From: Oligoflexia bacterium
GTDB lineage: Bacteria; Bdellovibrionota; UBA1018; CAIPTA01
Assembly: GCA_023954355.1 (NCBI GenBank)
Contig: JAMLID010000010.1
Span: 1 to 64,000, forward strand
Reading direction: 5' to 3'
Length of the DNA: 64,000 bases
The position numbers were made by a program, and so were the translations under genes. The notes below the pieces were generated by a model, which ran no database searches, was not told the origin of the DNA, and saw only the letters and a list, made by a program, of their open reading frames with translations. Shown here piece by piece: positions 1 to 64,000 of the stretch (position 1 is the stretch's first letter; every line of letters begins with the position of its first letter).

Positions 1-421
1 GTTCGTGAAGTGGGCCTAGTTCTTTTTCTTTTTCATCAACTCGCTTAGACATTTCGTAATATTCTTGTATATCTCCAGCAAGCGCAGCTTTTAATTGAGG
101 ATCTTTAGAGTAATTAGAGCCTTCTCGTGCGAAATCGTAAATGGCAATTCGTACTTCTCTTGAACTCCAGTTTGGTCGTAATTCTTGAATTCGTTTTTCT
201 AGTGCCATTTTTTTTAGAAACATTGGCTCTGCAAGTGGAATCAACGAGCGTGGCGGAATCATAATAACTTCTTGTCCTTGCTTTTGAGCGACTTCTTCAA
301 GCGCAACCAGCTCTGTGCTTGAGTAATTCATATTGATCATGACGGTGACTGATTTTGCCTGCGCAGATGAAATTGAGAACGCATAAAGCAAAATGAAAGC
401 TAGTTTAGTTACGATTCCCAT
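1..421 (-). CDS. secreted protein of unknown function (partial, runs off left edge)
   Basis: The frame opens at the ATG at 421 and stays open to the left edge, giving 140 residues of an incomplete protein. The first 22 residues form a typical signal peptide (hydrophobic core, then SSAQA before KSVTV), so the protein is exported. The mature part starts with a beta-strand-like stretch (VTVMINMNY), then becomes highly charged and probably helical, with many Glu, Lys and Arg. I recognise no family or catalytic motif. It reads on the same strand as the nitroreductase upstream, with a 57-base gap, so co-transcription is possible. That it is a real gene is likely; its function is unknown. Confidence 0.7.
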   Translation of the reverse strand, partial: MGIVTKLAFILLYAFSISSAQAKSVTVMINMNYSSTELVALEEVAQKQGQEVIMIPPRSLIPLAEPMFLKKMALEKRIQELRPNWSSREVRIAIYDFAREGSNYSKDPQLKAALAGDIQEYYEMSKRVDEKEKELGPLHE

Positions 422-478
422 AGATTTATTATCGGGAAATTACTGCAATTACTAAAGAAATCGGAAAGATATTTTATT

Positions 479-1252
479 TTACACGGTGAAAAGTACTTCA
501 GACGCATCAAAGCGAATCCGGTCACCATAAACACCTTCGGGTAGGCGTTTTCCTGCTGAAATGGCCATAACGATTACTGAACTTCTAGGTAGTTTTAGCA
601 ATTTTTTTACGCGTACTGAGTCTAGGCCTTCCATGGGGCAGCTATCGTATCCGTAAGCGGATAAAGATAGCATGAAGTTTTCGCAAGCCAGTGCGGTGCT
701 TTTTGCAGCCCACAACTGAAGATCTGACTTACCAAGGGGCTCTCTTGGACTAGGCCGAAAAAAACCAGCGCTTGTAAATGCTAACCACTTAAAAGGAGCC
801 AAAATAGAAAACCAACCCTTAGAGTAAGCAATGGGAACTAGTTTTTGATAATAATCTAAAAGAATTTTTGGTGGGTTATTATTTGTTTTTTTTCGAATGA
901 CTTCTACCATTAATTTTCTGTGTTTTTTGATTTTATCAATTCTTGCAACAAAAACTACAAGTTCACTAGCGGTAGCGGCAGCATTTTGCGAAAAACAATA
1001 TTTTATAAGAGCTTCTTTTTTTTCTTTTGATTTAACCCAGTAAATTTCCCAAGGCTGTAGATTCGAAGAATTAGGAGCCAGAAGAGCATTTTCAAAACAC
1101 TTTTGCATGACTTGCTCTGGTATCGCTACGTTTGGCTCATACTTACGAACGCTTCTTCTATTTTGGCAAACTGTATCGAATGAACTAGAGTCGGTGGCGA
1201 TTCTATTCTCTCTAGTGGGTATGTTTACATCTGATGTTAAAATAGATGACAT
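479..1252 (-). CDS. nitroreductase family protein (FMN-dependent)
   Basis: A 257-residue protein of the flavin nitroreductase superfamily, which uses FMN and NAD(P)H to reduce nitro, quinone or related compounds in the cytoplasm. The family's FMN phosphate-binding start is seen at residues 32-38 (RRSVRKY), followed by the NSSNLQPW segment at 61-68. The C-terminal half has the usual late helix and strand (ENFMLSLSAYGYDSCP, then a GKR turn). GAGGT lies just upstream of the ATG at 1252. About 25 residues precede the domain, a little more than usual. It follows the ArsC/Spx-like gene closely on the same strand, suggesting a stress or detoxification unit. The substrate cannot be told from sequence. 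Confidence 0.87.
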   Translation of the reverse strand: MSSILTSDVNIPTRENRIATDSSSFDTVCQNRRSVRKYEPNVAIPEQVMQKCFENALLAPNSSNLQPWEIYWVKSKEKKEALIKYCFSQNAAATASELVVFVARIDKIKKHRKLMVEVIRKKTNNNPPKILLDYYQKLVPIAYSKGWFSILAPFKWLAFTSAGFFRPSPREPLGKSDLQLWAAKSTALACENFMLSLSAYGYDSCPMEGLDSVRVKKLLKLPRSSVIVMAISAGKRLPEGVYGDRIRFDASEVLFTV

Positions 1253-1260
1253 GATTACCT

Positions 1261-1620
1261 CTACAAAATATCAGACCATTCATCTAATTTGAAACCTACG
1301 AGACAAGTAGTATCGCCGATAAGAAAAGGGCGCTTAATTAATTTACCGTCTTTTTCTAAAAGCTTTAGTAGATCTCCTTCGTTCATAGTGTCTATTTTTT
1401 CAGCAATCTTTTTTTCTCTATATGATTGCCCTGAAGTATTGAATAATTTTTTAATATTACCTTTGTATGCAACTAACATTTTTTCTAGTTCTTTTCGACT
1501 CGGTGGCTGTTGAGTGATATCGATTGCGTCGAAATTAATATTTCGATTAATTAGAAACTTAAGAGCTTTTTTACAAGTGGAGCAATTTTTATATTCATAC
1601 ATTTTCAATTTTTTCATCTT
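1261..1620 (-). CDS. ArsC/Spx-family thioredoxin-fold protein
   Basis: A 119-residue thioredoxin-fold protein of the arsenate reductase/Spx/YffB group. The redox motif is CSTC at residues 12-15, and the conserved arginine of the RP turn is R96 in KRPFLIG. The pattern of KxL helix, PPSRKEL and the late RP segment fits the family well. With a CxxC rather than a single Cys, it resembles Spx/MgsR/YffB-type proteins as much as true arsenate reductases. The ATG at 1620 was chosen because AAAGGA lies about 10 bases upstream; it overlaps the end of the MFS gene by 26 bases. A longer start at 1656 would add a non-conserved tail. No arsenic genes are nearby, so a general thiol or stress role is more likely. 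Confidence 0.85.
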   Translation of the reverse strand, partial: KMKKLKMYEYKNCSTCKKALKFLINRNINFDAIDITQQPPSRKELEKMLVAYKGNIKKLFNTSGQSYREKKIAEKIDTMNEGDLLKLLEKDGKLIKRPFLIGDTTCLVGFKLDEWSDIL

Positions 1621-3055
1621 CGTTGATTCCTTTAAATTCTGGGAAAAATAATCCAAAAACGAGTGCGATTATTGCAATTCCAAAACAACATAAAAATATT
1701 TTATTTAATCCTAGCTCTAGGTTTGAAGCTAATCGTTCTGCTAGAGCCTTAGGTATTCCCTTGCCATGACCTGGGCCAATAATAGCGTTTGCTATTCCTG
1801 GCGGTAAATCTGGATCAATTAATAAAGACTTAGAGAGAATTCCTCCCATGACTCCAACAGAAACGGTTCCTCCAATGGTTCGAAAAAATAAAGTACTCGC
1901 CGTGGCTGATCCTCGACGATTCCATCCAACAGAAGATTGAACAGAAAATAGTAAAGGGATATTGGAGAAACCCATTCCTAGACCAAAGATACCCATTCCG
2001 AACATTATGAAACCAAAGGGTAAGCGACTTACACAAGTAATTGCTATAATAGAAGATCCAAGTACTGTGAGCGTAAGACCCAAGCGGAGTAAAACTCTGA
2101 ATCCTAACTTTGGTAGTAGTCGTGCAGAGTAACCACTGGCGAGAGGCCATCCGATTCCCATAGGAATAATGCTTAGACCTGCATAGAATATCGAATATTG
2201 GCGAACGCCTTCTACATGCAACGGTAAGAATGAGACTAGGCTAAGCATGGCACCACCTAACATGACACTTACAAGGCTTGCGGTAGAGATTACGGGATTT
2301 GCAAACATATCAAGAGGTACAATCGGCTCTTTACTTCTTTGTTCGATCATCAAAAAGGCAAGGAAGCATATAATAGAAAAAGGAGCTAGATAAATAGCCC
2401 CTTCGCTTCCGTTAACTACTAAAAGTAGCGAGGTGATCGTACAAATTAAAAGCATTGCTCCGAGAAAATCAATCGATACTTTCTTGGGCTCGAGTTGTTC
2501 TTTTAAAGAAATTTGAATAATAATGGCCGAAATAATTCCAAAGGGAATGTTTACGTAAAATATCCAAGGCCAACCAAGAATTTCTACGATGAATCCACCA
2601 ATAATTGGTCCAAAAACACCAGCCAGGCCCCACACAGTACCAAATATAGCGGTGACCTTAGCCCTCTCTTCAATTTTGAAAATATCACCAGTGATCGTGA
2701 TGCCAATAGGTTGGATCGCTCCAGCTCCAAGGCCTTGTAAAGCGCGAAAAAGAATTAGAGATTTCATTGACCATGCGTTTGCAGACAGCAATGATCCTAG
2801 TAAAAAAAGTAAAATTCCCAATTGTAGTATGGGTTTTCTTCCGTAGAGATCAGATAACTTTCCATAAATGGGTACTGTCACTGTCGCTGTAAGCATATAA
2901 GCAGTAAACACCCATGCATATTGGTTGATACCACCTAGATCTCCAATAATCGTGGGCATCACGGTAGCTACAGCCGTAGCTTCCATCGCAGCTAAAAAAA
3001 CCGCAAAAAGAAGTGCGATTACAGTCCATCGCCGATTTGTGCCTGTATTTTCCAT
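1595..3055 (-). CDS. MFS exporter, DHA2 (14-TM EmrB/QacA) family
   Basis: A 486-residue inner membrane transporter with the spacing of the 14-helix drug/H+ antiporter family. The cytoplasmic loop 2-3 motif A is seen as GKLSDLYGRKP, and the antiporter motif C in helix 5 as GPIIGGFI. The N-terminus carries the family's AVATVMPTIIGDLGG stretch. Substrates of such proteins are drugs, dyes or small organic molecules; which one is not predictable here. The gene ends inside the start of the ArsC/Spx-like gene and begins 8 bases after ogt stops, so it sits in a minus-strand run from the glycine-rich gene down to the nitroreductase. The ATG at 3055 has only a weak ribosome site. Confidence 0.9.
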   Translation of the reverse strand: MENTGTNRRWTVIALLFAVFLAAMEATAVATVMPTIIGDLGGINQYAWVFTAYMLTATVTVPIYGKLSDLYGRKPILQLGILLFLLGSLLSANAWSMKSLILFRALQGLGAGAIQPIGITITGDIFKIEERAKVTAIFGTVWGLAGVFGPIIGGFIVEILGWPWIFYVNIPFGIISAIIIQISLKEQLEPKKVSIDFLGAMLLICTITSLLLVVNGSEGAIYLAPFSIICFLAFLMIEQRSKEPIVPLDMFANPVISTASLVSVMLGGAMLSLVSFLPLHVEGVRQYSIFYAGLSIIPMGIGWPLASGYSARLLPKLGFRVLLRLGLTLTVLGSSIIAITCVSRLPFGFIMFGMGIFGLGMGFSNIPLLFSVQSSVGWNRRGSATASTLFFRTIGGTVSVGVMGGILSKSLLIDPDLPPGIANAIIGPGHGKGIPKALAERLASNLELGLNKIFLCCFGIAIIALVFGLFFPEFKGINEDEKIENV

Positions 3056-3063
3056 GGAAGGGT

Positions 3064-3600
3064 TTAGTGGCTTCCTTGCTCGATTTGCATGATTTTGGTT
3101 TTTGTATCAACACCACCAAATGCAGAAAAGCCCACAGCTTTTTTATTGTGTCCCCAAACTCTATGGCAGGGAACCACAATAGGGTAGGGATTTCTTGCCA
3201 TTGCTTGCCCTACGGCACGAGCTCCATTTTTTAGACCAGCCTTAAGCGAGAGTTCGCCATAGGTAAGTGTTTTACCCATGGGAATCGACATAGCTTTTTT
3301 ATAAACAGAACGGAAAAATTCTGTGGTCTCAAGCCAATGAAAGTCTTCCCAAGAGAAATTAGATTTTTTTCCATTCAGTGTAGAGATGATAGACCTTTGA
3401 ACCTGAAACATTTGTTTCGGTAGTTTGTTTGTCCATTTTACATTGCTAAATTTCTTTTTTAGCAACCGCTTTTCCATGCTTGCTCTTATTTCTTCATCAG
3501 ACTCTTGAGGCAATAAAATTAAAACTACTTTATTATTTTCGTTCCAGGCGAACGCCATTTTTCCTATTGGAGTTGAGAATAAATTTGCAAAAGCATTCAT
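3064..3600 (-). CDS. ogt: methylated-DNA--protein-cysteine methyltransferase
   Basis: A 178-residue DNA repair protein that moves the methyl group from O6-methylguanine to its own cysteine, a one-use reaction. The active-site motif PCHRV is at residues 144-148 with C145 as acceptor. The preceding GARAVGQAMARNPYP is the recognition helix and wing that enters the DNA minor groove. The N-terminal ribonuclease-H-like domain is present but poorly conserved. Its ATG overlaps the stop of the upstream glycine-rich gene by one base (TAATG), so translation is probably coupled. No Ada-type N-terminal regulatory domain is present, so it is the Ogt/AdaB type. Confidence 0.92.
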   Translation of the reverse strand: MNAFANLFSTPIGKMAFAWNENNKVVLILLPQESDEEIRASMEKRLLKKKFSNVKWTNKLPKQMFQVQRSIISTLNGKKSNFSWEDFHWLETTEFFRSVYKKAMSIPMGKTLTYGELSLKAGLKNGARAVGQAMARNPYPIVVPCHRVWGHNKKAVGFSAFGGVDTKTKIMQIEQGSH

Positions 3601-4445
3601 TAAAAAACCTCAACTAAGTAGCTACCGTCTTGCCCACTTTTTCCATTAGTAGGATTTTCAAAAATCGGTGTTCCATCGAAGCCGTTTCTTCCTGTGAATC
3701 CACGAGAAACACATTGTCTTTGATTCTCTCGATTGAAAAAACAATTATCTCCAGGTATTCCACCTCGTCCACCGCGACCTGGCCTTGACCTTGTAAGTGG
3801 CGCTCTACCACCATTTCCTGCACTAACATTAATCGTATAGGTGATTTTTTCTAAAAGGTCTTCATCTTTGGTTGGTACACGCAGAATAATACGACCACCA
3901 TTTCCACCGTCGGCACCGCTAGTGGACATACCAGCTTGTCCGCCGTTGCCTCCGTCTCCACCATCTCCTGATCTTGGTGAAAAAGCTGAAGCGTCTCCAC
4001 CATCTCCTCCGTTACCTCCGTCTTGGCCTGAGCCCCCTACGGCTCCGTTACCACCATTACCACCAGAAGCAGAAAGGCGAATCGCTGTGCTATCGGTGAG
4101 TTCAATGGTTCCAGATGTATTCGAGTGATTGACCTGAGCGCTGTATTCCAGAACAGTTGGGTCTGTATCAGAGCGCATAATGGTAAGTATAATGCTTCCT
4201 GCAGAGGTACCTGAAGCTGCTCTAGTGGCATTCCCTCCGTTTAATCCATTAGAGCCACTGCCGCCCTTATTTCCATTAAAGCCTCTGTATCCATCCATTG
4301 CGCGAGAAAATCCATGATCGGTTCCTCGAAATCCATCTAGGCCGTTTCGCCCATTTGCACTTAATTCTAAAAAGTCTGCTGCGAATGCAGAAGTGCTAAC
4401 AAGAATGCTTAGAGTAAAAGATAAGTATTGAAGTAGAAATTTCAT
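3600..4445 (-). CDS. secreted glycine-rich collagen-like protein
   Basis: A protein of about 281 residues with a signal peptide (residues 1-22, ending SAFAA) followed by long glycine-rich tracts. These include G-x-y-like runs such as GLDGFRGTDHG and dense GGNGGDGGDGG repeats. A less repetitive stretch of about 40 residues with beta character (from SIILTIMRSD) sits between them. Two cysteines occur near the C-terminus (residues about 235 and 243). It is likely exported and may be a surface or matrix protein; no enzyme motif is visible. The start at 4445 has a perfect AGGAGG seven bases upstream; an ATG farther up has none. The stop overlaps the ogt start. Confidence 0.75.
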   Translation of the reverse strand: MKFLLQYLSFTLSILVSTSAFAADFLELSANGRNGLDGFRGTDHGFSRAMDGYRGFNGNKGGSGSNGLNGGNATRAASGTSAGSIILTIMRSDTDPTVLEYSAQVNHSNTSGTIELTDSTAIRLSASGGNGGNGAVGGSGQDGGNGGDGGDASAFSPRSGDGGDGGNGGQAGMSTSGADGGNGGRIILRVPTKDEDLLEKITYTINVSAGNGGRAPLTRSRPGRGGRGGIPGDNCFFNRENQRQCVSRGFTGRNGFDGTPIFENPTNGKSGQDGSYLVEVF

Positions 4446-4495
4446 CGTTCTCCTCCTGAATTTTTCCTTCAGGAAGAGAACTAACACCAAGGGGT

Positions 4496-5254
4496 TTATG
4501 CAGCAAGCTGAGAGTCTAGTTGCTCCCCGTCAAAATGCTCTTTTAGTTGTACAATTGCTTTTGAGTGCAGCTGACAAACTCGAGATTCTGACAGATTTAA
4601 GCGCTTACCAATTTCTTTAAGGTTTAGCTCTTCAAAGTAATAGAGCGTCATAACACTTCTTTCAACTTCTGATAGGTGGCGTAACGCTTGTTCTATCTTA
4701 TCACGTAGGTCGTGACGATTTGCCTCAGCAAAAGGATTCACGTATTCGTTCGTATCAGCTACGAGTTCAATAGTTGTTTGTGTACGATCTGGATCAGAAT
4801 TAATACGAACATAAGAAGCTAAATTCATCTGCTCAAGAGTGTTAACATCTCGAACAAGTTGCTCATATTTTTCTTTACTCAGATGAAGCTCTTTACATAG
4901 TTCTTTATCTGTAGCTTTTCGGCCTTTCTTCATGCGAATTTTGTCACAAATTCTTTCAAACTGTTTGGCCTTTTGTCTCATTCCTTTAGGACACCAGTCC
5001 TGAGTTCGTAACTCGTCTATCATGGCTCCGCGAATTCTAAACTCAGCATAGGTCTTAAATTTAAATCCTTTTTCAGGTTTAAATCGATCTAGTGCTTGCA
5101 TGAGTCCAATGAGTCCGGCACTGACAAGATCGTCGTAATCAATACTTGATGGAAGTCTTGCAGACATTTTTTTAGCGACGATTTTTACGAGCGATAAATA
5201 CTCGAGCATGGCGAGTTCTTTATTTTTAAACGTAGCAGTAGTTTTCTTTTTCAT
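4496..5254 (-). CDS. fliA: RNA polymerase sigma factor for flagellar operon (FliA/WhiG, sigma-28)
   Basis: A 252-residue alternative sigma factor that directs RNA polymerase to flagellar and motility promoters. Region 2 is clear (DYDDLVSAGLIGLMQALDRF, then GFKFKTYAEFRIRGAMIDELR). Region 3 has the FliA-type KGRKATDKELCKEL pattern. Region 4 is a helix-turn-helix (LNLKEIGKRLNLSESRVCQLH). The start at 5254 was chosen because GGGAGAG lies upstream and conservation begins here; the frame stays open another 50 codons to 5404, but that part is Arg/Pro-rich and unlike any sigma factor. No other flagellar gene is in the window. The gene has a long GC-rich leader, described separately. Confidence 0.92.
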   Translation of the reverse strand: MKKKTTATFKNKELAMLEYLSLVKIVAKKMSARLPSSIDYDDLVSAGLIGLMQALDRFKPEKGFKFKTYAEFRIRGAMIDELRTQDWCPKGMRQKAKQFERICDKIRMKKGRKATDKELCKELHLSKEKYEQLVRDVNTLEQMNLASYVRINSDPDRTQTTIELVADTNEYVNPFAEANRHDLRDKIEQALRHLSEVERSVMTLYYFEELNLKEIGKRLNLSESRVCQLHSKAIVQLKEHFDGEQLDSQLAA

Positions 5255-5420
5255 GGGGCGGCTCTCCCTATGTTTCTCTAAGGTTTTTTCTAAAACTCTA
5301 ACGGTGCCTCTTCGGTGATCTTGGGAGCAGGCTCCGTCTCTGGGGTGGGGTGTTTTTTTTGGGCGGCCGCGTGAAATATCCCCTAGCGTTCTCTCAGTAC
5401 CCAAAAAAGCAGGTCTTAAC
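5255..5420 (-). other. GC-rich leader of fliA, possibly structured
   Basis: The 166 bases upstream of fliA on the minus strand are much richer in G and C than their surroundings, with runs such as CACCCCACCCC and GCGGCCGCCC. They keep fliA's reading frame open but do not resemble protein. Short complementary pieces suggest secondary structure. I compared it by eye with c-di-GMP-I and glycine riboswitch patterns and found no convincing match. It could be a structured 5' untranslated region. Confidence 0.35.
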
Positions 5421-5546
5421 CTGAAAATTGCTGCATCGTGTATGCCATTAAGCTAAGTGCCTGAAATCTTTAGTTGCACTTTCTACATTTCTTGTAGAAC
5501 TTTTAGACAATGGAAAGAACTTAAACACTATAACAGGTAGGTACTT

Positions 5547-6044
5547 ATGAAGAATTTAGTATGGGTTGCACTTTTGGTGGTTTGCTTTGGGTGGATAGGG
5601 GCCTTAGAAGCAAAAGAAAAAACAGAGAAAAAAGGGTCGGCAAAAAAGGTAGAAAAAAAGACAGAGAAAAAGGCGGAGAAAAAAGAGTCGGTAAAAAAAG
5701 AGACAAAACGCTCTGATGGTCTAGTGATTGTAGATCTCAAAGAAGGTACGGGTGAAGAAGCCAAGTTAGGCTCTCGCATAACAGTTCACTACAGAGGAAC
5801 TTTAAAGAACGGTAAAGAGTTTGACTCTTCTTATAGTAGCGGAATGCCTATTACATTTGAGCTTTTAGAGGGTCGCTTGATTCGTGGTTGGACAGAAGGG
5901 ATCCCAGGTATGAAAGTCGGTGGAAAGCGTAGATTAGAAATTCCTTATGCACTTGCATATGGTGAACGTGGTACTCCTAATGGAGAGATTCCACCCAAGT
6001 CTGATTTAGATTTTGAAGTAGAATTAGTTAAAATCGAGAAGTAG
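5547..6044 (+). CDS. FKBP-type peptidyl-prolyl cis-trans isomerase, exported
   Basis: A 165-residue protein made of a signal peptide (residues 1-22), a Lys/Glu-rich linker of mostly KK/EK repeats (about 23-55) and one FKBP domain (about 58-165). FKBPs speed up cis-trans isomerisation of bonds before proline and help fold exported proteins. Conserved binding-pocket residues are visible: VHYRGTLKNGKEFDSS, the GWTEGIPGMKVGGKR segment and the YGERG loop. The linker is very basic and low in complexity. The ATG at 5547 follows AGGTAGGT. The gene is alone on the plus strand and ends at a strong bidirectional hairpin. Confidence 0.9.
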   Translation: MKNLVWVALLVVCFGWIGALEAKEKTEKKGSAKKVEKKTEKKAEKKESVKKETKRSDGLVIVDLKEGTGEEAKLGSRITVHYRGTLKNGKEFDSSYSSGMPITFELLEGRLIRGWTEGIPGMKVGGKRRLEIPYALAYGERGTPNGEIPPKSDLDFEVELVKIEK

Positions 6045-6053
6045 CTCTTTAAA

Positions 6054-6083
6054 AAAGTAGCTCTTCTTTAGAAGAGCTACTTT
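6054..6083. terminator. bidirectional rho-independent terminator
   Basis: A near-perfect hairpin lies between two convergent genes. The left arm AAAGTAGCTCTTC (6054-6066) pairs with GAAGAGCTACTTT (6071-6083), with A-rich and T-rich flanks. It follows the FKBP gene and overlaps the stop codon of the TonB receptor on the other strand, so it can serve both. Confidence 0.85.
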
Positions 6084-7836
6084 AAAGAAATCGACTCTCT
6101 AAAGTCAGAAGCACGCTTCGTCCAAGTGTGCCGTATCCGCTAATTTCTTGGTACTTTCTATTGAGTAGATTTTTTGTTTCTAATTCAAGTCTCCAGTTGG
6201 GAGAAAGTCTCCAGTTTGCTGATTGATCTAGGGTAATGTAACTAGGCATTTTTTGAATTGTAAATAAAGTAGAGTGATAATCTGTTCTTGAACCCTGATA
6301 TGAAAGTTGTGTCTTGGTGTCTAGATTAGAAAAAAGATGAAATTTGATTCCTGTTTTTCCATAAAGTCTTGGTCTTCTGATTAAATTTATTTTTGTGTTT
6401 AAATCTCTAGCGTGCATATAAGTTAAAGATGTTTCATTAGAGATAAGTGAGCTTAGTTTAAAGGCTGCTGCGAGCTCTATTCCAATGGCACCAGACCTGC
6501 CTATATTTTGATATTTAGAGAGCAAAAAGTCGTAATCAATTAGATTGGTTGTTTTATTTGAAAATGCAGAAATTTTTATTTTTCCATAGGGTACTGCTAG
6601 ATGTAGTCCAAGCTCATGACCTATGAATTTTTCTGATCTCAGTCTCTGGTTTCCGTAGTGAGAATAAAGTTGATAAAGAGTAGGTATTTTTTGATTAACT
6701 TTTGATAGAGCAAAAAGCTCGATATTTTTTTCTAAGAAAAATCGTGAAAGTTGGGCGCTTGAACTAATATATTGGTTCGAGTTTGTAAAATCGCCTCTAA
6801 GGGAAAGGCTAGGCTTCCAATTCTTTGCTTCTAAAGAAAGCAAAGAATATAGGGCGATTAGATTTTCTTTAAAACGAGAATTAAAATCAGTTGATTTCCC
6901 TTCATTATAGGTAAGGTAGACGCCGCTTTGATTTTGAAAATAAGTGAAGTTTTTTTGAATTTTTGTAGAAGCACTATAGGTTTTAGATGAGAAGTTAGCG
7001 TTGCCTAAAGTATTATCAAATCGATCTCTAAAGTCTGTACGCAATCCGAATTGAATCTCTTCAAAAAAATTTGTGCTAGTCTCTAGTGTGCTACCAAATT
7101 GCAATAATTTTGTCCGTGTATATGTTCCCAAGCTGTCTCCACGGAACCCTCCGCGACTGTCTGTATCAGCTTTTGAATAGGTAGCAGAGCCAGAAATTTT
7201 CAAGAGCCACTTAGGGTTTAATTCGTAGTAACGGTTTGTACCGAAAGTAATAGTTTTGTATGGATCAAGCTCTAAGTTTTCTTCTCTTTGGTCAGCAGCA
7301 GAAATTTGTTTACTCTCATGAGCCGAGAGAAAAAAGCCATCATGTGCAACAGATACAGACCTATAAAGAGGATATCCCAAAGTAATAGATGAATTTAGAG
7401 CAGAATTTTTTTTAGTGTTAAGATTAAGAATGGTGCCAATAGAGCTTTTTTCAAAAGTTAAAGACTCTGGTCCGTTGATTTGAGTGATCGAATCAAGCTC
7501 TATAAGAGGAAACGAACTAAAATCTACTGCTCCAGAAGTACTTATAGGGTCATTCATTAGTAAATCGTTCAGGTAGATTAAGGTGTCTCCTGATTTAGAG
7601 CCTCGATAAAAAAGTGATGCTGGTTGTCCGAGTCCACCAGATTTTTGAATATCTATACTAGGTAAATTTTTGACCTGATCTAAATAAATTTTTCCATTCT
7701 GCTTTCTAGAATCCCATTGATAAGTTGTGCTCTCATCTATGGATTCACCCTCTACGATGATTGGTTCTAAGGTATTTGTAGTGGACCAACAGTGGTTTGG
7801 AATAAGAAAAATAAGTAAATAAAGGTATAAAAGCAT
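6082..7836 (-). CDS. TonB-dependent outer membrane receptor, probably for cobalamin/corrinoids
   Basis: A 584-residue outer membrane protein with signal peptide, plug and beta-barrel. The TonB-box region is near residues 25-30 (EPIIVEG). The plug shows FYRGSKSGDTLIYLND and INGPESLTFEKSSIGTILNL, the usual GPxS..G.GG-like segment in a degenerate form. The C-terminus ends in an aromatic-rich strand (LESRFL). Similarity in layout is to BtuB, and the cobalamin riboswitch directly upstream makes vitamin B12 or a relative the likely ligand. The start at 7836 is preceded by CAGGAG at good spacing; the ATG at 7872 lies inside the riboswitch and is not used. It is shorter than many TonB receptors but typical for the BtuB group. 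Confidence 0.88.
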   Translation of the reverse strand: MLLYLYLLIFLIPNHCWSTTNTLEPIIVEGESIDESTTYQWDSRKQNGKIYLDQVKNLPSIDIQKSGGLGQPASLFYRGSKSGDTLIYLNDLLMNDPISTSGAVDFSSFPLIELDSITQINGPESLTFEKSSIGTILNLNTKKNSALNSSITLGYPLYRSVSVAHDGFFLSAHESKQISAADQREENLELDPYKTITFGTNRYYELNPKWLLKISGSATYSKADTDSRGGFRGDSLGTYTRTKLLQFGSTLETSTNFFEEIQFGLRTDFRDRFDNTLGNANFSSKTYSASTKIQKNFTYFQNQSGVYLTYNEGKSTDFNSRFKENLIALYSLLSLEAKNWKPSLSLRGDFTNSNQYISSSAQLSRFFLEKNIELFALSKVNQKIPTLYQLYSHYGNQRLRSEKFIGHELGLHLAVPYGKIKISAFSNKTTNLIDYDFLLSKYQNIGRSGAIGIELAAAFKLSSLISNETSLTYMHARDLNTKINLIRRPRLYGKTGIKFHLFSNLDTKTQLSYQGSRTDYHSTLFTIQKMPSYITLDQSANWRLSPNWRLELETKNLLNRKYQEISGYGTLGRSVLLTLESRFL

Positions 7837-7859
7837 AAAACTCCTGCACGGGACAATTT

Positions 7860-7970
7860 CTTCAAAGAGCATTCGGGCTTACATTACGTTTAGTGATGCA
7901 TACCGTTGCGGCACAGCCCCGGATTTTCACCGGAGTTCCCTCTTTGAAGGCATATGTTGTTAACACCACA
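7860..7970 (-). promoter_or_regulatory. cobalamin riboswitch
   Basis: Read on the minus strand, this segment carries the conserved core of the adenosylcobalamin riboswitch: GGGAACTCCGGTGAAAATCC followed by GGGGCTGTGCCGCAACGGTA. The 3' part (GTAAGCCCGAATG) fits the B12-box region. It ends about 25 bases before the receptor's ATG, so it probably controls translation by hiding the CAGGAG site. CTTCAAAG upstream of the core can pair with CTTTGAAG at its 3' end, closing the element or acting as the switching helix. Confidence 0.9.
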
Positions 7971-8092
7971 ATATAGACTTAGCAAGAATTGTTCTTCTTC
8001 TTTTGGTCTTCTCACTAATTCTCAATCTTAAAAAAGGATTATTCAGAAAATCTTGTTCTAAAAACTAGCCTCAGTTAAGATGTTCACAGGTT

Positions 8093-9970
8093 ATGAGGGA
8101 GCCACACAGTACAAATTTTTCTACCTTAATGTTGGGTGCGCTTGGAGTTGTTTACGGTGATATTGGAACAAGTCCTCTTTACGCGTTTCGCGAATGTTTT
8201 CATGACAGTCATGGAATTCTTTTAAATAGTGCAAATGTGATGGGTGTTTTATCTCTCATTACGTGGTCGTTAATCGTGATGATATCGATCAAATATATTT
8301 CTTTTGTTATGAGAGCCGACAATAAGGGCGAAGGGGGAATCCTAGCTTTGATTGCTCTTGTTTCGCCTCATAGACAAAGAAGAGCCTCTGACCGTGTTCG
8401 CTATGTGATTCCCATTGGTATCTTCGGTGCTGCCTTATTATTTGGTGACGGAATGATTACTCCAGCAATTTCTGTTCTCTCTGCTGTAGAAGGGATAGAA
8501 ATCGCAACGCCGGTGTTCTCTCACTATGTGATACCTGCTACTTTGCTTATTCTCTTTGGATTATTTTATTTTCAAAAGTTCGGTACTGCAAAAATTGGAG
8601 CTATTTTCGGGCCTATAGTAATTCTCTGGTTTATTGTTTTGGGACTTTTGGGAATCTTTAGCATTCTACAAACCCCAGAAGTTTTACGAGCAGTGAACCC
8701 TATGTATGCGATAGAGTTTTTTCGAGAAAACGGTCTCATAGGTTGGTTGGTTCTTGGATCAGTAGTTTTAGTTGTTACCGGTGGTGAAGCTTTATACGCA
8801 GATATGGGGCACTTTGGTAGAAAGCCTATTCAAGCAGCCTGGTTTTTAGTGGTTCTGCCTGGGTTGCTTTTGAATTACTTCGGCCAAGGTGCTTTATTAA
8901 TTCGATCCCCTGAGGCGATACAGAATCCTTTTTATTTTCTAGCACCTTCTTGGGCGTTGATTCCTTTAGTAATGCTCTCAACGATTGCAACGGTGATTGC
9001 ATCTCAGGCCTTAATATCAGGTGTTTTTTCTTTAACACGTCAGGCGATTCAGCTTGGATATATTCCAAGACTAAATATTATTCACACCTCTAAAAATGAG
9101 ATCGGTCAAATCTATATTCCCATGATCAATTGGGTATTAATGCTGAGTACTTTTTGGTTGGTAATCACGTTTCGCTCTTCTTCTAACTTAGCTGCAGCCT
9201 ATGGCTTAGCAGTTACAGGTACTATGGTAACCACAACCATTTTAGCATATTTTGTTGCTAGAAGAACCTGGGGATGGTCTCGTACGGTAGCTATTATTGT
9301 GATGGCGGCGTTTCTTATTTGTGATTTAGCTTTTTTTAGTGCGAACTTAATTAAGATTCCTCAGGGAGGTTGGTTTCCACTAGTCGTAGGTGCAGTATTT
9401 TATTTTCTAATGGCAACATGGCAGAAGGGACGAGCAATTGTGGCAGCGAGACTAAAGCGAGCTGCTTTTCCTATTAAATCTTTTGTAGAAGATATCGAGC
9501 GTAAATCAATTGTTCGTGTGCCTGGAGTCTCTATTTTTATGACATCTGATGCTGAAAGTACTCCTCCGGCTCTTATGCATAATTTGAAGCATAATAAAAT
9601 CATGCATGAAAAAGTAGTTCTGCTTTCAATCACAACTTATGATGAACCTTATGTACGTTCTAAAGAGCGCACAGAGTTTGAGGTTTTAGCTAATAATTTT
9701 TATCGAATTATTGCCAATTATGGCTTTATGCAAACGCCAAATATTTTTGAAATTTTAGACTCTGCTAAGAAGCAAGGATTAGATTTTACCTTTGACGAGA
9801 TTACATTTTTCTTAGGTAGAGAAACGATTCTCGCCTCTCATCACCCTGGGATGGCAATATGGAGAGAAAAGGTTTTTGCGTTCATGCTTCGAAATGCACA
9901 AAGAGCAACGGCTTTCTTTCAAATTCCTGCTGATCAGGTAATCGAAGTTGGTATGCAGGTTGAAATTTAA
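8093..9970 (+). CDS. kup: KUP-family potassium uptake transporter
   Basis: A 625-residue inner membrane potassium/proton symporter. The family signature GDIGTSPLYA is at residues 22-31 in the first helix. About 12 hydrophobic segments follow to residue ~430. The C-terminal ~190 residues are cytosolic and contain the conserved VPGVSIFMTSD and FFLGRETIL stretches. Length matches bacterial Kup (about 620). The ATG at 8093 has only a weak ribosome site (CAGG). Divergent from the B12 receptor, it probably has its own promoter in the AT-rich gap 7985-8092. It ends 3 bases before the stop of the convergent lipoprotein gene. Confidence 0.94.
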   Translation: MREPHSTNFSTLMLGALGVVYGDIGTSPLYAFRECFHDSHGILLNSANVMGVLSLITWSLIVMISIKYISFVMRADNKGEGGILALIALVSPHRQRRASDRVRYVIPIGIFGAALLFGDGMITPAISVLSAVEGIEIATPVFSHYVIPATLLILFGLFYFQKFGTAKIGAIFGPIVILWFIVLGLLGIFSILQTPEVLRAVNPMYAIEFFRENGLIGWLVLGSVVLVVTGGEALYADMGHFGRKPIQAAWFLVVLPGLLLNYFGQGALLIRSPEAIQNPFYFLAPSWALIPLVMLSTIATVIASQALISGVFSLTRQAIQLGYIPRLNIIHTSKNEIGQIYIPMINWVLMLSTFWLVITFRSSSNLAAAYGLAVTGTMVTTTILAYFVARRTWGWSRTVAIIVMAAFLICDLAFFSANLIKIPQGGWFPLVVGAVFYFLMATWQKGRAIVAARLKRAAFPIKSFVEDIERKSIVRVPGVSIFMTSDAESTPPALMHNLKHNKIMHEKVVLLSITTYDEPYVRSKERTEFEVLANNFYRIIANYGFMQTPNIFEILDSAKKQGLDFTFDEITFFLGRETILASHHPGMAIWREKVFAFMLRNAQRATAFFQIPADQVIEVGMQVEI

Positions 9971-9973
9971 TTT

Positions 9974-10642
9974 CTATTTGGATTTTTTAAAGTGCTGAGG
10001 ATCAGCTTCAATCCCAGAGTCTAATGTTTTTTTATTTTTATAGAGGGTTTTTGTTTTCTTAAACTCATCAATTCTCTCGGCATTTGACTGAATTAAGTTT
10101 GATAAATCAATGACAACATCCATGGTTTTTTCTGCTTGTTTAAAGTCTCCAGTCGCGGCTAGGGTAGCCGCATAGGTATCTAATAAAGCTATATAAATAG
10201 AGTTTTGTGTCATCAAGAATTTTACAATCTCTTCAGCTCTTTTGGGGTCTCTGAGCTTTTTGTCTTCGCATGTGACAAGCAAGTAGGCCAAGTTATTTAA
10301 TGCGTATGGATATCCAAGAGAGGCGCTTTTGTCGAACCACTCAATCGCTTTGGCGCAACTCTTTTCTATTCCAGCAGTGCCCGAAGAGTAGTAGCCACCT
10401 ACTTGGTCCATAGAAACGGGATCACCTAAGTTTGCAGCTTCAAGAAAGTATTCAAAAGCTTTTTTAGGATCTTTAACCGAAGGGTCTTTTGAGTAAAAAA
10501 GCTCAAAGCCTTTCATACGCAAAAATTCAATTTTTTCTTTTGCCTCAGGATTAGTAGCGCTCGCAGTTTCTTTTGAAATAGTTTGATTTGCAGCACAAGC
10601 CGAAAAAATAAAAAGTGAAAGTAATAGAAAAAGTTTTTTCAT
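9974..10642 (-). CDS. lipoprotein with Sel1/TPR-like repeats
   Basis: A 222-residue predicted lipoprotein. The signal peptide ends in a lipobox (IFSAC) with C16 as the lipid-bearing residue. The mature part contains Sel1-like helical repeats, clearest at about residues 64-115 (AFEYFLEAANLGDP, AIEWFDKSASLGYPYALNNLAYLL). Such repeats make protein-protein contacts, often in envelope maintenance. The C-terminal third is helical and Lys-rich. Its ATG overlaps the stop of yebC by four bases (ATGA), so the two are translated together. No enzymatic function is visible. Confidence 0.8.
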   Translation of the reverse strand: MKKLFLLLSLFIFSACAANQTISKETASATNPEAKEKIEFLRMKGFELFYSKDPSVKDPKKAFEYFLEAANLGDPVSMDQVGGYYSSGTAGIEKSCAKAIEWFDKSASLGYPYALNNLAYLLVTCEDKKLRDPKRAEEIVKFLMTQNSIYIALLDTYAATLAATGDFKQAEKTMDVVIDLSNLIQSNAERIDEFKKTKTLYKNKKTLDSGIEADPQHFKKSK

Positions 10643-11358
10643 TTGATGGCCGCATATACACGATGAACATCGTCATTATCATCTATATTCTGTAAAAACT
10701 CAGAAACCTCTTTCAACTGATCATCTGTAAGGTCAACAAAATTTTTAGCACGGTAGCCTAGTTCTGAGAGAGAAACCTTCCAACCATTTTCGCTAAGGTT
10801 ATTAGATACGGTATTTAAGTCAGAAATCTCTGTAACAAATTGAGCCCCAGATTTACTACCCTCTAAATCTTCTTTAGATAGGGTTTCTACTTCTTGTGCT
10901 CCAGCTTCGATTGCTGCTTCTTCTATATCAAGTTCGTTTTCGTGAGTTGCTTCTATAAGCCCAACTTTATCGAACATCCAAGCGACAGCTCCACTATTGC
11001 CCAATTGGCCTTTACGAAATAAAAGCCTTACTTCAGAATTCGTTCGGTTTTTATTATCAGTTAAACACTCAACAATTACCGGAACCTTATGTGGAGCGAA
11101 TCCTTCAAAGGTCAGGGTTTCGTAGGTAACTTTATCATCTGTTAAACCAGCGCCTTTTTTTATATTTCTCTCGATCGTGTCTTTAGGCATAGACGCTTTT
11201 TTTGCGGCTTCTATAGCTGCGCGAAGCCTTGGATTAGATGCGGCCTCTGGCCCACCTAATTTTGCAGAGACTGAAATCTCTTTGGCTAGTTTTGAAAACA
11301 TAGCCCCTTGTTTTGCTGCTTTTTCTGACTTATTCGATGCTTTCCATTGTGCGCCCAT
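10639..11358 (-). CDS. yebC: YebC/PmpR-family protein (TACO1 homologue)
   Basis: A 239-residue protein of the DUF28 family. It starts with the family's hallmark (MGAQWK, then AKQGAMFSKLAKEI) and has the NPRLRAAI and ASMPKDTIERNIKKG segments. YebC-type proteins were first described as transcription regulators; recent work on the family supports a role on ribosomes translating hard sequences such as proline runs. It is followed by the lipoprotein gene with a 4-base overlap. The start codon sits directly after a 10-bp hairpin arm, described separately, which may control translation. Confidence 0.93.
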   Translation of the reverse strand: MGAQWKASNKSEKAAKQGAMFSKLAKEISVSAKLGGPEAASNPRLRAAIEAAKKASMPKDTIERNIKKGAGLTDDKVTYETLTFEGFAPHKVPVIVECLTDNKNRTNSEVRLLFRKGQLGNSGAVAWMFDKVGLIEATHENELDIEEAAIEAGAQEVETLSKEDLEGSKSGAQFVTEISDLNTVSNNLSENGWKVSLSELGYRAKNFVDLTDDQLKEVSEFLQNIDDNDDVHRVYAAIK

Positions 11359-11393
11359 GAGAAATCTTTTACCTCAAAACAATAAGATTTCTC
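11359..11393 (-). promoter_or_regulatory. hairpin in the yebC leader next to the start codon
   Basis: A perfect 10-bp inverted repeat (GAGAAATCTT at 11359-11368, AAGATTTCTC at 11384-11393) flanks a 15-base loop. On the yebC strand the loop holds the GAGGT ribosome site and the 3' arm ends directly at the ATG. Formation would hold the ribosome site in the loop and bury bases up to the start codon. Confidence 0.55.
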
Positions 11394-11429
11394 AAGATTT
11401 GCGAATGTTGCTCTGAGACAAAATACGCC

Positions 11430-12779
11430 CTAAGGGCTAAGCAAGTCCCAAACTTTTTCCATTTTCATGCCTCTAGAGCCTTTTAGAAGCACTTTATCGC
11501 CAGTAGAAAGCTTGGTTTTTAATGCTTTGGCTAAATCTTCATGGGTTTGAAAGTGCTGACTAGGGGTGCTGGTTTTTTCTAATTCATTTTGTAACCACTT
11601 CATTCTATTGCCAAAAAGAAAAACACCTGCAACAGAATTATCCGAAAACTGTTTTGCAAGCTCGCGATGTAGAGCTTCTTCACCAGCACCCATTTCTAGC
11701 ATATCACCAAGACATACCCATGTTTTAGCTCCAGACAGTTCTTTAATCGTTGAAAGAGCTTCTTTTACAGATGAGGGGTTCGCATTATAAAAATCTAAAT
11801 AATATGTAACTCCATTTATTTCTTCTATACAGCTTCGTCCCGGAGGTGCTTGAAAACTTTGTAATCCTTTTTCGATTTCATCAGCGGTCAGTCCTAAGAC
11901 AGAGGCTAAGGCGATAGCCCCTAATAAATTACGATCGTTATGGTTTCCGATAAGAGGGTTTCTAAAGCTAACTTCTTTTTCTTGTATTGTAAGATGAATG
12001 AATTCATTTTTCTTTTTGGCGAGAAAATCAGCAGATTTTTGAAAAGAATAAGTTTGAGATTTAGAGAATGGTTTAAGTGAATTCCAAATTTTTTCTATCC
12101 ACGGATCATCTAGATTTACTAAAGCAATACCTTGTTTTTCTTTTAAAAAAGAAAATAAAAATCCTTCTTCTCTAGCTACGTTTTCTATAGAAAGAATTTT
12201 CTCTAAATGTTCTTCTCCAATAGAAGTTAGTAAGCCGTAGTCTGGTTGTACAAGATCAAGGTGTTGTTCCATTGCGCCCAATTCGTCAATGCCGATTTCA
12301 ATAACAGCTACTTGATGGTTTTCATTAATTTGTAATAGCGTCGAAGGGATTCCCTGAAACCCATTTTGTGAAGACTGTGTTTTTAAAACAGACGAGTATT
12401 TTCCTGTACAAATAGCTGCAATATATTCTTTTGAAGTTGTTTTACCAGAACTACCCGCTACTGCTATTTTAGGTATTGAGAACTCTTTCGCCCAAGCCTT
12501 TGCTACTTTTCTATAAGCATCAAGTGTATCTTCTACGGGAAAAGAAAGAAGGCCATCTGGACAATTAAAATGTTTATCATGAATTGCAGCGATTGCTCCG
12601 TTTTTTGCTGCGGCTTCTAAAAAGTGATTTCCATCAAAAGCCTCTCCCTTTAAAGCGAAAAAAAGATCGCCTTTTTTTATTTGACGGCTATCGGTAGAAA
12701 TTTTTGTAAAACTTAGTTGTTTTGGTGTTTGGTTATGTCCAAGTGCTGATGCAATCCATGTAGAGGTTAAAAATTTCAT
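11430..12779 (-). CDS. murF: UDP-N-acetylmuramoyl-tripeptide--D-alanyl-D-alanine ligase
   Basis: A 449-residue Mur ligase that adds D-Ala-D-Ala to the peptidoglycan precursor in the cytoplasm, using ATP. Domain 1 has the MurF-type ISTDSRQIKKGDLFFALKGE stretch. The ATP-binding loop is GSSGKTTSKE at about 109-118. Domain 2 has EIGIDELGAMEQHLDLVQPDYG and the GNHNDRNLLGA motif. Domain 3 has the DFYNANPSSVKEAL motif, typical of MurF. Length is as expected. Its ATG overlaps the stop of the PhoX-like gene. It is separate from any dcw cluster in this window. Confidence 0.93.
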   Translation of the reverse strand: MKFLTSTWIASALGHNQTPKQLSFTKISTDSRQIKKGDLFFALKGEAFDGNHFLEAAAKNGAIAAIHDKHFNCPDGLLSFPVEDTLDAYRKVAKAWAKEFSIPKIAVAGSSGKTTSKEYIAAICTGKYSSVLKTQSSQNGFQGIPSTLLQINENHQVAVIEIGIDELGAMEQHLDLVQPDYGLLTSIGEEHLEKILSIENVAREEGFLFSFLKEKQGIALVNLDDPWIEKIWNSLKPFSKSQTYSFQKSADFLAKKKNEFIHLTIQEKEVSFRNPLIGNHNDRNLLGAIALASVLGLTADEIEKGLQSFQAPPGRSCIEEINGVTYYLDFYNANPSSVKEALSTIKELSGAKTWVCLGDMLEMGAGEEALHRELAKQFSDNSVAGVFLFGNRMKWLQNELEKTSTPSQHFQTHEDLAKALKTKLSTGDKVLLKGSRGMKMEKVWDLLSP

Positions 12780-14404
12780 TCTCCAATTATTGTATCAAGA
12801 AGATCGCCAGAAATCGCTACTACTGATGGTTTTGGTAGCGAATTTCCTCCATCGGGCCAATTGCTTGTCGGTGCGCTTAAGTCGGTAGTTTCTTCTCCAG
12901 GATGCTGTACAGAGAGAAAAAGGGTCTTACCGTCAGCAGAGAAACAAGGACCAGTTAGTTCTGCCTCAATGGGGGCTGATGCCACTTGAAAGGCAAGTCC
13001 TGCTTTGGGTCCGTGCATAGGCACAAAAAATAACCCATTGTTTTTAAACTTTTCATAAGGTGGTTTATTCATAGCATCACCAGACATATCAGTAGTTATC
13101 CATAGGTTTCCTTTCTTATCGAAAACCATATTATCGGGGCAGGCAACGGCTGATTTTTCTCCCCCTAGTAGAAAAATAGAAGAACTAAATTGCTTTGAGG
13201 CAGCATCATCATTGGCTTCTATGATTTTTAAAATTGCCCCATAGTAATTATCTTTCTTAGCATCTTTTGTTAGGGCAACGTAAACAGAGCCATCTATGGG
13301 TGATACTTCAATATCTTCAGGTCTGTCTTGAGGTGTAGCTCCAAGAAGTGCTGCGGCTTCTCTTGTTCGAATCAAAAGCTCTTCTTGTGTCTTAAAGGCA
13401 GAGCCTAGTTTTGGATTCATATCTCTATCTAGAGCAAGCCACTTTCCATTTTCTGTGTCTGCTACATATAGCGTACCATTTTCTAAAGAGCGCTTATCGT
13501 TAGATACAAATTTATAAATAAATTGACTGCTAGCATCGTCTCCCATGTAGACTACTGGATAGCCATCTTTACTGAGTACAACAGTGGCACCTTCATGTGC
13601 AAAGCGACCAAGACCAGTAAGTTTTTTTGCTTTTCCAGTAAGCGGATCGATTTCTACCACCCATCCATAGTGTTCTGGTGGATGTGGGAACTCCTTATAC
13701 CAACGGAACTTATCCTCTTGTTGCTGAATGACTCGTTTGCCGTTTATGAATTTTATTTCTCCATAATAGACATCGTAATTTTCTTCGCATGTTAGATAGG
13801 TATTCCAAGGAGTTTTTCCCCCAGCGCAGTTTCCAATAGTACCGACAGGGGTTTCTCCATGAAAGAAACCTTTTTTATCAAAAGGGATTTTTGTGAGGCC
13901 ATCTAATCTTCGATTGTAGGTAGAGTTTCTGATAGGCTTCCACTGATCATTTTCAAACTTAACATGAACTACAGAAACACCAAGAGAGCGCATTTCGGTA
14001 ATGACTTGTTCTCTAGTTTTGCTTTTTTTGCCGTCGCTTCCGGTTTGAAAGAGCGTGTGAGGGTATTCATGATTTACACATAACAATCCTTCATTTTTTG
14101 CTAAGGTAAAAAATTGAATGTGGTCGTTGTTGTATCCAAAACTGACTTGATTCGAGAGTAAGTCACCTGCTTTTAAAACGATTCTTGCGCGTAGTCCGTT
14201 AGCTAAAATTAAAGAATCTTTATTCGAGGGGTAAATGCCCTGAAAATTATATTCCTCTAAAAAAGAATCTTCTTTCGTTAGGTTCGAAGAAAAAGAACAG
14301 GCTTGTAATAAGGAAGAAGCGCTAATCGGCACCGATAGCGCGGCGAGTCCTTTTCCCATAAAAGTTAGAAATTCACGACGATTAAATGAGTTTTCTATTT
14401 CCAT
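12776..14404 (-). CDS. PhoX-family (DUF839) Tat-exported protein, putative phosphatase
   Basis: A 542-residue protein with a twin-arginine signal peptide: NRREFLTFMGKGLAALSVP at residues 8-26, followed by a Cys at about 36 (LLQACSF), so it may also be a lipoprotein. The body matches the PhoX/DUF839 beta-propeller family (NCAGGKTPWNTYLTCEENYD, RFAHEGATVVLSKDG, YMGDDASSQFIYKF, DRPEDIEVSPIDGSVYVALT). PhoX is a calcium/iron alkaline phosphatase folded before export, which fits Tat use. The acidic metal-binding segments CEEN and ADTENGKW are present. Its stop overlaps murF's ATG. No phosphate-regulon genes are adjacent, so the substrate is uncertain. Confidence 0.85.
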   Translation of the reverse strand: MEIENSFNRREFLTFMGKGLAALSVPISASSLLQACSFSSNLTKEDSFLEEYNFQGIYPSNKDSLILANGLRARIVLKAGDLLSNQVSFGYNNDHIQFFTLAKNEGLLCVNHEYPHTLFQTGSDGKKSKTREQVITEMRSLGVSVVHVKFENDQWKPIRNSTYNRRLDGLTKIPFDKKGFFHGETPVGTIGNCAGGKTPWNTYLTCEENYDVYYGEIKFINGKRVIQQQEDKFRWYKEFPHPPEHYGWVVEIDPLTGKAKKLTGLGRFAHEGATVVLSKDGYPVVYMGDDASSQFIYKFVSNDKRSLENGTLYVADTENGKWLALDRDMNPKLGSAFKTQEELLIRTREAAALLGATPQDRPEDIEVSPIDGSVYVALTKDAKKDNYYGAILKIIEANDDAASKQFSSSIFLLGGEKSAVACPDNMVFDKKGNLWITTDMSGDAMNKPPYEKFKNNGLFFVPMHGPKAGLAFQVASAPIEAELTGPCFSADGKTLFLSVQHPGEETTDLSAPTSNWPDGGNSLPKPSVVAISGDLLDTIIGE

Positions 14405-14523
14405 GCCTGTTTTCTACCAAATTATAGAGAGTTTAGTCCTTTAGAATTTGATTTGGATGAAAAACTTTTTCGATTCTCTGAATCAAACTTCAATTTTACT
14501 GTGATAGCTCCTATCATTGGGAG

Positions 14524-15789
14524 ATGTTTCTTTTCTTTATTTCTTTGTTACTAATACAAAAAATCGCACTAGCTAGCTGTCCGGTAGGTGAGGTGATCCC
14601 TAATGATGTAAATATAGATCTTGTATTTACAACGTTCGGAGCCCAAGAATCACCAAGGCAGTGTACAACCAGTACGGACGATTTAGAGCTGCCATTGCAG
14701 ATAGAAGGTTGTTATCCCGTGGGCGGTAACCCAGAATATTTAGTGGTACGCGCAAAAAGAGCCTGGAACAACAAATGTTTTAAAGATCCATCGGCAACAT
14801 TTACCGTGAAGGCAAGTCAGTTTTTTATTATGACGAGCCAAGATGCACACGATTTGAAAACTTGTAATGCAGCAATGCCCGAGTCTATTGAAAAGCAAAA
14901 AGAAATAGAAACTGTAAAAGTGCTTTATGAGGGACGCGATAATCCAGTAGGTCTTTTAATAAATGACATAAACGCGGCAGAAAATTCTCTTAAATCTGTA
15001 GAAGAAATTGAGAAATATAATTCATGCATTGCAAGACAATCAGGGCAAAGTGAAAGAGATAATTATAAAGAAAGCTTTCGTTTTTTCTTTGAAGCAGCCT
15101 CTGTAGATTTTGGAGTGCCACTTTCTTTGATGAATTGTCTTTGTGGACGAGAAAGTAAATTCGATCATAAGGCTGCTAATGGAAGTGCCCGTGGCCTATG
15201 CCAAGCCATGGAGGGTAATTTAAGCGATATCAATCGTTGGATTCAAAAGGTACCTGAGCTAAAAAGTTCTTGGTCTAGTTATTTAAATCGCATTTCTAAA
15301 TATTCTAGCCCTTCATGCAGAACAGATAAGTTGACTCAAAGTAAAATCATGGAGTGCCCAGAGTTAGCTGTTGGCGCAGCTGCAGTTTATCTTGTTTACG
15401 GATATTCGCGTATCGAAGGCAATGGCTCGATGAGAAATAACATTTGGAACTCTCACGAGCTCTCTTCCATGATTGCTATCGGAGCAAGCTATAATGTTGG
15501 TGTAGGCACTGCGATGAAGGCCGTAAAGAGAGCCAGAGGTAGAAGCGGTTGGGATAGGGCGCTTTTGCAGCAAACTTGTGATGACTTTTCTTCTGTTAAA
15601 TTTAATGAAGTTAGAGGACATATCGTTTCACTTAGAAACTGCATGGTTCAAGGTTCATGGCTAGATCATCAAGGAAAACTAATGAAGGGCAACTGCGTTT
15701 TCGCTGATGATGAAGAAAAAGAATTTCATCTGGCGTTAGCAAAAAAATACGAAAACTCACTTCCAGCCAAAATAAGTTGTAGAAAATAA
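14524..15789 (+). CDS. exported lytic-transglycosylase-like protein (SLT fold)
   Basis: A 421-residue exported protein with a signal peptide (residues 1-17, ending ALAS). The N-terminal 170 residues are Cys-containing and unfamiliar. From about 185 an SLT-like domain begins: FGVPLSLMNCLCGRESKFD with E210 as the likely catalytic acid, then GSARGLCQAM, corresponding to the GAxGLMQ motif. A late AIGASYNVGVG segment matches the conserved Tyr-containing helix. Lytic transglycosylases cut the glycan strands of peptidoglycan. Many cysteines (over 12) suggest a disulfide-rich periplasmic or secreted enzyme. GGGAG touches the ATG, too close for a normal ribosome site, so the exact start is uncertain. 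Confidence 0.75.
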   Translation: MFLFFISLLLIQKIALASCPVGEVIPNDVNIDLVFTTFGAQESPRQCTTSTDDLELPLQIEGCYPVGGNPEYLVVRAKRAWNNKCFKDPSATFTVKASQFFIMTSQDAHDLKTCNAAMPESIEKQKEIETVKVLYEGRDNPVGLLINDINAAENSLKSVEEIEKYNSCIARQSGQSERDNYKESFRFFFEAASVDFGVPLSLMNCLCGRESKFDHKAANGSARGLCQAMEGNLSDINRWIQKVPELKSSWSSYLNRISKYSSPSCRTDKLTQSKIMECPELAVGAAAVYLVYGYSRIEGNGSMRNNIWNSHELSSMIAIGASYNVGVGTAMKAVKRARGRSGWDRALLQQTCDDFSSVKFNEVRGHIVSLRNCMVQGSWLDHQGKLMKGNCVFADDEEKEFHLALAKKYENSLPAKISCRK

Positions 15790-15792
15790 AAG

Positions 15793-15971
15793 AGCCGCAT
15801 GAATCAGGGGGTGGTAAACTTCCGCCTGAACATGCGGCTTAGCGGATGCTAAGTAACCTATCCCTCCTGAGGACTAATATTCCACCTCAGAAGGGAGGGT
15901 CACCGACATCCAGCTACGTTTATCACTAGCCATGCGGAGACCACCCCCTTTCTAGAAGCATCTAGCTTCTA
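15793..15971 (+). ncRNA. candidate structured RNA or long structured leader
   Basis: This 230-base gap holds an unusual density of long-range pairings. The outer helix is AGGGGGTGGT (15806-15815) with ACCACCCCCT (15940-15949). It continues with TCCGC (15821-15825) and GCGGA (15934-15938), then GGATG (15844-15848) and CATCC (15907-15911). The tip is CCCTCC-TGAGG (15862-15872) with CCTCA-ga-GGGAGGG (15885-15899). A 7-bp hairpin TAGAAGC/GCTTCTA follows. CATGCGG occurs twice (15831, 15931), both able to pair with CCGCATG at 15795, so two folds compete. The rod shape recalls 6S RNA, but I see no sequence match. It could be a stand-alone RNA or a leader of the hydrolase gene. Confidence 0.55.
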
Positions 15972-16019
15972 AGATAATGATAGCATTAGGAGTGAAACCG
16001 GTGCAAGATAGATATATAT

Positions 16020-16838
16020 ATGAAATTATTAAGTTTTTTTATTTTATGCCTATCTTTTTTCTTACCTTTTACCGTACAAGCAGCATCTTGTGATCAATGG
16101 ATTACAGAGACGGTAAAGCCTAAAGGGGTAGTGTTGCTAGGTCACGGATTAAACTTATTGCCATCGAAAATGCTCCCTTGGGCAAAGGCCTTAGCCAAAG
16201 AAGGATATGAGGTATTTCTTCCGGCATTTACAGGACATTGTAATGATCAAGAAAAATTCTTATCAATTTCTGCTAAAGATTGGCAGGTTGATTTAGATAA
16301 AATTTATTTACAAGCAAGCGAGAGAGCAAACCGTTTAAAGGTGCCGCTATTTTTAGTGGCATATTCATTCAGCGCATTACTTTTTCAAACCAATGCAGAA
16401 AAGTTTGCGTTCGACAAAAAAATATTTCTGTCGCCAGCGCTCGCTACTAAATTTTGGTATCCATGGGTGATATTGGTTGCTGGGTGGTTTCCTGATTTTA
16501 CGTACTCCACGATGAACTTACCTGACTATGCCGCAAATAAGAAATCAAGTTCAAGAGCAGTTCTTGCATTAGATGAGTATCTTAAAAAATGGAATCAAGG
16601 TTCTGGGAAAGATGATCGTACTCCAATCTTAGTTTGGGCAGATAAAGCAGATGAGCTTGTCAATTACGATGGATTGCAAACCATTGTTGCTGACAAGAAT
16701 AACTGGAATTTAGAGCGAATTGATAATAAAGAATCCACCCTTAAAAAGCCTTATCATCATTTGATTATTGACTCTGCAGCGGTTGGAGAAAAAACTTTTC
16801 AACTCATGATAAAAGAAAGTTTAGAATTTTTTAAATAG
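16020..16838 (+). CDS. exported alpha/beta-hydrolase fold protein
   Basis: A 272-residue protein with a signal peptide (residues 1-22, ending VQAAS) and an alpha/beta-hydrolase fold. The oxyanion-loop HG is seen in LLGHGLN. The nucleophile elbow is AYSFSA with S116, instead of the usual G-x-S-x-G. Asp208 (WADKADEL) and His246 or His247 (YHHLI) complete a plausible triad. It is likely a periplasmic or secreted esterase or lipase. The small residue after the serine is displaced, so activity should not be assumed. The ribosome site is weak, and the gene lies directly downstream of the structured RNA element, which might control it. Confidence 0.75.
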   Translation: MKLLSFFILCLSFFLPFTVQAASCDQWITETVKPKGVVLLGHGLNLLPSKMLPWAKALAKEGYEVFLPAFTGHCNDQEKFLSISAKDWQVDLDKIYLQASERANRLKVPLFLVAYSFSALLFQTNAEKFAFDKKIFLSPALATKFWYPWVILVAGWFPDFTYSTMNLPDYAANKKSSSRAVLALDEYLKKWNQGSGKDDRTPILVWADKADELVNYDGLQTIVADKNNWNLERIDNKESTLKKPYHHLIIDSAAVGEKTFQLMIKESLEFFK

Positions 16839-16853
16839 ATACAACTTAAAGAA

Positions 16854-17753
16854 TTACTCTTTGGTCATATACTTTCTGCGAAAGATTTTACTCATTTCAG
16901 AAATTTTCAACATCATAAAGAAATCATAGCAGCTAAAATCGCTATCCAGGGCAGGTTCACCATGAAATTGTGCTCCAGCAAGAATATAGCTTTGTACTAG
17001 AGCGGGTAGTTCTGATCCCTCAATTGCTTGACTCGTATCAATATTCTTAGGAATAAAAGAAAAGTATTTAGCTGTAGGTCTAACGCCAAATTGCTCGCTA
17101 TATAGATTCTTTTCTTTTAGTTTTTCAAGAATAGAAGCAGCTGCATAAGGGTTAGTGGTTTGTACGCTAGCACAACCAAATAAATACTCTGTTTGTGTTT
17201 TCTTCACATATTCAAATATGCCCTTCCAAAGAAGGCTAATGATTGCTCCGTTTCTATAGTCAGGATGTATGCATGCACGTCCCAGCTCTAGTTTGTTTCC
17301 TTCAAGAGCAGCGATATTTTCTAAGTAGAACTCACCAGCTGAATAAAATCTGTCTGAATAAAGAGAAGAGATTACTCTATAAGTACCCACAACACGAGAA
17401 TTCGCTTTATCTATAATTACGATATGATCACAGATTTCATCGAGTTCATCGATATCGATTTTGCTAGGTAGCTCACGGCCTTGCAGTTCTTTGTAGAAAA
17501 TATCATGTCTAAGGCGAAGAGCTTGCTTTAGTTCAAATGGGCTTTGTGCGGTCTTTAAAATAAATTTTTCTGTAGATTGAAAAACGTCGATCTTTCTTTG
17601 AAAGCCACGAAGTGGAAAATTGTTTTTCTTAGGAAAATTTGTAAATCGTTCTTTGAGTGCTTTAAAGGGTGCACGCGCTTTCATACGGCCAAGTCTGGCC
17701 ATGGTTTTAGGGTTCATTATACGGCTAGCATTCGATTTTAGAGTAGCAATCAT
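16854..17753 (-). CDS. OlsB-like N-acyltransferase (GNAT fold)
   Basis: A 299-residue protein of the ornithine-acyl-ACP N-acyltransferase-like group (COG3176). Family features are ALRLRHDIFYKELQG, the acidic DIDELDEICDHIVIID stretch, GTYRVISS, and the ELGRACIHPDYRNG core at about residues 160-175. OlsB makes lyso-ornithine lipid from ornithine and acyl-ACP; relatives make other N-acyl amino acids. No partner O-acyltransferase (OlsA/PlsC) is adjacent, so the product is unsure. The start at 17753 has GGAGGG at ideal spacing; the ATG at 17786 has none. The basic N-terminus (about 50 residues) could bind membrane. Confidence 0.8.
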   Translation of the reverse strand: MIATLKSNASRIMNPKTMARLGRMKARAPFKALKERFTNFPKKNNFPLRGFQRKIDVFQSTEKFILKTAQSPFELKQALRLRHDIFYKELQGRELPSKIDIDELDEICDHIVIIDKANSRVVGTYRVISSLYSDRFYSAGEFYLENIAALEGNKLELGRACIHPDYRNGAIISLLWKGIFEYVKKTQTEYLFGCASVQTTNPYAAASILEKLKEKNLYSEQFGVRPTAKYFSFIPKNIDTSQAIEGSELPALVQSYILAGAQFHGEPALDSDFSCYDFFMMLKISEMSKIFRRKYMTKE

Positions 17754-17903
17754 AAGAGTCCCTCCTATATAGGGATACAATGTCATATCACGATAACGTC
17801 TTGTGTCAAGATTTGGTTAGGATTCCGTGAGGACTTTTTTAAATATTTGAATTTTTTAGGGAAATTTGAATACATTCAAGCTAGGCTAAATTGGGGGCTA
17901 GGA

Positions 17904-18560
17904 ATGATTAAGGCTATTATATTCGATCTAGATGGTACTTTGGTAGATACAGAGAAAGCAGCAGTCTCTGCCATTGATCAGACCTTTCAAGAGTGGGGAA
18001 TTAGCTTGTCGCCAGAGGTGGCCCGTTCTGTGGCTGGCCGTAAATGGGAAATCGCCTTTTCTAAGCTTAAGCCTTTTTTCCCAAAAAACGTTAGCGATGA
18101 AGAGGTCGCTCAAAAGATTTTAGACCAATACCAAAAAAACTTAGTAAAAGGACCACCAGAGGTATCTGGTGCTAGAGAGATCGTTCACTTATTTAGCCAG
18201 TTTTTTCGTATTGCTTTAGTAACAGGCTCTACCAAAAGACAAGCTCTCTTTGCGCTAAATCATTTAGACGTTCTTGATGTGTTTGAGCATGTGTTAGCTG
18301 CGGAAGATTATGTAGAAAGTAAGCCTTCTCCAGAAGGCTATTTGAAAGCGCTATCTTTGATGGATCTTGAGCCTCATGAAGCAGTTGTGTTTGAAGATTC
18401 TGAAGCAGGTATACAATCGGCAAAAAATGCCGGCATAAAGGTCTTTGCGATACGAGCAACGAATCACTTCAGCCATAGTCAAGAGCATGCCGATGGTAGT
18501 ATTCATGATTGGTTAGAAGTTGATGAGGCTTGGATAAAGAAAAACCTCACCACTTCATAA
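17904..18560 (+). CDS. HAD-superfamily phosphatase (phosphoglycolate phosphatase/beta-phosphoglucomutase-like)
   Basis: A 218-residue HAD hydrolase. Motif I is FDLDGTLVDTE at residues 7-17 with the nucleophile Asp and the general acid Asp. Motif II is VTGST, motif III the Lys in ESKPSPEGY, and motif IV FEDSEAGIQSA. The layout with a small helical cap after motif I is that of phosphoglycolate phosphatase, beta-phosphoglucomutase and related sugar phosphatases. The substrate cannot be named. The ATG at 17904 follows GGGGGCTAGGA; a longer TTG start at 17847 adds unconserved sequence. Confidence 0.87.
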   Translation: MIKAIIFDLDGTLVDTEKAAVSAIDQTFQEWGISLSPEVARSVAGRKWEIAFSKLKPFFPKNVSDEEVAQKILDQYQKNLVKGPPEVSGAREIVHLFSQFFRIALVTGSTKRQALFALNHLDVLDVFEHVLAAEDYVESKPSPEGYLKALSLMDLEPHEAVVFEDSEAGIQSAKNAGIKVFAIRATNHFSHSQEHADGSIHDWLEVDEAWIKKNLTTS

Positions 18561-18569
18561 TCATAAGTT

Positions 18570-19688
18570 TTATCGAAGATCTAGTTTAAAGAACTGCCCG
18601 TATTCATGAGCATAGTCTTGAAGAATCATACCGTAGCCAGGGAGATTATTTCCCTTATATTGAAAGTTCACTCCAAAACTGTCGGTTCCCCAAGAATTTT
18701 TAATAATATAAACTCCTCTACGCTTGAATGTGCGTTCGCGAGAGTTTTTCATTTTAACTGTGTACTCAACTTCAATGGAGTCATCATAACCAACTACAAC
18801 AATTGAATGTCCCGCTGGTTTTTCAGGTGACTTTAAGCGATCCATAGAGTCTTTTTCTGGGTAAGTAACAAGGCCTTGGCTCCAATAACTTGGATTTTTA
18901 CCAATTCCTAAGCCTTCTGCGGCTCCGTGATTCCATGCTCCGTAAAAAAAGTCTATATCAAGAGTTAGGGGAATACCTCTATCTAAAAGTGCTTTAATCT
19001 CTCTATCACTACCTACGTAATAACCAAAAGGTCTGCTATCAGCGCCTCTAAAAAATTTTCTTTTATTGTTAGCGGCCTCTCTTCTAGCATCAACAAACTC
19101 AGGATCATAATGCTCGCGAGAAGCTGGACTAAGAAGAGTAGAGTCATCTAATTGTAAGAGCTGAGGATCTCTGTGTGCCACTAAACATTGGGTAAGCATT
19201 CTATTTTCTAAGTGACCACAGCGCCTTCTTGCTTCACCAGATCTAGCATCTTCCCACTTTTCTCCTATGTAAGGCATGGTTCTCTCATAAGGCAGGCCAT
19301 GTTCTTTTAAGAGAGAGAAATTACTACTAGAGTTTGATCCCTCGGATGTAGTGGTTTGAGAGACCAAGTATTGTAGCCATTCTTCTGAAAGGTCTACGTT
19401 TTGTCTTTCGATTCGATCCTTAATTAATAGAGATTCTAGAAGGGCGGCGGCAGAAAAAATAGAACAAGTGCCTCGGCTTTGCTGAGATTTTACTGAAGAT
19501 TGATACGATATAACGTCAAGTACATCACTTGCTTTTGCATTAAGAATAGGACCGTCTCTACCTGATAGTCTTCTGGTTACTCTTGGTTTTTTTAAGTTTG
19601 AGTATTTTGCATCTAAGGGAGCGAAATCATCTGCATGAGCGCTAAGTGAGAGAAAGAGAGAAACAAACAATAATAGAAAATTTTTCAT
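18570..19688 (-). CDS. papain-like (C1) cysteine peptidase, exported
   Basis: A 372-residue protein with a signal peptide (residues 1-19, cut after AHA) and a papain-family catalytic domain. The nucleophile is C75 in QSRGTCSIFSAAALLE, preceded by the oxyanion Gln (69 or 70). The His is H294 in GHSIVVVGYDD and the Asn is N331 in KNSWGTDSFG. The propeptide is short (about 45 residues), and a long insert lies between Cys and His. It is likely a secreted or periplasmic protease, fitting a bacterium that digests other cells or protein-rich matter. It is divergently transcribed from the FAH-family gene. Confidence 0.88.
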   Translation of the reverse strand: MKNFLLLFVSLFLSLSAHADDFAPLDAKYSNLKKPRVTRRLSGRDGPILNAKASDVLDVISYQSSVKSQQSRGTCSIFSAAALLESLLIKDRIERQNVDLSEEWLQYLVSQTTTSEGSNSSSNFSLLKEHGLPYERTMPYIGEKWEDARSGEARRRCGHLENRMLTQCLVAHRDPQLLQLDDSTLLSPASREHYDPEFVDARREAANNKRKFFRGADSRPFGYYVGSDREIKALLDRGIPLTLDIDFFYGAWNHGAAEGLGIGKNPSYWSQGLVTYPEKDSMDRLKSPEKPAGHSIVVVGYDDSIEVEYTVKMKNSRERTFKRRGVYIIKNSWGTDSFGVNFQYKGNNLPGYGMILQDYAHEYGQFFKLDLR

Positions 19689-19782
19689 AAACGCCTTTTG
19701 TTATGATTTGAAAGTTGAACAAAAAAGTTGTTAGCGCTTATAGTATTTATACCCGATAAAATCAATAGCCTAAGGGAGTGGG

Positions 19783-20739
19783 ATGGCAGTAAAAATAGTG
19801 AGGTTTGAAGAAAAAAAAGGAATCTATTCATGGGCTTATGTGAAAGAGGGAGTTGCTTATCCATGTTTAGAAAGTTTTGACAGATTAGATGGATTTTTGA
19901 AAATTGTCGATCAAGGAAAGATTGATCCAAAGCATTTCTCACCTTCAGGAATGCCTGTTAACTCTCTTCGTATTAGCTCTCCTATCTCTTCGCCCTGTCA
20001 AATCATTTGCCAAGGAAAAAATTATTTGGATCACAAAAAAGAAACTGGTGTTTCTTTAAAATCCAGCCATAAAAATATTTTGTTTACTAAAGCGCCATCA
20101 TCTATTGCTAGTGCTTATGATGCTCTTAGTGTTCCACAAGGTGTAAGTCTTTTAGATTACGAAATAGAATTGGGTCTTTTAATTGGAAAGCCAATTAAAA
20201 AAGAACTTTTAAGTGATGTAGATCCACTTGATTATATTGCAGGTGTTTTTATCGCGAATGATGTTTCTGCTCGGGACATCCAAGTTCCACACCGACAATG
20301 GTTTAGGGGAAAAAGCTATCGAGGGTTTTGTCCCCTTGGTCCTTATTTAGTGTTATTGGAAAAAAACGAAAAAGAATGGATCTATGATTTAAATTTAGAG
20401 CTTAAAGTGAATGGAAGTATTCGACAGAAGTCTTCTACCAGTTTAATGCTGCATGAGCCTAGAGCCACTTTACGTGAAATTTCTGAAATTTTTGATTTGT
20501 ATCCAGGTGATATTCTTTTGACGGGAACTCCTGGGGGTGTTGCTATGAGAGTTGCTCCTAAAAGTTTTTGGCAAAAAATTTCTAAGTTATGGGTAGACGA
20601 AGATCAAGTGTTTTCTGATTTTATTGAGCAACAAAAACTAAGCGATCGTTATTTGAAAGAGGGCGATATAGTAGAAGCAAAAATTTACTCAGATAGATTA
20701 GACCTGGGAGAGCAAAAATTTAGGATTTCTGCGAAATAA
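19783..20739 (+). CDS. fumarylacetoacetate hydrolase (FAH) family protein
   Basis: A 318-residue protein of the FAH superfamily, which cleave C-C bonds or act as decarboxylases or isomerases on small keto acids with a bound Mg or Mn. Metal ligands fit E127 and E129 (LDYEIELGLLIG) and D160 (FIANDVSARDIQ). The CQGKNYLDHKKE and GDILLTGTPGGV segments are family signatures. The N-terminal 70 residues are the usual small extra domain. GGGAG lies just upstream of the ATG at 19783. No pathway neighbours are present, so the substrate is open. The gene ends at a strong terminator. Confidence 0.87.
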   Translation: MAVKIVRFEEKKGIYSWAYVKEGVAYPCLESFDRLDGFLKIVDQGKIDPKHFSPSGMPVNSLRISSPISSPCQIICQGKNYLDHKKETGVSLKSSHKNILFTKAPSSIASAYDALSVPQGVSLLDYEIELGLLIGKPIKKELLSDVDPLDYIAGVFIANDVSARDIQVPHRQWFRGKSYRGFCPLGPYLVLLEKNEKEWIYDLNLELKVNGSIRQKSSTSLMLHEPRATLREISEIFDLYPGDILLTGTPGGVAMRVAPKSFWQKISKLWVDEDQVFSDFIEQQKLSDRYLKEGDIVEAKIYSDRLDLGEQKFRISAK

Positions 20740-20772
20740 AAAAAGCTCATAGGATTTTCCTATGAGCTTTTT
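20740..20772. terminator. bidirectional rho-independent terminator
   Basis: A perfect 15-bp hairpin: AAAAAGCTCATAGGA (20740-20754), a TTT loop, and TCCTATGAGCTTTTT (20758-20772). It starts right after the FAH-family stop codon and lies downstream of the convergent RRM gene, so it can end transcription from both. Confidence 0.92.
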
Positions 20773-20793
20773 CTTGTGGTTAGTAGAGAAGAA

Positions 20794-21162
20794 CTACCAG
20801 CGTTCTCTGCCACCGCCAGATCGGCCGCCACCGCCGCCGCCTCTGTGTCCACCGCCGCCGCCACGGTTTCCACCGCGGAAGCCGCCGCCGCCACCGCCGC
20901 CATCAGATCGTGGCTCAAGTGGTCTAGCTTCTGATACGTTGATCGAACGACCATCCATATCTTGACCGTTGAATTTCTCAATAGCACTTGATGCTTCAGC
21001 ATCAGATGCCATCTCAACAAAACCAAAGCCTTTGCTTCGGCCTGAGTGACGGTCTGTGATTACCTTTGCACTTTCTACGGTTCCAGCGCCTGCGAAAAAT
21101 TCCGCAAGTCTGTCATCGTTTGCTGAGAAAGGTAGATTTCCTACATATAGTTTTTTGCCCAT
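20794..21162 (-). CDS. RNA-binding protein with RRM domain and glycine-rich tail
   Basis: A 122-residue protein: one RNA recognition motif (about residues 1-80) and a Gly/Arg-rich tail from about 88 ending in GRERW. RNP2 is LYVGNL (5-10) and RNP1 is KGFGFVEM (44-51), both intact, so single-stranded RNA binding is expected. Bacterial RRM proteins of this layout are known from cyanobacteria and proteobacteria, some cold-induced. The tail is coded by GC-rich repeats unlike the rest of the region. AGGAGG lies seven bases before the ATG. The long leader with a hairpin suggests control at the RNA level. Confidence 0.9.
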   Translation of the reverse strand: MGKKLYVGNLPFSANDDRLAEFFAGAGTVESAKVITDRHSGRSKGFGFVEMASDAEASSAIEKFNGQDMDGRSINVSEARPLEPRSDGGGGGGGFRGGNRGGGGGHRGGGGGGRSGGGRERW

Positions 21163-21300
21163 TTTGTCCTCCTTATATTAGGCGAAGAACCTCGCATATC
21201 TATCAGGACAAATTTGGGTCGCTGAAGTCTCTTGCTAGGATCCGTATCAATGTCTGCGTTATAGCGCAGACAACGAAATAATTATAGCTTCAAGTTGAAT
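21163..21300 (-). promoter_or_regulatory. 5' leader of the RRM gene with a hairpin
   Basis: About 140 bases upstream of the RRM gene show no coding frame. On the minus strand they contain a perfect 7-bp stem, GTCTGCG (21252-21258) with CGCAGAC (21265-21271), well before the AGGAGG site. Long leaders of this kind occur on cold-inducible RNA-binding protein genes; that is an analogy only. Confidence 0.4.
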
Positions 21301-21396
21301 AAATGCTAAGAGAAAGTCTCAAAGTCTATTTTAGTTAAATCAGGCTATATGGGAAAAATACTGGTTATTTTGTAGGGATAGAGTTAGGATCTTGTA

Positions 21397-23079
21397 ATGA
21401 TTCAAGATTTTTATCAAATAGGTCCTGAACTAAAAAACCAATTTTCTTCTGATTCATTGCTTCAAGACACCATGGCACGGCTTTTACCCCCTGATTTGGT
21501 GCAAGAAATTGCCCTAGACCTAGCCCGTTTTGGCGAAAGAGCCGCTACCGACATTTATCAACACTCTTTAGAGGCCGAACGCCAAGAGCCTGAGCTTGTT
21601 TCTTATGATCCCTGGGGAAGAAGAATCGACCAGATTAAGGTGAGTCCTTCATGGGATAAGTTAAAAGATATTTCGGCTGAAGAAGGTCTAATTGCTATTG
21701 GGTACGAGCGAAAGCAAAAAGAGTTTTCAAGACTCTATCAGTTTGCAAAATTATATTTGTTTCATTCGTCGTCTGCTTTTTTTTCATGTCCTTTAGCGAT
21801 GACTGATGGAGCTGCTCGTGCCATTGAACTGTATGGAGACAAAAATTTAAAAGAAAGAGCGTTTAAAAATCTCACTTCAAGAGACCCTAGAAAATTTTGG
21901 ACCTCTGGTCAATGGATGACCGAAAGAACAGGGGGGTCAGATGTTTCAGAGAGTGCAACCATAGCGAAAAAAACGGCCTCGGACAAATATCATTTATTTG
22001 GAACAAAATCGTTTACCTCAGCAACTACATCTGAAATGGCAATGACTCTTGCTAGAATAGAAGGAGACCAAAATCCTGGTTCGAGAGGGCTTAGTCTCTT
22101 TTATTTAGAATTAAGAGACCAAAAAGCAAATTTACAAAATATCAAAGTGAATCGATTAAAAGATAAGTTAGGAACCAGAGCACTTCCTACGGCTGAACTA
22201 GATCTTGTTGGTACACCAGCTGTTTTAGTTGGAGGAGAAGGGGGTGGTGTTAAGAAGATTTCATCCCTTTTCAATATTACAAGAATGTATAATGCCATTT
22301 GCTCGTTATCTGCCACAAGAAGGGCATTAGTATTAGCTCTAGACTATGCAAAAAAGAGAAAGGCTTTCAGCGCCTCTATTATAGAGCATGCGTTGCACCG
22401 AGAGACTTTAGCTGAGTGTATTACTGAGTTTGAAGGAAGCTTCGTTTTGACTTTTGAACTGATTCGTCTTTTGGGTCGTGAAGAGTGTGGTTTAGCTACA
22501 GAAGAAGACAAAGCGATTTTAAGACTCTTAACTCCAATCGCAAAGCTATATACAGCAAAGGTAGCAGTGGCTGTAACTAGTGAAGTAGTAGAGTGCTTTG
22601 GAGGTGCTGGATATATTGAAGATGTAGGAATCGCAAAATACCTAAGAGATGCTCAAGTGTTCTCTATTTGGGAAGGCACTACTAATGTTTTATCTCTGGA
22701 TGTACTTAGAGCTATAGAAAAAGAAAATGCTTTAATGCCATTTATGATAGATATGAAGAAGCGTATAGCTGGATTGTTGTCTATTTCTGAATTGCAAAAG
22801 CCGATTGCTTCTATTCAAGATAGCCTTTCAAAATTAGAAGCATATCTAAGAACAGCCATGACTCAAGATCGTGATTACACGCTAGCTTCATCTAGAGCCT
22901 TTTCTTACACTTTAGCGAGAATATATACCGCTTGTTTGCTAGCTGAGAAAGCTGCTATTGAAAAGAAACCACGCTCGTTTTACCTCTTAAACCGTTGGTG
23001 CGAGAAAGGACTTTTTCTTCTAAAAAGTCTTGAAAAGGCTGAGCGAGAGTTAACAAAACAATTTTTAGATAGTTTTTAA
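21397..23079 (+). CDS. acyl-CoA dehydrogenase family protein, AidB-like
   Basis: A 560-residue flavoprotein of the acyl-CoA dehydrogenase superfamily. FAD-site segments are visible: WMTERTGGSDV (about 173-183) and the GTKSFTSAT strand. The later EVVECFGGAGYIED and VFSIWEGTTNVLSLDVLR segments are the pattern of AidB and related large dehydrogenases, with the catalytic-base region near IWEG. Length and the about 100-residue C-terminal helical extension also fit AidB-like proteins. AidB itself is tied to alkylation damage response; a fatty acid or amino acid role is equally possible. AGGAT lies upstream of the ATG. Confidence 0.85.
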   Translation: MIQDFYQIGPELKNQFSSDSLLQDTMARLLPPDLVQEIALDLARFGERAATDIYQHSLEAERQEPELVSYDPWGRRIDQIKVSPSWDKLKDISAEEGLIAIGYERKQKEFSRLYQFAKLYLFHSSSAFFSCPLAMTDGAARAIELYGDKNLKERAFKNLTSRDPRKFWTSGQWMTERTGGSDVSESATIAKKTASDKYHLFGTKSFTSATTSEMAMTLARIEGDQNPGSRGLSLFYLELRDQKANLQNIKVNRLKDKLGTRALPTAELDLVGTPAVLVGGEGGGVKKISSLFNITRMYNAICSLSATRRALVLALDYAKKRKAFSASIIEHALHRETLAECITEFEGSFVLTFELIRLLGREECGLATEEDKAILRLLTPIAKLYTAKVAVAVTSEVVECFGGAGYIEDVGIAKYLRDAQVFSIWEGTTNVLSLDVLRAIEKENALMPFMIDMKKRIAGLLSISELQKPIASIQDSLSKLEAYLRTAMTQDRDYTLASSRAFSYTLARIYTACLLAEKAAIEKKPRSFYLLNRWCEKGLFLLKSLEKAERELTKQFLDSF

Positions 23080-23145
23080 AGTTGTAATTTTTTCTCTTAA
23101 ATTTCCGATAATTAACTAAAGGAATTAGTGTTTTAAAGGACGAAT

Positions 23146-24129
23146 ATGCTTTTAAGAAAAACACAGACGGCAGAATCTTTGCAGCCGAAAACAGCAACTT
23201 TGGTGGATCAGCTGCTTCGTGCACAAAAAAACCTTGAAACTAAAATTATTGGTCAAACAGATATTATTAAAAAATCATTTATCTGCTTACTTTCAAGAGG
23301 ACATCTCTTATTAGAGGGACCTCCTGGTGTTGGTAAAACAGAATTGGCTAAGTCGTTGGCTGCTTCTTTTGGTGGTGAATGTAGGCGAGTTCAAATGACT
23401 AGCGATCTTTTGCCTTCAGATATTGTAGGAACCCTAAGAGTATCTTCTAAAGGAAACGATTTTGAATTTAGGAAGGGTCCAATTTTTTCTAATATTCTTC
23501 TTACAGATGAACTGAATCGAACTAATGCAAAAACGCAATCGGCCTTGCTTGAGGCTATGGCTGAGAGGAGAGTCACTGTAGACGGAAAAACTTATGACTT
23601 ACCTAGTTTTTTTATGGTAGTTGCAACACAAAACCCTGAAGACTATCATGGCGTATATCAGTTGTCTGAGAGTCAGTCTGATCGTTTTATGTTTCACTTG
23701 CAGATGGGTAAAATATCGCAAGAAGAAGAATTTAGTCTCTTATCTAAGTATTCATCGAACATTAATTCTGAAAATTTAGAATCAAATATTTTGTCTACAG
23801 AAGATTTATTGTTTTTGCAGAAATCAACAACTGAAATTTTTTTAGAGGAAAGTATTGTAGCCTACTTACAAGAAATTTTTATAAAAATTCGAGAAAATAA
23901 GAGCTTTAACGGAAACCAACTATCCATTCGAACATCACTTCAATTTATCGATGCAATCAAGGCTTGTGCATTATTATCAAATAGAAACTATGTCTTACCT
24001 AGTGATATAAAATATTTAGGCCCAGATGTGCTTTCTCATCGAATAATTACTACAGATAGATCTATTAGCGTGGAAACTAAAAAGGAGTATGTTCGTGAAG
24101 TTCTGGAAAAAATTTCAGCTCCGCGCTAG
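23146..24129 (+). CDS. MoxR-family AAA+ ATPase
   Basis: A 327-residue MoxR ATPase, a chaperone-like protein thought to help mature or activate partner proteins. Walker A is GPPGVGKTE, Walker B is ILLTDELNR, and the sensor-1 VVATQNPED segment follows, all in order; the lid domain fills the C-terminal third. AAAGGA lies six bases before the ATG. It is the first gene of a three-gene operon with a DUF58-like protein and a transglutaminase, the usual trio of this family. Its end overlaps the next gene by about 35 bases. Confidence 0.92.
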   Translation: MLLRKTQTAESLQPKTATLVDQLLRAQKNLETKIIGQTDIIKKSFICLLSRGHLLLEGPPGVGKTELAKSLAASFGGECRRVQMTSDLLPSDIVGTLRVSSKGNDFEFRKGPIFSNILLTDELNRTNAKTQSALLEAMAERRVTVDGKTYDLPSFFMVVATQNPEDYHGVYQLSESQSDRFMFHLQMGKISQEEEFSLLSKYSSNINSENLESNILSTEDLLFLQKSTTEIFLEESIVAYLQEIFIKIRENKSFNGNQLSIRTSLQFIDAIKACALLSNRNYVLPSDIKYLGPDVLSHRIITTDRSISVETKKEYVREVLEKISAPR

Positions 24130-24979
24130 TGAAAAAACGCTACAAATATCTAAAGGCGGCTGGCTCTATCTGATTTTTGTAGTTTTACTCGGAGCCGCTG
24201 CGGTAATTTCAGGGAATAATATTTTATATCTGTTAGAAAGCTTACTGCTTAGCTCAATACTTTTTTCTGGTTTTGTTTCAGAAAATACCATTTATTCGTT
24301 GGTAGTAAATTATCGACCGAAACAGGCGATTGCTAATCAGCCTTTGAGTGATAAAATTGAATGTTTGAATACGAGTTTTTTTCCTCTGTTTTGTATAGAA
24401 ATTGGGCTTGTCCAAGGTAAAAAACTAAAACCACTTTCCTTTTTGCTATATCTTCCAAGAGGCGAAAAAAAAACAATACCATGCCATGGTTCAAATTTTG
24501 ATAGAGGTAAAGTGTCGTGGGACGCGCTTTATATCGCTACAAGTTTTCCTTTTGGATTTGCCAAAAAAATTAGGTATTTAAGTGGGAGCGGCGACAGGAT
24601 AGTTTGGCCTTCTCTTGATAATACTTATAAATATAAAGTGCCTGAAGATTCTTTAATGGTAGGCGACGAAGAAATGACAGGTCAAGTAGCAGTCATAGAC
24701 TGGTCAAAAGATGCGAGAAGAATTCACTGGCCCACTAGCTCAAGAGTAGGGCTGCCTGTTGAAGTTTCTAGAGGACAATTAAATGAAAAGCGATTTTTTA
24801 CTTTAGATCTTCTTAAGCAAAAAAATAATGTTGAAAAAGCAATTTCAAAAGCTGCGAGTCTAGTTTTTTATAAAAACTATCAATTAATTTTAATTGATAC
24901 GAATGGATGCCGTAAGTATGAAAATCATATTCGAGCACTAAATGAATTGTCGTTAGTAGAGACAAACTATGCAAATTAA
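24095..24979 (+). CDS. DUF58-like membrane protein of a MoxR operon
   Basis: A 294-residue protein with two N-terminal membrane helices (about residues 24-64) and a cytosolic or periplasmic part that includes a DUF58-like stretch (DWSKDARRIHWPTSSRVG, near residues 205-225). The usual R-P-Y-x-x-GD-x-R-x-I-x-W pattern is degenerate, and the C-terminal von Willebrand-like domain of longer relatives is short or absent. The GTG at 24095 was chosen because AAGGAG is seven bases upstream; the ATG at 24089 is only one base from it. The gene overlaps both neighbours, so all three are translated as a unit. Confidence 0.78.
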   Translation: MKFWKKFQLRASEKTLQISKGGWLYLIFVVLLGAAAVISGNNILYLLESLLLSSILFSGFVSENTIYSLVVNYRPKQAIANQPLSDKIECLNTSFFPLFCIEIGLVQGKKLKPLSFLLYLPRGEKKTIPCHGSNFDRGKVSWDALYIATSFPFGFAKKIRYLSGSGDRIVWPSLDNTYKYKVPEDSLMVGDEEMTGQVAVIDWSKDARRIHWPTSSRVGLPVEVSRGQLNEKRFFTLDLLKQKNNVEKAISKAASLVFYKNYQLILIDTNGCRKYENHIRALNELSLVETNYAN

Positions 24980-26807
24980 AGTAACGCAACTTCAAAAATA
25001 TTCCATTATACTCTGCGAGCTAGTGGGTATTTTGGGTCTTTTTCTTGCAAAAGGTGAAGTCTGGAAAGAACTGAGCATATTCTTATTCGTTTTTTTCATG
25101 TTAAGAATTTTTATACGTAAAAAGCTTCCAGCGAAGCTAGCTGTCTTTGTAGGAGCAGTAGCTGTGTTGTCGAGTATCTGTGTCTATTTTTTTAGTACAA
25201 AAGAAAATGCAGAATTTAGTCTCGTTTATTTATTGATCATTTTACAGGGAATATTACTTTTTAGTAAGCAAATAGTTGGTCTTTCTTTTTGGCGTCTTTT
25301 ATTAGCATTTTTATCTCTTTTGTTAGGTGTGGTTTTATATCCAGAGCCTATAATGTTTTTGTTATTTATTTTCTTCGCTATAGGTTGCTCTGTAGGATTG
25401 ATCTCAACTTATTTGAGTTTACAGCAATACTTATTTAAAGAAGAAATTTTTCTTGATAGATCAATTTTATTAGTAATTTTATTGTCCGGATTCATTATTT
25501 TTACATCTAGTATGGGGCTCTTTTTTATACTGCCGCGATCTGATGTAGGCAATAATATTAGAGCGTATCAAAACAGGGTCGGTTATAGCGAAGAAATTGA
25601 TTTATCGAGCCCGACAGCTGTTTGGCGTCAGGGTAACGAAAGAATAGTAATGTCTATTCAGAGATCTAATAGTCATCAACTTTGGGAAGAGTTGATTCCC
25701 TACGGTTTAGTTAGAGGCAAAACGCTTGGAGTCTATAATGGAAAAATGTGGACGGCTAGTGCAAAAAATTCTCATATTGTAAGTGAGGTAGTGGATAAAG
25801 AAGAACTTTATATAAGCCGCAATCGCTTAATGACGGAAGTGTTACCAACCACATACCGCTATTTGTCTTTAGATGCTGATGCAGATGCATACACTTTGAG
25901 TCAATATTCATCTGGTGAGCTTATATCGCAAAAGGCCTACAATAATAGAATTTTTTACAGATTGTCTTCTGAAAATAAATATCCATTGAAACTTGCGACG
26001 GATACACCTAGAAAAATACATTACAAAAAAACTAATTTTGAAAAACATGCGCGAGTAGTGAGATTAGCCAAAGAAATTTTTTCAAATGAAAAAAATCCAA
26101 AATTATTAGTAAGAAAAATAGATGAATATTTTTCAAAAAATAAATTCAGTGCGCAGCTGGTTCCTCAAAAAATAAATTCAAAAGAAGATGATGTTTTAAC
26201 AAATTTTATGTTTAGATCTCGAGTAGGACATTGTGAACTTTTTGCCTCTGCCGCAGCTCTGCTTTTACGAGAAGCTGGTATAGCTACTAGAATTATTTCT
26301 GGATTTAGGGTGAGTCCTAAGGAAGATCAAAACATTTTATCAGTGAAAAATACTCAAGCACATGCATGGGTTGAATTTTGGGACGGCAATCAGTGGTTGC
26401 CTTATGATCCAACCCCAGCAACTCCTATTGTGTTAAGCAGATGGGAGTGGTTAGACGGTCTATCTGATATTTCTCAAATATATTGGGATCGTTATATTCT
26501 TAATTATGAGCTTAATTTTTTTCAAGTTAAAGAAATGCTTAAGAAAAATAGTCGAAGTGTTTATTTAATACTGTTTTTCATAATCGTTTTTATAAGCTAT
26601 ATAAAAATCAAAGCTAGTATTAGCCGTAGAAAGAAAAAAAGTGCTAGAGAAATTTTTTCAGAAGATTTTTATAAAATTATTTATGAAAACGAAAAGTATT
26701 CTTTTTTAAAAAATAGATATTTAGAAGCTAGATTTTGCTCCGATTTATCGAAAATATCAGAATTTAGATCACTTTTTGCAAAAGTAAAAAAAGAATCTAT
26801 TCAATAG
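24969..26807 (+). CDS. TgpA-like membrane transglutaminase
   Basis: A 612-residue protein: about six or seven N-terminal membrane helices (1-190), a periplasmic transglutaminase core (about 340-500), one helix near 530 and a short cytosolic tail. The triad is Cys422 (GHCELFA), His465 (AHAWVEFW) and Asp480 (PYDPTP), all intact. This is the layout of TgpA (DUF3488 plus transglutaminase), essential in Pseudomonas; its substrate is still unknown in general. It overlaps the DUF58-like gene by 11 bases and the convergent next gene's end by 11 bases. Confidence 0.9.
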   Translation: MQIKVTQLQKYSIILCELVGILGLFLAKGEVWKELSIFLFVFFMLRIFIRKKLPAKLAVFVGAVAVLSSICVYFFSTKENAEFSLVYLLIILQGILLFSKQIVGLSFWRLLLAFLSLLLGVVLYPEPIMFLLFIFFAIGCSVGLISTYLSLQQYLFKEEIFLDRSILLVILLSGFIIFTSSMGLFFILPRSDVGNNIRAYQNRVGYSEEIDLSSPTAVWRQGNERIVMSIQRSNSHQLWEELIPYGLVRGKTLGVYNGKMWTASAKNSHIVSEVVDKEELYISRNRLMTEVLPTTYRYLSLDADADAYTLSQYSSGELISQKAYNNRIFYRLSSENKYPLKLATDTPRKIHYKKTNFEKHARVVRLAKEIFSNEKNPKLLVRKIDEYFSKNKFSAQLVPQKINSKEDDVLTNFMFRSRVGHCELFASAAALLLREAGIATRIISGFRVSPKEDQNILSVKNTQAHAWVEFWDGNQWLPYDPTPATPIVLSRWEWLDGLSDISQIYWDRYILNYELNFFQVKEMLKKNSRSVYLILFFIIVFISYIKIKASISRRKKKSAREIFSEDFYKIIYENEKYSFLKNRYLEARFCSDLSKISEFRSLFAKVKKESIQ

Positions 26808-27291
26808 CTTTGTATAAAGCAACTTCTATCGAGCTTTTCACTTGGTTAATCTCAATACGGTCTATTAACTGCCAATACTCAGGACTGATAAAATGCCAAA
26901 TTTGGATCAATGGGGCTTTTTTAAAGAAAAAAATAGTGGTTAGAATTTTTGCCAGTATCGAATCACTCGGTTTATTACCTATATATAGCCAGTAAGAATC
27001 TTTTTTAATAATCCTACGTAGTTCAGCTAAAAACATATAAAGCTGAGGTTTCGTAAGTTGTTCGATAAAGTGGTTAGTTAAGATGAAGTTCTGGCTGGTG
27101 TCTGGTAGCGGTATTTCGCCAAATTCATTGATTGAATTTTTATGATTCCCAGGCAGTGAGAAAATTTGCTCTTCAAGTTGTAAAATAAGCGGGTTTGATA
27201 AAATACTTTGTGCTTGAAAGCATACTTTGGGGTTTTTGATTTCATCAAGATTAAGATTATTTTTTTTAAGAAACGAAAGAAGTACGCTCAT
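26797..27291 (-). CDS. methyltransferase-like protein, probably degenerate
   Basis: A 164-residue protein that resembles the second half of a class I SAM methyltransferase: LPDTSQNFILTNHFIEQL corresponds to motif III, and LAELRRIIKKDSYWLYIG to the strand after the RVLKPGG helix. The glycine-rich SAM-binding motif I is not recognisable, so it may have lost activity. The ATG at 27291 overlaps the stop of the upstream transporter gene (ATGA). Base composition equals the neighbours. The family link is tentative. Confidence 0.6.
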   Translation of the reverse strand: MSVLLSFLKKNNLNLDEIKNPKVCFQAQSILSNPLILQLEEQIFSLPGNHKNSINEFGEIPLPDTSQNFILTNHFIEQLTKPQLYMFLAELRRIIKKDSYWLYIGNKPSDSILAKILTTIFFFKKAPLIQIWHFISPEYWQLIDRIEINQVKSSIEVALYKAIE

Positions 27292-27734
27292 CTTGTCGCC
27301 AGTATTGCTCCAATAATGGTTAATATTGCGCCGGCCCATCTCTTCCAGTCAAAAGTAATTGACTCATAATACATATCCCAAAAAATACTTACGAATATTT
27401 GCGCTACTATGATTCCAATAAATACGCGTGCAGCACCTATTTTTGAAATGGCCAATGGTGCAATTACTATAATCAAAAAGCCCATGATTCCAGGCAACAG
27501 GTTATGTAATTTTAGGTGTCTCAAATCAAACTTGGCTTTCATAATGTCTGGCACAGAGCTTTCTGGGATATAGTGCATTCCAATTAAAAGTATAGATCCA
27601 CAAATTAGTAATACAACGCAATTGATGAATATGGCTAAAGGGATTCCTAAGTCTAAAGCAATTTTTCGATTGATCGTATTTTGTAAAACACCAAGAGCAC
27701 CAATAAACAGAGGTATAATCATTGTAATAAGCAT
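27288..27734 (-). CDS. DMT-superfamily membrane protein, DUF606 (YdcZ) type
   Basis: A small membrane protein of about 148 residues with five predicted helices. The start (FIGALGVLQNTINRKIALDLG) and the end (WAGAILTIIGAILATR) match the YdcZ/DUF606 half-size members of the drug/metabolite transporter superfamily, which may work as dimers. The ATG at 27734 was preferred to the TTG at 27740. It is followed by the methyltransferase-like gene with a 4-base overlap. Substrate unknown. Confidence 0.78.
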   Translation of the reverse strand: MLITMIIPLFIGALGVLQNTINRKIALDLGIPLAIFINCVVLLICGSILLIGMHYIPESSVPDIMKAKFDLRHLKLHNLLPGIMGFLIIVIAPLAISKIGAARVFIGIIVAQIFVSIFWDMYYESITFDWKRWAGAILTIIGAILATR

Positions 27735-27779
27735 TTCCAACGGATACCAGAATTTTACGTTTCGTGGTAGTTCCTATTA

Positions 27780-28379
27780 ATGCTTCAAAAGAAATTAATT
27801 ATTTTTGATTTGGACGGAACCTTGCTCGACTCTAAGTTAGATTTTCCGGCAATTAGACGGGATTTAGAGATCCCTGAAGGTAAGGGAATTTTAGAGCATA
27901 TCGCCGAGAAGCCAAGTCACGAGCAAGAGATGCTACGATCTAAATTATTGACAATAGAGTTAGATGCAGTTGATGGCTCACCTTTATTTATGGGAGTGAA
28001 AGAAGTTTTATTAGAGCTTTCTGATAGAGGATTTTATTTGGCTATATTTACCAGAAATACTAGAAAGGCGGCAGAAAAGGTAGTTCGAAAGTTTTCATTG
28101 CCTATTGACCTCATCGTTGGAAGAGAAGATGCACTTCCTAAGCCGAGCCCTGATGGCCTATTGTTAATAGGTAAAAAGTTGAAAATAGCTTCTTGTGATA
28201 CCCTATTTATTGGTGATTATCTATATGACCTTGAAGCTGGTAGATTGGCAGGGGTTGATACATGGTTGTATTTGTATGAAAGTGAAAATATCCCCGATTT
28301 CGCTAAAAATGCTAGCCGAATAATTTTTTCATTCTCTGAAATATGTGAAATACTAAGATTTAAAGAAGAAGAGGATTAA
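27780..28379 (+). CDS. HAD-superfamily hydrolase
   Basis: A 199-residue HAD phosphatase. Motif I is FDLDGTLLDS at residues 9-18; motif II is the FTRNT strand end; motif III is KPSPDG; motif IV is FIGDYLYDLEAG. It has a small cap, as in phosphoglycolate phosphatase-like proteins. It is divergent from the DUF606 gene with 45 bases between, and it precedes the metalloprotease-like gene by 15 bases, so those two may be co-transcribed. The ribosome site is weak. Confidence 0.85.
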   Translation: MLQKKLIIFDLDGTLLDSKLDFPAIRRDLEIPEGKGILEHIAEKPSHEQEMLRSKLLTIELDAVDGSPLFMGVKEVLLELSDRGFYLAIFTRNTRKAAEKVVRKFSLPIDLIVGREDALPKPSPDGLLLIGKKLKIASCDTLFIGDYLYDLEAGRLAGVDTWLYLYESENIPDFAKNASRIIFSFSEICEILRFKEEED

Positions 28380-28394
28380 CTGGTCTGCTATAAA

Positions 28395-29408
28395 ATGAAA
28401 TTTACGACTAGAGATATTTTTGTAGGATTTATTTTTTTATGTGTACTGGCCTTACTGATTTTTTTTACCATAGTAAAAATCCAAGAAATTAAAGATAGGA
28501 AATATGTTTTAGCTAGATTGGCCAAACAGCTAAACGATACTTCTGCAAGTAATTGGTGTGATGAGCTTGTAGCAAAGCGTAGGGTCGCTCTCTCTAAAAT
28601 ATTAGATATGTATGGGCAAGATATAAAAAAACTGTGGCAAACGCGTAAACAGGGTGGAAATTCTAAAGAAAATTTAATTCGATTAGGGACAATCTATTTG
28701 AGAAAATCTGCTCCTGAGATTCAGAAATATGAAATTGAAAATTCATCTTGGAGTTGGGAAGAAGCCAATAATGTTCTGATTCGAATTCAAAACAACTTAC
28801 AGGATAAAGAAAATAAAGATCGTTGGAGAGATTTTGATACAATGGTTCGCTTCATGCTTGAAAAGGACATACTAAGAATAGTTAGAAAACTGAGTTTTTT
28901 GCCAAGAGAAAAAACCGTTCACCAATTTAGGATAGAAAAAACCATAAAGAGAAAATCTAAAAATGAATACTTAGTTAGTTTAAATCCTGGAGAGTTTGAT
29001 AAAGATAAAGAGCTTTTAAAAGAATTGATAGAAAATGGATGGAAATCATTTGGGAAAAAAATACGGATTGAATGGGTGAATGATGCTGATTCTTATAAAG
29101 TCGTATCAAACTTGAACTCATCTCGCTCTTTTGTAAATCATAAAAAGAGAATTATGGTTATAGCCAATCTAGCATCGGTAAAAACAGTTGTTCACGAATT
29201 TGGTCATGTTTTGGGATTCGATGATCATTACTATACATCGTGGAATAATGAAAACTGCTATTATATGCAAGAATCACGGTTAGAAGACGTAATGTCTAGT
29301 TCAGAAAAAGGGAGCGTAACTAAAACACACTGGAAAATTTTAGAAAAAGCTTATCCACTTGATGGTACTGTAAGTGCTAATTTTTCTTACTTTTATCAAG
29401 ACTTTTAA
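28395..29408 (+). CDS. membrane-anchored metzincin-like zinc protease
   Basis: A 337-residue protein with one N-terminal membrane helix (about residues 8-28), a long helical middle part with many charged residues, and a C-terminal catalytic region. The zinc motif is VHEFGHVLGFDDHYY (H267, E268, H271, third ligand D276, D277 or H278). A Met-turn-like EDVMSS follows, with M300. This combination is that of metzincins. The protein is probably anchored in the inner membrane with its protease in the periplasm, or it may be a lipid-less secreted form. Its last 32 bases overlap the convergent Lgt-like gene. Family beyond metzincin not recognised. Confidence 0.75.
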   Translation: MKFTTRDIFVGFIFLCVLALLIFFTIVKIQEIKDRKYVLARLAKQLNDTSASNWCDELVAKRRVALSKILDMYGQDIKKLWQTRKQGGNSKENLIRLGTIYLRKSAPEIQKYEIENSSWSWEEANNVLIRIQNNLQDKENKDRWRDFDTMVRFMLEKDILRIVRKLSFLPREKTVHQFRIEKTIKRKSKNEYLVSLNPGEFDKDKELLKELIENGWKSFGKKIRIEWVNDADSYKVVSNLNSSRSFVNHKKRIMVIANLASVKTVVHEFGHVLGFDDHYYTSWNNENCYYMQESRLEDVMSSSEKGSVTKTHWKILEKAYPLDGTVSANFSYFYQDF

Positions 29409-30081
29409 AAATCAAAAATATTGCTGGTATTAATACAACGATAGATAGAATTTGAGAAACGCTTACGTAATTAAAAATAATATGCTCATAATGATCTTCT
29501 CTTAAGAAATCAGTGATTAATCGAAAAAAACTGTAAGAAAAAATAAAAACTATAGATGATTTTTTGCTTATTTCTTTCTTTTTTATTCCTACGTAAAAAA
29601 GAAAGAAGCTTAGAATAAATAGAAATACACTTTCTACTATTTGAGAGGGGTAAATAATTTCAAGGCTTGCTATAAAAATACCACTGCAACAACCTTCTAC
29701 AAAACATCCTATTCGTATTATAGCTAATGCTAGAGAAAGGGAGGGTGCTAGATTGTTAGCTACTGTAATAACTGACTGTTGGTTTGCTTTTGTATAAAGA
29801 TAGAAGACAGGAAAAAATACAGCAAGCCCACCATAGAAAGATAAACCACCATCAAAAATATTGAGAATAGACAAAAAACTTAAATCATTAAACTCGTCAT
29901 GGTGAAGTAGTACGTATAGTGCTCTGGCTCCAATAGGTGCAGTTATAAAGCACAAAAGAATATGATTTAGGTAAAGGTTGATATCTATCTTTTTTTTATT
30001 CAGATATAGAATTAGCGACAAAACACCACAAAAATTGGCCAATGAAAAAGCGACCCCATAAGTAGTGAGTGACTCGTGCAT
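29377..30081 (-). CDS. Lgt-like membrane protein (prolipoprotein diacylglyceryl transferase paralogue)
   Basis: A 234-residue membrane protein with about seven helices. It shows the Lgt layout: the DGGLSFYGGL segment (Lgt has SFHGGL), the IRIGCFVEGCCSG signature (Lgt has GRxGNFxNGE), YPSQIVES, and a late FLRED arginine. Lgt attaches diacylglycerol to the lipobox cysteine of lipoproteins. Here the histidine of HGGL is a tyrosine and the signature is Cys-rich, so this is a paralogue whose reaction may differ. It follows a secreted-protein gene by two bases on the same strand. Confidence 0.78.
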   Translation of the reverse strand: MHESLTTYGVAFSLANFCGVLSLILYLNKKKIDINLYLNHILLCFITAPIGARALYVLLHHDEFNDLSFLSILNIFDGGLSFYGGLAVFFPVFYLYTKANQQSVITVANNLAPSLSLALAIIRIGCFVEGCCSGIFIASLEIIYPSQIVESVFLFILSFFLFYVGIKKKEISKKSSIVFIFSYSFFRLITDFLREDHYEHIIFNYVSVSQILSIVVLIPAIFLIFKSLDKSKKN

Positions 30082-30083
30082 AC

Positions 30084-31070
30084 TTAAAGCGCAGACGCGC
30101 CAGTGAGCCTGGGAGTTAAATCTCTATACTTTTTATTCACGATTTGAAAAATAGATAAATTTTCTTTGCTACTGTTTGCTCCTAATAGATCGGCTAGATC
30201 TTTGGGATTCCCTTCTATGCCTATGTATAAGCCCATATCGTTTTCTTGATAAGCCGTAGGTGTGTTCGCGATTTCTCTATTCACATTTGGCTCAGGTGCT
30301 ATGGGATTATTAGCCACTTGCTGCTGAGGTTGCTCAGATGTTGCCACAGGAGGCGCTATATTTGACGAGCCCGCGTCTGCGTATGCAGCACCGCCGTCAC
30401 CTCCCCATGCGCTTTCATATTTGGCAAAAAGCTCGCCAAGAATTTGCACTCTTTGTGCATTAGGCACTAAGTTGGCGGCTTTTTTTAGTCCATCGCTAAA
30501 TTCTTTGTTCGGAATCGCTGCCGTAAAAGCCTCAAATCTTGCTTCTAGTTTTTGTTGTAGATCAGGGTCTTCCCAACTGATATCACTATCAGTTGCACTT
30601 GAAAGATGATTGAAAAAATCTTCTCTACTCATTCCTGATTTCTTCTCAAACTCAGAAGCGGTATCATTCATTTCTCCTTTGTAGAGAAAATCTTTATTTA
30701 ATCTACTAAATGTTGTTGGCTTTGACGCTAGTAGGCTTGCTCCATTAGAGCCATTGGAACGCATTTTGTTTCTTAAATATTTATTTTTAAGCTCTAGCTC
30801 ATCAAGTCGCTCTGAGTTTGTGTACTCAGAATAACCTTTATATCCATTGTATATAGCACCAGGAATATTAAGTGCAGCCACATTCATAACGGCTTTCATG
30901 GCTGAATTCGTGGCTGCCTCCATACTATCATCAGATGCGCCGAAGTTTAGATTGGCGTTATTGATTTGAGCAGTAGATTGATCAATCGTGCTGCTATTGC
31001 CTGTGGCTAAAACAGTCTGAATACAGCAGAAGAAAGCAAAGATCGTGTATAGATAAAATTTTGTTTTCAC
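30084..31070 (-). CDS. exported protein of unknown function
   Basis: A 328-residue protein with a signal peptide ending near VLATG and a mostly helical, Ala/Asn-rich mature part. There is a Gln/Pro/Val-rich disordered segment at about 240-275 (SEQPQQQVANN). No family recognised. The GTG at 31070 was chosen because GGGGGA lies seven bases upstream; another GTG five codons earlier has nothing. The stop is two bases before the start of the Lgt-like gene, so they form a pair and this protein could be a partner or substrate of that enzyme, though it has no clear lipobox. Confidence 0.65.
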   Translation of the reverse strand: MKTKFYLYTIFAFFCCIQTVLATGNSSTIDQSTAQINNANLNFGASDDSMEAATNSAMKAVMNVAALNIPGAIYNGYKGYSEYTNSERLDELELKNKYLRNKMRSNGSNGASLLASKPTTFSRLNKDFLYKGEMNDTASEFEKKSGMSREDFFNHLSSATDSDISWEDPDLQQKLEARFEAFTAAIPNKEFSDGLKKAANLVPNAQRVQILGELFAKYESAWGGDGGAAYADAGSSNIAPPVATSEQPQQQVANNPIAPEPNVNREIANTPTAYQENDMGLYIGIEGNPKDLADLLGANSSKENLSIFQIVNKKYRDLTPRLTGASAL

Positions 31071-31197
31071 AGCGAAATCCCCCACTAATCTGCAGCAAGA
31101 AACGGGCCTTGGTATAAGTATTTGAATTTCTGTAGGTTGTGTTTGTAAGAACTGTCGATCTTTTATACAATGTCAAAAACTTAAACAGGAGATGTAC

Positions 31198-31689
31198 TTG
31201 TCACTATTAATTCGTCCAGCAGCTAAAGAAGATGTTCCTGCCATATTGGGATTTATTCGTGAATTAGCTATTTTTGAAAAATTAGAACATGAGTTGATTG
31301 CAACAGAGGAGATTTTAGAAAACTCTCTATTCGGCAAGCAAAAAAAAGTTGCTGATGTTTTAATTGCAGAGTGGGCAGAAAAAAAAGTAGGTTACGCATT
31401 GTTTTTTTATAGTTTTTCTACGTTTTTGGGTGTCCCTGGAATTTACCTAGAAGATTTGTATGTTCAGCCCAATTATCGAAGCAAGGGGATCGGATTTTCT
31501 CTCTTAAGAGAAATTGCAAGAATCGCCGAGAAAGAGGGCTATGGCAGAGTAGAGTGGTCTGTACTAGATTGGAACGAGAGAGCGCTCAGTTTTTATAGAA
31601 AATTAAATGCTGTTCCTATGAGTGACTGGACGGTGCAACGCTTAGACAGATCTGCTATTGAAAGTTTAGCACAAAGAGAAAAGCTATAA
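31198..31689 (+). CDS. GNAT acetyltransferase, SAT1-like
   Basis: A 163-residue GNAT-fold acetyltransferase. The order of segments (IRPAAKEDVPAILGFIRELA, GYALFFYSFSTFLG, IYLEDLYVQPNYRSKGIG, WNERALSFYRKL) matches the spermidine/spermine N1-acetyltransferase-like group, with the acetyl-CoA loop YRSKGIG and the conserved FY pair. Polyamines, amino acids or related amines are possible substrates. AGGAG touches the ATG at 31192 but is six bases from the TTG at 31198, so TTG is the more likely start. The gene stands alone. Confidence 0.85.
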   Translation: MSLLIRPAAKEDVPAILGFIRELAIFEKLEHELIATEEILENSLFGKQKKVADVLIAEWAEKKVGYALFFYSFSTFLGVPGIYLEDLYVQPNYRSKGIGFSLLREIARIAEKEGYGRVEWSVLDWNERALSFYRKLNAVPMSDWTVQRLDRSAIESLAQREKL

Positions 31690-31704
31690 ATTTTTCATAT
31701 AAAA

Positions 31705-32499
31705 TCAATTAAAAATTGGTAAGAAAATATTTTGAAATCGAAAGTATTCTAAGTTTTCGTTACACGGGTAATAAGAAAACTTTTCATTAAAATTCCAGTT
31801 TTGTCTAGCAGGGTTTTTTTCTAAAAAATCTTGCTGCGAATTACTGAGCCTATACATAAAGTCTATTTTGGTTTTTTCTTCAATACGATCAATGGAAACT
31901 ACGTATTTTTCCAAGTCTCCGCTTGCATTAGTAGGTAGTAAAAGTCCAATTGCCTCTTTGGTATCGTTTGTTACAAGCACTTTATAGTATTCAACTGGTA
32001 CACTTACATGATTACCGATTGTGGATAGTCCGTTCTGTAAAACTGGCCCAGTTGTTACTTGTATGCCACCTTTAGTTTTTGCCCAGGCTCTAACTAAGAG
32101 CTCTAGCCTTGCCCATATAGATCGATTAAAATTTGCTGGTTGTGGGCTGATGTTCGAAAGTAAAAAAGACTCACTCATTACCTTCGCATTGATCTTATTG
32201 TCGGCTGCTGGACTCAGGTGTCCACGATCATAGCCAGATTTAGCATAATCACTGAGTTGTGAAGCATCTTCTCTGTTTAAATCTGGGTCAGCTCTAAAAT
32301 TATCTCTTCGCTTTGCACAATCTCTTAGTTCGTTTCTTGTTAGTGTATAAGAGACCCAATCGGCCTGCTTGTGTTCACGGTTATAAGAAATCGCTAGAGC
32401 TGTTTTTTTCAAAGAAATATTTTCGAGTATAGGTGCCGGACTCAAATCAAAGCCATGAGAGAAAGTAGAAAATAAGAGCAGTATCCATCCTTGGTACAT
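31705..32499 (-). CDS. DNA/RNA non-specific endonuclease, exported
   Basis: A 264-residue secreted nuclease of the beta-beta-alpha-metal (NUC) family. The signal peptide covers residues 1-16 or so. The catalytic motif DRGHLSPAAD is at 91-100 with H94 as general base. The metal-binding Asn lies in the SNISPQPANFNRSIWARLE helix, and family segments follow. It cuts DNA and RNA in the periplasm or outside the cell, for defence, nutrition or prey digestion. The ATG at 32499 follows AGAGG; the ATG at 32526 has no ribosome site. Confidence 0.9.
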   Translation of the reverse strand: MYQGWILLLFSTFSHGFDLSPAPILENISLKKTALAISYNREHKQADWVSYTLTRNELRDCAKRRDNFRADPDLNREDASQLSDYAKSGYDRGHLSPAADNKINAKVMSESFLLSNISPQPANFNRSIWARLELLVRAWAKTKGGIQVTTGPVLQNGLSTIGNHVSVPVEYYKVLVTNDTKEAIGLLLPTNASGDLEKYVVSIDRIEEKTKIDFMYRLSNSQQDFLEKNPARQNWNFNEKFSYYPCNENLEYFRFQNIFLPIFN

Positions 32500-32635
32500 A
32501 AAACCTCTTAAAGCATAAGCTAACATTTTAGTGTAAAGATGTAAGTAAGTTTTTAAATCCGCTAACAGGTGTTTGCTCCACTACTCAGGTAACCCTTTGC
32601 TTGCTGCATAGTATAGTTTCGATTAGCCTTTGTTT

Positions 32636-34024
32636 ATGCAGGCAGAAAAAAATATTTTAAGTCGAATACAAAAAGAATTTTCAGTGATGGCTAGTCAAGA
32701 TCCTAAGGATTTAGATTTTTATGGTAAAGATTGGACACTTGATTGCCCACCAAATCCCTTAGCAATTTTATTTCCTAAAAGTACAGAAGAGGTTAGCAAA
32801 ATCCTGAAATTTTGCTCTCAAGAAAATATTCCCATCGTTCCATCTGGGGGGCGAACGGGTCTATCTGGCGGAGCAATGGCAACTCAAGGTGAGTTAGTTT
32901 TATCTCTAGAAAAAATGAATAAAATAGGAAAAGTTTGTACGTTATCAAGAACCTTGATTGTAGAGTCAGGTGCAATCACAGAAGCGGTTCATCAAGAAAC
33001 TGCAAAATATAATCTTACATGGCCTGTAGATTTTGCATCTAAAGGCTCTAGCCAAGTTGGCGGAAATATTTCAACCAATGCGGGGGGAGTTAACGTAATT
33101 CGCTACGGTAATACGAGAAATTGGGTGCTTGGTCTAGAAGTAGTTTTAATGAATGGTGAGGTTCTTTCTATTAACGGTGCTTTGGAGAAAAATAATTCTG
33201 GTATTGATTTACGCCAGCTCTTTATAGGCAGTGAAGGTATTTTAGGTGTAATCACGAAAGCTACTCTAAAACTAGTGCCACTAGAAAAAAACAAAAGAGT
33301 GTTTTTATTTGGTGCGAATAATTTAAAACAAGCATTTAAAATTTGTAGGTTTACCAGGGAAAATAATTTTCAATTGAATGCACTTGAGTTATTTAGTGGC
33401 AATTGCCGTGAAGCAGTCAGTGAAAAAATGAACGTTCAAAATCCTTTTTCAACCGCATATTCTTGGTATGTATTAGTAGAAATCGACGAAAAAAATGAAT
33501 CGGCGGTAGATCAGTGGCTTGTAGATATTTTTGAAAAATCCTTAGCCGAAGACGGATTAGAGGCAAAATCTAGTGAAGAAATTATTCGTATATGGAAGCT
33601 TCGTGAAGGTATTGCAGAAAGTATAGGTATGATTGGCCACTATCATAAAAATGATGTCGCAGTACCAGTGGATGCGCTCGAAGATTTTTTAGAAGAGTAC
33701 AATTCTTTAGTGACTAACGAATTTGCTAGATTGCAACCATATACGTTTGGACATATTGGTGATGGAAACTTACATATTAATACTTTAAAAAAACCTGATG
33801 TAAGCGAGCAGGATTTTTTAGAAGATTCAAAAGAATTAGACATAAAACTCTATATTTTGACTACAAAATACTTAGGAACTGTCTCTGGAGAGCATGGTGT
33901 TGGTCTACTGAAAAAGAAGCATTTGCACTATACTCGATCGAAAACAGAAATTCAGATTATGAAAGAGATTAAGAAAATTTTGGATCCTAAAAATCTACTG
34001 AACCCAGGTAAGGTTATAGATTAG
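32636..34024 (+). CDS. FAD-binding oxidoreductase, GlcD/D-lactate dehydrogenase family
   Basis: A 462-residue flavoprotein of the FAD/FMN-linked oxidase family (FAD-binding 4 domain plus C-terminal catalytic domain). The FAD site shows PSGGRTGLSGGA and GSSQVGGNISTNAGG, followed by the GSEGILGVITKATLKL strand. The C-terminal domain has the FGHIGDGNLH and GTVSGEHGVG motifs with the metal or substrate histidines. Such enzymes oxidise D-2-hydroxy acids such as D-lactate, glycolate or 2-hydroxyglutarate. The ATG at 32636 was preferred over a TTG two codons upstream. It ends 11 bases inside the end of the convergent gene. Confidence 0.9.
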   Translation: MQAEKNILSRIQKEFSVMASQDPKDLDFYGKDWTLDCPPNPLAILFPKSTEEVSKILKFCSQENIPIVPSGGRTGLSGGAMATQGELVLSLEKMNKIGKVCTLSRTLIVESGAITEAVHQETAKYNLTWPVDFASKGSSQVGGNISTNAGGVNVIRYGNTRNWVLGLEVVLMNGEVLSINGALEKNNSGIDLRQLFIGSEGILGVITKATLKLVPLEKNKRVFLFGANNLKQAFKICRFTRENNFQLNALELFSGNCREAVSEKMNVQNPFSTAYSWYVLVEIDEKNESAVDQWLVDIFEKSLAEDGLEAKSSEEIIRIWKLREGIAESIGMIGHYHKNDVAVPVDALEDFLEEYNSLVTNEFARLQPYTFGHIGDGNLHINTLKKPDVSEQDFLEDSKELDIKLYILTTKYLGTVSGEHGVGLLKKKHLHYTRSKTEIQIMKEIKKILDPKNLLNPGKVID

Positions 34025-35531
34025 ATTTTAGAGAATTTAATGTGTTTAAAACAATCGATTCAGTCGAATTAGAGTTATTCATTTTTTCAAATAGCGCGCT
34101 TGCTATTTGTTCATAGGAATATGTAGAAATGCCCTCTTCAAGTAATAAATACTGGATATATCGTATAGATCTGTCTATCAGCTTGCCGTTAGAAGGGCGT
34201 ACCCAAGTCATGATATTTGATTGGTATCTACCCATTTTTCCCATAATAAGCGTTGAAAGAATATTTAAAGTCATTTTTAAAATAAGCTGTTTTTCTAGAA
34301 GACTTAGCCCACTAGTATTTAACGTATGATTAAAGTTTTCAAATTTGAATTGAATCCCTTCATTTGTTTCTTGAATAGAAAATATCTCATGTTCTTTTTT
34401 ATAGCTTGCTCTACGGTCTATATTTTTCAAGCTGAAATCGAAACCGTCTAACTTAAATTTTCCAGCAACTCCATTAAGTTTGCTCCACTCGAGAGGAATC
34501 GGATTTCGACCTAATAATTTTAGCCAGGCTTCGTCAGCCGTATAGGTATTTTCAATTGCCAAATGGCATAGAGAAGTTTGAGTGTTCTCTTCTCGAGTAT
34601 TTTCAAAGCCAGGTAAGCTGAAAGTAGGAGAACGCTCTGTAGTGTCTGTTAGAATTGTCATAGCATATTCGTTAGTGCTGTATGTACAGATTCCTCCACG
34701 CCTATAAAGAGAAGACTCGGCATCTATAAATTTAGTTAGAAAGCTTAAATCTAGATTTTTATAAAATTTGCAAAAATCTTTGTATTTTTCTTTCCAATGA
34801 GCTTGCTCTGAATAAAGCGCTAGCCCAACTAAATACATTTGCGCAGTGCTAGCTTGCATTCTAGTACTGCCAGACAAAGCCATTTGCCCTGTAGGGATAT
34901 ATATTTTTTTTACATTTTTGTTTTCAATGATTTTTTTCGATCTCTCTACTTTTTGTTTTAATAAATCTGGTGGGTTACAAAAAATAAAATATGGATTGCG
35001 ATTTGAAATTTTCAATGCCTCCTCTGTAGCGCCGATCACAGTTGGAGTTTCGCCCCCTTCTGTTACAGCAATGAGTAAATCATTTTTAGAAAACCCTATT
35101 TCTCTTAACTGTTGAGCACCGTATTCTAAAAAATCTTCGAAATTTTCAATAGACCTTACAAGGGCTAGATCACCGCCTGACATAAATCCTAATACTTTTG
35201 AGGATTGTTCTGGATATAGGGATTTCCAAATTCTTTCTAGAGAGAGAGACAGCCTGCCAGTGGCCCCACATCCATAGATATAAATATTGCCTCCGTCTTT
35301 TAAAGTAGAGCCAATAGATTCTTGTAGCTCATTAATTTCGTTCTCCCTTTCAAAAATAGATTCCAGAGCATCGGAGTCGATACTTTTTAATATATCTATC
35401 GCTTTCTCTAAATTCTCATCAGCAATTTTTTTTAAATTAGTTGATTTAGGATTGGGTTGCTCAGTGATTAAATCACCTAGACGAAAATAATTTTTAGTAG
35501 CTAAAAATTCCTGCAATTTTTTATTTTCCAT
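34014..35531 (-). CDS. SIS-domain protein, MurQ/GckR-like
   Basis: A 505-residue protein whose first half resembles N-acetylmuramic acid 6-phosphate etherase (MurQ): LITEQPNPKS near the start, YIYGCGATGRLSLSLE as the sugar-phosphate loop, GFMSGGDLALVRSIENFED, and TEGGETPTVIGA. MurQ is about 300 residues, so this protein carries an extra 200. In length it is nearer to the GckR type. MurQ removes lactate from MurNAc-6-P during cell wall recycling; a related sugar-phosphate role is likely here. The ATG at 35531 fits the family start, but 35579 is also possible; neither has a good ribosome site. Confidence 0.78.
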   Translation of the reverse strand: MENKKLQEFLATKNYFRLGDLITEQPNPKSTNLKKIADENLEKAIDILKSIDSDALESIFERENEINELQESIGSTLKDGGNIYIYGCGATGRLSLSLERIWKSLYPEQSSKVLGFMSGGDLALVRSIENFEDFLEYGAQQLREIGFSKNDLLIAVTEGGETPTVIGATEEALKISNRNPYFIFCNPPDLLKQKVERSKKIIENKNVKKIYIPTGQMALSGSTRMQASTAQMYLVGLALYSEQAHWKEKYKDFCKFYKNLDLSFLTKFIDAESSLYRRGGICTYSTNEYAMTILTDTTERSPTFSLPGFENTREENTQTSLCHLAIENTYTADEAWLKLLGRNPIPLEWSKLNGVAGKFKLDGFDFSLKNIDRRASYKKEHEIFSIQETNEGIQFKFENFNHTLNTSGLSLLEKQLILKMTLNILSTLIMGKMGRYQSNIMTWVRPSNGKLIDRSIRYIQYLLLEEGISTYSYEQIASALFEKMNNSNSTESIVLNTLNSLKSNL

Positions 35532-35715
35532 ATTGTTATTTGTGTTTTTGATTAAGCTTGATTCTAAAAGAAGATCCATTCTATGAGTTTAGCTTTGCTG
35601 AAATGTACAGGCAAAGAGAAAGAGATCTCCAAGTCTGTAGCGGTAGCAGGTGTAAAATTGTAGCTGTGCGCGAAATTAATAGAATTTCGAAGAAAATCTA
35701 TATATGAAGAGGTGA

Positions 35716-37533
35716 ATGGCACAAAATCTATTACAGCTAAAAGAAGGTAAAAAGTCGTTTGGTTCTAAACTTTTATTCGACAATGCCACCTGTTCTATAA
35801 ATTTAGGAGAGCACGTGGGCTTAATTGGACCAAATGGAGCCGGAAAGACTACCTTTTTTCGAGTGATTTTAGGGGAAGAAAATTTAGATAGCGGTGAAAT
35901 AATACAGTCAAGAGATCTACGAATAGGATATTTATCTCAACATGATGAGTGGATGCCCGATGAAACGGTAGAGAGCTTTTTAACTAGATTTTCGCGAATA
36001 CCATTATGGGAGCTAAAATCTATCGGTAGATCGCTTTATCTGTTTGAAGAAGTGTATACATCTAAAATTACAGATCTTAGTGGCGGCTATCGCATGAGAG
36101 TTAAGCTTTTAGGCCTACTTGGCCAAGAACCAAATCTTATGCTTTTAGACGAGCCAACAAACTACTTAGATTTAGAAACAACATTAGTTTTAGAAGAGTT
36201 TTTGCAGAACTTTAAATATAGTTTTATTTTGATTTCTCATGATCGAGAATTTCTGCGTAAAACAACTGATCATATTTTAGAAATTGAAGAGGGAGAATTC
36301 ACAAAATATCCAGGAAATTTGGATGATTATTTTGAGCAAAAAGAACTATTACGTCAGCAGCTAGAAAGCAAAGCGATGAGTGTTAGCAATAAAAGGAAAG
36401 AAATTTTAGATTTCGTTGCACGCTTTGGTGCAAAAGCAACAAAAGCAAGACAAGCTCAATCTAGATTAAAGCAGTTAGAAAAGCTAGAAGACGTAAATAT
36501 TAAGCCTATTCCAAGAACTTCAGCAATAAGAATTCCTGAGCCAGAAAAAACAGGCAAAGTCGTTGTTCAATTTAAAGATGTGCAATTGGGATATAATAGT
36601 AAAATTATTTTGCGTAATTTAAATTTAGAAATTTTGCGTTCTGACCATGTGGCGGTAGTTGGATTTAACGGCGCAGGAAAATCTACTTTTCTTAAAGCTA
36701 TCGCTGGAAGCCTGAGTCCTCAAAAGGGAACTATTGAGTTCGGAATGGGGGTGCAATTTGGCTACTATTCGCAGCATGTAGTAGAACAAGTAGGCACTAT
36801 AGGTACGATATATGAGGCTTTAGAGGCATCTGCTGATGTTTCGATCACTAGACAGCAAATATTAGATCTAGCTGGTGCTTTACTTTTTTCTGGTGATGAT
36901 CTTTATAAACCGCTGAAAATTTTATCTGGCGGTGAAAAAGCAAGAGTTGCTATCGGACAAATCTTATTAAGAAAAAAACCTGTTTTGGTACTAGATGAGC
37001 CTACTAACCATCTAGATTTTCAAACAGTAGAAACGCTTGTGAACGCACTTTCTCTTTATGAAGGTACTGTAATTGTTGTGAGTCACGATAGAAGCTTTAT
37101 TAAGAGAGTGGGTAGAAAAATTCTAGAAGTAGATAACGGAAATATTTCTTTATACATGGGAAATTATGAAGAATATCTATGGAGCGTTAGTAAAAGAATT
37201 ATAGAAAACCAGTCTTTAACGAATATAGATAGTGTCAGTAAACAAAATGAACAAGAAAGAAAGTGGAACTGGAAAGAAGAAAAGAAAAAAATTGATCGTG
37301 AAATTAGAATTCTTGAAAAGAAAATAACAGAGGCACAGGAGTTATTAATTTCTTTAGAAGAAAGAAGAGAGCAACTAAATTCTGAAATTGCCTCAACACA
37401 AGAGGGAAATAATTCATTACTGAGTGAGATGATTCAGATTGATAGTAAAATTGTAGCAACTGAGGCATCGTGGGCAGAGGCAGAAAACAAGTTACTGGAA
37501 TTAAACCTTAGATTGAAAGACTTTACACTTTGA
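35716..37533 (+). CDS. ABC-F family ATPase with long C-terminal coiled coil
   Basis: A 605-residue soluble ABC-F protein with two ATP-binding cassettes and no membrane helices. Cassette 1 has Walker A GPNGAGKT, signature LSGGY and Walker B LMLLDEPTNYLD. Cassette 2 has GFNGAGKS, LSGGE and LVLDEPTNHLD. A charged linker (about 225-275) lies between. A coiled coil of about 110 residues (500-605, rich in Glu, Lys and Arg) closes the protein, as in Uup and YheS-like forms. ABC-F proteins act on ribosomes during translation stalling or antibiotic stress. GAGGTGA precedes the ATG. Confidence 0.92.
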   Translation: MAQNLLQLKEGKKSFGSKLLFDNATCSINLGEHVGLIGPNGAGKTTFFRVILGEENLDSGEIIQSRDLRIGYLSQHDEWMPDETVESFLTRFSRIPLWELKSIGRSLYLFEEVYTSKITDLSGGYRMRVKLLGLLGQEPNLMLLDEPTNYLDLETTLVLEEFLQNFKYSFILISHDREFLRKTTDHILEIEEGEFTKYPGNLDDYFEQKELLRQQLESKAMSVSNKRKEILDFVARFGAKATKARQAQSRLKQLEKLEDVNIKPIPRTSAIRIPEPEKTGKVVVQFKDVQLGYNSKIILRNLNLEILRSDHVAVVGFNGAGKSTFLKAIAGSLSPQKGTIEFGMGVQFGYYSQHVVEQVGTIGTIYEALEASADVSITRQQILDLAGALLFSGDDLYKPLKILSGGEKARVAIGQILLRKKPVLVLDEPTNHLDFQTVETLVNALSLYEGTVIVVSHDRSFIKRVGRKILEVDNGNISLYMGNYEEYLWSVSKRIIENQSLTNIDSVSKQNEQERKWNWKEEKKKIDREIRILEKKITEAQELLISLEERREQLNSEIASTQEGNNSLLSEMIQIDSKIVATEASWAEAENKLLELNLRLKDFTL

Positions 37534-37573
37534 CGTTAGGCGGTAAGGTGAGCCTAGAAACACTAGATGTTTC

Positions 37574-37608
37574 GAAACAGGATCTTTCTGTTTTATCTAT
37601 TTTTTTGA
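37574..37608 (+). terminator. weak rho-independent terminator candidate
   Basis: The gap 37534-37747 holds no gene. After the ABC-F stop, AAACAG (37575-37580) can pair with CTGTTT (37588-37593), followed by a T-rich run ending in seven T. The stem is short, so this is a modest call. The rest of the gap is AT-rich with no clear signal. Confidence 0.4.
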
Positions 37609-37747
37609 ATAAAATTAAATCAACCAAAGAGTGAATTAATCAATTATCTACACCTAGAGAATTTAGTTTAATTAAATTAGAATAGAGTAAGTTCAGAACA
37701 ACTAGAGAATCGACGGTGTATTATAAATCTTTGTCATGTGAATTTTA

Positions 37748-38572
37748 ATGAATGTTTCTAAGTTACTTTTTTTAGCATTTGAAAAATACTTTTTGAATAT
37801 GTACTGGATTCTTCCTGTTCTAATTATTTCTTTGATAGAATGGAGAAAGTCGAATAGTCGAAAAATAACTGCAGAAATTTTGGTATTCGATTTATTTGTT
37901 AGTTTTTTAAATTCCACATTTAATTTGTTGTTCAGCTTTTTTATGACGGTGCTAGTGCTTAAACACCTCTTTGGTGAGCAAATATTTTTCGGCTATCGTC
38001 ATGAAGGATACTTAATGGGTTCTCTGCATTTTCTAATGGCATTAGTTTTCTTAGATCTCAACGCAACAGTTTGGCACTACTTGAAGCATAATTTTTCGTG
38101 GCTTTGGTTTTTTCATAAATATCATCATAACTGGACTATTTATACTGGGCTAGCAGCTTCGAGGGTACATCCACTGGAAAAAATTCCTCCTCTGATTGTT
38201 TCTTCAGTAGTTTATTTACTAATATTTAGAAATTTAGAGACATTTGCTTTAGCTGCGGTTGCTATTAGATTGCAGGCGGTCTTTACTCACGCAAACTTTG
38301 ATATTTCATATGGTTGGTTTGATCGAGTATTAGCATCTCCTAGGTATCACAAAATTCACCATTTAGTGGATTCTCATTATTATTCGAAAAATCTGTGCGT
38401 GATGTTTCCTATTTTTGATAAAATACTAGGTACGCAAATTTTGCCTGAGAACCTAAATGTACCAATGAAGTTTGGGGTAAAAAATGCCTATGTTTTTGAA
38501 TTAGAAAAACCTGGCTTTTACGAAAAGTTAAAAATTTTTATTAATCTAATTTTTATGAGAAAAGTGGGTTAA
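37748..38572 (+). CDS. sterol desaturase/fatty acid hydroxylase family membrane enzyme
   Basis: A 274-residue membrane protein with about four or five helices. The diiron histidine boxes of the fatty acid hydroxylase superfamily are present in order: WHYLKHN, then FHKYHHNW, then FTHANFDI, and KIHH (in RYHKIHHLVDSHYY). The family puts hydroxyl groups or double bonds into lipids, sterols or carotenoids at the membrane, using oxygen. The substrate cannot be told. The gene stands alone; the ATG at 37748 lies after an AT-rich stretch with no clear ribosome site. Confidence 0.88.
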   Translation: MNVSKLLFLAFEKYFLNMYWILPVLIISLIEWRKSNSRKITAEILVFDLFVSFLNSTFNLLFSFFMTVLVLKHLFGEQIFFGYRHEGYLMGSLHFLMALVFLDLNATVWHYLKHNFSWLWFFHKYHHNWTIYTGLAASRVHPLEKIPPLIVSSVVYLLIFRNLETFALAAVAIRLQAVFTHANFDISYGWFDRVLASPRYHKIHHLVDSHYYSKNLCVMFPIFDKILGTQILPENLNVPMKFGVKNAYVFELEKPGFYEKLKIFINLIFMRKVG

Positions 38573-38638
38573 TCATTTAGCCTTCATGAGATTCTTTGAG
38601 AGAATAAAAATATTAAAGCGTAAGTCAGTGCAGTGTCG

Positions 38639-39589
38639 TCACTCTACAAAAAAATCTTTTTTAGTATCTAGGCATGTATAAATCGTATTATCTGAAGGAA
38701 ATAATTCTCTTACAAATTTCGACTTTTCGTCTAAATTTTTTTCTTCTATTTTTTCAAGGCAGCTTTTTAAGTCGCTTGCTTGATCGCACGAAACAACTAA
38801 GAATGAACTTTGTGTTGGATTTTTCCAATCGAAAAGTTCGGTATTCATTATCATAGAGTATAGGTATTCTTTACCTGATTTTTTTACTTCAGCGCGGGGG
38901 TATTTTTTAAGCTCTTCATAGTCAAGATGTATAAATTCGGTAGGTCTAATTAATGTTTTTCCATTCCAATAGTCATAGTTCACAACGAAAAAAGATCTAT
39001 CATCATTCAAGAACGATTTATCTTTTGCAGAAATTTTTCCAGAAAGGGTTGGCTTCTCAGGACAGTTCTTGGGACCTACTAAATAACTATAAGCCTGTCC
39101 ATTGGTTTTTACCTTATATGAATTGTCTTCGAATTTTTGTAGATTTGATTCGTTATCTAGTTGATAGTCGATTCTTAAAATTTGTCTAGTACCCTGTACT
39201 TCGGTATCAGCTAAACGTACAATGTATTTTAAGACATTGTTTTTTTTTAAGAGATCTAATTCTGATTCTTGATTGTGAGAAAAAATAATTTCTATTTTTT
39301 CTTTTACTAAGTTGGTTTTCGCCTTTACTTTATAATAGGTTTTATACACCAGTGGTCTTAATCCTAATGGTCGATAAATGAGTTCTACTGAAACATCTTT
39401 AGCAGACTGTGCCTGTGACAATAATATTTCTGGAACTACCGCTTGGAGACTTACTTGTACTAGGTTTTGCATACCATTTTCTTTTAGTGCGTCGGGAGTA
39501 GAGGGACTACTATAGTAAAAAAATATTCCCACTAAGACAGTAAAAGCGCCTATAAAAAAGCCGGCTATGAATAGTATTATTTTTTTCAC
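38639..39589 (-). CDS. membrane-anchored or exported protein of unknown function
   Basis: A 316-residue protein with an N-terminal hydrophobic helix (about residues 4-27) that may be a signal anchor or uncleaved signal peptide. The rest is a beta-rich, charged domain with several conserved-looking short Lys/Glu segments and five cysteines, four of them in the last 70 residues or so. No family or enzyme motif recognised. AGGAG lies upstream of the ATG at 39589, and ribosome spacing is good. It stands between two secreted-protein genes. Confidence 0.68.
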   Translation of the reverse strand: MKKIILFIAGFFIGAFTVLVGIFFYYSSPSTPDALKENGMQNLVQVSLQAVVPEILLSQAQSAKDVSVELIYRPLGLRPLVYKTYYKVKAKTNLVKEKIEIIFSHNQESELDLLKKNNVLKYIVRLADTEVQGTRQILRIDYQLDNESNLQKFEDNSYKVKTNGQAYSYLVGPKNCPEKPTLSGKISAKDKSFLNDDRSFFVVNYDYWNGKTLIRPTEFIHLDYEELKKYPRAEVKKSGKEYLYSMIMNTELFDWKNPTQSSFLVVSCDQASDLKSCLEKIEEKNLDEKSKFVRELFPSDNTIYTCLDTKKDFFVE

Positions 39590-39688
39590 AAAAACTCCTG
39601 TTTGGTGTGACTTTCCTAATACTATCTATTTTGGAATACAAATAAAGAATTATTTTTGTTGGGCTAGAGGATGTTAACGCATTTTTGA

Positions 39689-40642
39689 CTAGCGTCCATA
39701 GCGTTCTTGGTCGGTTTTTTGACAAGCCAAAGCTTCTTCATAAGAGGCCGCATCTCTACAGATACCTCCTATACAGCACTTATAAAATTTTCCTTTTTTC
39801 TTGCTGTTTGCTTGTTCTGCTGCGGCAGTAATACCAGATGCAATACCACTTACGCGTTGTTCATCTGTGCCAGAGATACCAGAGTCTTTTGATGCAGGAT
39901 CTCTAGCAGTACCATCTTTATTGGTTTTGAATAAATTTAGGCTATTGGTGTGATCTGCGATTAGGTTATTGTATTTCGAGCATTCTTTAAATAGATCTGC
40001 AGGGATTCCTTTGCCGGCGGTCATATACCAGGCAGTACGGTACACTTCTGGGCGAGTGGGCATAAACACATGGTCTGTGCCTGATAGACGACAGTTCTGT
40101 GCGCCATTTACTTCATAGCCAGGCAGACCAAGGCCTCTTTGATAGAAGTTTGCAAATTTTCCTGCTCCAGGATTAGTGATCGTATTGATTCTTCCACCTT
40201 TGAAGATCATTGCCACATCATCCATCCCTTGCCTTGGATCGATTCCGAGAGCATTAACTTTTTCCATGGGAAAATCTTTCTTTTTAAGCCCTTTGATAGT
40301 ACTTAGTAGTCCAAATTTTCCGCCATAGCTATGACCCATAACAACTACAATAATTTTATCACCAACGATTTTATATTTTTTCATGATGCAACTTACGGCT
40401 TGTGACGCCTGTGGAAACGAATAGCCAACTACATCTACTTTTCCCTTAAAATCTTTTTTTAATCTTTTTCCGATATTATTATAGACCTGATAGCCTAGAG
40501 CTTCACCCATGAGTCCTTCAAAGGTTACGACGATTCGAACGTTTTTAGGATCATTTGAAATATCGCAATTATATAAACCAGCAAATACAGAAGTACTATA
40601 GAGGAGGCTTAGTAAAATAGAAATCAAACTTAAAAACTTCAT
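39689..40642 (-). CDS. exported alpha/beta-hydrolase-like protein
   Basis: A 317-residue protein with a signal peptide (residues 1-21, ending VFAG). A nucleophile elbow GHSYGG is seen near residue 108, after a strand (IIVVVMGHSYGG), which marks an alpha/beta-hydrolase fold. Possible acid and base residues are the Asp in LGIDPRQ and the His in GTDHVFMP or ADHTNS. The C-terminus has a Cys-rich tail (KCCIGGICRDA). It may be a secreted esterase or lipase. The gene start is preceded by a CTGGAGAAG site. Confidence 0.72.
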   Translation of the reverse strand: MKFLSLISILLSLLYSTSVFAGLYNCDISNDPKNVRIVVTFEGLMGEALGYQVYNNIGKRLKKDFKGKVDVVGYSFPQASQAVSCIMKKYKIVGDKIIVVVMGHSYGGKFGLLSTIKGLKKKDFPMEKVNALGIDPRQGMDDVAMIFKGGRINTITNPGAGKFANFYQRGLGLPGYEVNGAQNCRLSGTDHVFMPTRPEVYRTAWYMTAGKGIPADLFKECSKYNNLIADHTNSLNLFKTNKDGTARDPASKDSGISGTDEQRVSGIASGITAAAEQANSKKKGKFYKCCIGGICRDAASYEEALACQKTDQERYGR

Positions 40643-40856
40643 TCTTCTCCAGGGTAGAAAGTATATGCCTATGAAATATATCGACTAATACTCTAGATAA
40701 CTTTAACAAAAGGTTGTGTTTAAGTGTTTGATATTATTGAGTAATGATCTAATTTCTAAATCTAATCTTAGGCCAAGCTCTAGCTTGAGAAAAAACAATC
40801 TTAAATAGCCAATTGTGGTTGTTCCTAGTCTTAGGATTCTGTAATCTCTCGGGTCT

Positions 40857-42473
40857 ATGATTAATGTTTCGAATATTACTAAAAGTTATGGTGACCAAGT
40901 TCTTTACCAGAGCGCCTCTTTTTCTATCAACGCGGGAGAAAAAGTAGGCTTGGTTGGCCCCAATGGAGCAGGTAAAACTACGATTTTTCGTTTAATCACT
41001 GGTGAAGAATCTGTGGATAGTGGGGTGATCGCAAAAACGGGCAAGCCGCTTATTGGATATTTTTCACAAAATATTGAAGATATGAAGGGTCGATCTGCGA
41101 TCGCAGAAGTGATTTCTGCTGTTGGATTAGAAGATGTCAAAAATAGGTTGTCAGAGCTAGAAGCAAAACTTTCAGAGCCATTGGAAGATGACTTAATGGC
41201 AAAAGTTTTAGAAGAATATGGTGAGCTGCAAGTGCAGTTTGAGCATATGGGTGGGTATGATGTTGAAACAAGAGCAGCTGAAATTTTAACCGGTTTAGGA
41301 ATCGGTCCAGAAGACTATCATCGCCAGACAGAAAGCTTTAGTGGTGGCTGGAAAATGAGAATTGCGTTGGCAAAAATATTGGCTTTGCAGCCAGACCTTC
41401 TTTTAATGGATGAGCCAACAAATCATCTAGATATGGAGTCTATAATTTGGCTAGAGGAGTGGATACGCAATTTCAAAGGTGCAGTTCTAATGACGAGTCA
41501 CGATCGTGAGTTCATGAATCGTATTATTAGTAGAATAGTAGAGGTTTCAAATAAAACTGTTTCGTTATACTCGGGCGACTATGATTTTTACGATAGAGAA
41601 AGAGAGGTAAGGAGACAGCAATTAATTGCTACGGCAAAGAGACAAGAAGATATGCTTGCTAAAGAAGAGGAATTTATTGCTCGCTTTGCTGCACGCGCCT
41701 CTCACGCTGCTCAAGTGCAATCTCGTGTTAAAAAGTTAGAAAAAATAGAGCGAGTAGAGATTCCACCAGACGAGAAAGTCATTAATTTAGAATGGCCTGT
41801 GCCAACTAGAGGTGGTGACGATGTAGTTAAGATTGAAAATCTAGGAAAAATCTGGAAAACCGATCAAGGAAAAGAAAAGCTAGTTTTTCAAAACGCGAAT
41901 GCGATTGTTAGACGCTTAGATCGAATAGCCGTAGTCGGTGTGAATGGAGCGGGTAAATCAACTTTATTAAAAATTATAGTAGGTCATGCAGAGGCAACAA
42001 GCGGTAATGCTATTTTAGGAAATAGTATTTCTGTAGGTTACTTTAGTCAGAACTCTATGGATATTTTAGACTCTAGTTTAACTGTTTTTGAAGAGCTTCA
42101 TAACTCGATTCCTAATGCGAGCATTGGATTTGTTCGTACCATTTTAGGAGCATTTAAATTTTCTGGTGACGACGTTGAGAAAAAAATATCAGTTCTATCT
42201 GGTGGCGAAAAAAGCAGGTTAGTGCTTGCAACAATTTTAGCAAAAGCGCCTAATTTTTTAGTTTTAGACGAACCAACTAACCACTTGGATATACGTTCTA
42301 GAGAAGTTCTTTTAGGTGCTATTAAAAACTTTCCCGGTACAGTAATGGTAGTTAGCCACGATCGCTTTTTTTTAAGAGAAATCACAAGCAGGGTTTTTGA
42401 ATTAGATAAAAATCAATTACTGATTACAGATGCCAATTGGGATTATTATATTTCCAAAAAGAAATTGAATTAA
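40857..42473 (+). CDS. ABC-F family ATPase (second copy in window)
   Basis: A 538-residue soluble ABC-F protein with two cassettes. Cassette 1 has GPNGAGKTT, SFSGGW and LLLMDEPTNHLD; cassette 2 has GVNGAGKST, LSGGE and LVLDEPTNHLD. The inter-domain linker (about 230-300, rich in Arg, Gln and Lys, with the ARASHAAQVQSRVKKLEK pattern) reaches the ribosomal peptidyl-transferase region in this family. It has no long C-terminal coiled coil, unlike the other copy, and is nearer to the YbiT-like or EttA-like types. The ATG at 40857 has no clear ribosome site. Confidence 0.92.
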   Translation: MINVSNITKSYGDQVLYQSASFSINAGEKVGLVGPNGAGKTTIFRLITGEESVDSGVIAKTGKPLIGYFSQNIEDMKGRSAIAEVISAVGLEDVKNRLSELEAKLSEPLEDDLMAKVLEEYGELQVQFEHMGGYDVETRAAEILTGLGIGPEDYHRQTESFSGGWKMRIALAKILALQPDLLLMDEPTNHLDMESIIWLEEWIRNFKGAVLMTSHDREFMNRIISRIVEVSNKTVSLYSGDYDFYDREREVRRQQLIATAKRQEDMLAKEEEFIARFAARASHAAQVQSRVKKLEKIERVEIPPDEKVINLEWPVPTRGGDDVVKIENLGKIWKTDQGKEKLVFQNANAIVRRLDRIAVVGVNGAGKSTLLKIIVGHAEATSGNAILGNSISVGYFSQNSMDILDSSLTVFEELHNSIPNASIGFVRTILGAFKFSGDDVEKKISVLSGGEKSRLVLATILAKAPNFLVLDEPTNHLDIRSREVLLGAIKNFPGTVMVVSHDRFFLREITSRVFELDKNQLLITDANWDYYISKKKLN

Positions 42474-42607
42474 AGAGATCAAAAATTTCTAATTTATGAA
42501 TTGGCACAAAAATCGCTAAATACCTATTAGTTTATAGGTTAGTGGCCTTATATGCATGATGAGAGCCTACGTAGTGCACGTTTGTTTAAAAAATATACAG
42601 AGGATTT

Positions 42608-43462
42608 ATGAAATTTTTATCTCTACTATTATTAGGATTTTTTGCAGTGGCTCCAGCCTCTTTATTGGCAACTGAGCAATTGGCTCCTATTGGCAGCGAG
42701 TCTGATTTTATCGAATTAACCTTAGCTCAAGATGTTATTTTAAATGGAAATCTTGTAACTGGTAATCAATCTAGTATTCAAAAAGCTACGGCTAAAATCA
42801 TAAGTGTTAACCCTTACAATTCTTTAGACATGAGCTTATGTAGTGGGACATTGATTGCATCCGATGTTATTTTGACTGCGGCCCACTGTTTTTTAAAAAG
42901 AGCACCTGGCCGAGTATCTTTTAGTAGTGACGATAATATAGATAGTATTGTTTCAGAAAATATTGCCGATTTTGTTGTACACCCAAATTTTAAACTTAAA
43001 AAAGCAAAGTCACTTTTAGGTATAAAGTTAAATGATATGGATACTGAGAATGATATTGCTTTAGTTTTCTTAAAAGAAAAACTACCAGCATTTTTAACAC
43101 CAGCTCTTTTGCCTCCTAAAGGATATAGTATCCATTCAAGCCCACTCATTATTTTGGCAGGTTTTGGTAAAGTTAGCCAAAGTGATAGTGTTTCTATTTT
43201 TAAGAAACCATTAAATTTTACTCTCGCAAAAATATCTGATGCTGGTAATTCAAAAATAAAAATAACAGGCAAAAAGAATATTTGCTCTGGAGATTCAGGC
43301 GGCCCTATTTACGGAAAAGTAGAGAGAAGCAGTAAGTTAGTTGTTCTTGGTGTACACTCTTTCGGGAACTGTAGTGATTCTGCTCAAGATACTAAAGTTT
43401 CTGATTATACAAATTGGATACTTTTAGAAATTGAAAAGTTTCGTTCAACACAAGATATTTAG
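42608..43462 (+). CDS. trypsin-like serine protease (S1), exported
   Basis: A 284-residue secreted protease. The signal peptide covers about residues 1-21. The triad is His93 (LTAAHC), Asp149 (ENDIALV) and Ser230 (CSGDSGGP). CSGTLIASDVILTAAHC and the disulfide cysteines are typical of the chymotrypsin fold. A short propeptide of about 35 residues precedes the domain. The enzyme probably digests proteins outside the cell or in the periplasm. AGAGGA lies four bases before the ATG. Specificity is unclear because the S1 pocket could not be aligned with certainty. Confidence 0.9.
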   Translation: MKFLSLLLLGFFAVAPASLLATEQLAPIGSESDFIELTLAQDVILNGNLVTGNQSSIQKATAKIISVNPYNSLDMSLCSGTLIASDVILTAAHCFLKRAPGRVSFSSDDNIDSIVSENIADFVVHPNFKLKKAKSLLGIKLNDMDTENDIALVFLKEKLPAFLTPALLPPKGYSIHSSPLIILAGFGKVSQSDSVSIFKKPLNFTLAKISDAGNSKIKITGKKNICSGDSGGPIYGKVERSSKLVVLGVHSFGNCSDSAQDTKVSDYTNWILLEIEKFRSTQDI

Positions 43463-43515
43463 TTTTATACAATCAAGAGTGTTTTCTCTTTTTAATTTAG
43501 TGTTAGGCTTAAGAG

Positions 43516-43914
43516 ATGAATATTTTTTTAAGCCTTCTTATTGTTACCATATCTCACGCAATTGACACCGAACAGTTGAGTTTTCGTTATACTCCAAACG
43601 AAGGGTCAAGTTCAGCTTGCGAGGCAAAACCTATTCGTGATTTGCCTGATTGGGAAATTATTTGTGATACAGATTATGGTAAGAAGATTTTTGCCGCACA
43701 CATTGTCTTAAGAGAGTTTTCTAGTGAACACAGATCACATTTAGAGATCTTATACTGGGTGACTGCAAGAAGCGAAGGTCTTAATAATCCACCGAAATTT
43801 CACTCAACCACCAGTCGAATGACTTTTTCGAATAAAGCGAAACCAGAAGAAATTCACTTATCCCAAGGTATTGAGAATGACTTTGCTTCCTTAGATATGC
43901 GGTGGAAACGCTAA
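43516..43914 (+). CDS. small exported protein of unknown function
   Basis: A 132-residue protein with a signal peptide (residues 1-15, about VTISHA) and a mature part with two cysteines (residues 35 and 50) that could form a disulfide. It looks beta-rich, with no known motif. AAGAG touches the ATG. It lies 53 bases after the serine protease on the same strand, so it could be its partner or inhibitor, but that is only positional. Confidence 0.62.
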   Translation: MNIFLSLLIVTISHAIDTEQLSFRYTPNEGSSSACEAKPIRDLPDWEIICDTDYGKKIFAAHIVLREFSSEHRSHLEILYWVTARSEGLNNPPKFHSTTSRMTFSNKAKPEEIHLSQGIENDFASLDMRWKR

Positions 43915-43990
43915 AGAGGATTGCTTAAAAATATAGGGCTTGTTAGATGTAGCAGCACAAAGATAATATTCTTTAGAGGAGTCTTTACCT

Positions 43991-45817
43991 ATGTTGCAAT
44001 TTAAGTCAATAAGCTATATTTACGAAAACGCAAAAGATGCTTTAATTAGGTTTCCCTTTGTGCTTCTAAGCGCACTAATCGCATTTATTGATATTGTCTA
44101 CAATATTGAAAACAATAAAAACAGTGATGATTATTTGTCTTTTTATTTCTTTGCTCTAGGTATACCACTATTTCTGGCATTAAGACTTTTTCTTGAATCA
44201 TTTGAAGTACGATCAAAACTGAAATGCTTAATTCTTTATTTATTAGGTACTTTAGCTCTTTATTTGTTTTATCTACAGTACAAAAGCAATTTCACTAACA
44301 GTACATTTTTAAAATTGCTGCTTTTGGCACTAGAAATACATTTGCTTGTTGCCTTTATTGCTTTTCTTAGAAAGGGCACATCGGCAGATTTTTGGAATTT
44401 CAATAAAGCAATTTTTATACGCATATTACTTTCTAGTTTGTATGCCGCAGTATTTTTTATCGGAATCTCTGGAGCACTAGGAGCAATATCTGTTTTATTT
44501 TCAGTAAAAATAAATTCGAAATTATACCAAGAGCTTTGGTTCTTTTCTGTTTTGATTGTTCAAACATGGTATTTTCTTTCAGGCGTACCAAAAGAATTAT
44601 ATTCGAATACATCAATCTATAATGTTCCCAAGGGATTAAAGATTTTTGTTCAATATTTACTGATACCACTAGTCTCACTTTATATGGTTATTATGTATTG
44701 TTATATGTTTAAGATTGGACTGACGTGGGACTGGCCAAAAGGATATATAGGTTGGTTGGTTTCTGTGATCTCTGTTTTGGGTGTGTTTAATTTACTTTTA
44801 GTAGAGCCAGAAAAAGAGAAAATAGAAAATAAATGGATATCAGTTTATGCCAAATATTTTTATATTTTATTACTCCCTTTGATTGGGCTTTTATTTGTCG
44901 CCTTATATAAAAGAACAGCTGAGTACGGTATCACAGAGCCAAGATTTTTTTTAATGACAATTGGTTTATTTTTGCTAATGCTTTCTTCTTACTTTCTTTT
45001 TAGTAAAAGAAAAAATATTAAAATTATTCCCATATCTATTTTTATAATAAGCGTCTTGATCAGCTATGGACCATGGAGTGCCTTTTCTATTTCTTTACGA
45101 AGTCAAAAAAATAGAGTTATAGAAATTGCCCAAGCTAATAATATGTTAGATGACCAAGGTAAATTAATTGCCACCAAAAACAAGGTAGCACAAGAAACTG
45201 AACAAGAATTAAGCTCTATATTTGACTATATTATTCGCAATCATGGCTTTGATGGATTAACGAGTTTTTTAGATACTGATATAGTGAGCAAAATTTTTTA
45301 TATCGATACTGTGAGCTACAATTATCGGGTGAGATATCTAAATGCTAAATCACTAATGAGCCATTTAGGTTTAAATTACTTCCAAGGGTCATATCTGAAT
45401 AATCAGCAGTGGTTTAGTTTTGTAGCTAAGCGTTCTCAAGTTTATGATTTAAGAAATTATCGATTATTAGTAAACTATCAAACAAAATATGATGATGAGG
45501 ATCGCGTAAAAATAGCTATTGATGGACAAGCATATACTTTAAAAATAAAAAAACAAGAAAGTGCAATTGAGCTTTGGGATGGCTCTGAAATGGTTGCGCA
45601 ATTTACATTTAAAGATTATTTATTAAAAATTAGAGAGAACAATCCTAAAAAATTGGCTGAGAATGCGAGCAATGAGCTTTTGGATAACAATAAATTTACC
45701 AATGAAGTAGGTAAAACGAAAAAAATAGATTTTTACTTAGAGTCTATTCACGGAAATTATACAAACAACAATGAAGTGAATATGAGCGGACTATCAGGAT
45801 TTTTCTTAGTTCGATAA
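43991..45817 (+). CDS. DUF4153-like polytopic membrane protein
   Basis: A 608-residue inner membrane protein with about 10 to 12 hydrophobic segments up to residue ~375, then a soluble C-terminal domain (about 380-608) with beta character. The start and helix layout match the DUF4153 family, whose function is unknown. AGGAG is nine bases before the ATG. The gene ends one base before the stop of a convergent small gene. No partner genes point to a role. Confidence 0.75.
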   Translation: MLQFKSISYIYENAKDALIRFPFVLLSALIAFIDIVYNIENNKNSDDYLSFYFFALGIPLFLALRLFLESFEVRSKLKCLILYLLGTLALYLFYLQYKSNFTNSTFLKLLLLALEIHLLVAFIAFLRKGTSADFWNFNKAIFIRILLSSLYAAVFFIGISGALGAISVLFSVKINSKLYQELWFFSVLIVQTWYFLSGVPKELYSNTSIYNVPKGLKIFVQYLLIPLVSLYMVIMYCYMFKIGLTWDWPKGYIGWLVSVISVLGVFNLLLVEPEKEKIENKWISVYAKYFYILLLPLIGLLFVALYKRTAEYGITEPRFFLMTIGLFLLMLSSYFLFSKRKNIKIIPISIFIISVLISYGPWSAFSISLRSQKNRVIEIAQANNMLDDQGKLIATKNKVAQETEQELSSIFDYIIRNHGFDGLTSFLDTDIVSKIFYIDTVSYNYRVRYLNAKSLMSHLGLNYFQGSYLNNQQWFSFVAKRSQVYDLRNYRLLVNYQTKYDDEDRVKIAIDGQAYTLKIKKQESAIELWDGSEMVAQFTFKDYLLKIRENNPKKLAENASNELLDNNKFTNEVGKTKKIDFYLESIHGNYTNNNEVNMSGLSGFFLVR

Positions 45818-45818
45818 A

Positions 45819-46280
45819 TTATTCTTCATCTGCTTTACGTATGGTGATTTTGCCTTTAGAGCTAATTTTTACTTTGACGTTTTCTAAGTCTATATTTCCG
45901 TTTTGTTTACATGTTTCCACAGCAGATTGAACTTCAGATGTAATTTTTTCAATAGTATTTAGCTGAACATCTTTTAGTTTGGCTGCAAATTCTGCGGCAG
46001 CTAATATTTTGTTTGCTCCGGTTTCAAAAGTTTGTTCCTTAAAAAGAGCTAAAATATTTGTTTTACAAGATTTTAAAGAGCCAGCTAAATTAGCTGTTAG
46101 TTCTAGTTTGTCGAATTCGCAGTTCTCAATGCTATTTCTATGTGAACTGACAAAATCTTCAATAATGCAGTTTTCAAGTTTTTGATGCAATTTATTGTCA
46201 TTGTTGTCAGCAGCAAGAGCTGAGGGACTAAATTGCATAAAGCTAATAATAGCAAATAACGAAGAGAGTGCTTTTTTCAT
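45819..46280 (-). CDS. small exported protein of unknown function
   Basis: A 153-residue protein with a signal peptide (ending SALAA) and an acidic helical mature part carrying four cysteines (about residues 38, 53, 73 and 129). No family recognised. AGGAG lies five bases before the ATG. It is convergent with the DUF4153-like gene and stands alone. Confidence 0.65.
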   Translation of the reverse strand: MKKALSSLFAIISFMQFSPSALAADNNDNKLHQKLENCIIEDFVSSHRNSIENCEFDKLELTANLAGSLKSCKTNILALFKEQTFETGANKILAAAEFAAKLKDVQLNTIEKITSEVQSAVETCKQNGNIDLENVKVKISSKGKITIRKADEE

Positions 46281-46405
46281 AAAAACTCCTAAATTTGACT
46301 TTAATTATGCAAGCGGTAGGCCAGGCCTAGGTCGATTTAAATGCGTAACCAGCCAATATTACTTAAGAAAATTAAATACAGCTGTACATAAGATAGACAA
46401 AAAAA

Positions 46406-48931
46406 TTAGCTGGGGTTGTTCAATACTTCATTGGGCTGTTTTCTCCAGCTGTCGCTAGAGCCTAGAGTAAGAACTAAGTTTCCTAGTATAAGAGTTAGAG
46501 CTACGCTTAGTGCTAGTGGGGTAAAAGCGATTACAAAAGTGCCTTCAAAGAAAATCCAAGAAATAATCCATGAAAGAAAAATGCTTAATCCACTACCTAG
46601 TAAACCAGCACAAAAGCATAAAAGAGAAAATTCTACAGATCGTTGAATGAATATTTGTTTTTTATGAGCCCCTAAAGACTGTAACAGACTTACTTCCCAT
46701 GCTCTTAGTTCTGATTGTTGGTTTGCGATAGAAAGTAGAACTACAAAGCCAGTAAAAAGTACGATAATGCTCATTAGATTAAGGCACCATTGCATTTTAC
46801 TAAGTAAGTCGAGGCCTTTTTCTATGGTTGATTTTAAATCAATCACAGAAATATTTGGATAAAGTCTAGATAGCTCAAAACGAATTTCTTCAATCTCTTT
46901 AGAGCGCATGATCGATCCTAAAAAGATTTGTGGAGCATCTTCTAAAAATCCCTCTTGAAACAAAACGAAAAAATTTGGCTGAAAACTAGTCCATTTAACT
47001 GTTCGAAAATTTACTACTCGTCCCTGAAGTTCTACACCTTGAATGTCGAATTTTAAGATATCACCAAGATTAATATTTAAGCGTTTTGCGAATCGTTGTT
47101 CTAGAGATATTTGTGCAATTTCTTCTTTTGAGTGGTTAAACTCTACACCTGAGTGTATCGACTCTGATGAGCGAAGATTATTTCGGTAACTTAAATTAAA
47201 ACCACGATTTCGAAAACGTGCCTCATTTTCTTCTTCACGAGTTTGGAATCCTTCAGCTCTTTTTTTTCTTTCAAACTCTTCATCGTTTATGCTTAATAGA
47301 CGAGCTCTAACCATAGGGGAAATATTTTCGAGCTTAGATTTTTTTTCTTTCACTAAACGAATTACTTCATCGATTTGGTCTTGCTGGATATCAAAAAGAA
47401 AAAAAGCCGGAAGATTCTTTTGATCGGGGTTTTCTATTTCGGCACTTAAACTAGCTCTCAACTGAGGTAAAAGATTTAAAAGTAACACACCTATGGCAAT
47501 AGCGCTAAAGGCAGCTAGGGATCGATGACCACTACGTGATAAATAAAGAAAAGCTTGTCTTATAGGCCAGGCAAATTTCACTGTAGGAACTTTTTTTAAT
47601 AAAGATAAAAATGCGTACCCAGCACCAAAGAAAAAGGCCGAAGAAAAAAGTAAAGAGGCTAAAAATACACCGGCGATTCTATAAGATTGAGCTTCATAAA
47701 GACTTAAAAGTGCAAATAAAATTAGTGCCGGAATAAATAAGAGTAATGTGATTATGTTCCATTTTGGTTCAGAAATAAAATTAGATAAGAGTTCTTTAGG
47801 GTTTTGAGTGCGAAGAGAAAATAAGAACGGAACAGAAAGTAGTGTAGAGCCCAAAATAGAAATTAATAGAGTGATCAATATAGATATGGGAGCAATCGAT
47901 ATGTTGATATTCATAGGATTGATAGATTGGATAAGCAGGTTAATCAATCGAATCTCTAAGAAAGCTAAAGAATAGGAAAGTGGAACAGCTAGTAATGACA
48001 AAAGAGTTATTTGTATTATTGGAATAGAAATCGCCTGTTTATAAGAAAATCCGAGCACCTGGTGTATTGCAAAGACTTTCGTTCGTTTTAGTAGCCAGGT
48101 TCGAAATAAATAAGCTGCCCCAAGGGAAGATAAGAAAAGTGCAACCAATGCAGACAATCCTAAAAAATCAGCAAGATAAGAGAGCATTCTACCTGAATCG
48201 CTTGCGGCATCGCTAGCTGCACGTATTCTTATGGATGGGTCAGTAAATTTTTGTGACCATTGATCAGCAAGAGGTTGAGCTTCTAAGTAGTTTTGAATTT
48301 TATAAACCTTTACAAAACTAACAGTACTTTCTGGTCGTATAAGTTTAGTGTGGTATAAATTTTCTAAGCTCATAAAAATTCGACCTGATAGGGTCAATGA
48401 GCGAAAGCTTTGGGTCGGGTCACTTGTGATGAAGTCATCTACGATAAAGACCTTATCTCCAATCTTCAAACTTGAGCCAATATCGAGATTTAATTGCTCT
48501 GCCAGTGGAGATTCGATCCATATTTTATTGTCTGTTAATATAGCGCTGGCTTTTCCACTTTCAATGACGCCTTTTTTATGAAGTTCAATAAATCCTCTGA
48601 CAGGAAAATTTGCTCCAATTCCCTTCAGCAAAACTAAACGTGATTCTTTGTTTGATTGGATCATCGAATAAGTTTCAATAAACTCAGAGTTCGAAAGCGT
48701 ATTTTTTTGAAACTCGCTTATGATTTCAATTTCATTTTGTGTAAATGGCCTTCTTGCAGAAATGGCAAGATCAGCGCCTAAAATATTTTGTGCATTTTCT
48801 TGCAAACTAGATTTTAGAGAGGCTCTGTATGTTTCTACAGCTAATAGACCAGATAGGCCTAGCGCTAAGTTAAGTACGAATAAAATAGAAAATTTCTTTT
48901 CGAGCTCTTTCCAAGCGTGACGAAGCAACAT
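46406..48931 (-). CDS. ABC transporter permease, FtsX/YbbP-like
   Basis: An 841-residue membrane protein with the layout of YbbP: one N-terminal helix, a periplasmic domain, about eight more helices in two groups, and a second FtsX-type domain at the C-terminus (SELRAWEVSLLQSLGAHKKQIFIQRSVE). It works with the ATPase encoded upstream as an export or mechanotransmission system of the MacB superfamily. Its ATG overlaps the ATPase stop by one base (TAATG) and follows AAGGAG. The trio tesA-ybbA-ybbP occurs as a unit in many proteobacteria. Confidence 0.88.
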   Translation of the reverse strand: MLLRHAWKELEKKFSILFVLNLALGLSGLLAVETYRASLKSSLQENAQNILGADLAISARRPFTQNEIEIISEFQKNTLSNSEFIETYSMIQSNKESRLVLLKGIGANFPVRGFIELHKKGVIESGKASAILTDNKIWIESPLAEQLNLDIGSSLKIGDKVFIVDDFITSDPTQSFRSLTLSGRIFMSLENLYHTKLIRPESTVSFVKVYKIQNYLEAQPLADQWSQKFTDPSIRIRAASDAASDSGRMLSYLADFLGLSALVALFLSSLGAAYLFRTWLLKRTKVFAIHQVLGFSYKQAISIPIIQITLLSLLAVPLSYSLAFLEIRLINLLIQSINPMNINISIAPISILITLLISILGSTLLSVPFLFSLRTQNPKELLSNFISEPKWNIITLLLFIPALILFALLSLYEAQSYRIAGVFLASLLFSSAFFFGAGYAFLSLLKKVPTVKFAWPIRQAFLYLSRSGHRSLAAFSAIAIGVLLLNLLPQLRASLSAEIENPDQKNLPAFFLFDIQQDQIDEVIRLVKEKKSKLENISPMVRARLLSINDEEFERKKRAEGFQTREEENEARFRNRGFNLSYRNNLRSSESIHSGVEFNHSKEEIAQISLEQRFAKRLNINLGDILKFDIQGVELQGRVVNFRTVKWTSFQPNFFVLFQEGFLEDAPQIFLGSIMRSKEIEEIRFELSRLYPNISVIDLKSTIEKGLDLLSKMQWCLNLMSIIVLFTGFVVLLSIANQQSELRAWEVSLLQSLGAHKKQIFIQRSVEFSLLCFCAGLLGSGLSIFLSWIISWIFFEGTFVIAFTPLALSVALTLILGNLVLTLGSSDSWRKQPNEVLNNPS

Positions 48932-49596
48932 TAAATCTCCTTAAGAAAGCCTTTTTCTAAAAGGTATTTTCTATCACACTGGTCTGCTAATTCTTTATTG
49001 TGGGTAACTAAAATAGTTGTTGTTTTAGTTTTTCTTACTTGGTTAAAGAAAGCATTCATTACTATTGATCCTGTATCGCTGTCTAGATTTCCGCTTGGCT
49101 CATCGGCCAGAAGCAAAGAGGGTGAGGTGGCAAGCGCTCTAGCTATAGCGACTCTTTGACACTCACCTCCGCTCATCTGTCTTGGTAAGTGATTTAAGCG
49201 GTGTTCTAAGCCTAAGTCTTTTAATAAGTTTGCAGCGATTTCATTTCTATTTTTTACTTCTAAGATTTCTAACGGCAGCAATACATTTTCTATAGCAGTT
49301 AAATGGGGTAACAGATGGTATTGTTGAAAGACAATGCCGACATTTTTTGCTCGCCACTGAGTGAGTGCTTCATTTTTCTGTTCATGCACTGGAAAGTTAT
49401 TTAAATAAATTTGCCCTCTATCAGCAATGTCTAGGCCAGCTAAAAGGGCAAGCAATGTAGATTTGCCACTACCTGATTGGCCTAAGATAGCGATTACCTC
49501 ACCTTGACTTACTTTAATTTGCAGGTCTTGCAAAATACTGATTTTTTTTTCACCTTGGAAATAATTTTTTTCTAATTGTGTAACATTAAGACTCAT
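48931..49596 (-). CDS. ybbA: ABC transporter ATP-binding protein, YbbA-like
   Basis: A 221-residue ATPase of the LolD/MacB group. Walker A is GQSGSGKST, the Q-loop lies in VFQQYHLLPHL, the signature is MSGGE, Walker B is LLLADEPSGNLD, and the H-loop is TTILVTHN. It pairs with the FtsX-like permease downstream. The ATG overlaps the tesA stop by four bases (ATGA). Substrate unknown; the link to a thioesterase/lysophospholipase suggests a lipid-related one. Confidence 0.92.
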   Translation of the reverse strand: MSLNVTQLEKNYFQGEKKISILQDLQIKVSQGEVIAILGQSGSGKSTLLALLAGLDIADRGQIYLNNFPVHEQKNEALTQWRAKNVGIVFQQYHLLPHLTAIENVLLPLEILEVKNRNEIAANLLKDLGLEHRLNHLPRQMSGGECQRVAIARALATSPSLLLADEPSGNLDSDTGSIVMNAFFNQVRKTKTTTILVTHNKELADQCDRKYLLEKGFLKEI

Positions 49597-50195
49597 AGTT
49601 TACTCTTTAAGAATTGGTATACGGTTTCAGCCATTATCTTATGACCTTCTTCGTTGGGGTGTATGCCATCAGCTAAGTTTAATTTTGGATTCGCAGCTAC
49701 GCCTTCTAGTAAGAAAGGTAAGAAATCCACTTTTTCTGCTTTAGCTATTTTAGGAAAAGTTGCAGAAAAATCTTTTGCATATTGGGTTCCATAATTTGGT
49801 GGCATAAGCATTCCTACAAAAAAGATTTTTATTTTTTCTTTTTTTGCCAATTGAATTGCTTTACTTAAATTTTTCTCTAACTGACTTAGCTTTAATCCTC
49901 TAAGACCGTCATTGGCTCCTAGGGCAATCATTAATGCATCAGGTTTGCTTTTAAGAGCCCACTTTACACGTCCTAGAGCTGATGCTGAGGTAGATCCACT
50001 AACGCCAGAGTTTGTGACTTTCCATTTCAAGCCACTATCCTGTAGTTTATTTTCTAAAAGAGCAGGATAAGCCTGTTCTTTAGCTATGCCGTAGCCCTCG
50101 GTTAGAGAATCGCCGATGATAATTAGTGTTTTAGTGTTTTCTGCGTGGGCAAAAGCGCACGAGATAAAAAAGGAAAAAAATAAAAAGAACTTCAT
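49593..50195 (-). CDS. tesA: SGNH-family esterase/lysophospholipase, TesA-like
   Basis: A 200-residue periplasmic SGNH hydrolase. The signal peptide covers about residues 1-18. Block I is GDSLTEG with the nucleophile Ser; the block III Asn lies in GANDG; block V is DGIHPNEEGH with Asp and His. TesA hydrolyses thioesters, lysophospholipids and arylesters. It is the first gene of the tesA-ybbA-ybbP operon. The ATG at 50195 was taken; a GTG one codon earlier is also possible. Confidence 0.9.
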   Translation of the reverse strand: MKFFLFFSFFISCAFAHAENTKTLIIIGDSLTEGYGIAKEQAYPALLENKLQDSGLKWKVTNSGVSGSTSASALGRVKWALKSKPDALMIALGANDGLRGLKLSQLEKNLSKAIQLAKKEKIKIFFVGMLMPPNYGTQYAKDFSATFPKIAKAEKVDFLPFLLEGVAANPKLNLADGIHPNEEGHKIMAETVYQFLKSKL

Positions 50196-50362
50196 CACTC
50201 TAGTCCACTACAGTTTTAGATTCATGAGCAAGTACTAAATAGACGCATTAGTACTGAATATATTATTTGGTGTTTTCTATTCGTTTCTGACGCAGATTTT
50301 AGAGGCAACACGCTGTGTAATGATTCTTGCTTTCGGTCTTGTAATTTTTTATTCTTTTTCCT

Positions 50363-50704
50363 ATGAAAAAGTTCATCCTACTTAGCTTTGTTTTATTACA
50401 TCCTTTGTCTTTCGCTTCAGAAAAGATAGAAAAAAAAGCAACTGATGCTACTCCTAAGAAACAGAAAGAAGAGTGGTTTCAATGTGAGCAAGATGATGAT
50501 TGCGTAAATATTAGCTTTTCGTGTGCGGGAGGCACTGTAAACAAAAAGTTCGAAGCCGAAGCAAGAGAGCTCTATCGCGGACAAAGTGCGATTCGTGATT
50601 GCGCTATAACAGAGCCTAAAAAAAACGAACTTCCGTTTCGAGTATTTTGTAAAGATAAAAAGTGTGGCAGCCAGGGGCGAAACCCTAAGATCGATTTTAG
50701 TTAA
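50363..50704 (+). CDS. small cysteine-containing exported protein
   Basis: A 113-residue protein with a signal peptide (residues 1-18, ending SFAS), a short Lys-rich linker, and a compact domain with six cysteines (WFQCEQDDDCVNISFSC, RDCAI, FCKDKKCG). The cysteine spacing suggests three disulfides. No family recognised. The ribosome site is weak. It is followed 67 bases later by another secreted-protein gene on the same strand. Confidence 0.68.
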   Translation: MKKFILLSFVLLHPLSFASEKIEKKATDATPKKQKEEWFQCEQDDDCVNISFSCAGGTVNKKFEAEARELYRGQSAIRDCAITEPKKNELPFRVFCKDKKCGSQGRNPKIDFS

Positions 50705-50771
50705 CCATCTAATATTATTGAATATTCAATCCCTGGCTCGTAGAGGCCGATAAGAATAGTAAGGGGTGGGT

Positions 50772-52109
50772 ATGTTCTATCGTAAATTTCTTTTTTTCGG
50801 ATTTTTGTTTCTATTGCCTTTATTTTCTATAGCAGAAGAAGAGTTTTCTTATGATCTTGGTGCGGTGAAGTTTAAAAAGAATCCGTTACAGAGCGGTTCA
50901 ACTGCACCAAATGATGGTGCAATTTCGAATGATGAAGAGCATGTATATCAAATAAATTTTACTTCAAATCCATATAAGCAGAAAAAAAGAGCTATTTCAT
51001 CTTCTGATGAAAGCGCTAGTGAGCAAGTAGAAAGTCCAATTGCTGAAGTAGAAGATAGTGAATTTACAAACTGGAAGCCTAAAGCAAAACCACCATCAGC
51101 AGAGACCTCTCTATTGAATAGCTATGGTTTGTATTCTCCTCATGTAAAAACAATATCAGGGCAAAAAAGGTTATGGGTGGGTGGCTGGGTGAGTTCAGCA
51201 GACCCTTTTGAAGGATACTTGCAATTGCTGGATAATGGGGTAAATCCAGCAGAAATTTATGGTCCAGATAAAATTTATACAGGGTTATTAACTGATTCGG
51301 CAGATCAGAACGCCAACAACTTAAAGCTTTCACTTGCTCTAAAAGGGTATCACGTAAATGATCCAACGATCATTGCTCCACCTAGCGATGCAGGCCAAGA
51401 TCGTAGTACTTGGCTATATATGTACTTCACAATGCTTAGCAATCAAGTAGCAGAAAAGTGTCGCAAATCGAATCAAACAACTGAGCACTGCCCAGATTTA
51501 TTTGAAAAACACGATATCGGTTTTGCAAGTAGTATTGATGGCGGTGTTTCTTGGACATATAGGGGGATTGTTGTGACCGCTGCTGATAGCGGTGATGGTA
51601 AAGGAGCATGGACTCCTTCGGCAATCGTTGTAGAAAATGAAATATGGCTCTACTACAGCAGCGGACGGCAGGACTTTAACCAAGAGAATTTATTTCGCCT
51701 AAAGCTTCATGCTAATGGGCACCAAAAGCTAGACGCACCTCAAGCAGTTGACATAAGTGCTTTTAAAGCAGGAAAGTTATACGCAAATGCTGAGGTTGTG
51801 CAATATGAAAATAAAGGAAGAAAGCGCTTTTTAATGGTTGCCAATGATGGGCCTCAAAAAAATATTTCATTGCATGAGTCTGCAGATGGTCTCAACTTTA
51901 AAACCAAAGAAGAAAAATTAATTACGGGAAATGCGGTGGTTAGTCCATTCATAGAACAGGCATTTATGAACGAAGTGTCGTCTCACGGAGGTACGACGTC
52001 TGTATCAGCCTTTAGTGCTCCGCTCTTTTTAAGAATTTATTATGCTGAGAGAGTTTCTGCAGAAAGTTGGAAATTAAGAAAGACTGAGCTTAATTTCGAT
52101 TTAAAGTAA
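50772..52109 (+). CDS. exported protein with glycosidase-like beta-propeller
   Basis: A 445-residue protein with a signal peptide (about residues 1-22), a low-complexity linker (about 25-110) and a domain of about 330 residues. The domain shows repeated propeller-like segments: LWVGGWVS, DPTIIAP, DIGFASSIDGGVSWTY and WTPSAIVVENEIWLYYSSG. The spacing of acidic residues before aromatic ones resembles five-bladed glycoside hydrolase folds (GH43/GH32-like). Activity is unproven. The ATG at 50772 follows AAGGGG; a GTG two codons earlier is possible. Confidence 0.65.
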   Translation: MFYRKFLFFGFLFLLPLFSIAEEEFSYDLGAVKFKKNPLQSGSTAPNDGAISNDEEHVYQINFTSNPYKQKKRAISSSDESASEQVESPIAEVEDSEFTNWKPKAKPPSAETSLLNSYGLYSPHVKTISGQKRLWVGGWVSSADPFEGYLQLLDNGVNPAEIYGPDKIYTGLLTDSADQNANNLKLSLALKGYHVNDPTIIAPPSDAGQDRSTWLYMYFTMLSNQVAEKCRKSNQTTEHCPDLFEKHDIGFASSIDGGVSWTYRGIVVTAADSGDGKGAWTPSAIVVENEIWLYYSSGRQDFNQENLFRLKLHANGHQKLDAPQAVDISAFKAGKLYANAEVVQYENKGRKRFLMVANDGPQKNISLHESADGLNFKTKEEKLITGNAVVSPFIEQAFMNEVSSHGGTTSVSAFSAPLFLRIYYAERVSAESWKLRKTELNFDLK

Positions 52110-52224
52110 TATTCATTATTATTTCTTAATTTAGATTCTCTTATCTCTGAGTTAAGATTTTTTTACCTCGACTTTGATGATTCTATAGAGCTAGGCTACT
52201 CTTTTCATTTACGTGAGGAGTAAA

Positions 52225-53076
52225 ATGAGCTTATTTCTAATTTCTATATTTTTAGCGCTATCTCCCTTTAACTCAAAAGCCTTGGTGTCATCACCAAGTG
52301 GTATTGCTGAGGGAGAGATGAATATAGAATTAAAGGCTATAGCAGAGAGAGGTAAGGTTGAGCCGAATGAGAATGTGGCCTCTCACCACGCGGCAAAAAT
52401 TAATATTTATCAGCTTTCTGTAAGTAGGGGTTTAAGTGGTATCGGGTTTGGTCTAGATCATTTTTTAAGACTTGATGCAAAGTTTTTTCAAAGTGGAAGA
52501 GAAGAAGTTAATCGGCAAATTTTTTATTCAAAAGATAATGGCAAATCGCTAACTGTTACATATGGATTCAATTTTGTGCATACTACCGCACATAGCGCTG
52601 GCATTTATGCCTCGCTAACTCCTTATGCAAAATTTAATAAAGATAAGTTTTCTCTTCCTCGTATTGACTTATGGGCTTTAGGCTTTAGAAGTGGCTTAGA
52701 GCTAAACAAACTTTGGTTTATTGAAGATAGTGTTCACTACGGTTCGGGGTTTTCTGGACGGCAAAATTCCTATTTAGCATTTACTCACTTATTCGCTCTA
52801 CGCTTAGAGCCTCTAGTTAGTCTGCCGATGATTTTAAAAATTGGCCCCTATGCAGAATTAGATCTTAAAGATCGTTATGATGAAAAGTATGACACAGCAT
52901 TTTCTGCCGTCGGAAGGCGAGATCGAATTAGAGCGATGAAAGTTGGTTTTTTGGGAACTGTAGATATTACATTTAGTGATACTCTTTATTCGTCTCTATC
53001 GTATGTTCAGAAATTAGGTGGCTATGATGCTCCTGCGACGAACGCAACGGCTCTCACAATTGGAGCAAATTTTTAA
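52225..53076 (+). CDS. outer-membrane-beta-barrel-like exported protein
   Basis: A 283-residue protein with a signal peptide (ending near SKALV) and a mature part made of alternating amphipathic strands with many aromatic residues (YGFNFVHTTAHSAGIYASL, LSYVQKLGGYDAP) and a C-terminal TIGANF, a typical outer membrane barrel end with Phe last. The start at 52225 has GAGGAG four bases before; the GTG at 52213 has none. Function unknown; a small pore or adhesin is possible. Confidence 0.7.
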   Translation: MSLFLISIFLALSPFNSKALVSSPSGIAEGEMNIELKAIAERGKVEPNENVASHHAAKINIYQLSVSRGLSGIGFGLDHFLRLDAKFFQSGREEVNRQIFYSKDNGKSLTVTYGFNFVHTTAHSAGIYASLTPYAKFNKDKFSLPRIDLWALGFRSGLELNKLWFIEDSVHYGSGFSGRQNSYLAFTHLFALRLEPLVSLPMILKIGPYAELDLKDRYDEKYDTAFSAVGRRDRIRAMKVGFLGTVDITFSDTLYSSLSYVQKLGGYDAPATNATALTIGANF

Positions 53077-53174
53077 AAAATTTGTTTAAGCTAAAATCTA
53101 ATTTGGTTTCTATTTTCTTGACGCTTCGCTTTTGTGGCAATTTTTCATGCAAGCTATGCTAGTCTTTTTACATT

Positions 53175-54494
53175 ATGAGTAATACAGAACCAAAATTGAA
53201 GCGCAATATAGGGCTTATCGCCTTAACACTTTACGGCATTGGAGACATTCTCGGTGCAGGGATTTACGGTCTTGTCGGTAAAGCGGCTGGAGAAATGGGT
53301 TCAGCCGCTTGGATGGGCTTTTTAGTGAGCATGTGCGCAGCTGGGCTTACTGGTCTATCTTATGCGAGTCTTGGTTCTCGATACCCAAAAGCAGCAGGAG
53401 CCGTTTTCGCAACTTCAAGAGCATTCAATAAGGGTTTTCTATCTTATATAGTTGGTTTAGCGCTTTTGGCATCTGGCTTGACTTCAATGGCTACAGCGAG
53501 CAGAGCCTTTTCAGGTTATTTCTCTGGGCTTTTTCTATCTTTACCGATTCCATTAATTATCGCCGGTTTTGCTTTAGCACTCACATTTATTGTATTTTGG
53601 GGTATTCGCGAGTCGCTTTGGGCAAATGCTGTTTGTACTGTCATTGAAGTAAGTGGTTTATTATTAATTATTATTTTGGGTATTTCTTTTCTTGGAGAAA
53701 CTAATTATCTCAATGCGGTTACTGAGAGTAATCCAGAAGGGAATATTACGATTCCATTGATGCTAGGCGGAGCTGTGCTCACTTTTTATTCCTTTATTGG
53801 TTTTGAAGACATGCTAAACGTTGCCGAAGAAGTAAAAAACCCAAAGAAAAATATTCCAAGGGCGCTTATTTCTGCTGTAGCTCTTTCTTCGGTTATTTAT
53901 ATTCTTATCTGTTTGATTGCCGTATCGGTAATTCCTTCTAGTGAGTTGGCTCATTCGAAGCAACCGCTTGTAGATGTAATGGGAAGAATTGCTCCTTGGT
54001 TTCCTTCGCCTCTTTTTACGGTGATCGCTTTATTTGCCGTTGCAAATACTGCTCTTTTGAATTTTATTATGGGCTCTCGCTTGCTTTATGGGATGTCAGC
54101 TCAAGGATTGTTTCCTTCTTTATTTTCAAAAGTACACCCAACTAGAAATACGCCTCATCGAACCGTTTTATTGGTTGGGGCTATACTGTTAGTTCTTGCC
54201 TTCGTGGGAGAGATTTCTACTCTGGCGCGTGCAACAAGTGTGTTGTTGCTTTTATGTTTTGTAGTGGTGAATATCTCTCTTGTTGTTTTACAAAGAAAAG
54301 AGAAAATCCCAGGTACTTTTGAGGTTCCTTCGTTTGTTCCCGTTTTAGGTTCGCTCGTTTGCTTAGCCATGTTAAGTCAAACTAAACTTCAAGAGTGGCT
54401 GATTGCTGGTTCGATACTTATAGTGATTACAGTTTTATATTTTGTTCTGAGACCATCGGCAAACTCTATGGCTCAGCTGGGAGAGTTAGATTAA
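53175..54494 (+). CDS. APC-family amino acid permease
   Basis: A 439-residue inner membrane transporter with 12 hydrophobic segments. The helix 1 motif GIGDILGAGIYGLVGKAAGE is the classic amino-acid/polyamine/organocation substrate-binding break. The helix 6 FYSFIGFEDMLNVAEEVKNPKKNIPRA segment is also typical. Such proteins take up or exchange amino acids or amines. No regulators are adjacent. It ends 19 bases before the stop of the convergent methyltransferase. Confidence 0.92.
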   Translation: MSNTEPKLKRNIGLIALTLYGIGDILGAGIYGLVGKAAGEMGSAAWMGFLVSMCAAGLTGLSYASLGSRYPKAAGAVFATSRAFNKGFLSYIVGLALLASGLTSMATASRAFSGYFSGLFLSLPIPLIIAGFALALTFIVFWGIRESLWANAVCTVIEVSGLLLIIILGISFLGETNYLNAVTESNPEGNITIPLMLGGAVLTFYSFIGFEDMLNVAEEVKNPKKNIPRALISAVALSSVIYILICLIAVSVIPSSELAHSKQPLVDVMGRIAPWFPSPLFTVIALFAVANTALLNFIMGSRLLYGMSAQGLFPSLFSKVHPTRNTPHRTVLLVGAILLVLAFVGEISTLARATSVLLLLCFVVVNISLVVLQRKEKIPGTFEVPSFVPVLGSLVCLAMLSQTKLQEWLIAGSILIVITVLYFVLRPSANSMAQLGELD

Positions 54495-54513
54495 ATTTTA
54501 TCCTTGGCAGGCT

Positions 54514-55194
54514 TTATGATTTTTGTCCGTACCAGGCACTGATCATGAAAGCTTGAAAAAAACGCAACGGTAGTGGAATATCGCTTTTACGAAGAAGGTT
54601 TTCTGTTTCTTCTGGAGTCGCAATAGCCAAAACATCTTTTAATTGCTTAGAGAGTGTACTGATAGATTCAGGCGTTGCTCCCATAAGTGTTTGAACTGAC
54701 TCCCAATTTTTTAACATATAAGAAAATTCTTTAGACTCTAAATCAAAGCTAATTTCGGCATTGATTAAATAGCCACCGCTCTTTAGTCGAGAGCTCATCT
54801 CTTGAAAGAAAAATTGCTTCTCGTTATGTTTTATAAAGTGAGAGACTAAAATACTCAAAACAGCATCAAATTCTGTTCGTTTTGGTAGTTCATGAATATA
54901 GCCCTGAAAAAACTCAGTTCGACTAACAATATTTGCCTTTGTGAGGCGTTCTCGACAGATATCAAGCATTGCAGCGGAAGGGTCTAGAGCAACAAATTCC
55001 CACTCAGGATAAGCACGGGCAAGTGTGAGAATTTCAGCTCCAGTGCCGGCTCCTACGCATAGAATTTTCGATTTTTTAGGTAGGTCTTTTAACGTTAGAG
55101 TAGTTAAAAAATGCAAACAGTTAGAAATCTCAGAGAGCTTACTGTTTCTTTCGTCATAGCGTTCAGCATGTTCTTTTCCAAAGGCTTGGCTCAA
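54514..55194 (-). CDS. class I SAM-dependent methyltransferase
   Basis: A 226-residue methyltransferase. Motif I is LCVGAGTGAEILTLA (about residues 45-59), followed by the acidic end of strand 2 (VALDPSAAML). Motif III-IV is AVLSILVSHFI and the post-motif is RLKSGGYLINAEI. The substrate is unknown. It faces the amino acid permease tail to tail, and diverges from the MBOAT gene with about 170 bases between. Confidence 0.86.
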   Translation of the reverse strand: MSQAFGKEHAERYDERNSKLSEISNCLHFLTTLTLKDLPKKSKILCVGAGTGAEILTLARAYPEWEFVALDPSAAMLDICRERLTKANIVSRTEFFQGYIHELPKRTEFDAVLSILVSHFIKHNEKQFFFQEMSSRLKSGGYLINAEISFDLESKEFSYMLKNWESVQTLMGATPESISTLSKQLKDVLAIATPEETENLLRKSDIPLPLRFFQAFMISAWYGQKS

Positions 55195-55363
55195 TTTAGC
55201 TCCCTATTTAAGTAAACTTATTCTTGCATAAGAGGGCAATTTTTTGCAACTACCACTAAGGAGGAAAGCTGCCCTATAGAAAGAGCCTGCGCTGTAATCA
55301 TAATTGACTTTTTCATATAGCTTTCATAGAGTTTCTTTAAGTTTTATCTCTAGAGAATTTCAA

Positions 55364-56773
55364 GTGTCGTTTAATTCGATTTCGTTTTTACTTTTTTTTC
55401 CTATTACTACTTTATTTTATTTTCTTATTCCTAATGTAGTGCGGATTCCTTATTTACTTCTAATTAGCTGTATTTTTTATATGGCATTTATTCCGAAATT
55501 TATTTTCATATTATTTTTAGTCATAATAATTGATTATTCAGCCGGATTTTTTTTAGAAAAAACAGAGGGTAGAAACCGATTTCTTATCTTGATTTCAAGC
55601 CTGCTGGCGAATATTGGAATACTATTTTACTTTAAGTATTTTAATTTTTTTCAAGAGAACTTGATGCAGATTGCGCAGCTAATAGGTTGGAACTATTCGC
55701 TCACTACTTTGCAAGTAATTTTGCCGATTGGATTGTCATTTCATACATTTCAATCGATGAGCTATACGATTGATGTTTATTTTAAAAAGGCAAAAGCCGA
55801 AAGAAATTTTATCAAATATTCTACCTATGTATTGTTTTACCCTCAGTTAGTTGCTGGTCCTATTGAAAGACCGAATCGCTTAATACCGCAATTACAAGAG
55901 TATATAAAGTTTGATGCAGATAGGGTGGCTTCAGGGTTGCGTCTAATGACATGGGGTTTTTTTAAAAAAATAGTTGTCGGTGATCGAATGGGGGCATTGG
56001 TAGATCAAGTTTACGCTCAGTCTACTAATCAAAGTGGTTTGAGTTATTTAGTTGCTACAACCTTTTTCGCTTTTCAGATCTATGCAGATTTTTCAGGATA
56101 TTGCGATATCGGTCGAGGGGCAGCAAAAGTACTTGGTATTGAAATTATGAAAAATTTTGAGAGCCCTTATCTATCAAAATCAATATCAGAATTTTGGACT
56201 CGTTGGCATATCTCATTATCTTCGTGGTTTAAAGATTACTTATATATACCACTAGGCGGAAACCGAAAGAGTTACGCCAGAACAGTTTTTAATATTTTAG
56301 TCGTCTTTTTAGTTAGTGGCTTATGGCATGGGGCAAATTGGACTTTTGTTTTATGGGGATTTTTAAATTTTTTATTTCTATTCGTGCAGATGTCGTTCGG
56401 CAGAATATTTAATCTCCCTAAGCTATTTTCTATAGTACTTACTTTCTTCTGTATTGTTCTTACATGGGTGGCTTTTAGAGCCGAAAGCATAGAGCAAGCT
56501 TTAACTATATATTCAAAAATATTCTCTTTCGATAGTTTTTGGAATTCTGATTTGGGATTTGCTTATTCGTCAAAAAATTTGTGGAATAGAGGTGTTTTAA
56601 TTCTTGTTATCTTAATAACGGATTTTATTCGTCTACCAGATTTGCTTACACAGGCGAATAAGCCAAGAAGCACATTATTGCGATGGTTGTTTTACATTTG
56701 TATGATTGTTATTACGGCGCAAGTCGCTTTTACTACCGTTCGTCAAAAGGAGTTTATTTATTTTCAATTCTAA
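55364..56773 (+). CDS. MBOAT-family O-acyltransferase (AlgI/DltB-like)
   Basis: A 469-residue membrane protein with about ten helices. The family start (V/M)SFNSISFLLFFPITT is seen from the GTG at 55364, with AGAGA upstream; a longer TTG start at 55304 was rejected. The core shows SFHTFQSMSYTIDVY, YPQLVAGPIERP, the FWTRWHISLSSWFKDYLYIPLGG stretch and the catalytic His at 322 (SGLWHGANW). Such proteins move acyl groups to sugars of surface polysaccharides (as in alginate) or to teichoic acids. It overlaps the next SGNH-like gene, its probable periplasmic partner. Confidence 0.9.
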   Translation: MSFNSISFLLFFPITTLFYFLIPNVVRIPYLLLISCIFYMAFIPKFIFILFLVIIIDYSAGFFLEKTEGRNRFLILISSLLANIGILFYFKYFNFFQENLMQIAQLIGWNYSLTTLQVILPIGLSFHTFQSMSYTIDVYFKKAKAERNFIKYSTYVLFYPQLVAGPIERPNRLIPQLQEYIKFDADRVASGLRLMTWGFFKKIVVGDRMGALVDQVYAQSTNQSGLSYLVATTFFAFQIYADFSGYCDIGRGAAKVLGIEIMKNFESPYLSKSISEFWTRWHISLSSWFKDYLYIPLGGNRKSYARTVFNILVVFLVSGLWHGANWTFVLWGFLNFLFLFVQMSFGRIFNLPKLFSIVLTFFCIVLTWVAFRAESIEQALTIYSKIFSFDSFWNSDLGFAYSSKNLWNRGVLILVILITDFIRLPDLLTQANKPRSTLLRWLFYICMIVITAQVAFTTVRQKEFIYFQF

Positions 56774-57752
56774 AAATAAAATTTTCTTTTTTAAGTTACT
56801 GGCGGTTAATGCTTTATTGCTAATTATTTTAGCTTTTTACTTTGTTCGCTATGAGAAGCTGTATCAGTCAGATTACCTAACTTACTTTGGAGAAAGATCA
56901 CTAAGAGTAGGTGGAAAAATCATTGAAGCTTTTAGGGTTCAGAAAAAATACGATGTGCTTTTATCAGGCGACTCTAGAGGGTATTTTCAATTGGATCCGG
57001 AAGAGTTTAAAAATAAGGGACTTGAGTCATTTAATATTGCTTGCGAGTCATGTGAGTTAATTAATTTTTGGAAAGCATATGAGGCATTGGTATTAGAAAA
57101 TAGAGTACGAACGTATATTATCTCTGTTAGCTCTTTTCAAATTAATGACTATTCAAAAGATTATACAGATATAGAGAATTTTTCTTTAATGACTATGTTT
57201 GAGAGATCATATTTATTAAATACAGATTATTTTTCTAGCTCACTATTGTTTTATAATAATAAAATTTTACGAAAAGATTTTTTCCCAAATGCCAATGGTC
57301 ATCGTATAGAAAGTAAGATTAGGCAGGCTCGTGGTTATAAAGAGATCCCTGTATACGAAGGTAGTTTTAATGAGAATGATTACCAGTGTAATCCCAAATT
57401 AATTTACGAACATCCGTGGTATGAAAAATACAGAAATTTAAAAGCGAGAAAACGTGTTTTAAGTTTTATTATAAATGAAATGAAAACTAAAAAAAGTCAG
57501 TTCGTATTGTTTAATGCTCCTCTTAATCCAGGATATAGAAAATGTATCGTAGGGACATTTGTTGAAAAGCAAGAGCAAGAGTTCGAAGATTTTTTTCGTG
57601 AGCTCACTAAGGGAGTTACGAATATAAAGTTTTTAGACTTTTTTAGTCGCCCAGAATTACTAACATTAAAAATTGATGATTTTTCTGATACACACCATAT
57701 GAATGCTAGAGGGGCTAAAAAATTATCTGCGTATTTAGCGGATCAAATTTAG
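56760..57752 (+). CDS. membrane-anchored SGNH-like partner of the MBOAT acyltransferase
   Basis: A protein of about 330 residues with one N-terminal membrane helix and a periplasmic domain. Block I is SGDSRGY with S72, and the Asp/His block is DTHHMNARG at 310-318. This resembles the SGNH/DHHW acyltransferase partners of AlgI-type proteins (AlgJ, AlgX, PatB, DltD). Start: AGGAG at 56748-56752 is seven bases before an ATT codon at 56760, inside the end of the MBOAT gene; this gives a clean anchor. The only other option with a standard codon is a TTG at 56706 without a ribosome site. Confidence 0.75.
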   Translation: MFNSKNKIFFFKLLAVNALLLIILAFYFVRYEKLYQSDYLTYFGERSLRVGGKIIEAFRVQKKYDVLLSGDSRGYFQLDPEEFKNKGLESFNIACESCELINFWKAYEALVLENRVRTYIISVSSFQINDYSKDYTDIENFSLMTMFERSYLLNTDYFSSSLLFYNNKILRKDFFPNANGHRIESKIRQARGYKEIPVYEGSFNENDYQCNPKLIYEHPWYEKYRNLKARKRVLSFIINEMKTKKSQFVLFNAPLNPGYRKCIVGTFVEKQEQEFEDFFRELTKGVTNIKFLDFFSRPELLTLKIDDFSDTHHMNARGAKKLSAYLADQI

Positions 57753-57781
57753 AACTAGATCTATTTATTGAATGGGATATA

Positions 57782-58585
57782 GTGCACTCAATGGCGATTC
57801 ATTTTGAGAAAGTTTCTTCTGTTGATTCTCGTTTACGTGAAAAGTATTTAAATCAGTTAAATTATTCACAAGAGTTTTATTTAGAATGGAGAGTTCAGGC
57901 GGGTACTCCCTTTCTTATTCAGAAAGACGAACAAACAATAGGCTATGCTGTTTGTCATAACCATGCGATCGTAGAGTGCTATTTCTTAGATATTGGTGAC
58001 ATGCTAGAGCGAAAGGCCTTTGAGCAGCTTCTTAAAGTAACAAATGCTAGTAGTATGCTTTGTAAGTCGTTTGATGAAAATGCATTGAGATTAGCTAAAG
58101 CAGTCTTACAAGAATCAAAAACTGTTGGGATCTTATTTCGAGAGTTTTCGAGCATCTTTCCACTAAAAAGTGACGTAACTAGCAGGCCAGCTAGGCCAGA
58201 AGACTTAGAGGCACTTCTAGAGATTAACGACAATTTTTTTAGTGGATCTGAAGAAATATTAAACTTCATAGAGCAAGAACGACAATTTCTCTACTTCAAT
58301 CAAATGGGAGAATTGCTAGGTTGTGGAATCGTTTCACAAATAGTCGAGGGAAGAAATAGCTATGACGTGGGGATGCTTGTGAATCCTAAGCATAGAAAAA
58401 AAGGGTTCGGATCTCATATAATAGCTCACATGGCACGCTACTGTTTAGATCGAGGTTGGGTGCCAGTATGTGGCTGTAGTGCTGACAATCTAGCCTCTAA
58501 AAAGGCGATTGAGAGAGCAGGCTTTTCTGGAATTCACGAGCTAATTGAGTTTCGCTTCGATCATAAAGACAGTTCTCTGGCTTAA
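57782..58585 (+). CDS. GNAT acetyltransferase
   Basis: A 267-residue protein whose C-terminal half (about 140-267) is a GNAT domain: TSRPARPEDLEALLEINDNFF at the start, then DVGMLVNPKHRKKGFGSHIIA with the acetyl-CoA loop, then NLASKKAIERAGF. The N-terminal half looks like a second, degenerate GNAT domain, as in tandem forms. The GTG at 57782 follows GGGA; an ATG three codons later is also possible. It lies 29 bases after the SGNH-like gene, so it may belong to that cluster. It is the last backbone gene before the island. Confidence 0.85.
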   Translation: MHSMAIHFEKVSSVDSRLREKYLNQLNYSQEFYLEWRVQAGTPFLIQKDEQTIGYAVCHNHAIVECYFLDIGDMLERKAFEQLLKVTNASSMLCKSFDENALRLAKAVLQESKTVGILFREFSSIFPLKSDVTSRPARPEDLEALLEINDNFFSGSEEILNFIEQERQFLYFNQMGELLGCGIVSQIVEGRNSYDVGMLVNPKHRKKGFGSHIIAHMARYCLDRGWVPVCGCSADNLASKKAIERAGFSGIHELIEFRFDHKDSSLA

Positions 58586-58711
58586 GTATTTGTATTTGCT
58601 GTGTTTTACAGGTGTTAACGATTTGGTAACAGAAATGCTATTAAGTACTCTTTTAATCGTACTCAGGGCTGGTCGCTTCTTCGGTTCAAATCCACTCACC
58701 AAATTAAAAAA

Positions 58712-58744
58712 CCTGCCAACCGCTAAAGGGTTGTCAGGCTTTTT
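58712..58744 (-). terminator. rho-independent terminator downstream of the tRNA-Pro fragment
   Basis: On the minus strand, GCCTGACAACCC and GGTTGGCAGG form a stem with one mismatch around a short loop, followed by TTTTTT. It lies directly after the CCA end of the tRNA-Pro fragment, where the terminator of an intact tRNA gene would be. It can also end transcription of the GNAT gene from the plus strand, which meets TTTTT on its far side. Confidence 0.75.
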
Positions 58745-58747
58745 AAA

Positions 58748-58780
58748 TGGTCGGGGTGACTGGATTTGAACCAGCGACCT
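58748..58780 (-). other. attachment-site-like 3' fragment of a tRNA-Pro gene (island border)
   Basis: On the minus strand, these 33 bases are the 3' part of a tRNA: variable loop AGGTC, T-stem and loop GCTGG-TTCAAAT-CCAGT, acceptor strand CACCCCG, discriminator A and CCA. The acceptor strand implies a CGGGGTG 5' strand, as in tRNA-Pro. No D-arm, anticodon arm or 5' acceptor is found upstream (to 58830), so this is a fragment, not a gene. Such 3' ends are the usual crossover sites of tyrosine integrases. Chromosome lies on its left, mobile DNA on its right. Confidence 0.82.
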
Positions 58781-58855
58781 AAGTAACTGTAATTACTTAA
58801 TATCGAATACCGCGAGTAGCATGAAGTAGCAAGGTTCTTTGAGTTCACAAGAGCC

Positions 58856-58882
58856 GTCCTGCCTCTATCTAAGAGGCAGGAC
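58856..58882. terminator. perfect hairpin at the end of the integrase remnant
   Basis: An 11-bp perfect stem, GTCCTGCCTCT (58856-58866) and AGAGGCAGGAC (58872-58882), encloses the loop ATCTA and contains the remnant's stop codon. Outer pieces GAGCC and GGCTC extend it. It lacks a T run, so it may be an attachment-site arm or RNA structure instead of a classic terminator. Confidence 0.5.
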
Positions 58883-59008
58883 TTTGGCTCCTACAACCTC
58901 ATCTGGAAGATCATAGCCAAGTTTCTCTGTAGCCCCCTGAACATCCACGCCAGCCTTCCTAAGATAGCCGTTGGTGGTCTTGATCTGGCTATGGCCTACG
59001 ATTGCCAT
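58865..59008 (-). pseudogene. C-terminal remnant of a tyrosine recombinase (integrase)
   Basis: The last 47 codons of a phage-type integrase. The translation keeps the catalytic end of the family: VGHSQIKTTNGYLRKAG, where His6 is the box II histidine and Tyr15 the active-site tyrosine, then GVDVQGATEKLGYDLP. The upstream frame opens only six codons farther (R-K-E-P-D) before a stop, and the N-terminal about 330 residues with the catalytic Arg are missing. The intact gene would be over 1 kb. It was probably cut down by a deletion that joined it to the excisionase gene. Located 85 bases from the tRNA fragment, as expected for an integrase. Confidence 0.82.
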
Positions 59009-59009
59009 G

Positions 59010-59237
59010 TCAGGCTCCTTTCTTTAGGAAAAGAGCCTTGCAATCCTTCAACTTGAATCTGAGTCGTCTTCCGAATTTATACGACTGAATCTGGCCTCGA
59101 TAGACCATGATCCTTAAAGCGTTTTCGGTGATCGACAAATATTGAGCTGCTTCTTCTGTTGAAAGCCACTCGCGTTCTATTCGATTTTCAAAGAGCGATG
59201 AGCTAGGAAGCTCAAGAACTACATTCTTGGAGTTCAT
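59010..59237 (-). CDS. excisionase-like helix-turn-helix protein
   Basis: A 75-residue MerR-type excisionase/DNA-binding protein. The motif WLSTEEAAQYLSITENALRIMVYRGQI is the winged helix start common to Xis and similar phage or island proteins, followed by the basic YKFGRRLRFK wing. Excisionases bend attachment-site DNA and steer the integrase to excision. Here the integrase is only a remnant: the excisionase stop codon lies one base before the remnant's first ATG. GGAG precedes the ATG. The island can no longer excise with its own integrase unless another is supplied. Confidence 0.82.
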   Translation of the reverse strand: MNSKNVVLELPSSSLFENRIEREWLSTEEAAQYLSITENALRIMVYRGQIQSYKFGRRLRFKLKDCKALFLKKGA

Positions 59238-59323
59238 ACTACTCCTTTACAGGCTGCCCAGCAAGGGCAAATCCTTGTAGAAGTCCTGATAAAACCCTCA
59301 AATAATTGGAATCATTAGATTTA

Positions 59324-59359
59324 TAGCGTATAGACAAATGCAATACGCTATGATATGGT
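59324..59359 (+). promoter_or_regulatory. promoter and palindromic operator of the toxin-antitoxin operon
   Basis: A perfect 8-bp inverted repeat, TAGCGTAT (59324-59331) and ATACGCTA (59343-59350), has an 11-base spacer. It overlaps a plausible promoter (-35 TAGACA at 59331, -10 TATGGT at 59354, 17-base spacing), 40 bases before the antitoxin gene. DUF1778 antitoxins bind such palindromes to repress their own operon. Confidence 0.6.
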
Positions 59360-59398
59360 GTATCTATAGCCGTTTAAGCACGGTGAAAGAGGTTTACT

Positions 59399-59704
59399 AT
59401 GTCACTCGCAAGAAAAAGAAAGCCGCAGGTTTCCTTGAAGAAGGAAAGCACGGTAATGATTCGCACAGCTCCGCAGGATAAAGTTCTCATTGAGAAAGCC
59501 GCCGATCATTTGGGGCTTACGGTGAGTTCCTTCATGTTGCAAAACTCAATTCGCGCCGCTCGTAAGGAGTTGTCGGAAGTTGAACGCACAAGCCTAACGG
59601 AACGTGATGCTCATGTGTTCTTTGCTGCTTTGACAAATCCTCCAGCTCCGAACGAAGCACTCAAAAAGGCTTTCAAGGACTACGCGAAGCAGTCCAGAAA
59701 GTAA
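59399..59704 (+). CDS. DUF1778 antitoxin (TacA-like)
   Basis: A 101-residue antitoxin of the DUF1778 family, with an N-terminal ribbon-helix-helix DNA-binding part (STVMIRTAPQDKVLIEKAADHLGLTVSSFML) and a C-terminal toxin-neutralising helix (DAHVFFAALTNPPAPNEALKKAFKDY). It binds the GNAT toxin of the next gene and represses the operon through the palindrome upstream. GAGG lies eight bases before the ATG. The stop is nine bases before the toxin start, the usual spacing of the pair. Confidence 0.92.
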   Translation: MSLARKRKPQVSLKKESTVMIRTAPQDKVLIEKAADHLGLTVSSFMLQNSIRAARKELSEVERTSLTERDAHVFFAALTNPPAPNEALKKAFKDYAKQSRK

Positions 59705-59713
59705 TTTGTCTTT

Positions 59714-60214
59714 GTGAGCAACTTTGAATTTCAGATCCTAGACAAGTCATTTGATCGTGCGCCGTTTGACTGCGGCTCGCCTGAGCTAAACGATTTTCTG
59801 AAAGCGAAAGCCCGTCAGAACCAAACGGCGAATTTCAATAGAACCTTCGTAGCCATTCAGTCAGGCGATAAGGCCAAGCGTGTTCTTGGCTTTTACAGTC
59901 TCAGCATGGGCGAGGTGGATTTATCTTCGCTTCCTGAAGAAAAACAGAAGAAGCTCCCTAAGCATCCCGTACCAGTCGCCCGAATGGGCCGACTGGCGGT
60001 TGATAAGTCAACCAAGGGGCAAGGCTTAGGAAAGCTCCTTTTAGTCGATGCGATGAAGCGGGTTCAATCTGCCTCGACTGATGTTGGCGTTTACGCGCTT
60101 CTGGTCGATGCAAAGGATGATTCCGCAAAAGCCTTCTATAAGAAGTATGGGTTCATTGAACTAACCGATGAACCCATGACCTTGTTTTTACCTTTGGCTT
60201 CATTCCCGCAATAA
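59714..60214 (+). CDS. GNAT toxin (TacT-like)
   Basis: A 166-residue GNAT acetyltransferase of the TacT/AtaT group. The acetyl-CoA binding segment is VARMGRLAVDKSTKGQGLGKLLL, and the C-terminal catalytic tyrosine lies in AFYKKYGFIEL. Toxins of this group acetylate the amino group of aminoacyl-tRNAs and block translation. The start is a GTG at 59714, nine bases after the antitoxin stop. The stop is directly against the stop of a broken minus-strand gene. Confidence 0.9.
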   Translation: MSNFEFQILDKSFDRAPFDCGSPELNDFLKAKARQNQTANFNRTFVAIQSGDKAKRVLGFYSLSMGEVDLSSLPEEKQKKLPKHPVPVARMGRLAVDKSTKGQGLGKLLLVDAMKRVQSASTDVGVYALLVDAKDDSAKAFYKKYGFIELTDEPMTLFLPLASFPQ

Positions 60215-60496
60215 TTAGGCAACGGAAGGCAAGGAATCAGTCTTTTTAGAAGACTTTTTCTTTTCCTTATCATCGACACCATAATGAGCGCGGATAGCTT
60301 TTCTCAATTCTTCAGGAAGATCGGCGTCCGTTCGTAGAATGGAGCCAAGCATCTTCTTTTCGTCAAAGTGTGCGGTCCTAAGATTCTTCACGTCGGTTTC
60401 TGAAAAGAACTTACTGACGTTCTGGAAAATATAGTTGGCAATAGACTCGGAATTCTGCCTATGATACTTTAAGAAAAGTATTCGACCTTTGGCATT
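60215..60496 (-). pseudogene. 3' part of an unknown gene, probably frameshifted
   Basis: The minus strand is open for 93 codons and ends in a charged tail (KKKSSKKTD). The sequence (RILFLKYHRQNSESIANYIF, NVSKFFSETDVKNLRTAHF, EKKMLGSILRTDADLPEELR) looks like a real protein, not a shadow. No ATG, GTG or TTG is near the frame's beginning. An ATG at 60492 in another frame runs eight codons (MPKVEYFS) into a stop; one added base would join it to the body. That suggests a frameshifted small gene. No family recognised. Confidence 0.5.
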
Positions 60497-60506
60497 TTAT
60501 TGTGCC

Positions 60507-60547
60507 CCTGACGAGGAGAACCGCACCAGGATTCGCAAAGACGGCTC
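60507..60547 (+). promoter_or_regulatory. guanidine-III (ykkC-III) riboswitch, copy 1
   Basis: The 41 bases match the guanidine-III consensus: CCTGACGAGG, then CCGCACCAGG, then CAAAGACGGCTC. CCTG (60507) pairs with CAGG (60527) for P1; GAxCCG pairs with CGGCTC to make the pseudoknot. The GACGAGG and AAAGACGG blocks are the ligand-binding parts of the known class. It ends 14 bases before the LysE ATG, so ligand would free the start region. The second copy, 1.36 kb downstream, differs by about eight bases. Confidence 0.87.
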
Positions 60548-60561
60548 TTAGATTGGGTCGT

Positions 60562-61197
60562 ATGTCGTTACTCAGTATTTTCATTCAAGGCTTTGTCCTC
60601 CAAGCCAGTTTGATCTTGGCGCTTGGCGCTCAGAATATTTTTGTTCTGAACTCCGGACTTCGGAGGCAAAGGCACCTTCTGGTTGCTTTTGTGTCCTCAA
60701 TTTGTGACACGCTTCTTATTTTTGTAGGAGTGCTTGGCGTTGCAACGATCTTCGTACAAATCCCCATTCTGAAGATTGGACTTGGAGTCGTCGGCGTCGC
60801 TTTTCTGTTCTTTTACGGACTGTTGAAGTTAAAAGAAGCCAGGGACGGAGTGGAAATCTCGCTTGATTCAAAACAGACCACGACGATCCGGCAAACCGTT
60901 CTTACAGCTCTTGGATTCAGCCTTCTTAATCCTCATGTTTATCTTGATACGGTCGTACTGGTTGGCGGTTACTCATCAAAGTTTAGCCAAATTACCGAGA
61001 GATTTTATTTTGGCGCTGGGGCCTCGGCGTTCTCAACAATCTGGTTCTTTGGTCTTGCGTTGCTGGCTTCATGGGGAAGCAAACTCCTCGGCAGCCCCAA
61101 AGCAATGCGTATCGTTTCTTTGGTTTCGGGATTGATCCTGGTGATCCTAGCAATAAAACTCGGAAGCGATGTTGTTGGCTGGATTCGCGGTCAGTAA
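60562..61197 (+). CDS. LysE-family exporter under a guanidine-III riboswitch
   Basis: A 211-residue inner membrane exporter with six hydrophobic segments. It opens with the LysE/ArgO signature (LILALGAQNIFVLNSGLRR), has a GLLKLKEA loop and the conserved GFSLLNPHVYLDTV helix 4 motif. LysE proteins pump basic amino acids; ArgO exports arginine and canavanine. The guanidine-III element directly upstream implies that guanidine induces it, so guanidine or a guanidino compound may be its substrate. The ATG at 60562 follows the riboswitch; a longer start at 60502 would run through the RNA element and was rejected. It is followed eight bases later by the PaiB-like gene. Confidence 0.9.
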   Translation: MSLLSIFIQGFVLQASLILALGAQNIFVLNSGLRRQRHLLVAFVSSICDTLLIFVGVLGVATIFVQIPILKIGLGVVGVAFLFFYGLLKLKEARDGVEISLDSKQTTTIRQTVLTALGFSLLNPHVYLDTVVLVGGYSSKFSQITERFYFGAGASAFSTIWFFGLALLASWGSKLLGSPKAMRIVSLVSGLILVILAIKLGSDVVGWIRGQ

Positions 61198-61205
61198 GGA
61201 GATTT

Positions 61206-61832
61206 ATGTACCGTCCAAAAGTTTTTGCAGAAGATCGCATTGAAGTTCTCCACGATTTTATCAAAGAGCACCCTCTGGCTACAGTTGTTACGGCGGGGCC
61301 AAACGGCATTTTGGCAAACCTCATTCCAGTCAGCCTTCATGCCGTCGGCGAAAAAGGAACATTGAGGCTTCATCTTGCCAAAATGAATCTTCAGGCCGAC
61401 AGACTCAAAGTTGGAGATGAAGTGCTCATGGTTTTCCATGGGCCGCAAAACTATGTTACTCCGAATTTTTACCCCTCTAAAAAAGTTCACGGAAAAGTCG
61501 TCCCGACCTGGAATTACTCACTTGTTCAGGTTCGTGGAAAGGCAAGCGTAATCGACGATCCAAAGTGGGTACTTGAGCAGATCAATGATTTGACTGAGGC
61601 GATGGAGAAAACCAACGAAACTCCGTGGAAAGTCAGTGATGCGCCGGAAGACTACATTCTTTCGCAACTGAAAGTCATTGTTGGGGTCGAAGTACCGATT
61701 GAAACGATCGAGGGCAAATTCAAAGTCAGTCAGAATCAATCGAAAGAAAATAACGAAGGTGTTGAGCAAGGATTCTTGAAGCAAGGAGATCATCAAATGG
61801 CGTCCTTGGTCGCTGAACGTCGGCGTTCTTGA
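61206..61832 (+). CDS. PaiB-like FMN-binding split-barrel protein
   Basis: A 208-residue protein of the PaiB family (FMN-binding, pyridoxamine-phosphate-oxidase-like split barrel). It has the family start YRPKVFAEDRIEVLHDFIK, the PLATVVTAGPNGILANLIPV strand pair, the VLMVFHGPQNYVTPNFYPSK segment and PTWNYSLVQVRGKA, followed by the ILEQIND-like helix. PaiB in Bacillus is linked to sporulation and protease regulation; homologues often sit beside transporters and their chemistry is unclear. AAGGAG lies five bases before the ATG. It shares the riboswitch-controlled operon with the LysE exporter, so it may act on or sense a guanidine-related compound. Confidence 0.88.
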   Translation: MYRPKVFAEDRIEVLHDFIKEHPLATVVTAGPNGILANLIPVSLHAVGEKGTLRLHLAKMNLQADRLKVGDEVLMVFHGPQNYVTPNFYPSKKVHGKVVPTWNYSLVQVRGKASVIDDPKWVLEQINDLTEAMEKTNETPWKVSDAPEDYILSQLKVIVGVEVPIETIEGKFKVSQNQSKENNEGVEQGFLKQGDHQMASLVAERRRS

Positions 61833-61861
61833 TTTAATAAAAAACTTTGGCAATAAAGTCA

Positions 61862-61902
61862 CCTGACGAGGCGAACCGTACCAGGCTCCGAAAAGACGGC
61901 TC
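61862..61902 (+). promoter_or_regulatory. guanidine-III (ykkC-III) riboswitch, copy 2
   Basis: A 41-base element, CCTGACGAGGCGAACCGTACC onward (read in two parts: CCTGACGAGG and CCGTACCAGG, then AAAAGACGGCTC). It matches the guanidine-III consensus closely, including GACGAGG, CCGTACC and AAGACGG. P1 is CCTG (61862) with CAGG (61882); the pseudoknot pairs GAACCGT with ACGGCTC, with one A-C mismatch. It is followed at once by AAGGAGAG and the Gdx ATG, so it probably acts on translation. Confidence 0.9.
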
Positions 61903-61919
61903 TAAAGAAGGAGAGTCGT

Positions 61920-62249
61920 ATGTCTGTCACTTGGGCTTGGGTTATTCTTGGTATCGCTGGTCTTTTAGAAGTCTGTTGGGCAATCGGATTAAAATACACT
62001 GAAGGGTTTACGAAACTCGGCCCCAGCATATTTACGCTGACGACGCTTGCCGCGAGTATGTACCTGCTCGCCAGGGCGAGCCAAGTTCTTCCAATTGGAA
62101 CAGCCTATGGCGTATGGGTGGGAATCGGAGCGATGGGAGCAGCGATTTTAGGAATTTTTCTCTTTAACGAAGGAGCATCACCGCTTCGTCTGTTCTTTTT
62201 GGGATTATTGCTGGTGGCGATCATTGGCTTAAAGCTCACGTCCAGATAA
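61920..62249 (+). CDS. gdx: SMR-family guanidinium exporter (Gdx/SugE)
   Basis: A 109-residue small multidrug resistance protein with four helices. The essential Glu is E17 ([17 protein letters not shown]), and the SugE/Gdx pattern is clear ([19 protein letters not shown], then [10 protein letters not shown]). Gdx proteins exchange guanidinium for protons and are the classic target of guanidine riboswitches, which fits the element just upstream. GGAGA precedes the ATG by six bases. The gene ends at a perfect palindromic terminator. Confidence 0.94.
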
Positions 62250-62267
62250 CTTAGTTGCGCCGAACCA

Positions 62268-62285
62268 AAGGGGCTTAAGCCCCTT
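62268..62285. terminator. palindromic bidirectional terminator
   Basis: An 18-base perfect palindrome, AAGGGGCTTAAGCCCCTT, lies after the gdx stop and overlaps the stop codon of the convergent zinc-ribbon gene. A TCTTGTT run follows on the plus strand. It can end transcription of both genes. Confidence 0.75.
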
Positions 62286-62724
62286 CTTGTTCGATGAAGT
62301 CTTCAAGAGACTGGATGCTGAAGTAAGTAGAGCCACCATCGAAGGAAATGATATTGCCTTCGGATTCTTCTTCCGATTCGTAGTCAGAAAGCGCGCAACG
62401 CCAGCCTACAGGATCATTCTCTTTCATCAAGGTTACGGTGTCGAAGGTCATCCAACCTACTTTGGTTTCTTCAGGATAGCACTGGCGCATGGATTCCTCG
62501 AAAACCTCTTCAAGATCGACGGTTTCAAGCTCAGTCTCAAGAATGTGCTTGATGATCCAGTTGGTGCCGTATTCACAGCCGACTTCAGGCAGGAAGCGCA
62601 TGAGATCATCACTGCCGCAAGATTTGCAGCAGCCAGTAGGAGCTTCTTTGTAGCATCCATAGCAGAATGGGATGGAGCGGTTTGGGGCAATTTGTTCGAG
62701 TTTTTGTTGGATTTCGTTTTTCAT
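62275..62724 (-). CDS. zinc-ribbon-like protein of unknown function
   Basis: A 149-residue acidic protein. A cysteine-rich stretch at about residues 20-38 (FCYGCYKEAPTGCCKSCG) looks like a zinc ribbon, two CxxC pairs. The rest has a long helix (IIKHILETELETVDLEEVFEES) and an acidic tail (SDYESEEESEG). No known family is recognised; similar proteins sit on mobile elements. The ATG at 62724 was taken because GAGGAG is at normal spacing; an upstream ATG has none and the earlier frame crosses a palindrome. Confidence 0.75.
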   Translation of the reverse strand: MKNEIQQKLEQIAPNRSIPFCYGCYKEAPTGCCKSCGSDDLMRFLPEVGCEYGTNWIIKHILETELETVDLEEVFEESMRQCYPEETKVGWMTFDTVTLMKENDPVGWRCALSDYESEEESEGNIISFDGGSTYFSIQSLEDFIEQEGA

Positions 62725-63179
62725 GGTCATCTCCTCTTTAGCGTTGTCGTTTTCCCCCGTTGTGAGGGCTTCTTCGTCCCGCCCAGGAAGCCCGACGGGG
62801 GAAAAAGGAAGAGGAGACAAAGTCCCTCAGCCCGACCAAGCGAATGCGGCAGAGCGAGTGACAGGAGTGAAACGGATGGCGCGAAGTCTGCGGAGGGACG
62901 AATCAGGGAATTTGCTGGAGCGACCGCCAGCAATGCTAAAGAAGTCAGGAGATGCCGAACGAATCCGGCAAATCCCTAAGAGGTTGCGCATTCATCCACT
63001 GTGTATCCCTGCGCCAATAAAACACTTGCCCAGGCGACGAGCTTAAATTACCATTGAGAGGTGGGTTCCTCGGAGGCACCCATTCCCGCCAAAGAGCATC
63101 TCACTCCGAATCCGAAGATTGTTGGTATTCCTAACTCTTGATTGCCAGTAGCGGGACTTGGCGAAAACGGGAGTATGTT
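62725..63179. other. 455-base non-coding stretch with a large inverted repeat
   Basis: No convincing gene is seen here; open frames on both strands look like noise. On 62750-62806 lies a long imperfect inverted repeat: TTTTCCCCCGT and ACGGGGGAAAAA at the ends, with GGGCTTC and GAAGCCC inside. It forms the leader of the zinc-ribbon gene on the minus strand. Farther on, GTCCCTC (62822) and GAGGGAC (62893) form another pair. The stretch is GC-rich and full of short purine runs, as in transfer or maintenance regions of mobile elements; no origin or nick site could be recognised. Confidence 0.5.
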
Positions 63180-63617
63180 ATGCCGATGCCACGCCTCGAT
63201 GCCCTGAAGATCAAAGCCAAGTTATTGCAAAAAGCAAAGTCTCGCGTAGGAAGTCCGATTGCTCTTAAAGAAGCCTATGAAATTCTCGCAAAGAGCGCCG
63301 GATTTTCTTCGTGGCGAGAGATGAAATCCACGCTCGACACGCACGAAATCCTGCGCCCACCACACGCTTCTGCGCTCTGGAATGTTTGGTACGGCTCCTA
63401 TGAGGAGGCGAAAACCCATGTTCTCGAACATGGCGGTTATCTCTTACCGTATCAAAAGCAGTTTTTCGTATGCGACGAAAACTATGTCTTGAACCTTGGA
63501 ATAGAAACTGATGATCCCGACTTAAAAAAAGTCGGACGCGATTGGGTTACACCGAAAGATGCGACCGCATGGAATAGACTTCTTGTTAAAATCTCACGCA
63601 GCAATCCTAAAGAATAA
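63180..63617 (+). CDS. protein with a Glyoxalase-related N-terminal domain, function unknown
   Basis: A 145-residue protein. Its first 50 residues (MPRLDALKIKAKLLQKAKSR, SPIALKEAYEILAKSAGFSSW) match the helical segment found in glyoxalase-related proteins of mobile elements. The second half (LWNVWYGSYEEAKTHVLEHGGYLLPYQKQFFVCDENYVLNLGI) is a small alpha/beta domain with many aromatic residues. No catalytic motif is clear. GGGAG lies seven bases before the ATG at 63180; another ATG two codons later is possible. Confidence 0.7.
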   Translation: MPMPRLDALKIKAKLLQKAKSRVGSPIALKEAYEILAKSAGFSSWREMKSTLDTHEILRPPHASALWNVWYGSYEEAKTHVLEHGGYLLPYQKQFFVCDENYVLNLGIETDDPDLKKVGRDWVTPKDATAWNRLLVKISRSNPKE

Positions 63618-63643
63618 ACGACACCCAAAAATGGAGAATACCG

Positions 63644-64000
63644 ATGTCTGAAATTAAAAAACAATTTCTGGAAGCCACGCATGAATCCGGCAAAGCACTT
63701 GTCATGCGGAACATAAAAGGCTGCGTTGTGATGATGAACCTTTTGAAATTCAGGACGGTAGCAGATTACTCCGCAGCTCCACACTTGGCTCCGGCAGCAC
63801 CGATTAGCGGAGCCGCAGCGTTTAAGTTGTACGTCGAAAAAACGACTCCTTATTTGGAGAAGTCCGGTGGCAAGCTCTTGTTCTTTGGTATCGGTGGCCC
63901 GTTTCTCATTGGACCTACCGATGAGAATTGGGATGCGATGATGCTGGTCAGTCAGAACAGCGTGACCGACTTTATCGCGTTCGCCTCGAATCAGGAGTAT
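63644..64000 (+). CDS. DUF1330-like protein (partial, runs off right edge)
   Basis: The frame opens at the ATG at 63644, with GGAG seven bases upstream, and stays open to the right edge (119 codons). The sequence shows an alpha/beta pattern (VVMMNLLKFRTVADYS, then FKLYVEKTTPYLEKSGGKLLFFG, then WDAMMLVSQNSVTDFIAFASN) typical of the DUF1330 or EthD-like dimeric alpha-beta barrel proteins. It lies 27 bases after the preceding gene on the same strand, so they are probably co-transcribed. Its function is unknown. Confidence 0.78.
   Translation, partial: MSEIKKQFLEATHESGKALVMRNIKGCVVMMNLLKFRTVADYSAAPHLAPAAPISGAAAFKLYVEKTTPYLEKSGGKLLFFGIGGPFLIGPTDENWDAMMLVSQNSVTDFIAFASNQEY

Follow-up and report, generated by a model that had tools for sequence, protein, structure and literature searches.

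A candidate guanidine-responsive operon with two guanidine-III elements and LysE, PaiB-like and Gdx genes in an Oligoflexia bacterium

The window analysed here is a stretch of 64,000 nucleotides from an Oligoflexia bacterium (contig JAMLID010000010.1 of assembly GCA_023954355.1). At 60486-62249 it holds a compact cassette in the order element 1, LysE, PaiB-like gene, element 2 and Gdx, the two elements being RNA leaders of guanidine-III type. The features are listed below; G256 denotes a genome from another family of the same phylum.

60486-60550, + strand: element 1, a guanidine-III-type aptamer before LysE (RF01763, 30.5 bits; core 60507-60547), with a P0-like hairpin upstream
60524, + strand: position 18 of the core, which has C where all other parsed elements have U, opposite A35 (60541), numbered as in PMC5696562
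60541-60561, + strand: alternative hairpin of element 1, in which the 3' strand of P2, ACGGCUC (60541-60547), can base-pair with GGGUCGU (60555-60561) and so cover the ribosome-binding region
60562-61197, + strand: LysE/ArgO-type basic amino acid exporter, 211 aa (PF01810, 4.2e-35; 79% identical to that of G256)
61206-61832, + strand: PaiB-like protein, 208 aa (PF04299, 5.9e-59; predicted haem site H56, N61, T101, K173)
61839-61905, + strand: element 2, a canonical guanidine-III aptamer before Gdx (RF01763, 47.3 bits; core 61862-61902)
61896-61919, + strand: alternative hairpin of element 2 over the Shine-Dalgarno sequence, 61896-61903 pairing with 61912-61919 (-10.8 kcal/mol, z -4.1)
61920-62249, + strand: Gdx/SugE-type SMR guanidine exporter, 109 aa (NF008512, 131.4 bits; PDB 6wk5)

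The later parts of the cassette are closely packed, with 8 nt between LysE and the PaiB-like gene, 6 nt between the latter and element 2, and 14 nt between element 2 and Gdx. These gaps suggest that everything from element 1 through Gdx is carried on one transcript. A promoter scan of the locus gave no signal above chance and is uninformative on co-transcription, and PADLOC returned no defence-system match. Directly upstream of the cassette, adjoining open reading frames at 59399-60214 (+) encode a TacA1-like antitoxin and a GNAT acetyltransferase, which are likely to form a TacAT-type toxin-antitoxin pair.

Element 2 is an ordinary member of its family, matching RF01763 above the gathering score (E 1e-6 in the window). 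Element 1 is more divergent. An earlier note on this DNA, made from the sequence alone, had placed a 41-nt guanidine-III core before LysE, and its coordinates proved exact, with 14 nt separating the end of the core from the ATG at 60562. The covariance model agrees, matching 60486-60550, though its score lies below the gathering score of 36, which is why an Rfam scan at default settings is without element 1. With permissive filters and all Rfam families, a search of 2.1 kb gave E 5.8e-4, and a search with RF01763 alone over the whole 3.15-Mb genome gave E 2.0e-4; in this genome-wide search elements 1 and 2 were the only two matches. The syntenic element before the orthologous LysE of G256 scores 45.1 bits, above gathering. 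Judged by its sequence, element 1 is a guanidine-III homologue, a chance match being ruled out by this synteny together with conservation of the core.

The nucleotides that contact the ligand, C6, G7 and G17, are kept in element 1 (CCUGACGAGG...CCG in the sequence) and P1 is complete. P2 carries C18.A35, which is unique to this element, and A14.C39. The A14.C39 mismatch is common to the full-scoring element 2 and to related elements of the phylum, so it is no argument against element 1. Compared with the guanidine-III (ykkC-III) family as a whole, element 1 has the same core sequence, P1, ligand contacts and distance to the start codon, and a hairpin able to sequester the Shine-Dalgarno sequence. 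It differs in its sub-threshold score, in C18 and in a LysE-PaiB target in place of Gdx, and the locus differs in having two copies in one operon.

Guanidine-III has been published as a translational ON switch (PMC12186494). Both leaders of the cassette point to the same kind of switch, since their P2 3' strands are able to base-pair with the Shine-Dalgarno region; we infer the ON direction here. Without ligand, the P2 3' strand of each aptamer would pair with the Shine-Dalgarno region; with ligand bound, this strand would be locked in the pseudoknot and the ribosome site freed. The alternative hairpin of element 1 has a stability of -8.9 kcal/mol (z -2.9) and also appears in the fold of the whole leader, and that of element 1 in G256 has a z of -4.3. 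A hairpin of this kind is predicted for the majority of 23 leaders, whose mean z is -3.4, with little sign of it in L007, L128, L135 and element 2 of G256. When the arms were kept and their partners swapped, own arm pairs beat permuted ones, only 6 of 5000 permutations being as good. The whole-leader fold of element 1 is no more stable than shuffles (z -0.35), a value from nested folding, which cannot score a pseudoknot; because the folding program is blind in this way, the stability test was confined to the alternative hairpin. The gene behind element 1 has a weak Shine-Dalgarno sequence.

Element 1 departs from the consensus at position 18. In guanidine-III, G7 and G17 hold the ligand, which stacks on C6, the next pair of P2 is U18-A35, and all core nucleotides are more than 97% conserved (Huang et al. 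2017; PMC5696562). U18 is present in 94 of 95 distinct parsed elements and C in element 1 only, a count that excludes two non-U18 actinobacterial regex false hits and about 20 unparsed loci. C18 may weaken ligand binding, retune the switch or be a sign of its decay, or it may be an error in the sequence, and guanidine binding by element 1 in spite of it is not certain. U18C offers a natural variant for studying how far the guanidine-III core tolerates change.

It has to be considered whether the window's element 1 is in decay, having once been a guanidine-III switch as in G256 and being now non-responsive through C18 and the weak Shine-Dalgarno sequence, leaving only Gdx under guanidine control. 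Its score of 30.5 bits against 45.1 for the G256 orthologue, the uniqueness of C18 among the 95 parsed elements, and the fact that none of the other three cassette copies diverges as far all point that way. However, P1 and the nucleotides C6, G7 and G17 are all in place, the alternative hairpin has been kept despite a sequence change from GAGUC to GGGUC, lysE is still conserved at the protein level, and a one-base sequencing error could also have produced C18. On balance we consider decay rather unlikely. It is improbable, too, that the substitution, lying beside the ligand layer, has changed the specificity of element 1, retuning it to a guanidine derivative such as hydroxyguanidine or methylguanidine, or to a lower affinity, and so staging the response together with element 2. 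Such a change would be in keeping with the position of U18-A35 next to G17-C36, G17 being a ligand-binding nucleotide, and with the side opening of the guanidine-III pocket, which accepts methyl-, amino- and ethylguanidine (PMC5696562). There is also a precedent in a guanidine-IV variant with altered ligand-site positions and different genes (PMC9788692). Like element 1, this Gd4v motif combines an altered conserved position with unusual target genes, but it belongs to another riboswitch class and is known from many examples, whereas there is one divergent copy here. Against retuning, position 18 is not a direct ligand contact, the change is a single instance, and the G256 orthologue has a consensus core before the same genes, which argues that these genes need no changed ligand.

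The second cassette emerged when RF01763 was run against 369 genomes of the phylum, with E 0.01 or better taken as a match; 38 genomes had one. In G256, two elements lie 1.36 kb apart in the same five-part cassette, and both score above the cut-off (45.1 and 46.1 bits). The LysE, PaiB and Gdx proteins of the two cassettes are 79%, 76% and 81% identical, respectively. In the adjacent genes 4-fold sites are 29-35% identical between the window and G256, which is near saturation (dN 0.15-0.18), yet the cores are identical at 36 of 41 positions in element 1 and 39 of 41 in element 2. With synonymous sites saturated and the element 1 core so well kept, the switch before LysE has been retained by selection. 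The two cassette LysE proteins are sisters in the tree (support 90/88), and the link between riboswitch and LysE is found in these two genomes only. Just upstream of the G256 cassette there is an open reading frame for a tyrosine-recombinase-like integrase (L136:528-1496, -), a position that would fit movement of the whole cassette in one piece.

These comparisons also bear on whether the leader before LysE is simply a passenger, a Gdx leader duplicated before neighbouring genes that have no need of guanidine control. Element 1 of G256 and element 2 of the window are identical at 40 of 41 positions, and a CGAAAA block is common to the cassette copies, unlike the other elements of the phylum, so both leaders look like duplicates. 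Neutral leaders, however, do not survive between lineages whose synonymous sites are saturated, as the pre-LysE copy has done in these two, and the three genes are found clustered in genomes that have no guanidine-III leader as well. A passenger origin without function is accordingly decidedly improbable, and guanidine-linked control of lysE-paiB is, to our minds, probable.

The target genes are unusual for the class. The other parsed guanidine-III elements of the phylum precede Gdx or Gdx-like SMR frames. Of 385 genomes in an actinobacterial sample, 169 have an RF01763 match, and at 80 of the 93 loci that were read Gdx lies within about 1.5-2.6 kb; LysE or PaiB follows guanidine-III at none of the 93. 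The earlier note's view that the gene set is unusual is borne out by this count and by the conservation of the arrangement in G256. Its contrast between LysE-PaiB and the Gdx-type targets does not stand, since Gdx with its own guanidine-III element follows in the same operon; element 2 and Gdx, directly after PaiB, had gone unmentioned. LysE relatives in named genomes had neither PaiB nor Gdx in the flanks examined (80 loci), and a scan of the four best named-genome LysE loci found no guanidine-III. In the UBA6144, Cloacimonadota and Halobacteriovoraceae relatives, whole-genome searches with RF01763 gave one match, before Gdx only. A plasmid-borne version of the cassette was considered and set aside, as plasmid LysE matches were all below 60% identity, the best being 48% among the matches listed. 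LysE under a guanidine switch was not found in the literature covered, most subscription journals and the original guanidine-III paper lying outside that coverage. Here the riboswitch class is known and the gene set new, and the aptamer is present twice, with slight divergence.

The assignment of the first gene to the LysE family is secure (121.4 bits to PF01810, gathering 25.6). The best models are the L-lysine exporter and ArgO, which on sequence grounds places it in the Lys/Arg exporter subfamily. It falls below the cut-offs of both equivalogs (169.6 against 213.65 for TIGR00948, and 153 against 298 for NF006801), so that the models leave its cargo unassigned. ArgO exports arginine and canavanine (PMC5648196). 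LysE relatives in three genomes of the phylum, G096, G064 and G177, lie divergent to ArgP/LysG-type regulators. In G096, LysE, Gdx and PaiB form one apparent operon (L148:492-2100 / L173) that lacks guanidine-III and has an ArgP-like regulator divergent to it; the cassette functions are seen there under a protein regulator. LysE-PaiB occurs with ArgP in G177, and a guanidine-III element with Gdx beside ArgP/LysE in G064. An ArgP-like protein is absent from the genome of the window and from G256 at E 1e-15. The cassette therefore shares its exporter subfamily with the ArgP-ArgO and LysG-LysE systems, and differs in that, in these two genomes, the position of the regulator is taken by an RNA switch. 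Four close LysE orthologues (G289, G264, G015 and G008), 76-79% identical, have no ArgP, riboswitch, PaiB or Gdx nearby. No other riboswitches were found before the closest LysE orthologues, where the matches were to tRNA and tmRNA only; in G015 a tmRNA gene lies directly before LysE (L155:1090-1441, -).

It had been suggested in the earlier note that LysE exports guanidine or a guanidino compound. The second part of this fares better than the first: arginine, lysine or canavanine is the likelier cargo, given the Lys/Arg subfamily, the ArgP/LysG neighbours of its relatives and the presence of Gdx in the operon. That LysE is itself a second guanidine pump would fit its guanidine-III control and its adjacency to Gdx. 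Nevertheless, the operon already contains a dedicated Gdx with its own guanidine-III element, which makes LysE unlikely to be needed for guanidine export; LysE belongs to the Lys/Arg exporter subfamily, and its relatives stand beside regulators of the ArgP/LysG type. We regard a pump for free guanidine as most improbable.

Gdx passes the SugE equivalog NF008512 (131.4 bits, cut-off 126). Its best PDB match is 6wk5 (E 4.7e-31), which we take to be the guanidine exporter Gdx-Clo. The PaiB-like protein is confirmed as a member of its family (FMN_bind_2, PF04299; 199 bits, gathering 22.4). Its PDB relatives are the haem-bound PaiB 9vyc, PaiB 2ol5, NohD 9oqx, named in the PDB as an N-hydroxylamine dehydratase, and piperazate synthase 9ebk. 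Piperazate synthase uses an axial His, Asn, Thr and Lys for haem binding and catalysis, and PaiB has been reported to bind haem without forming N-N bonds (PMC13274692). H56, N61, T101 and K173 of the PaiB-like protein correspond to the piperazate synthase residues and are invariant in six relatives. With these residues kept and haem-bound relatives solved, the description of the product as an FMN protein is probably misleading. Of the two roles put forward previously, sensing or transforming a guanidino compound, an FMN sensor is the less likely and a haem enzyme the more likely, haem N-O chemistry being favoured by the conserved site. By sequence the protein belongs to the fold family of PaiB, NohD and piperazate synthase, with none of the four haem-site and catalytic residues missing. 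It differs from them in its setting, an operon of exporters headed by a guanidine switch.

How these activities might fit together is suggested by earlier work on guanidine switches. Hydroxyguanidine triggers a guanidine-I switch, and a canavanyl-tRNA deacylase, CtdA, is found under guanidine switches; the authors of that work propose that guanidine signals the presence of canavanine (PMC10018355). An operon in which guanidine-III would control Gdx, an exporter of basic amino acids and a haem protein from a family acting on N-O compounds fits this idea. Here, as with CtdA, a guanidine switch would precede a gene directed against canavanine and not guanidine; unlike CtdA, a tRNA-editing enzyme behind a class I or IV switch, the genes are a LysE/ArgO-type exporter and a PaiB-like protein. 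No standalone canavanyl-tRNA deacylase was found in the genome, in which the sole B3/4 domain lies in an 818-aa, PheT-sized frame. The deacylase was likewise discarded as a candidate in the other genomes searched, each having one B3/4 domain in a frame of 810-827 aa, as expected of PheT.

In the reading we prefer, guanidine would leave the cell through Gdx, and removal of a basic or guanidino amino acid, arginine, canavanine or one like them, would fall to the LysE-type exporter; the substrate of the PaiB-like haem protein would be an N-O compound, for example N-hydroxyguanidine. Guanidine would then tell the cell of guanidino antimetabolites, canavanine among them. The gene set suggests that cells read guanidine as a warning of toxic compounds resembling arginine. 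The regulation is well supported, and the substrates of LysE and the PaiB-like protein are inferred. Taken with these transporter and enzyme roles, the view of 60486-62249 as a guanidine-responsive operon with two guanidine-III translational switches is one that we slightly favour, and a role in handling canavanine or hydroxyguanidine is a tentative suggestion that we hold with less confidence. A fuller scheme of dual-riboswitch defence may be drawn, in which guanidine or hydroxyguanidine released from canavanine-type antimetabolites would induce, from one transcript, export of the amino acid by LysE/ArgO, haem-dependent conversion of N-hydroxyguanidine by the PaiB-like protein and export of guanidine by Gdx, with element 1 retuned via C18 relative to element 2; in that complete form it is distinctly unlikely. 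Guanidine switches have mostly been read as controls of guanidine detoxification, and the cassette lends support to the newer idea that guanidine stands proxy for guanidino compounds of other kinds. It also suggests a substrate class for PaiB-like proteins, and it is a small operon open to testing.

Elsewhere in the window, an AdoCbl-II riboswitch (RF01689, 36.8 bits) at 7859-7950 (-) lies just before a 596-aa open reading frame at 6082-7872 (-) that resembles TonB-dependent receptors of BtuB type, which is an ordinary arrangement.
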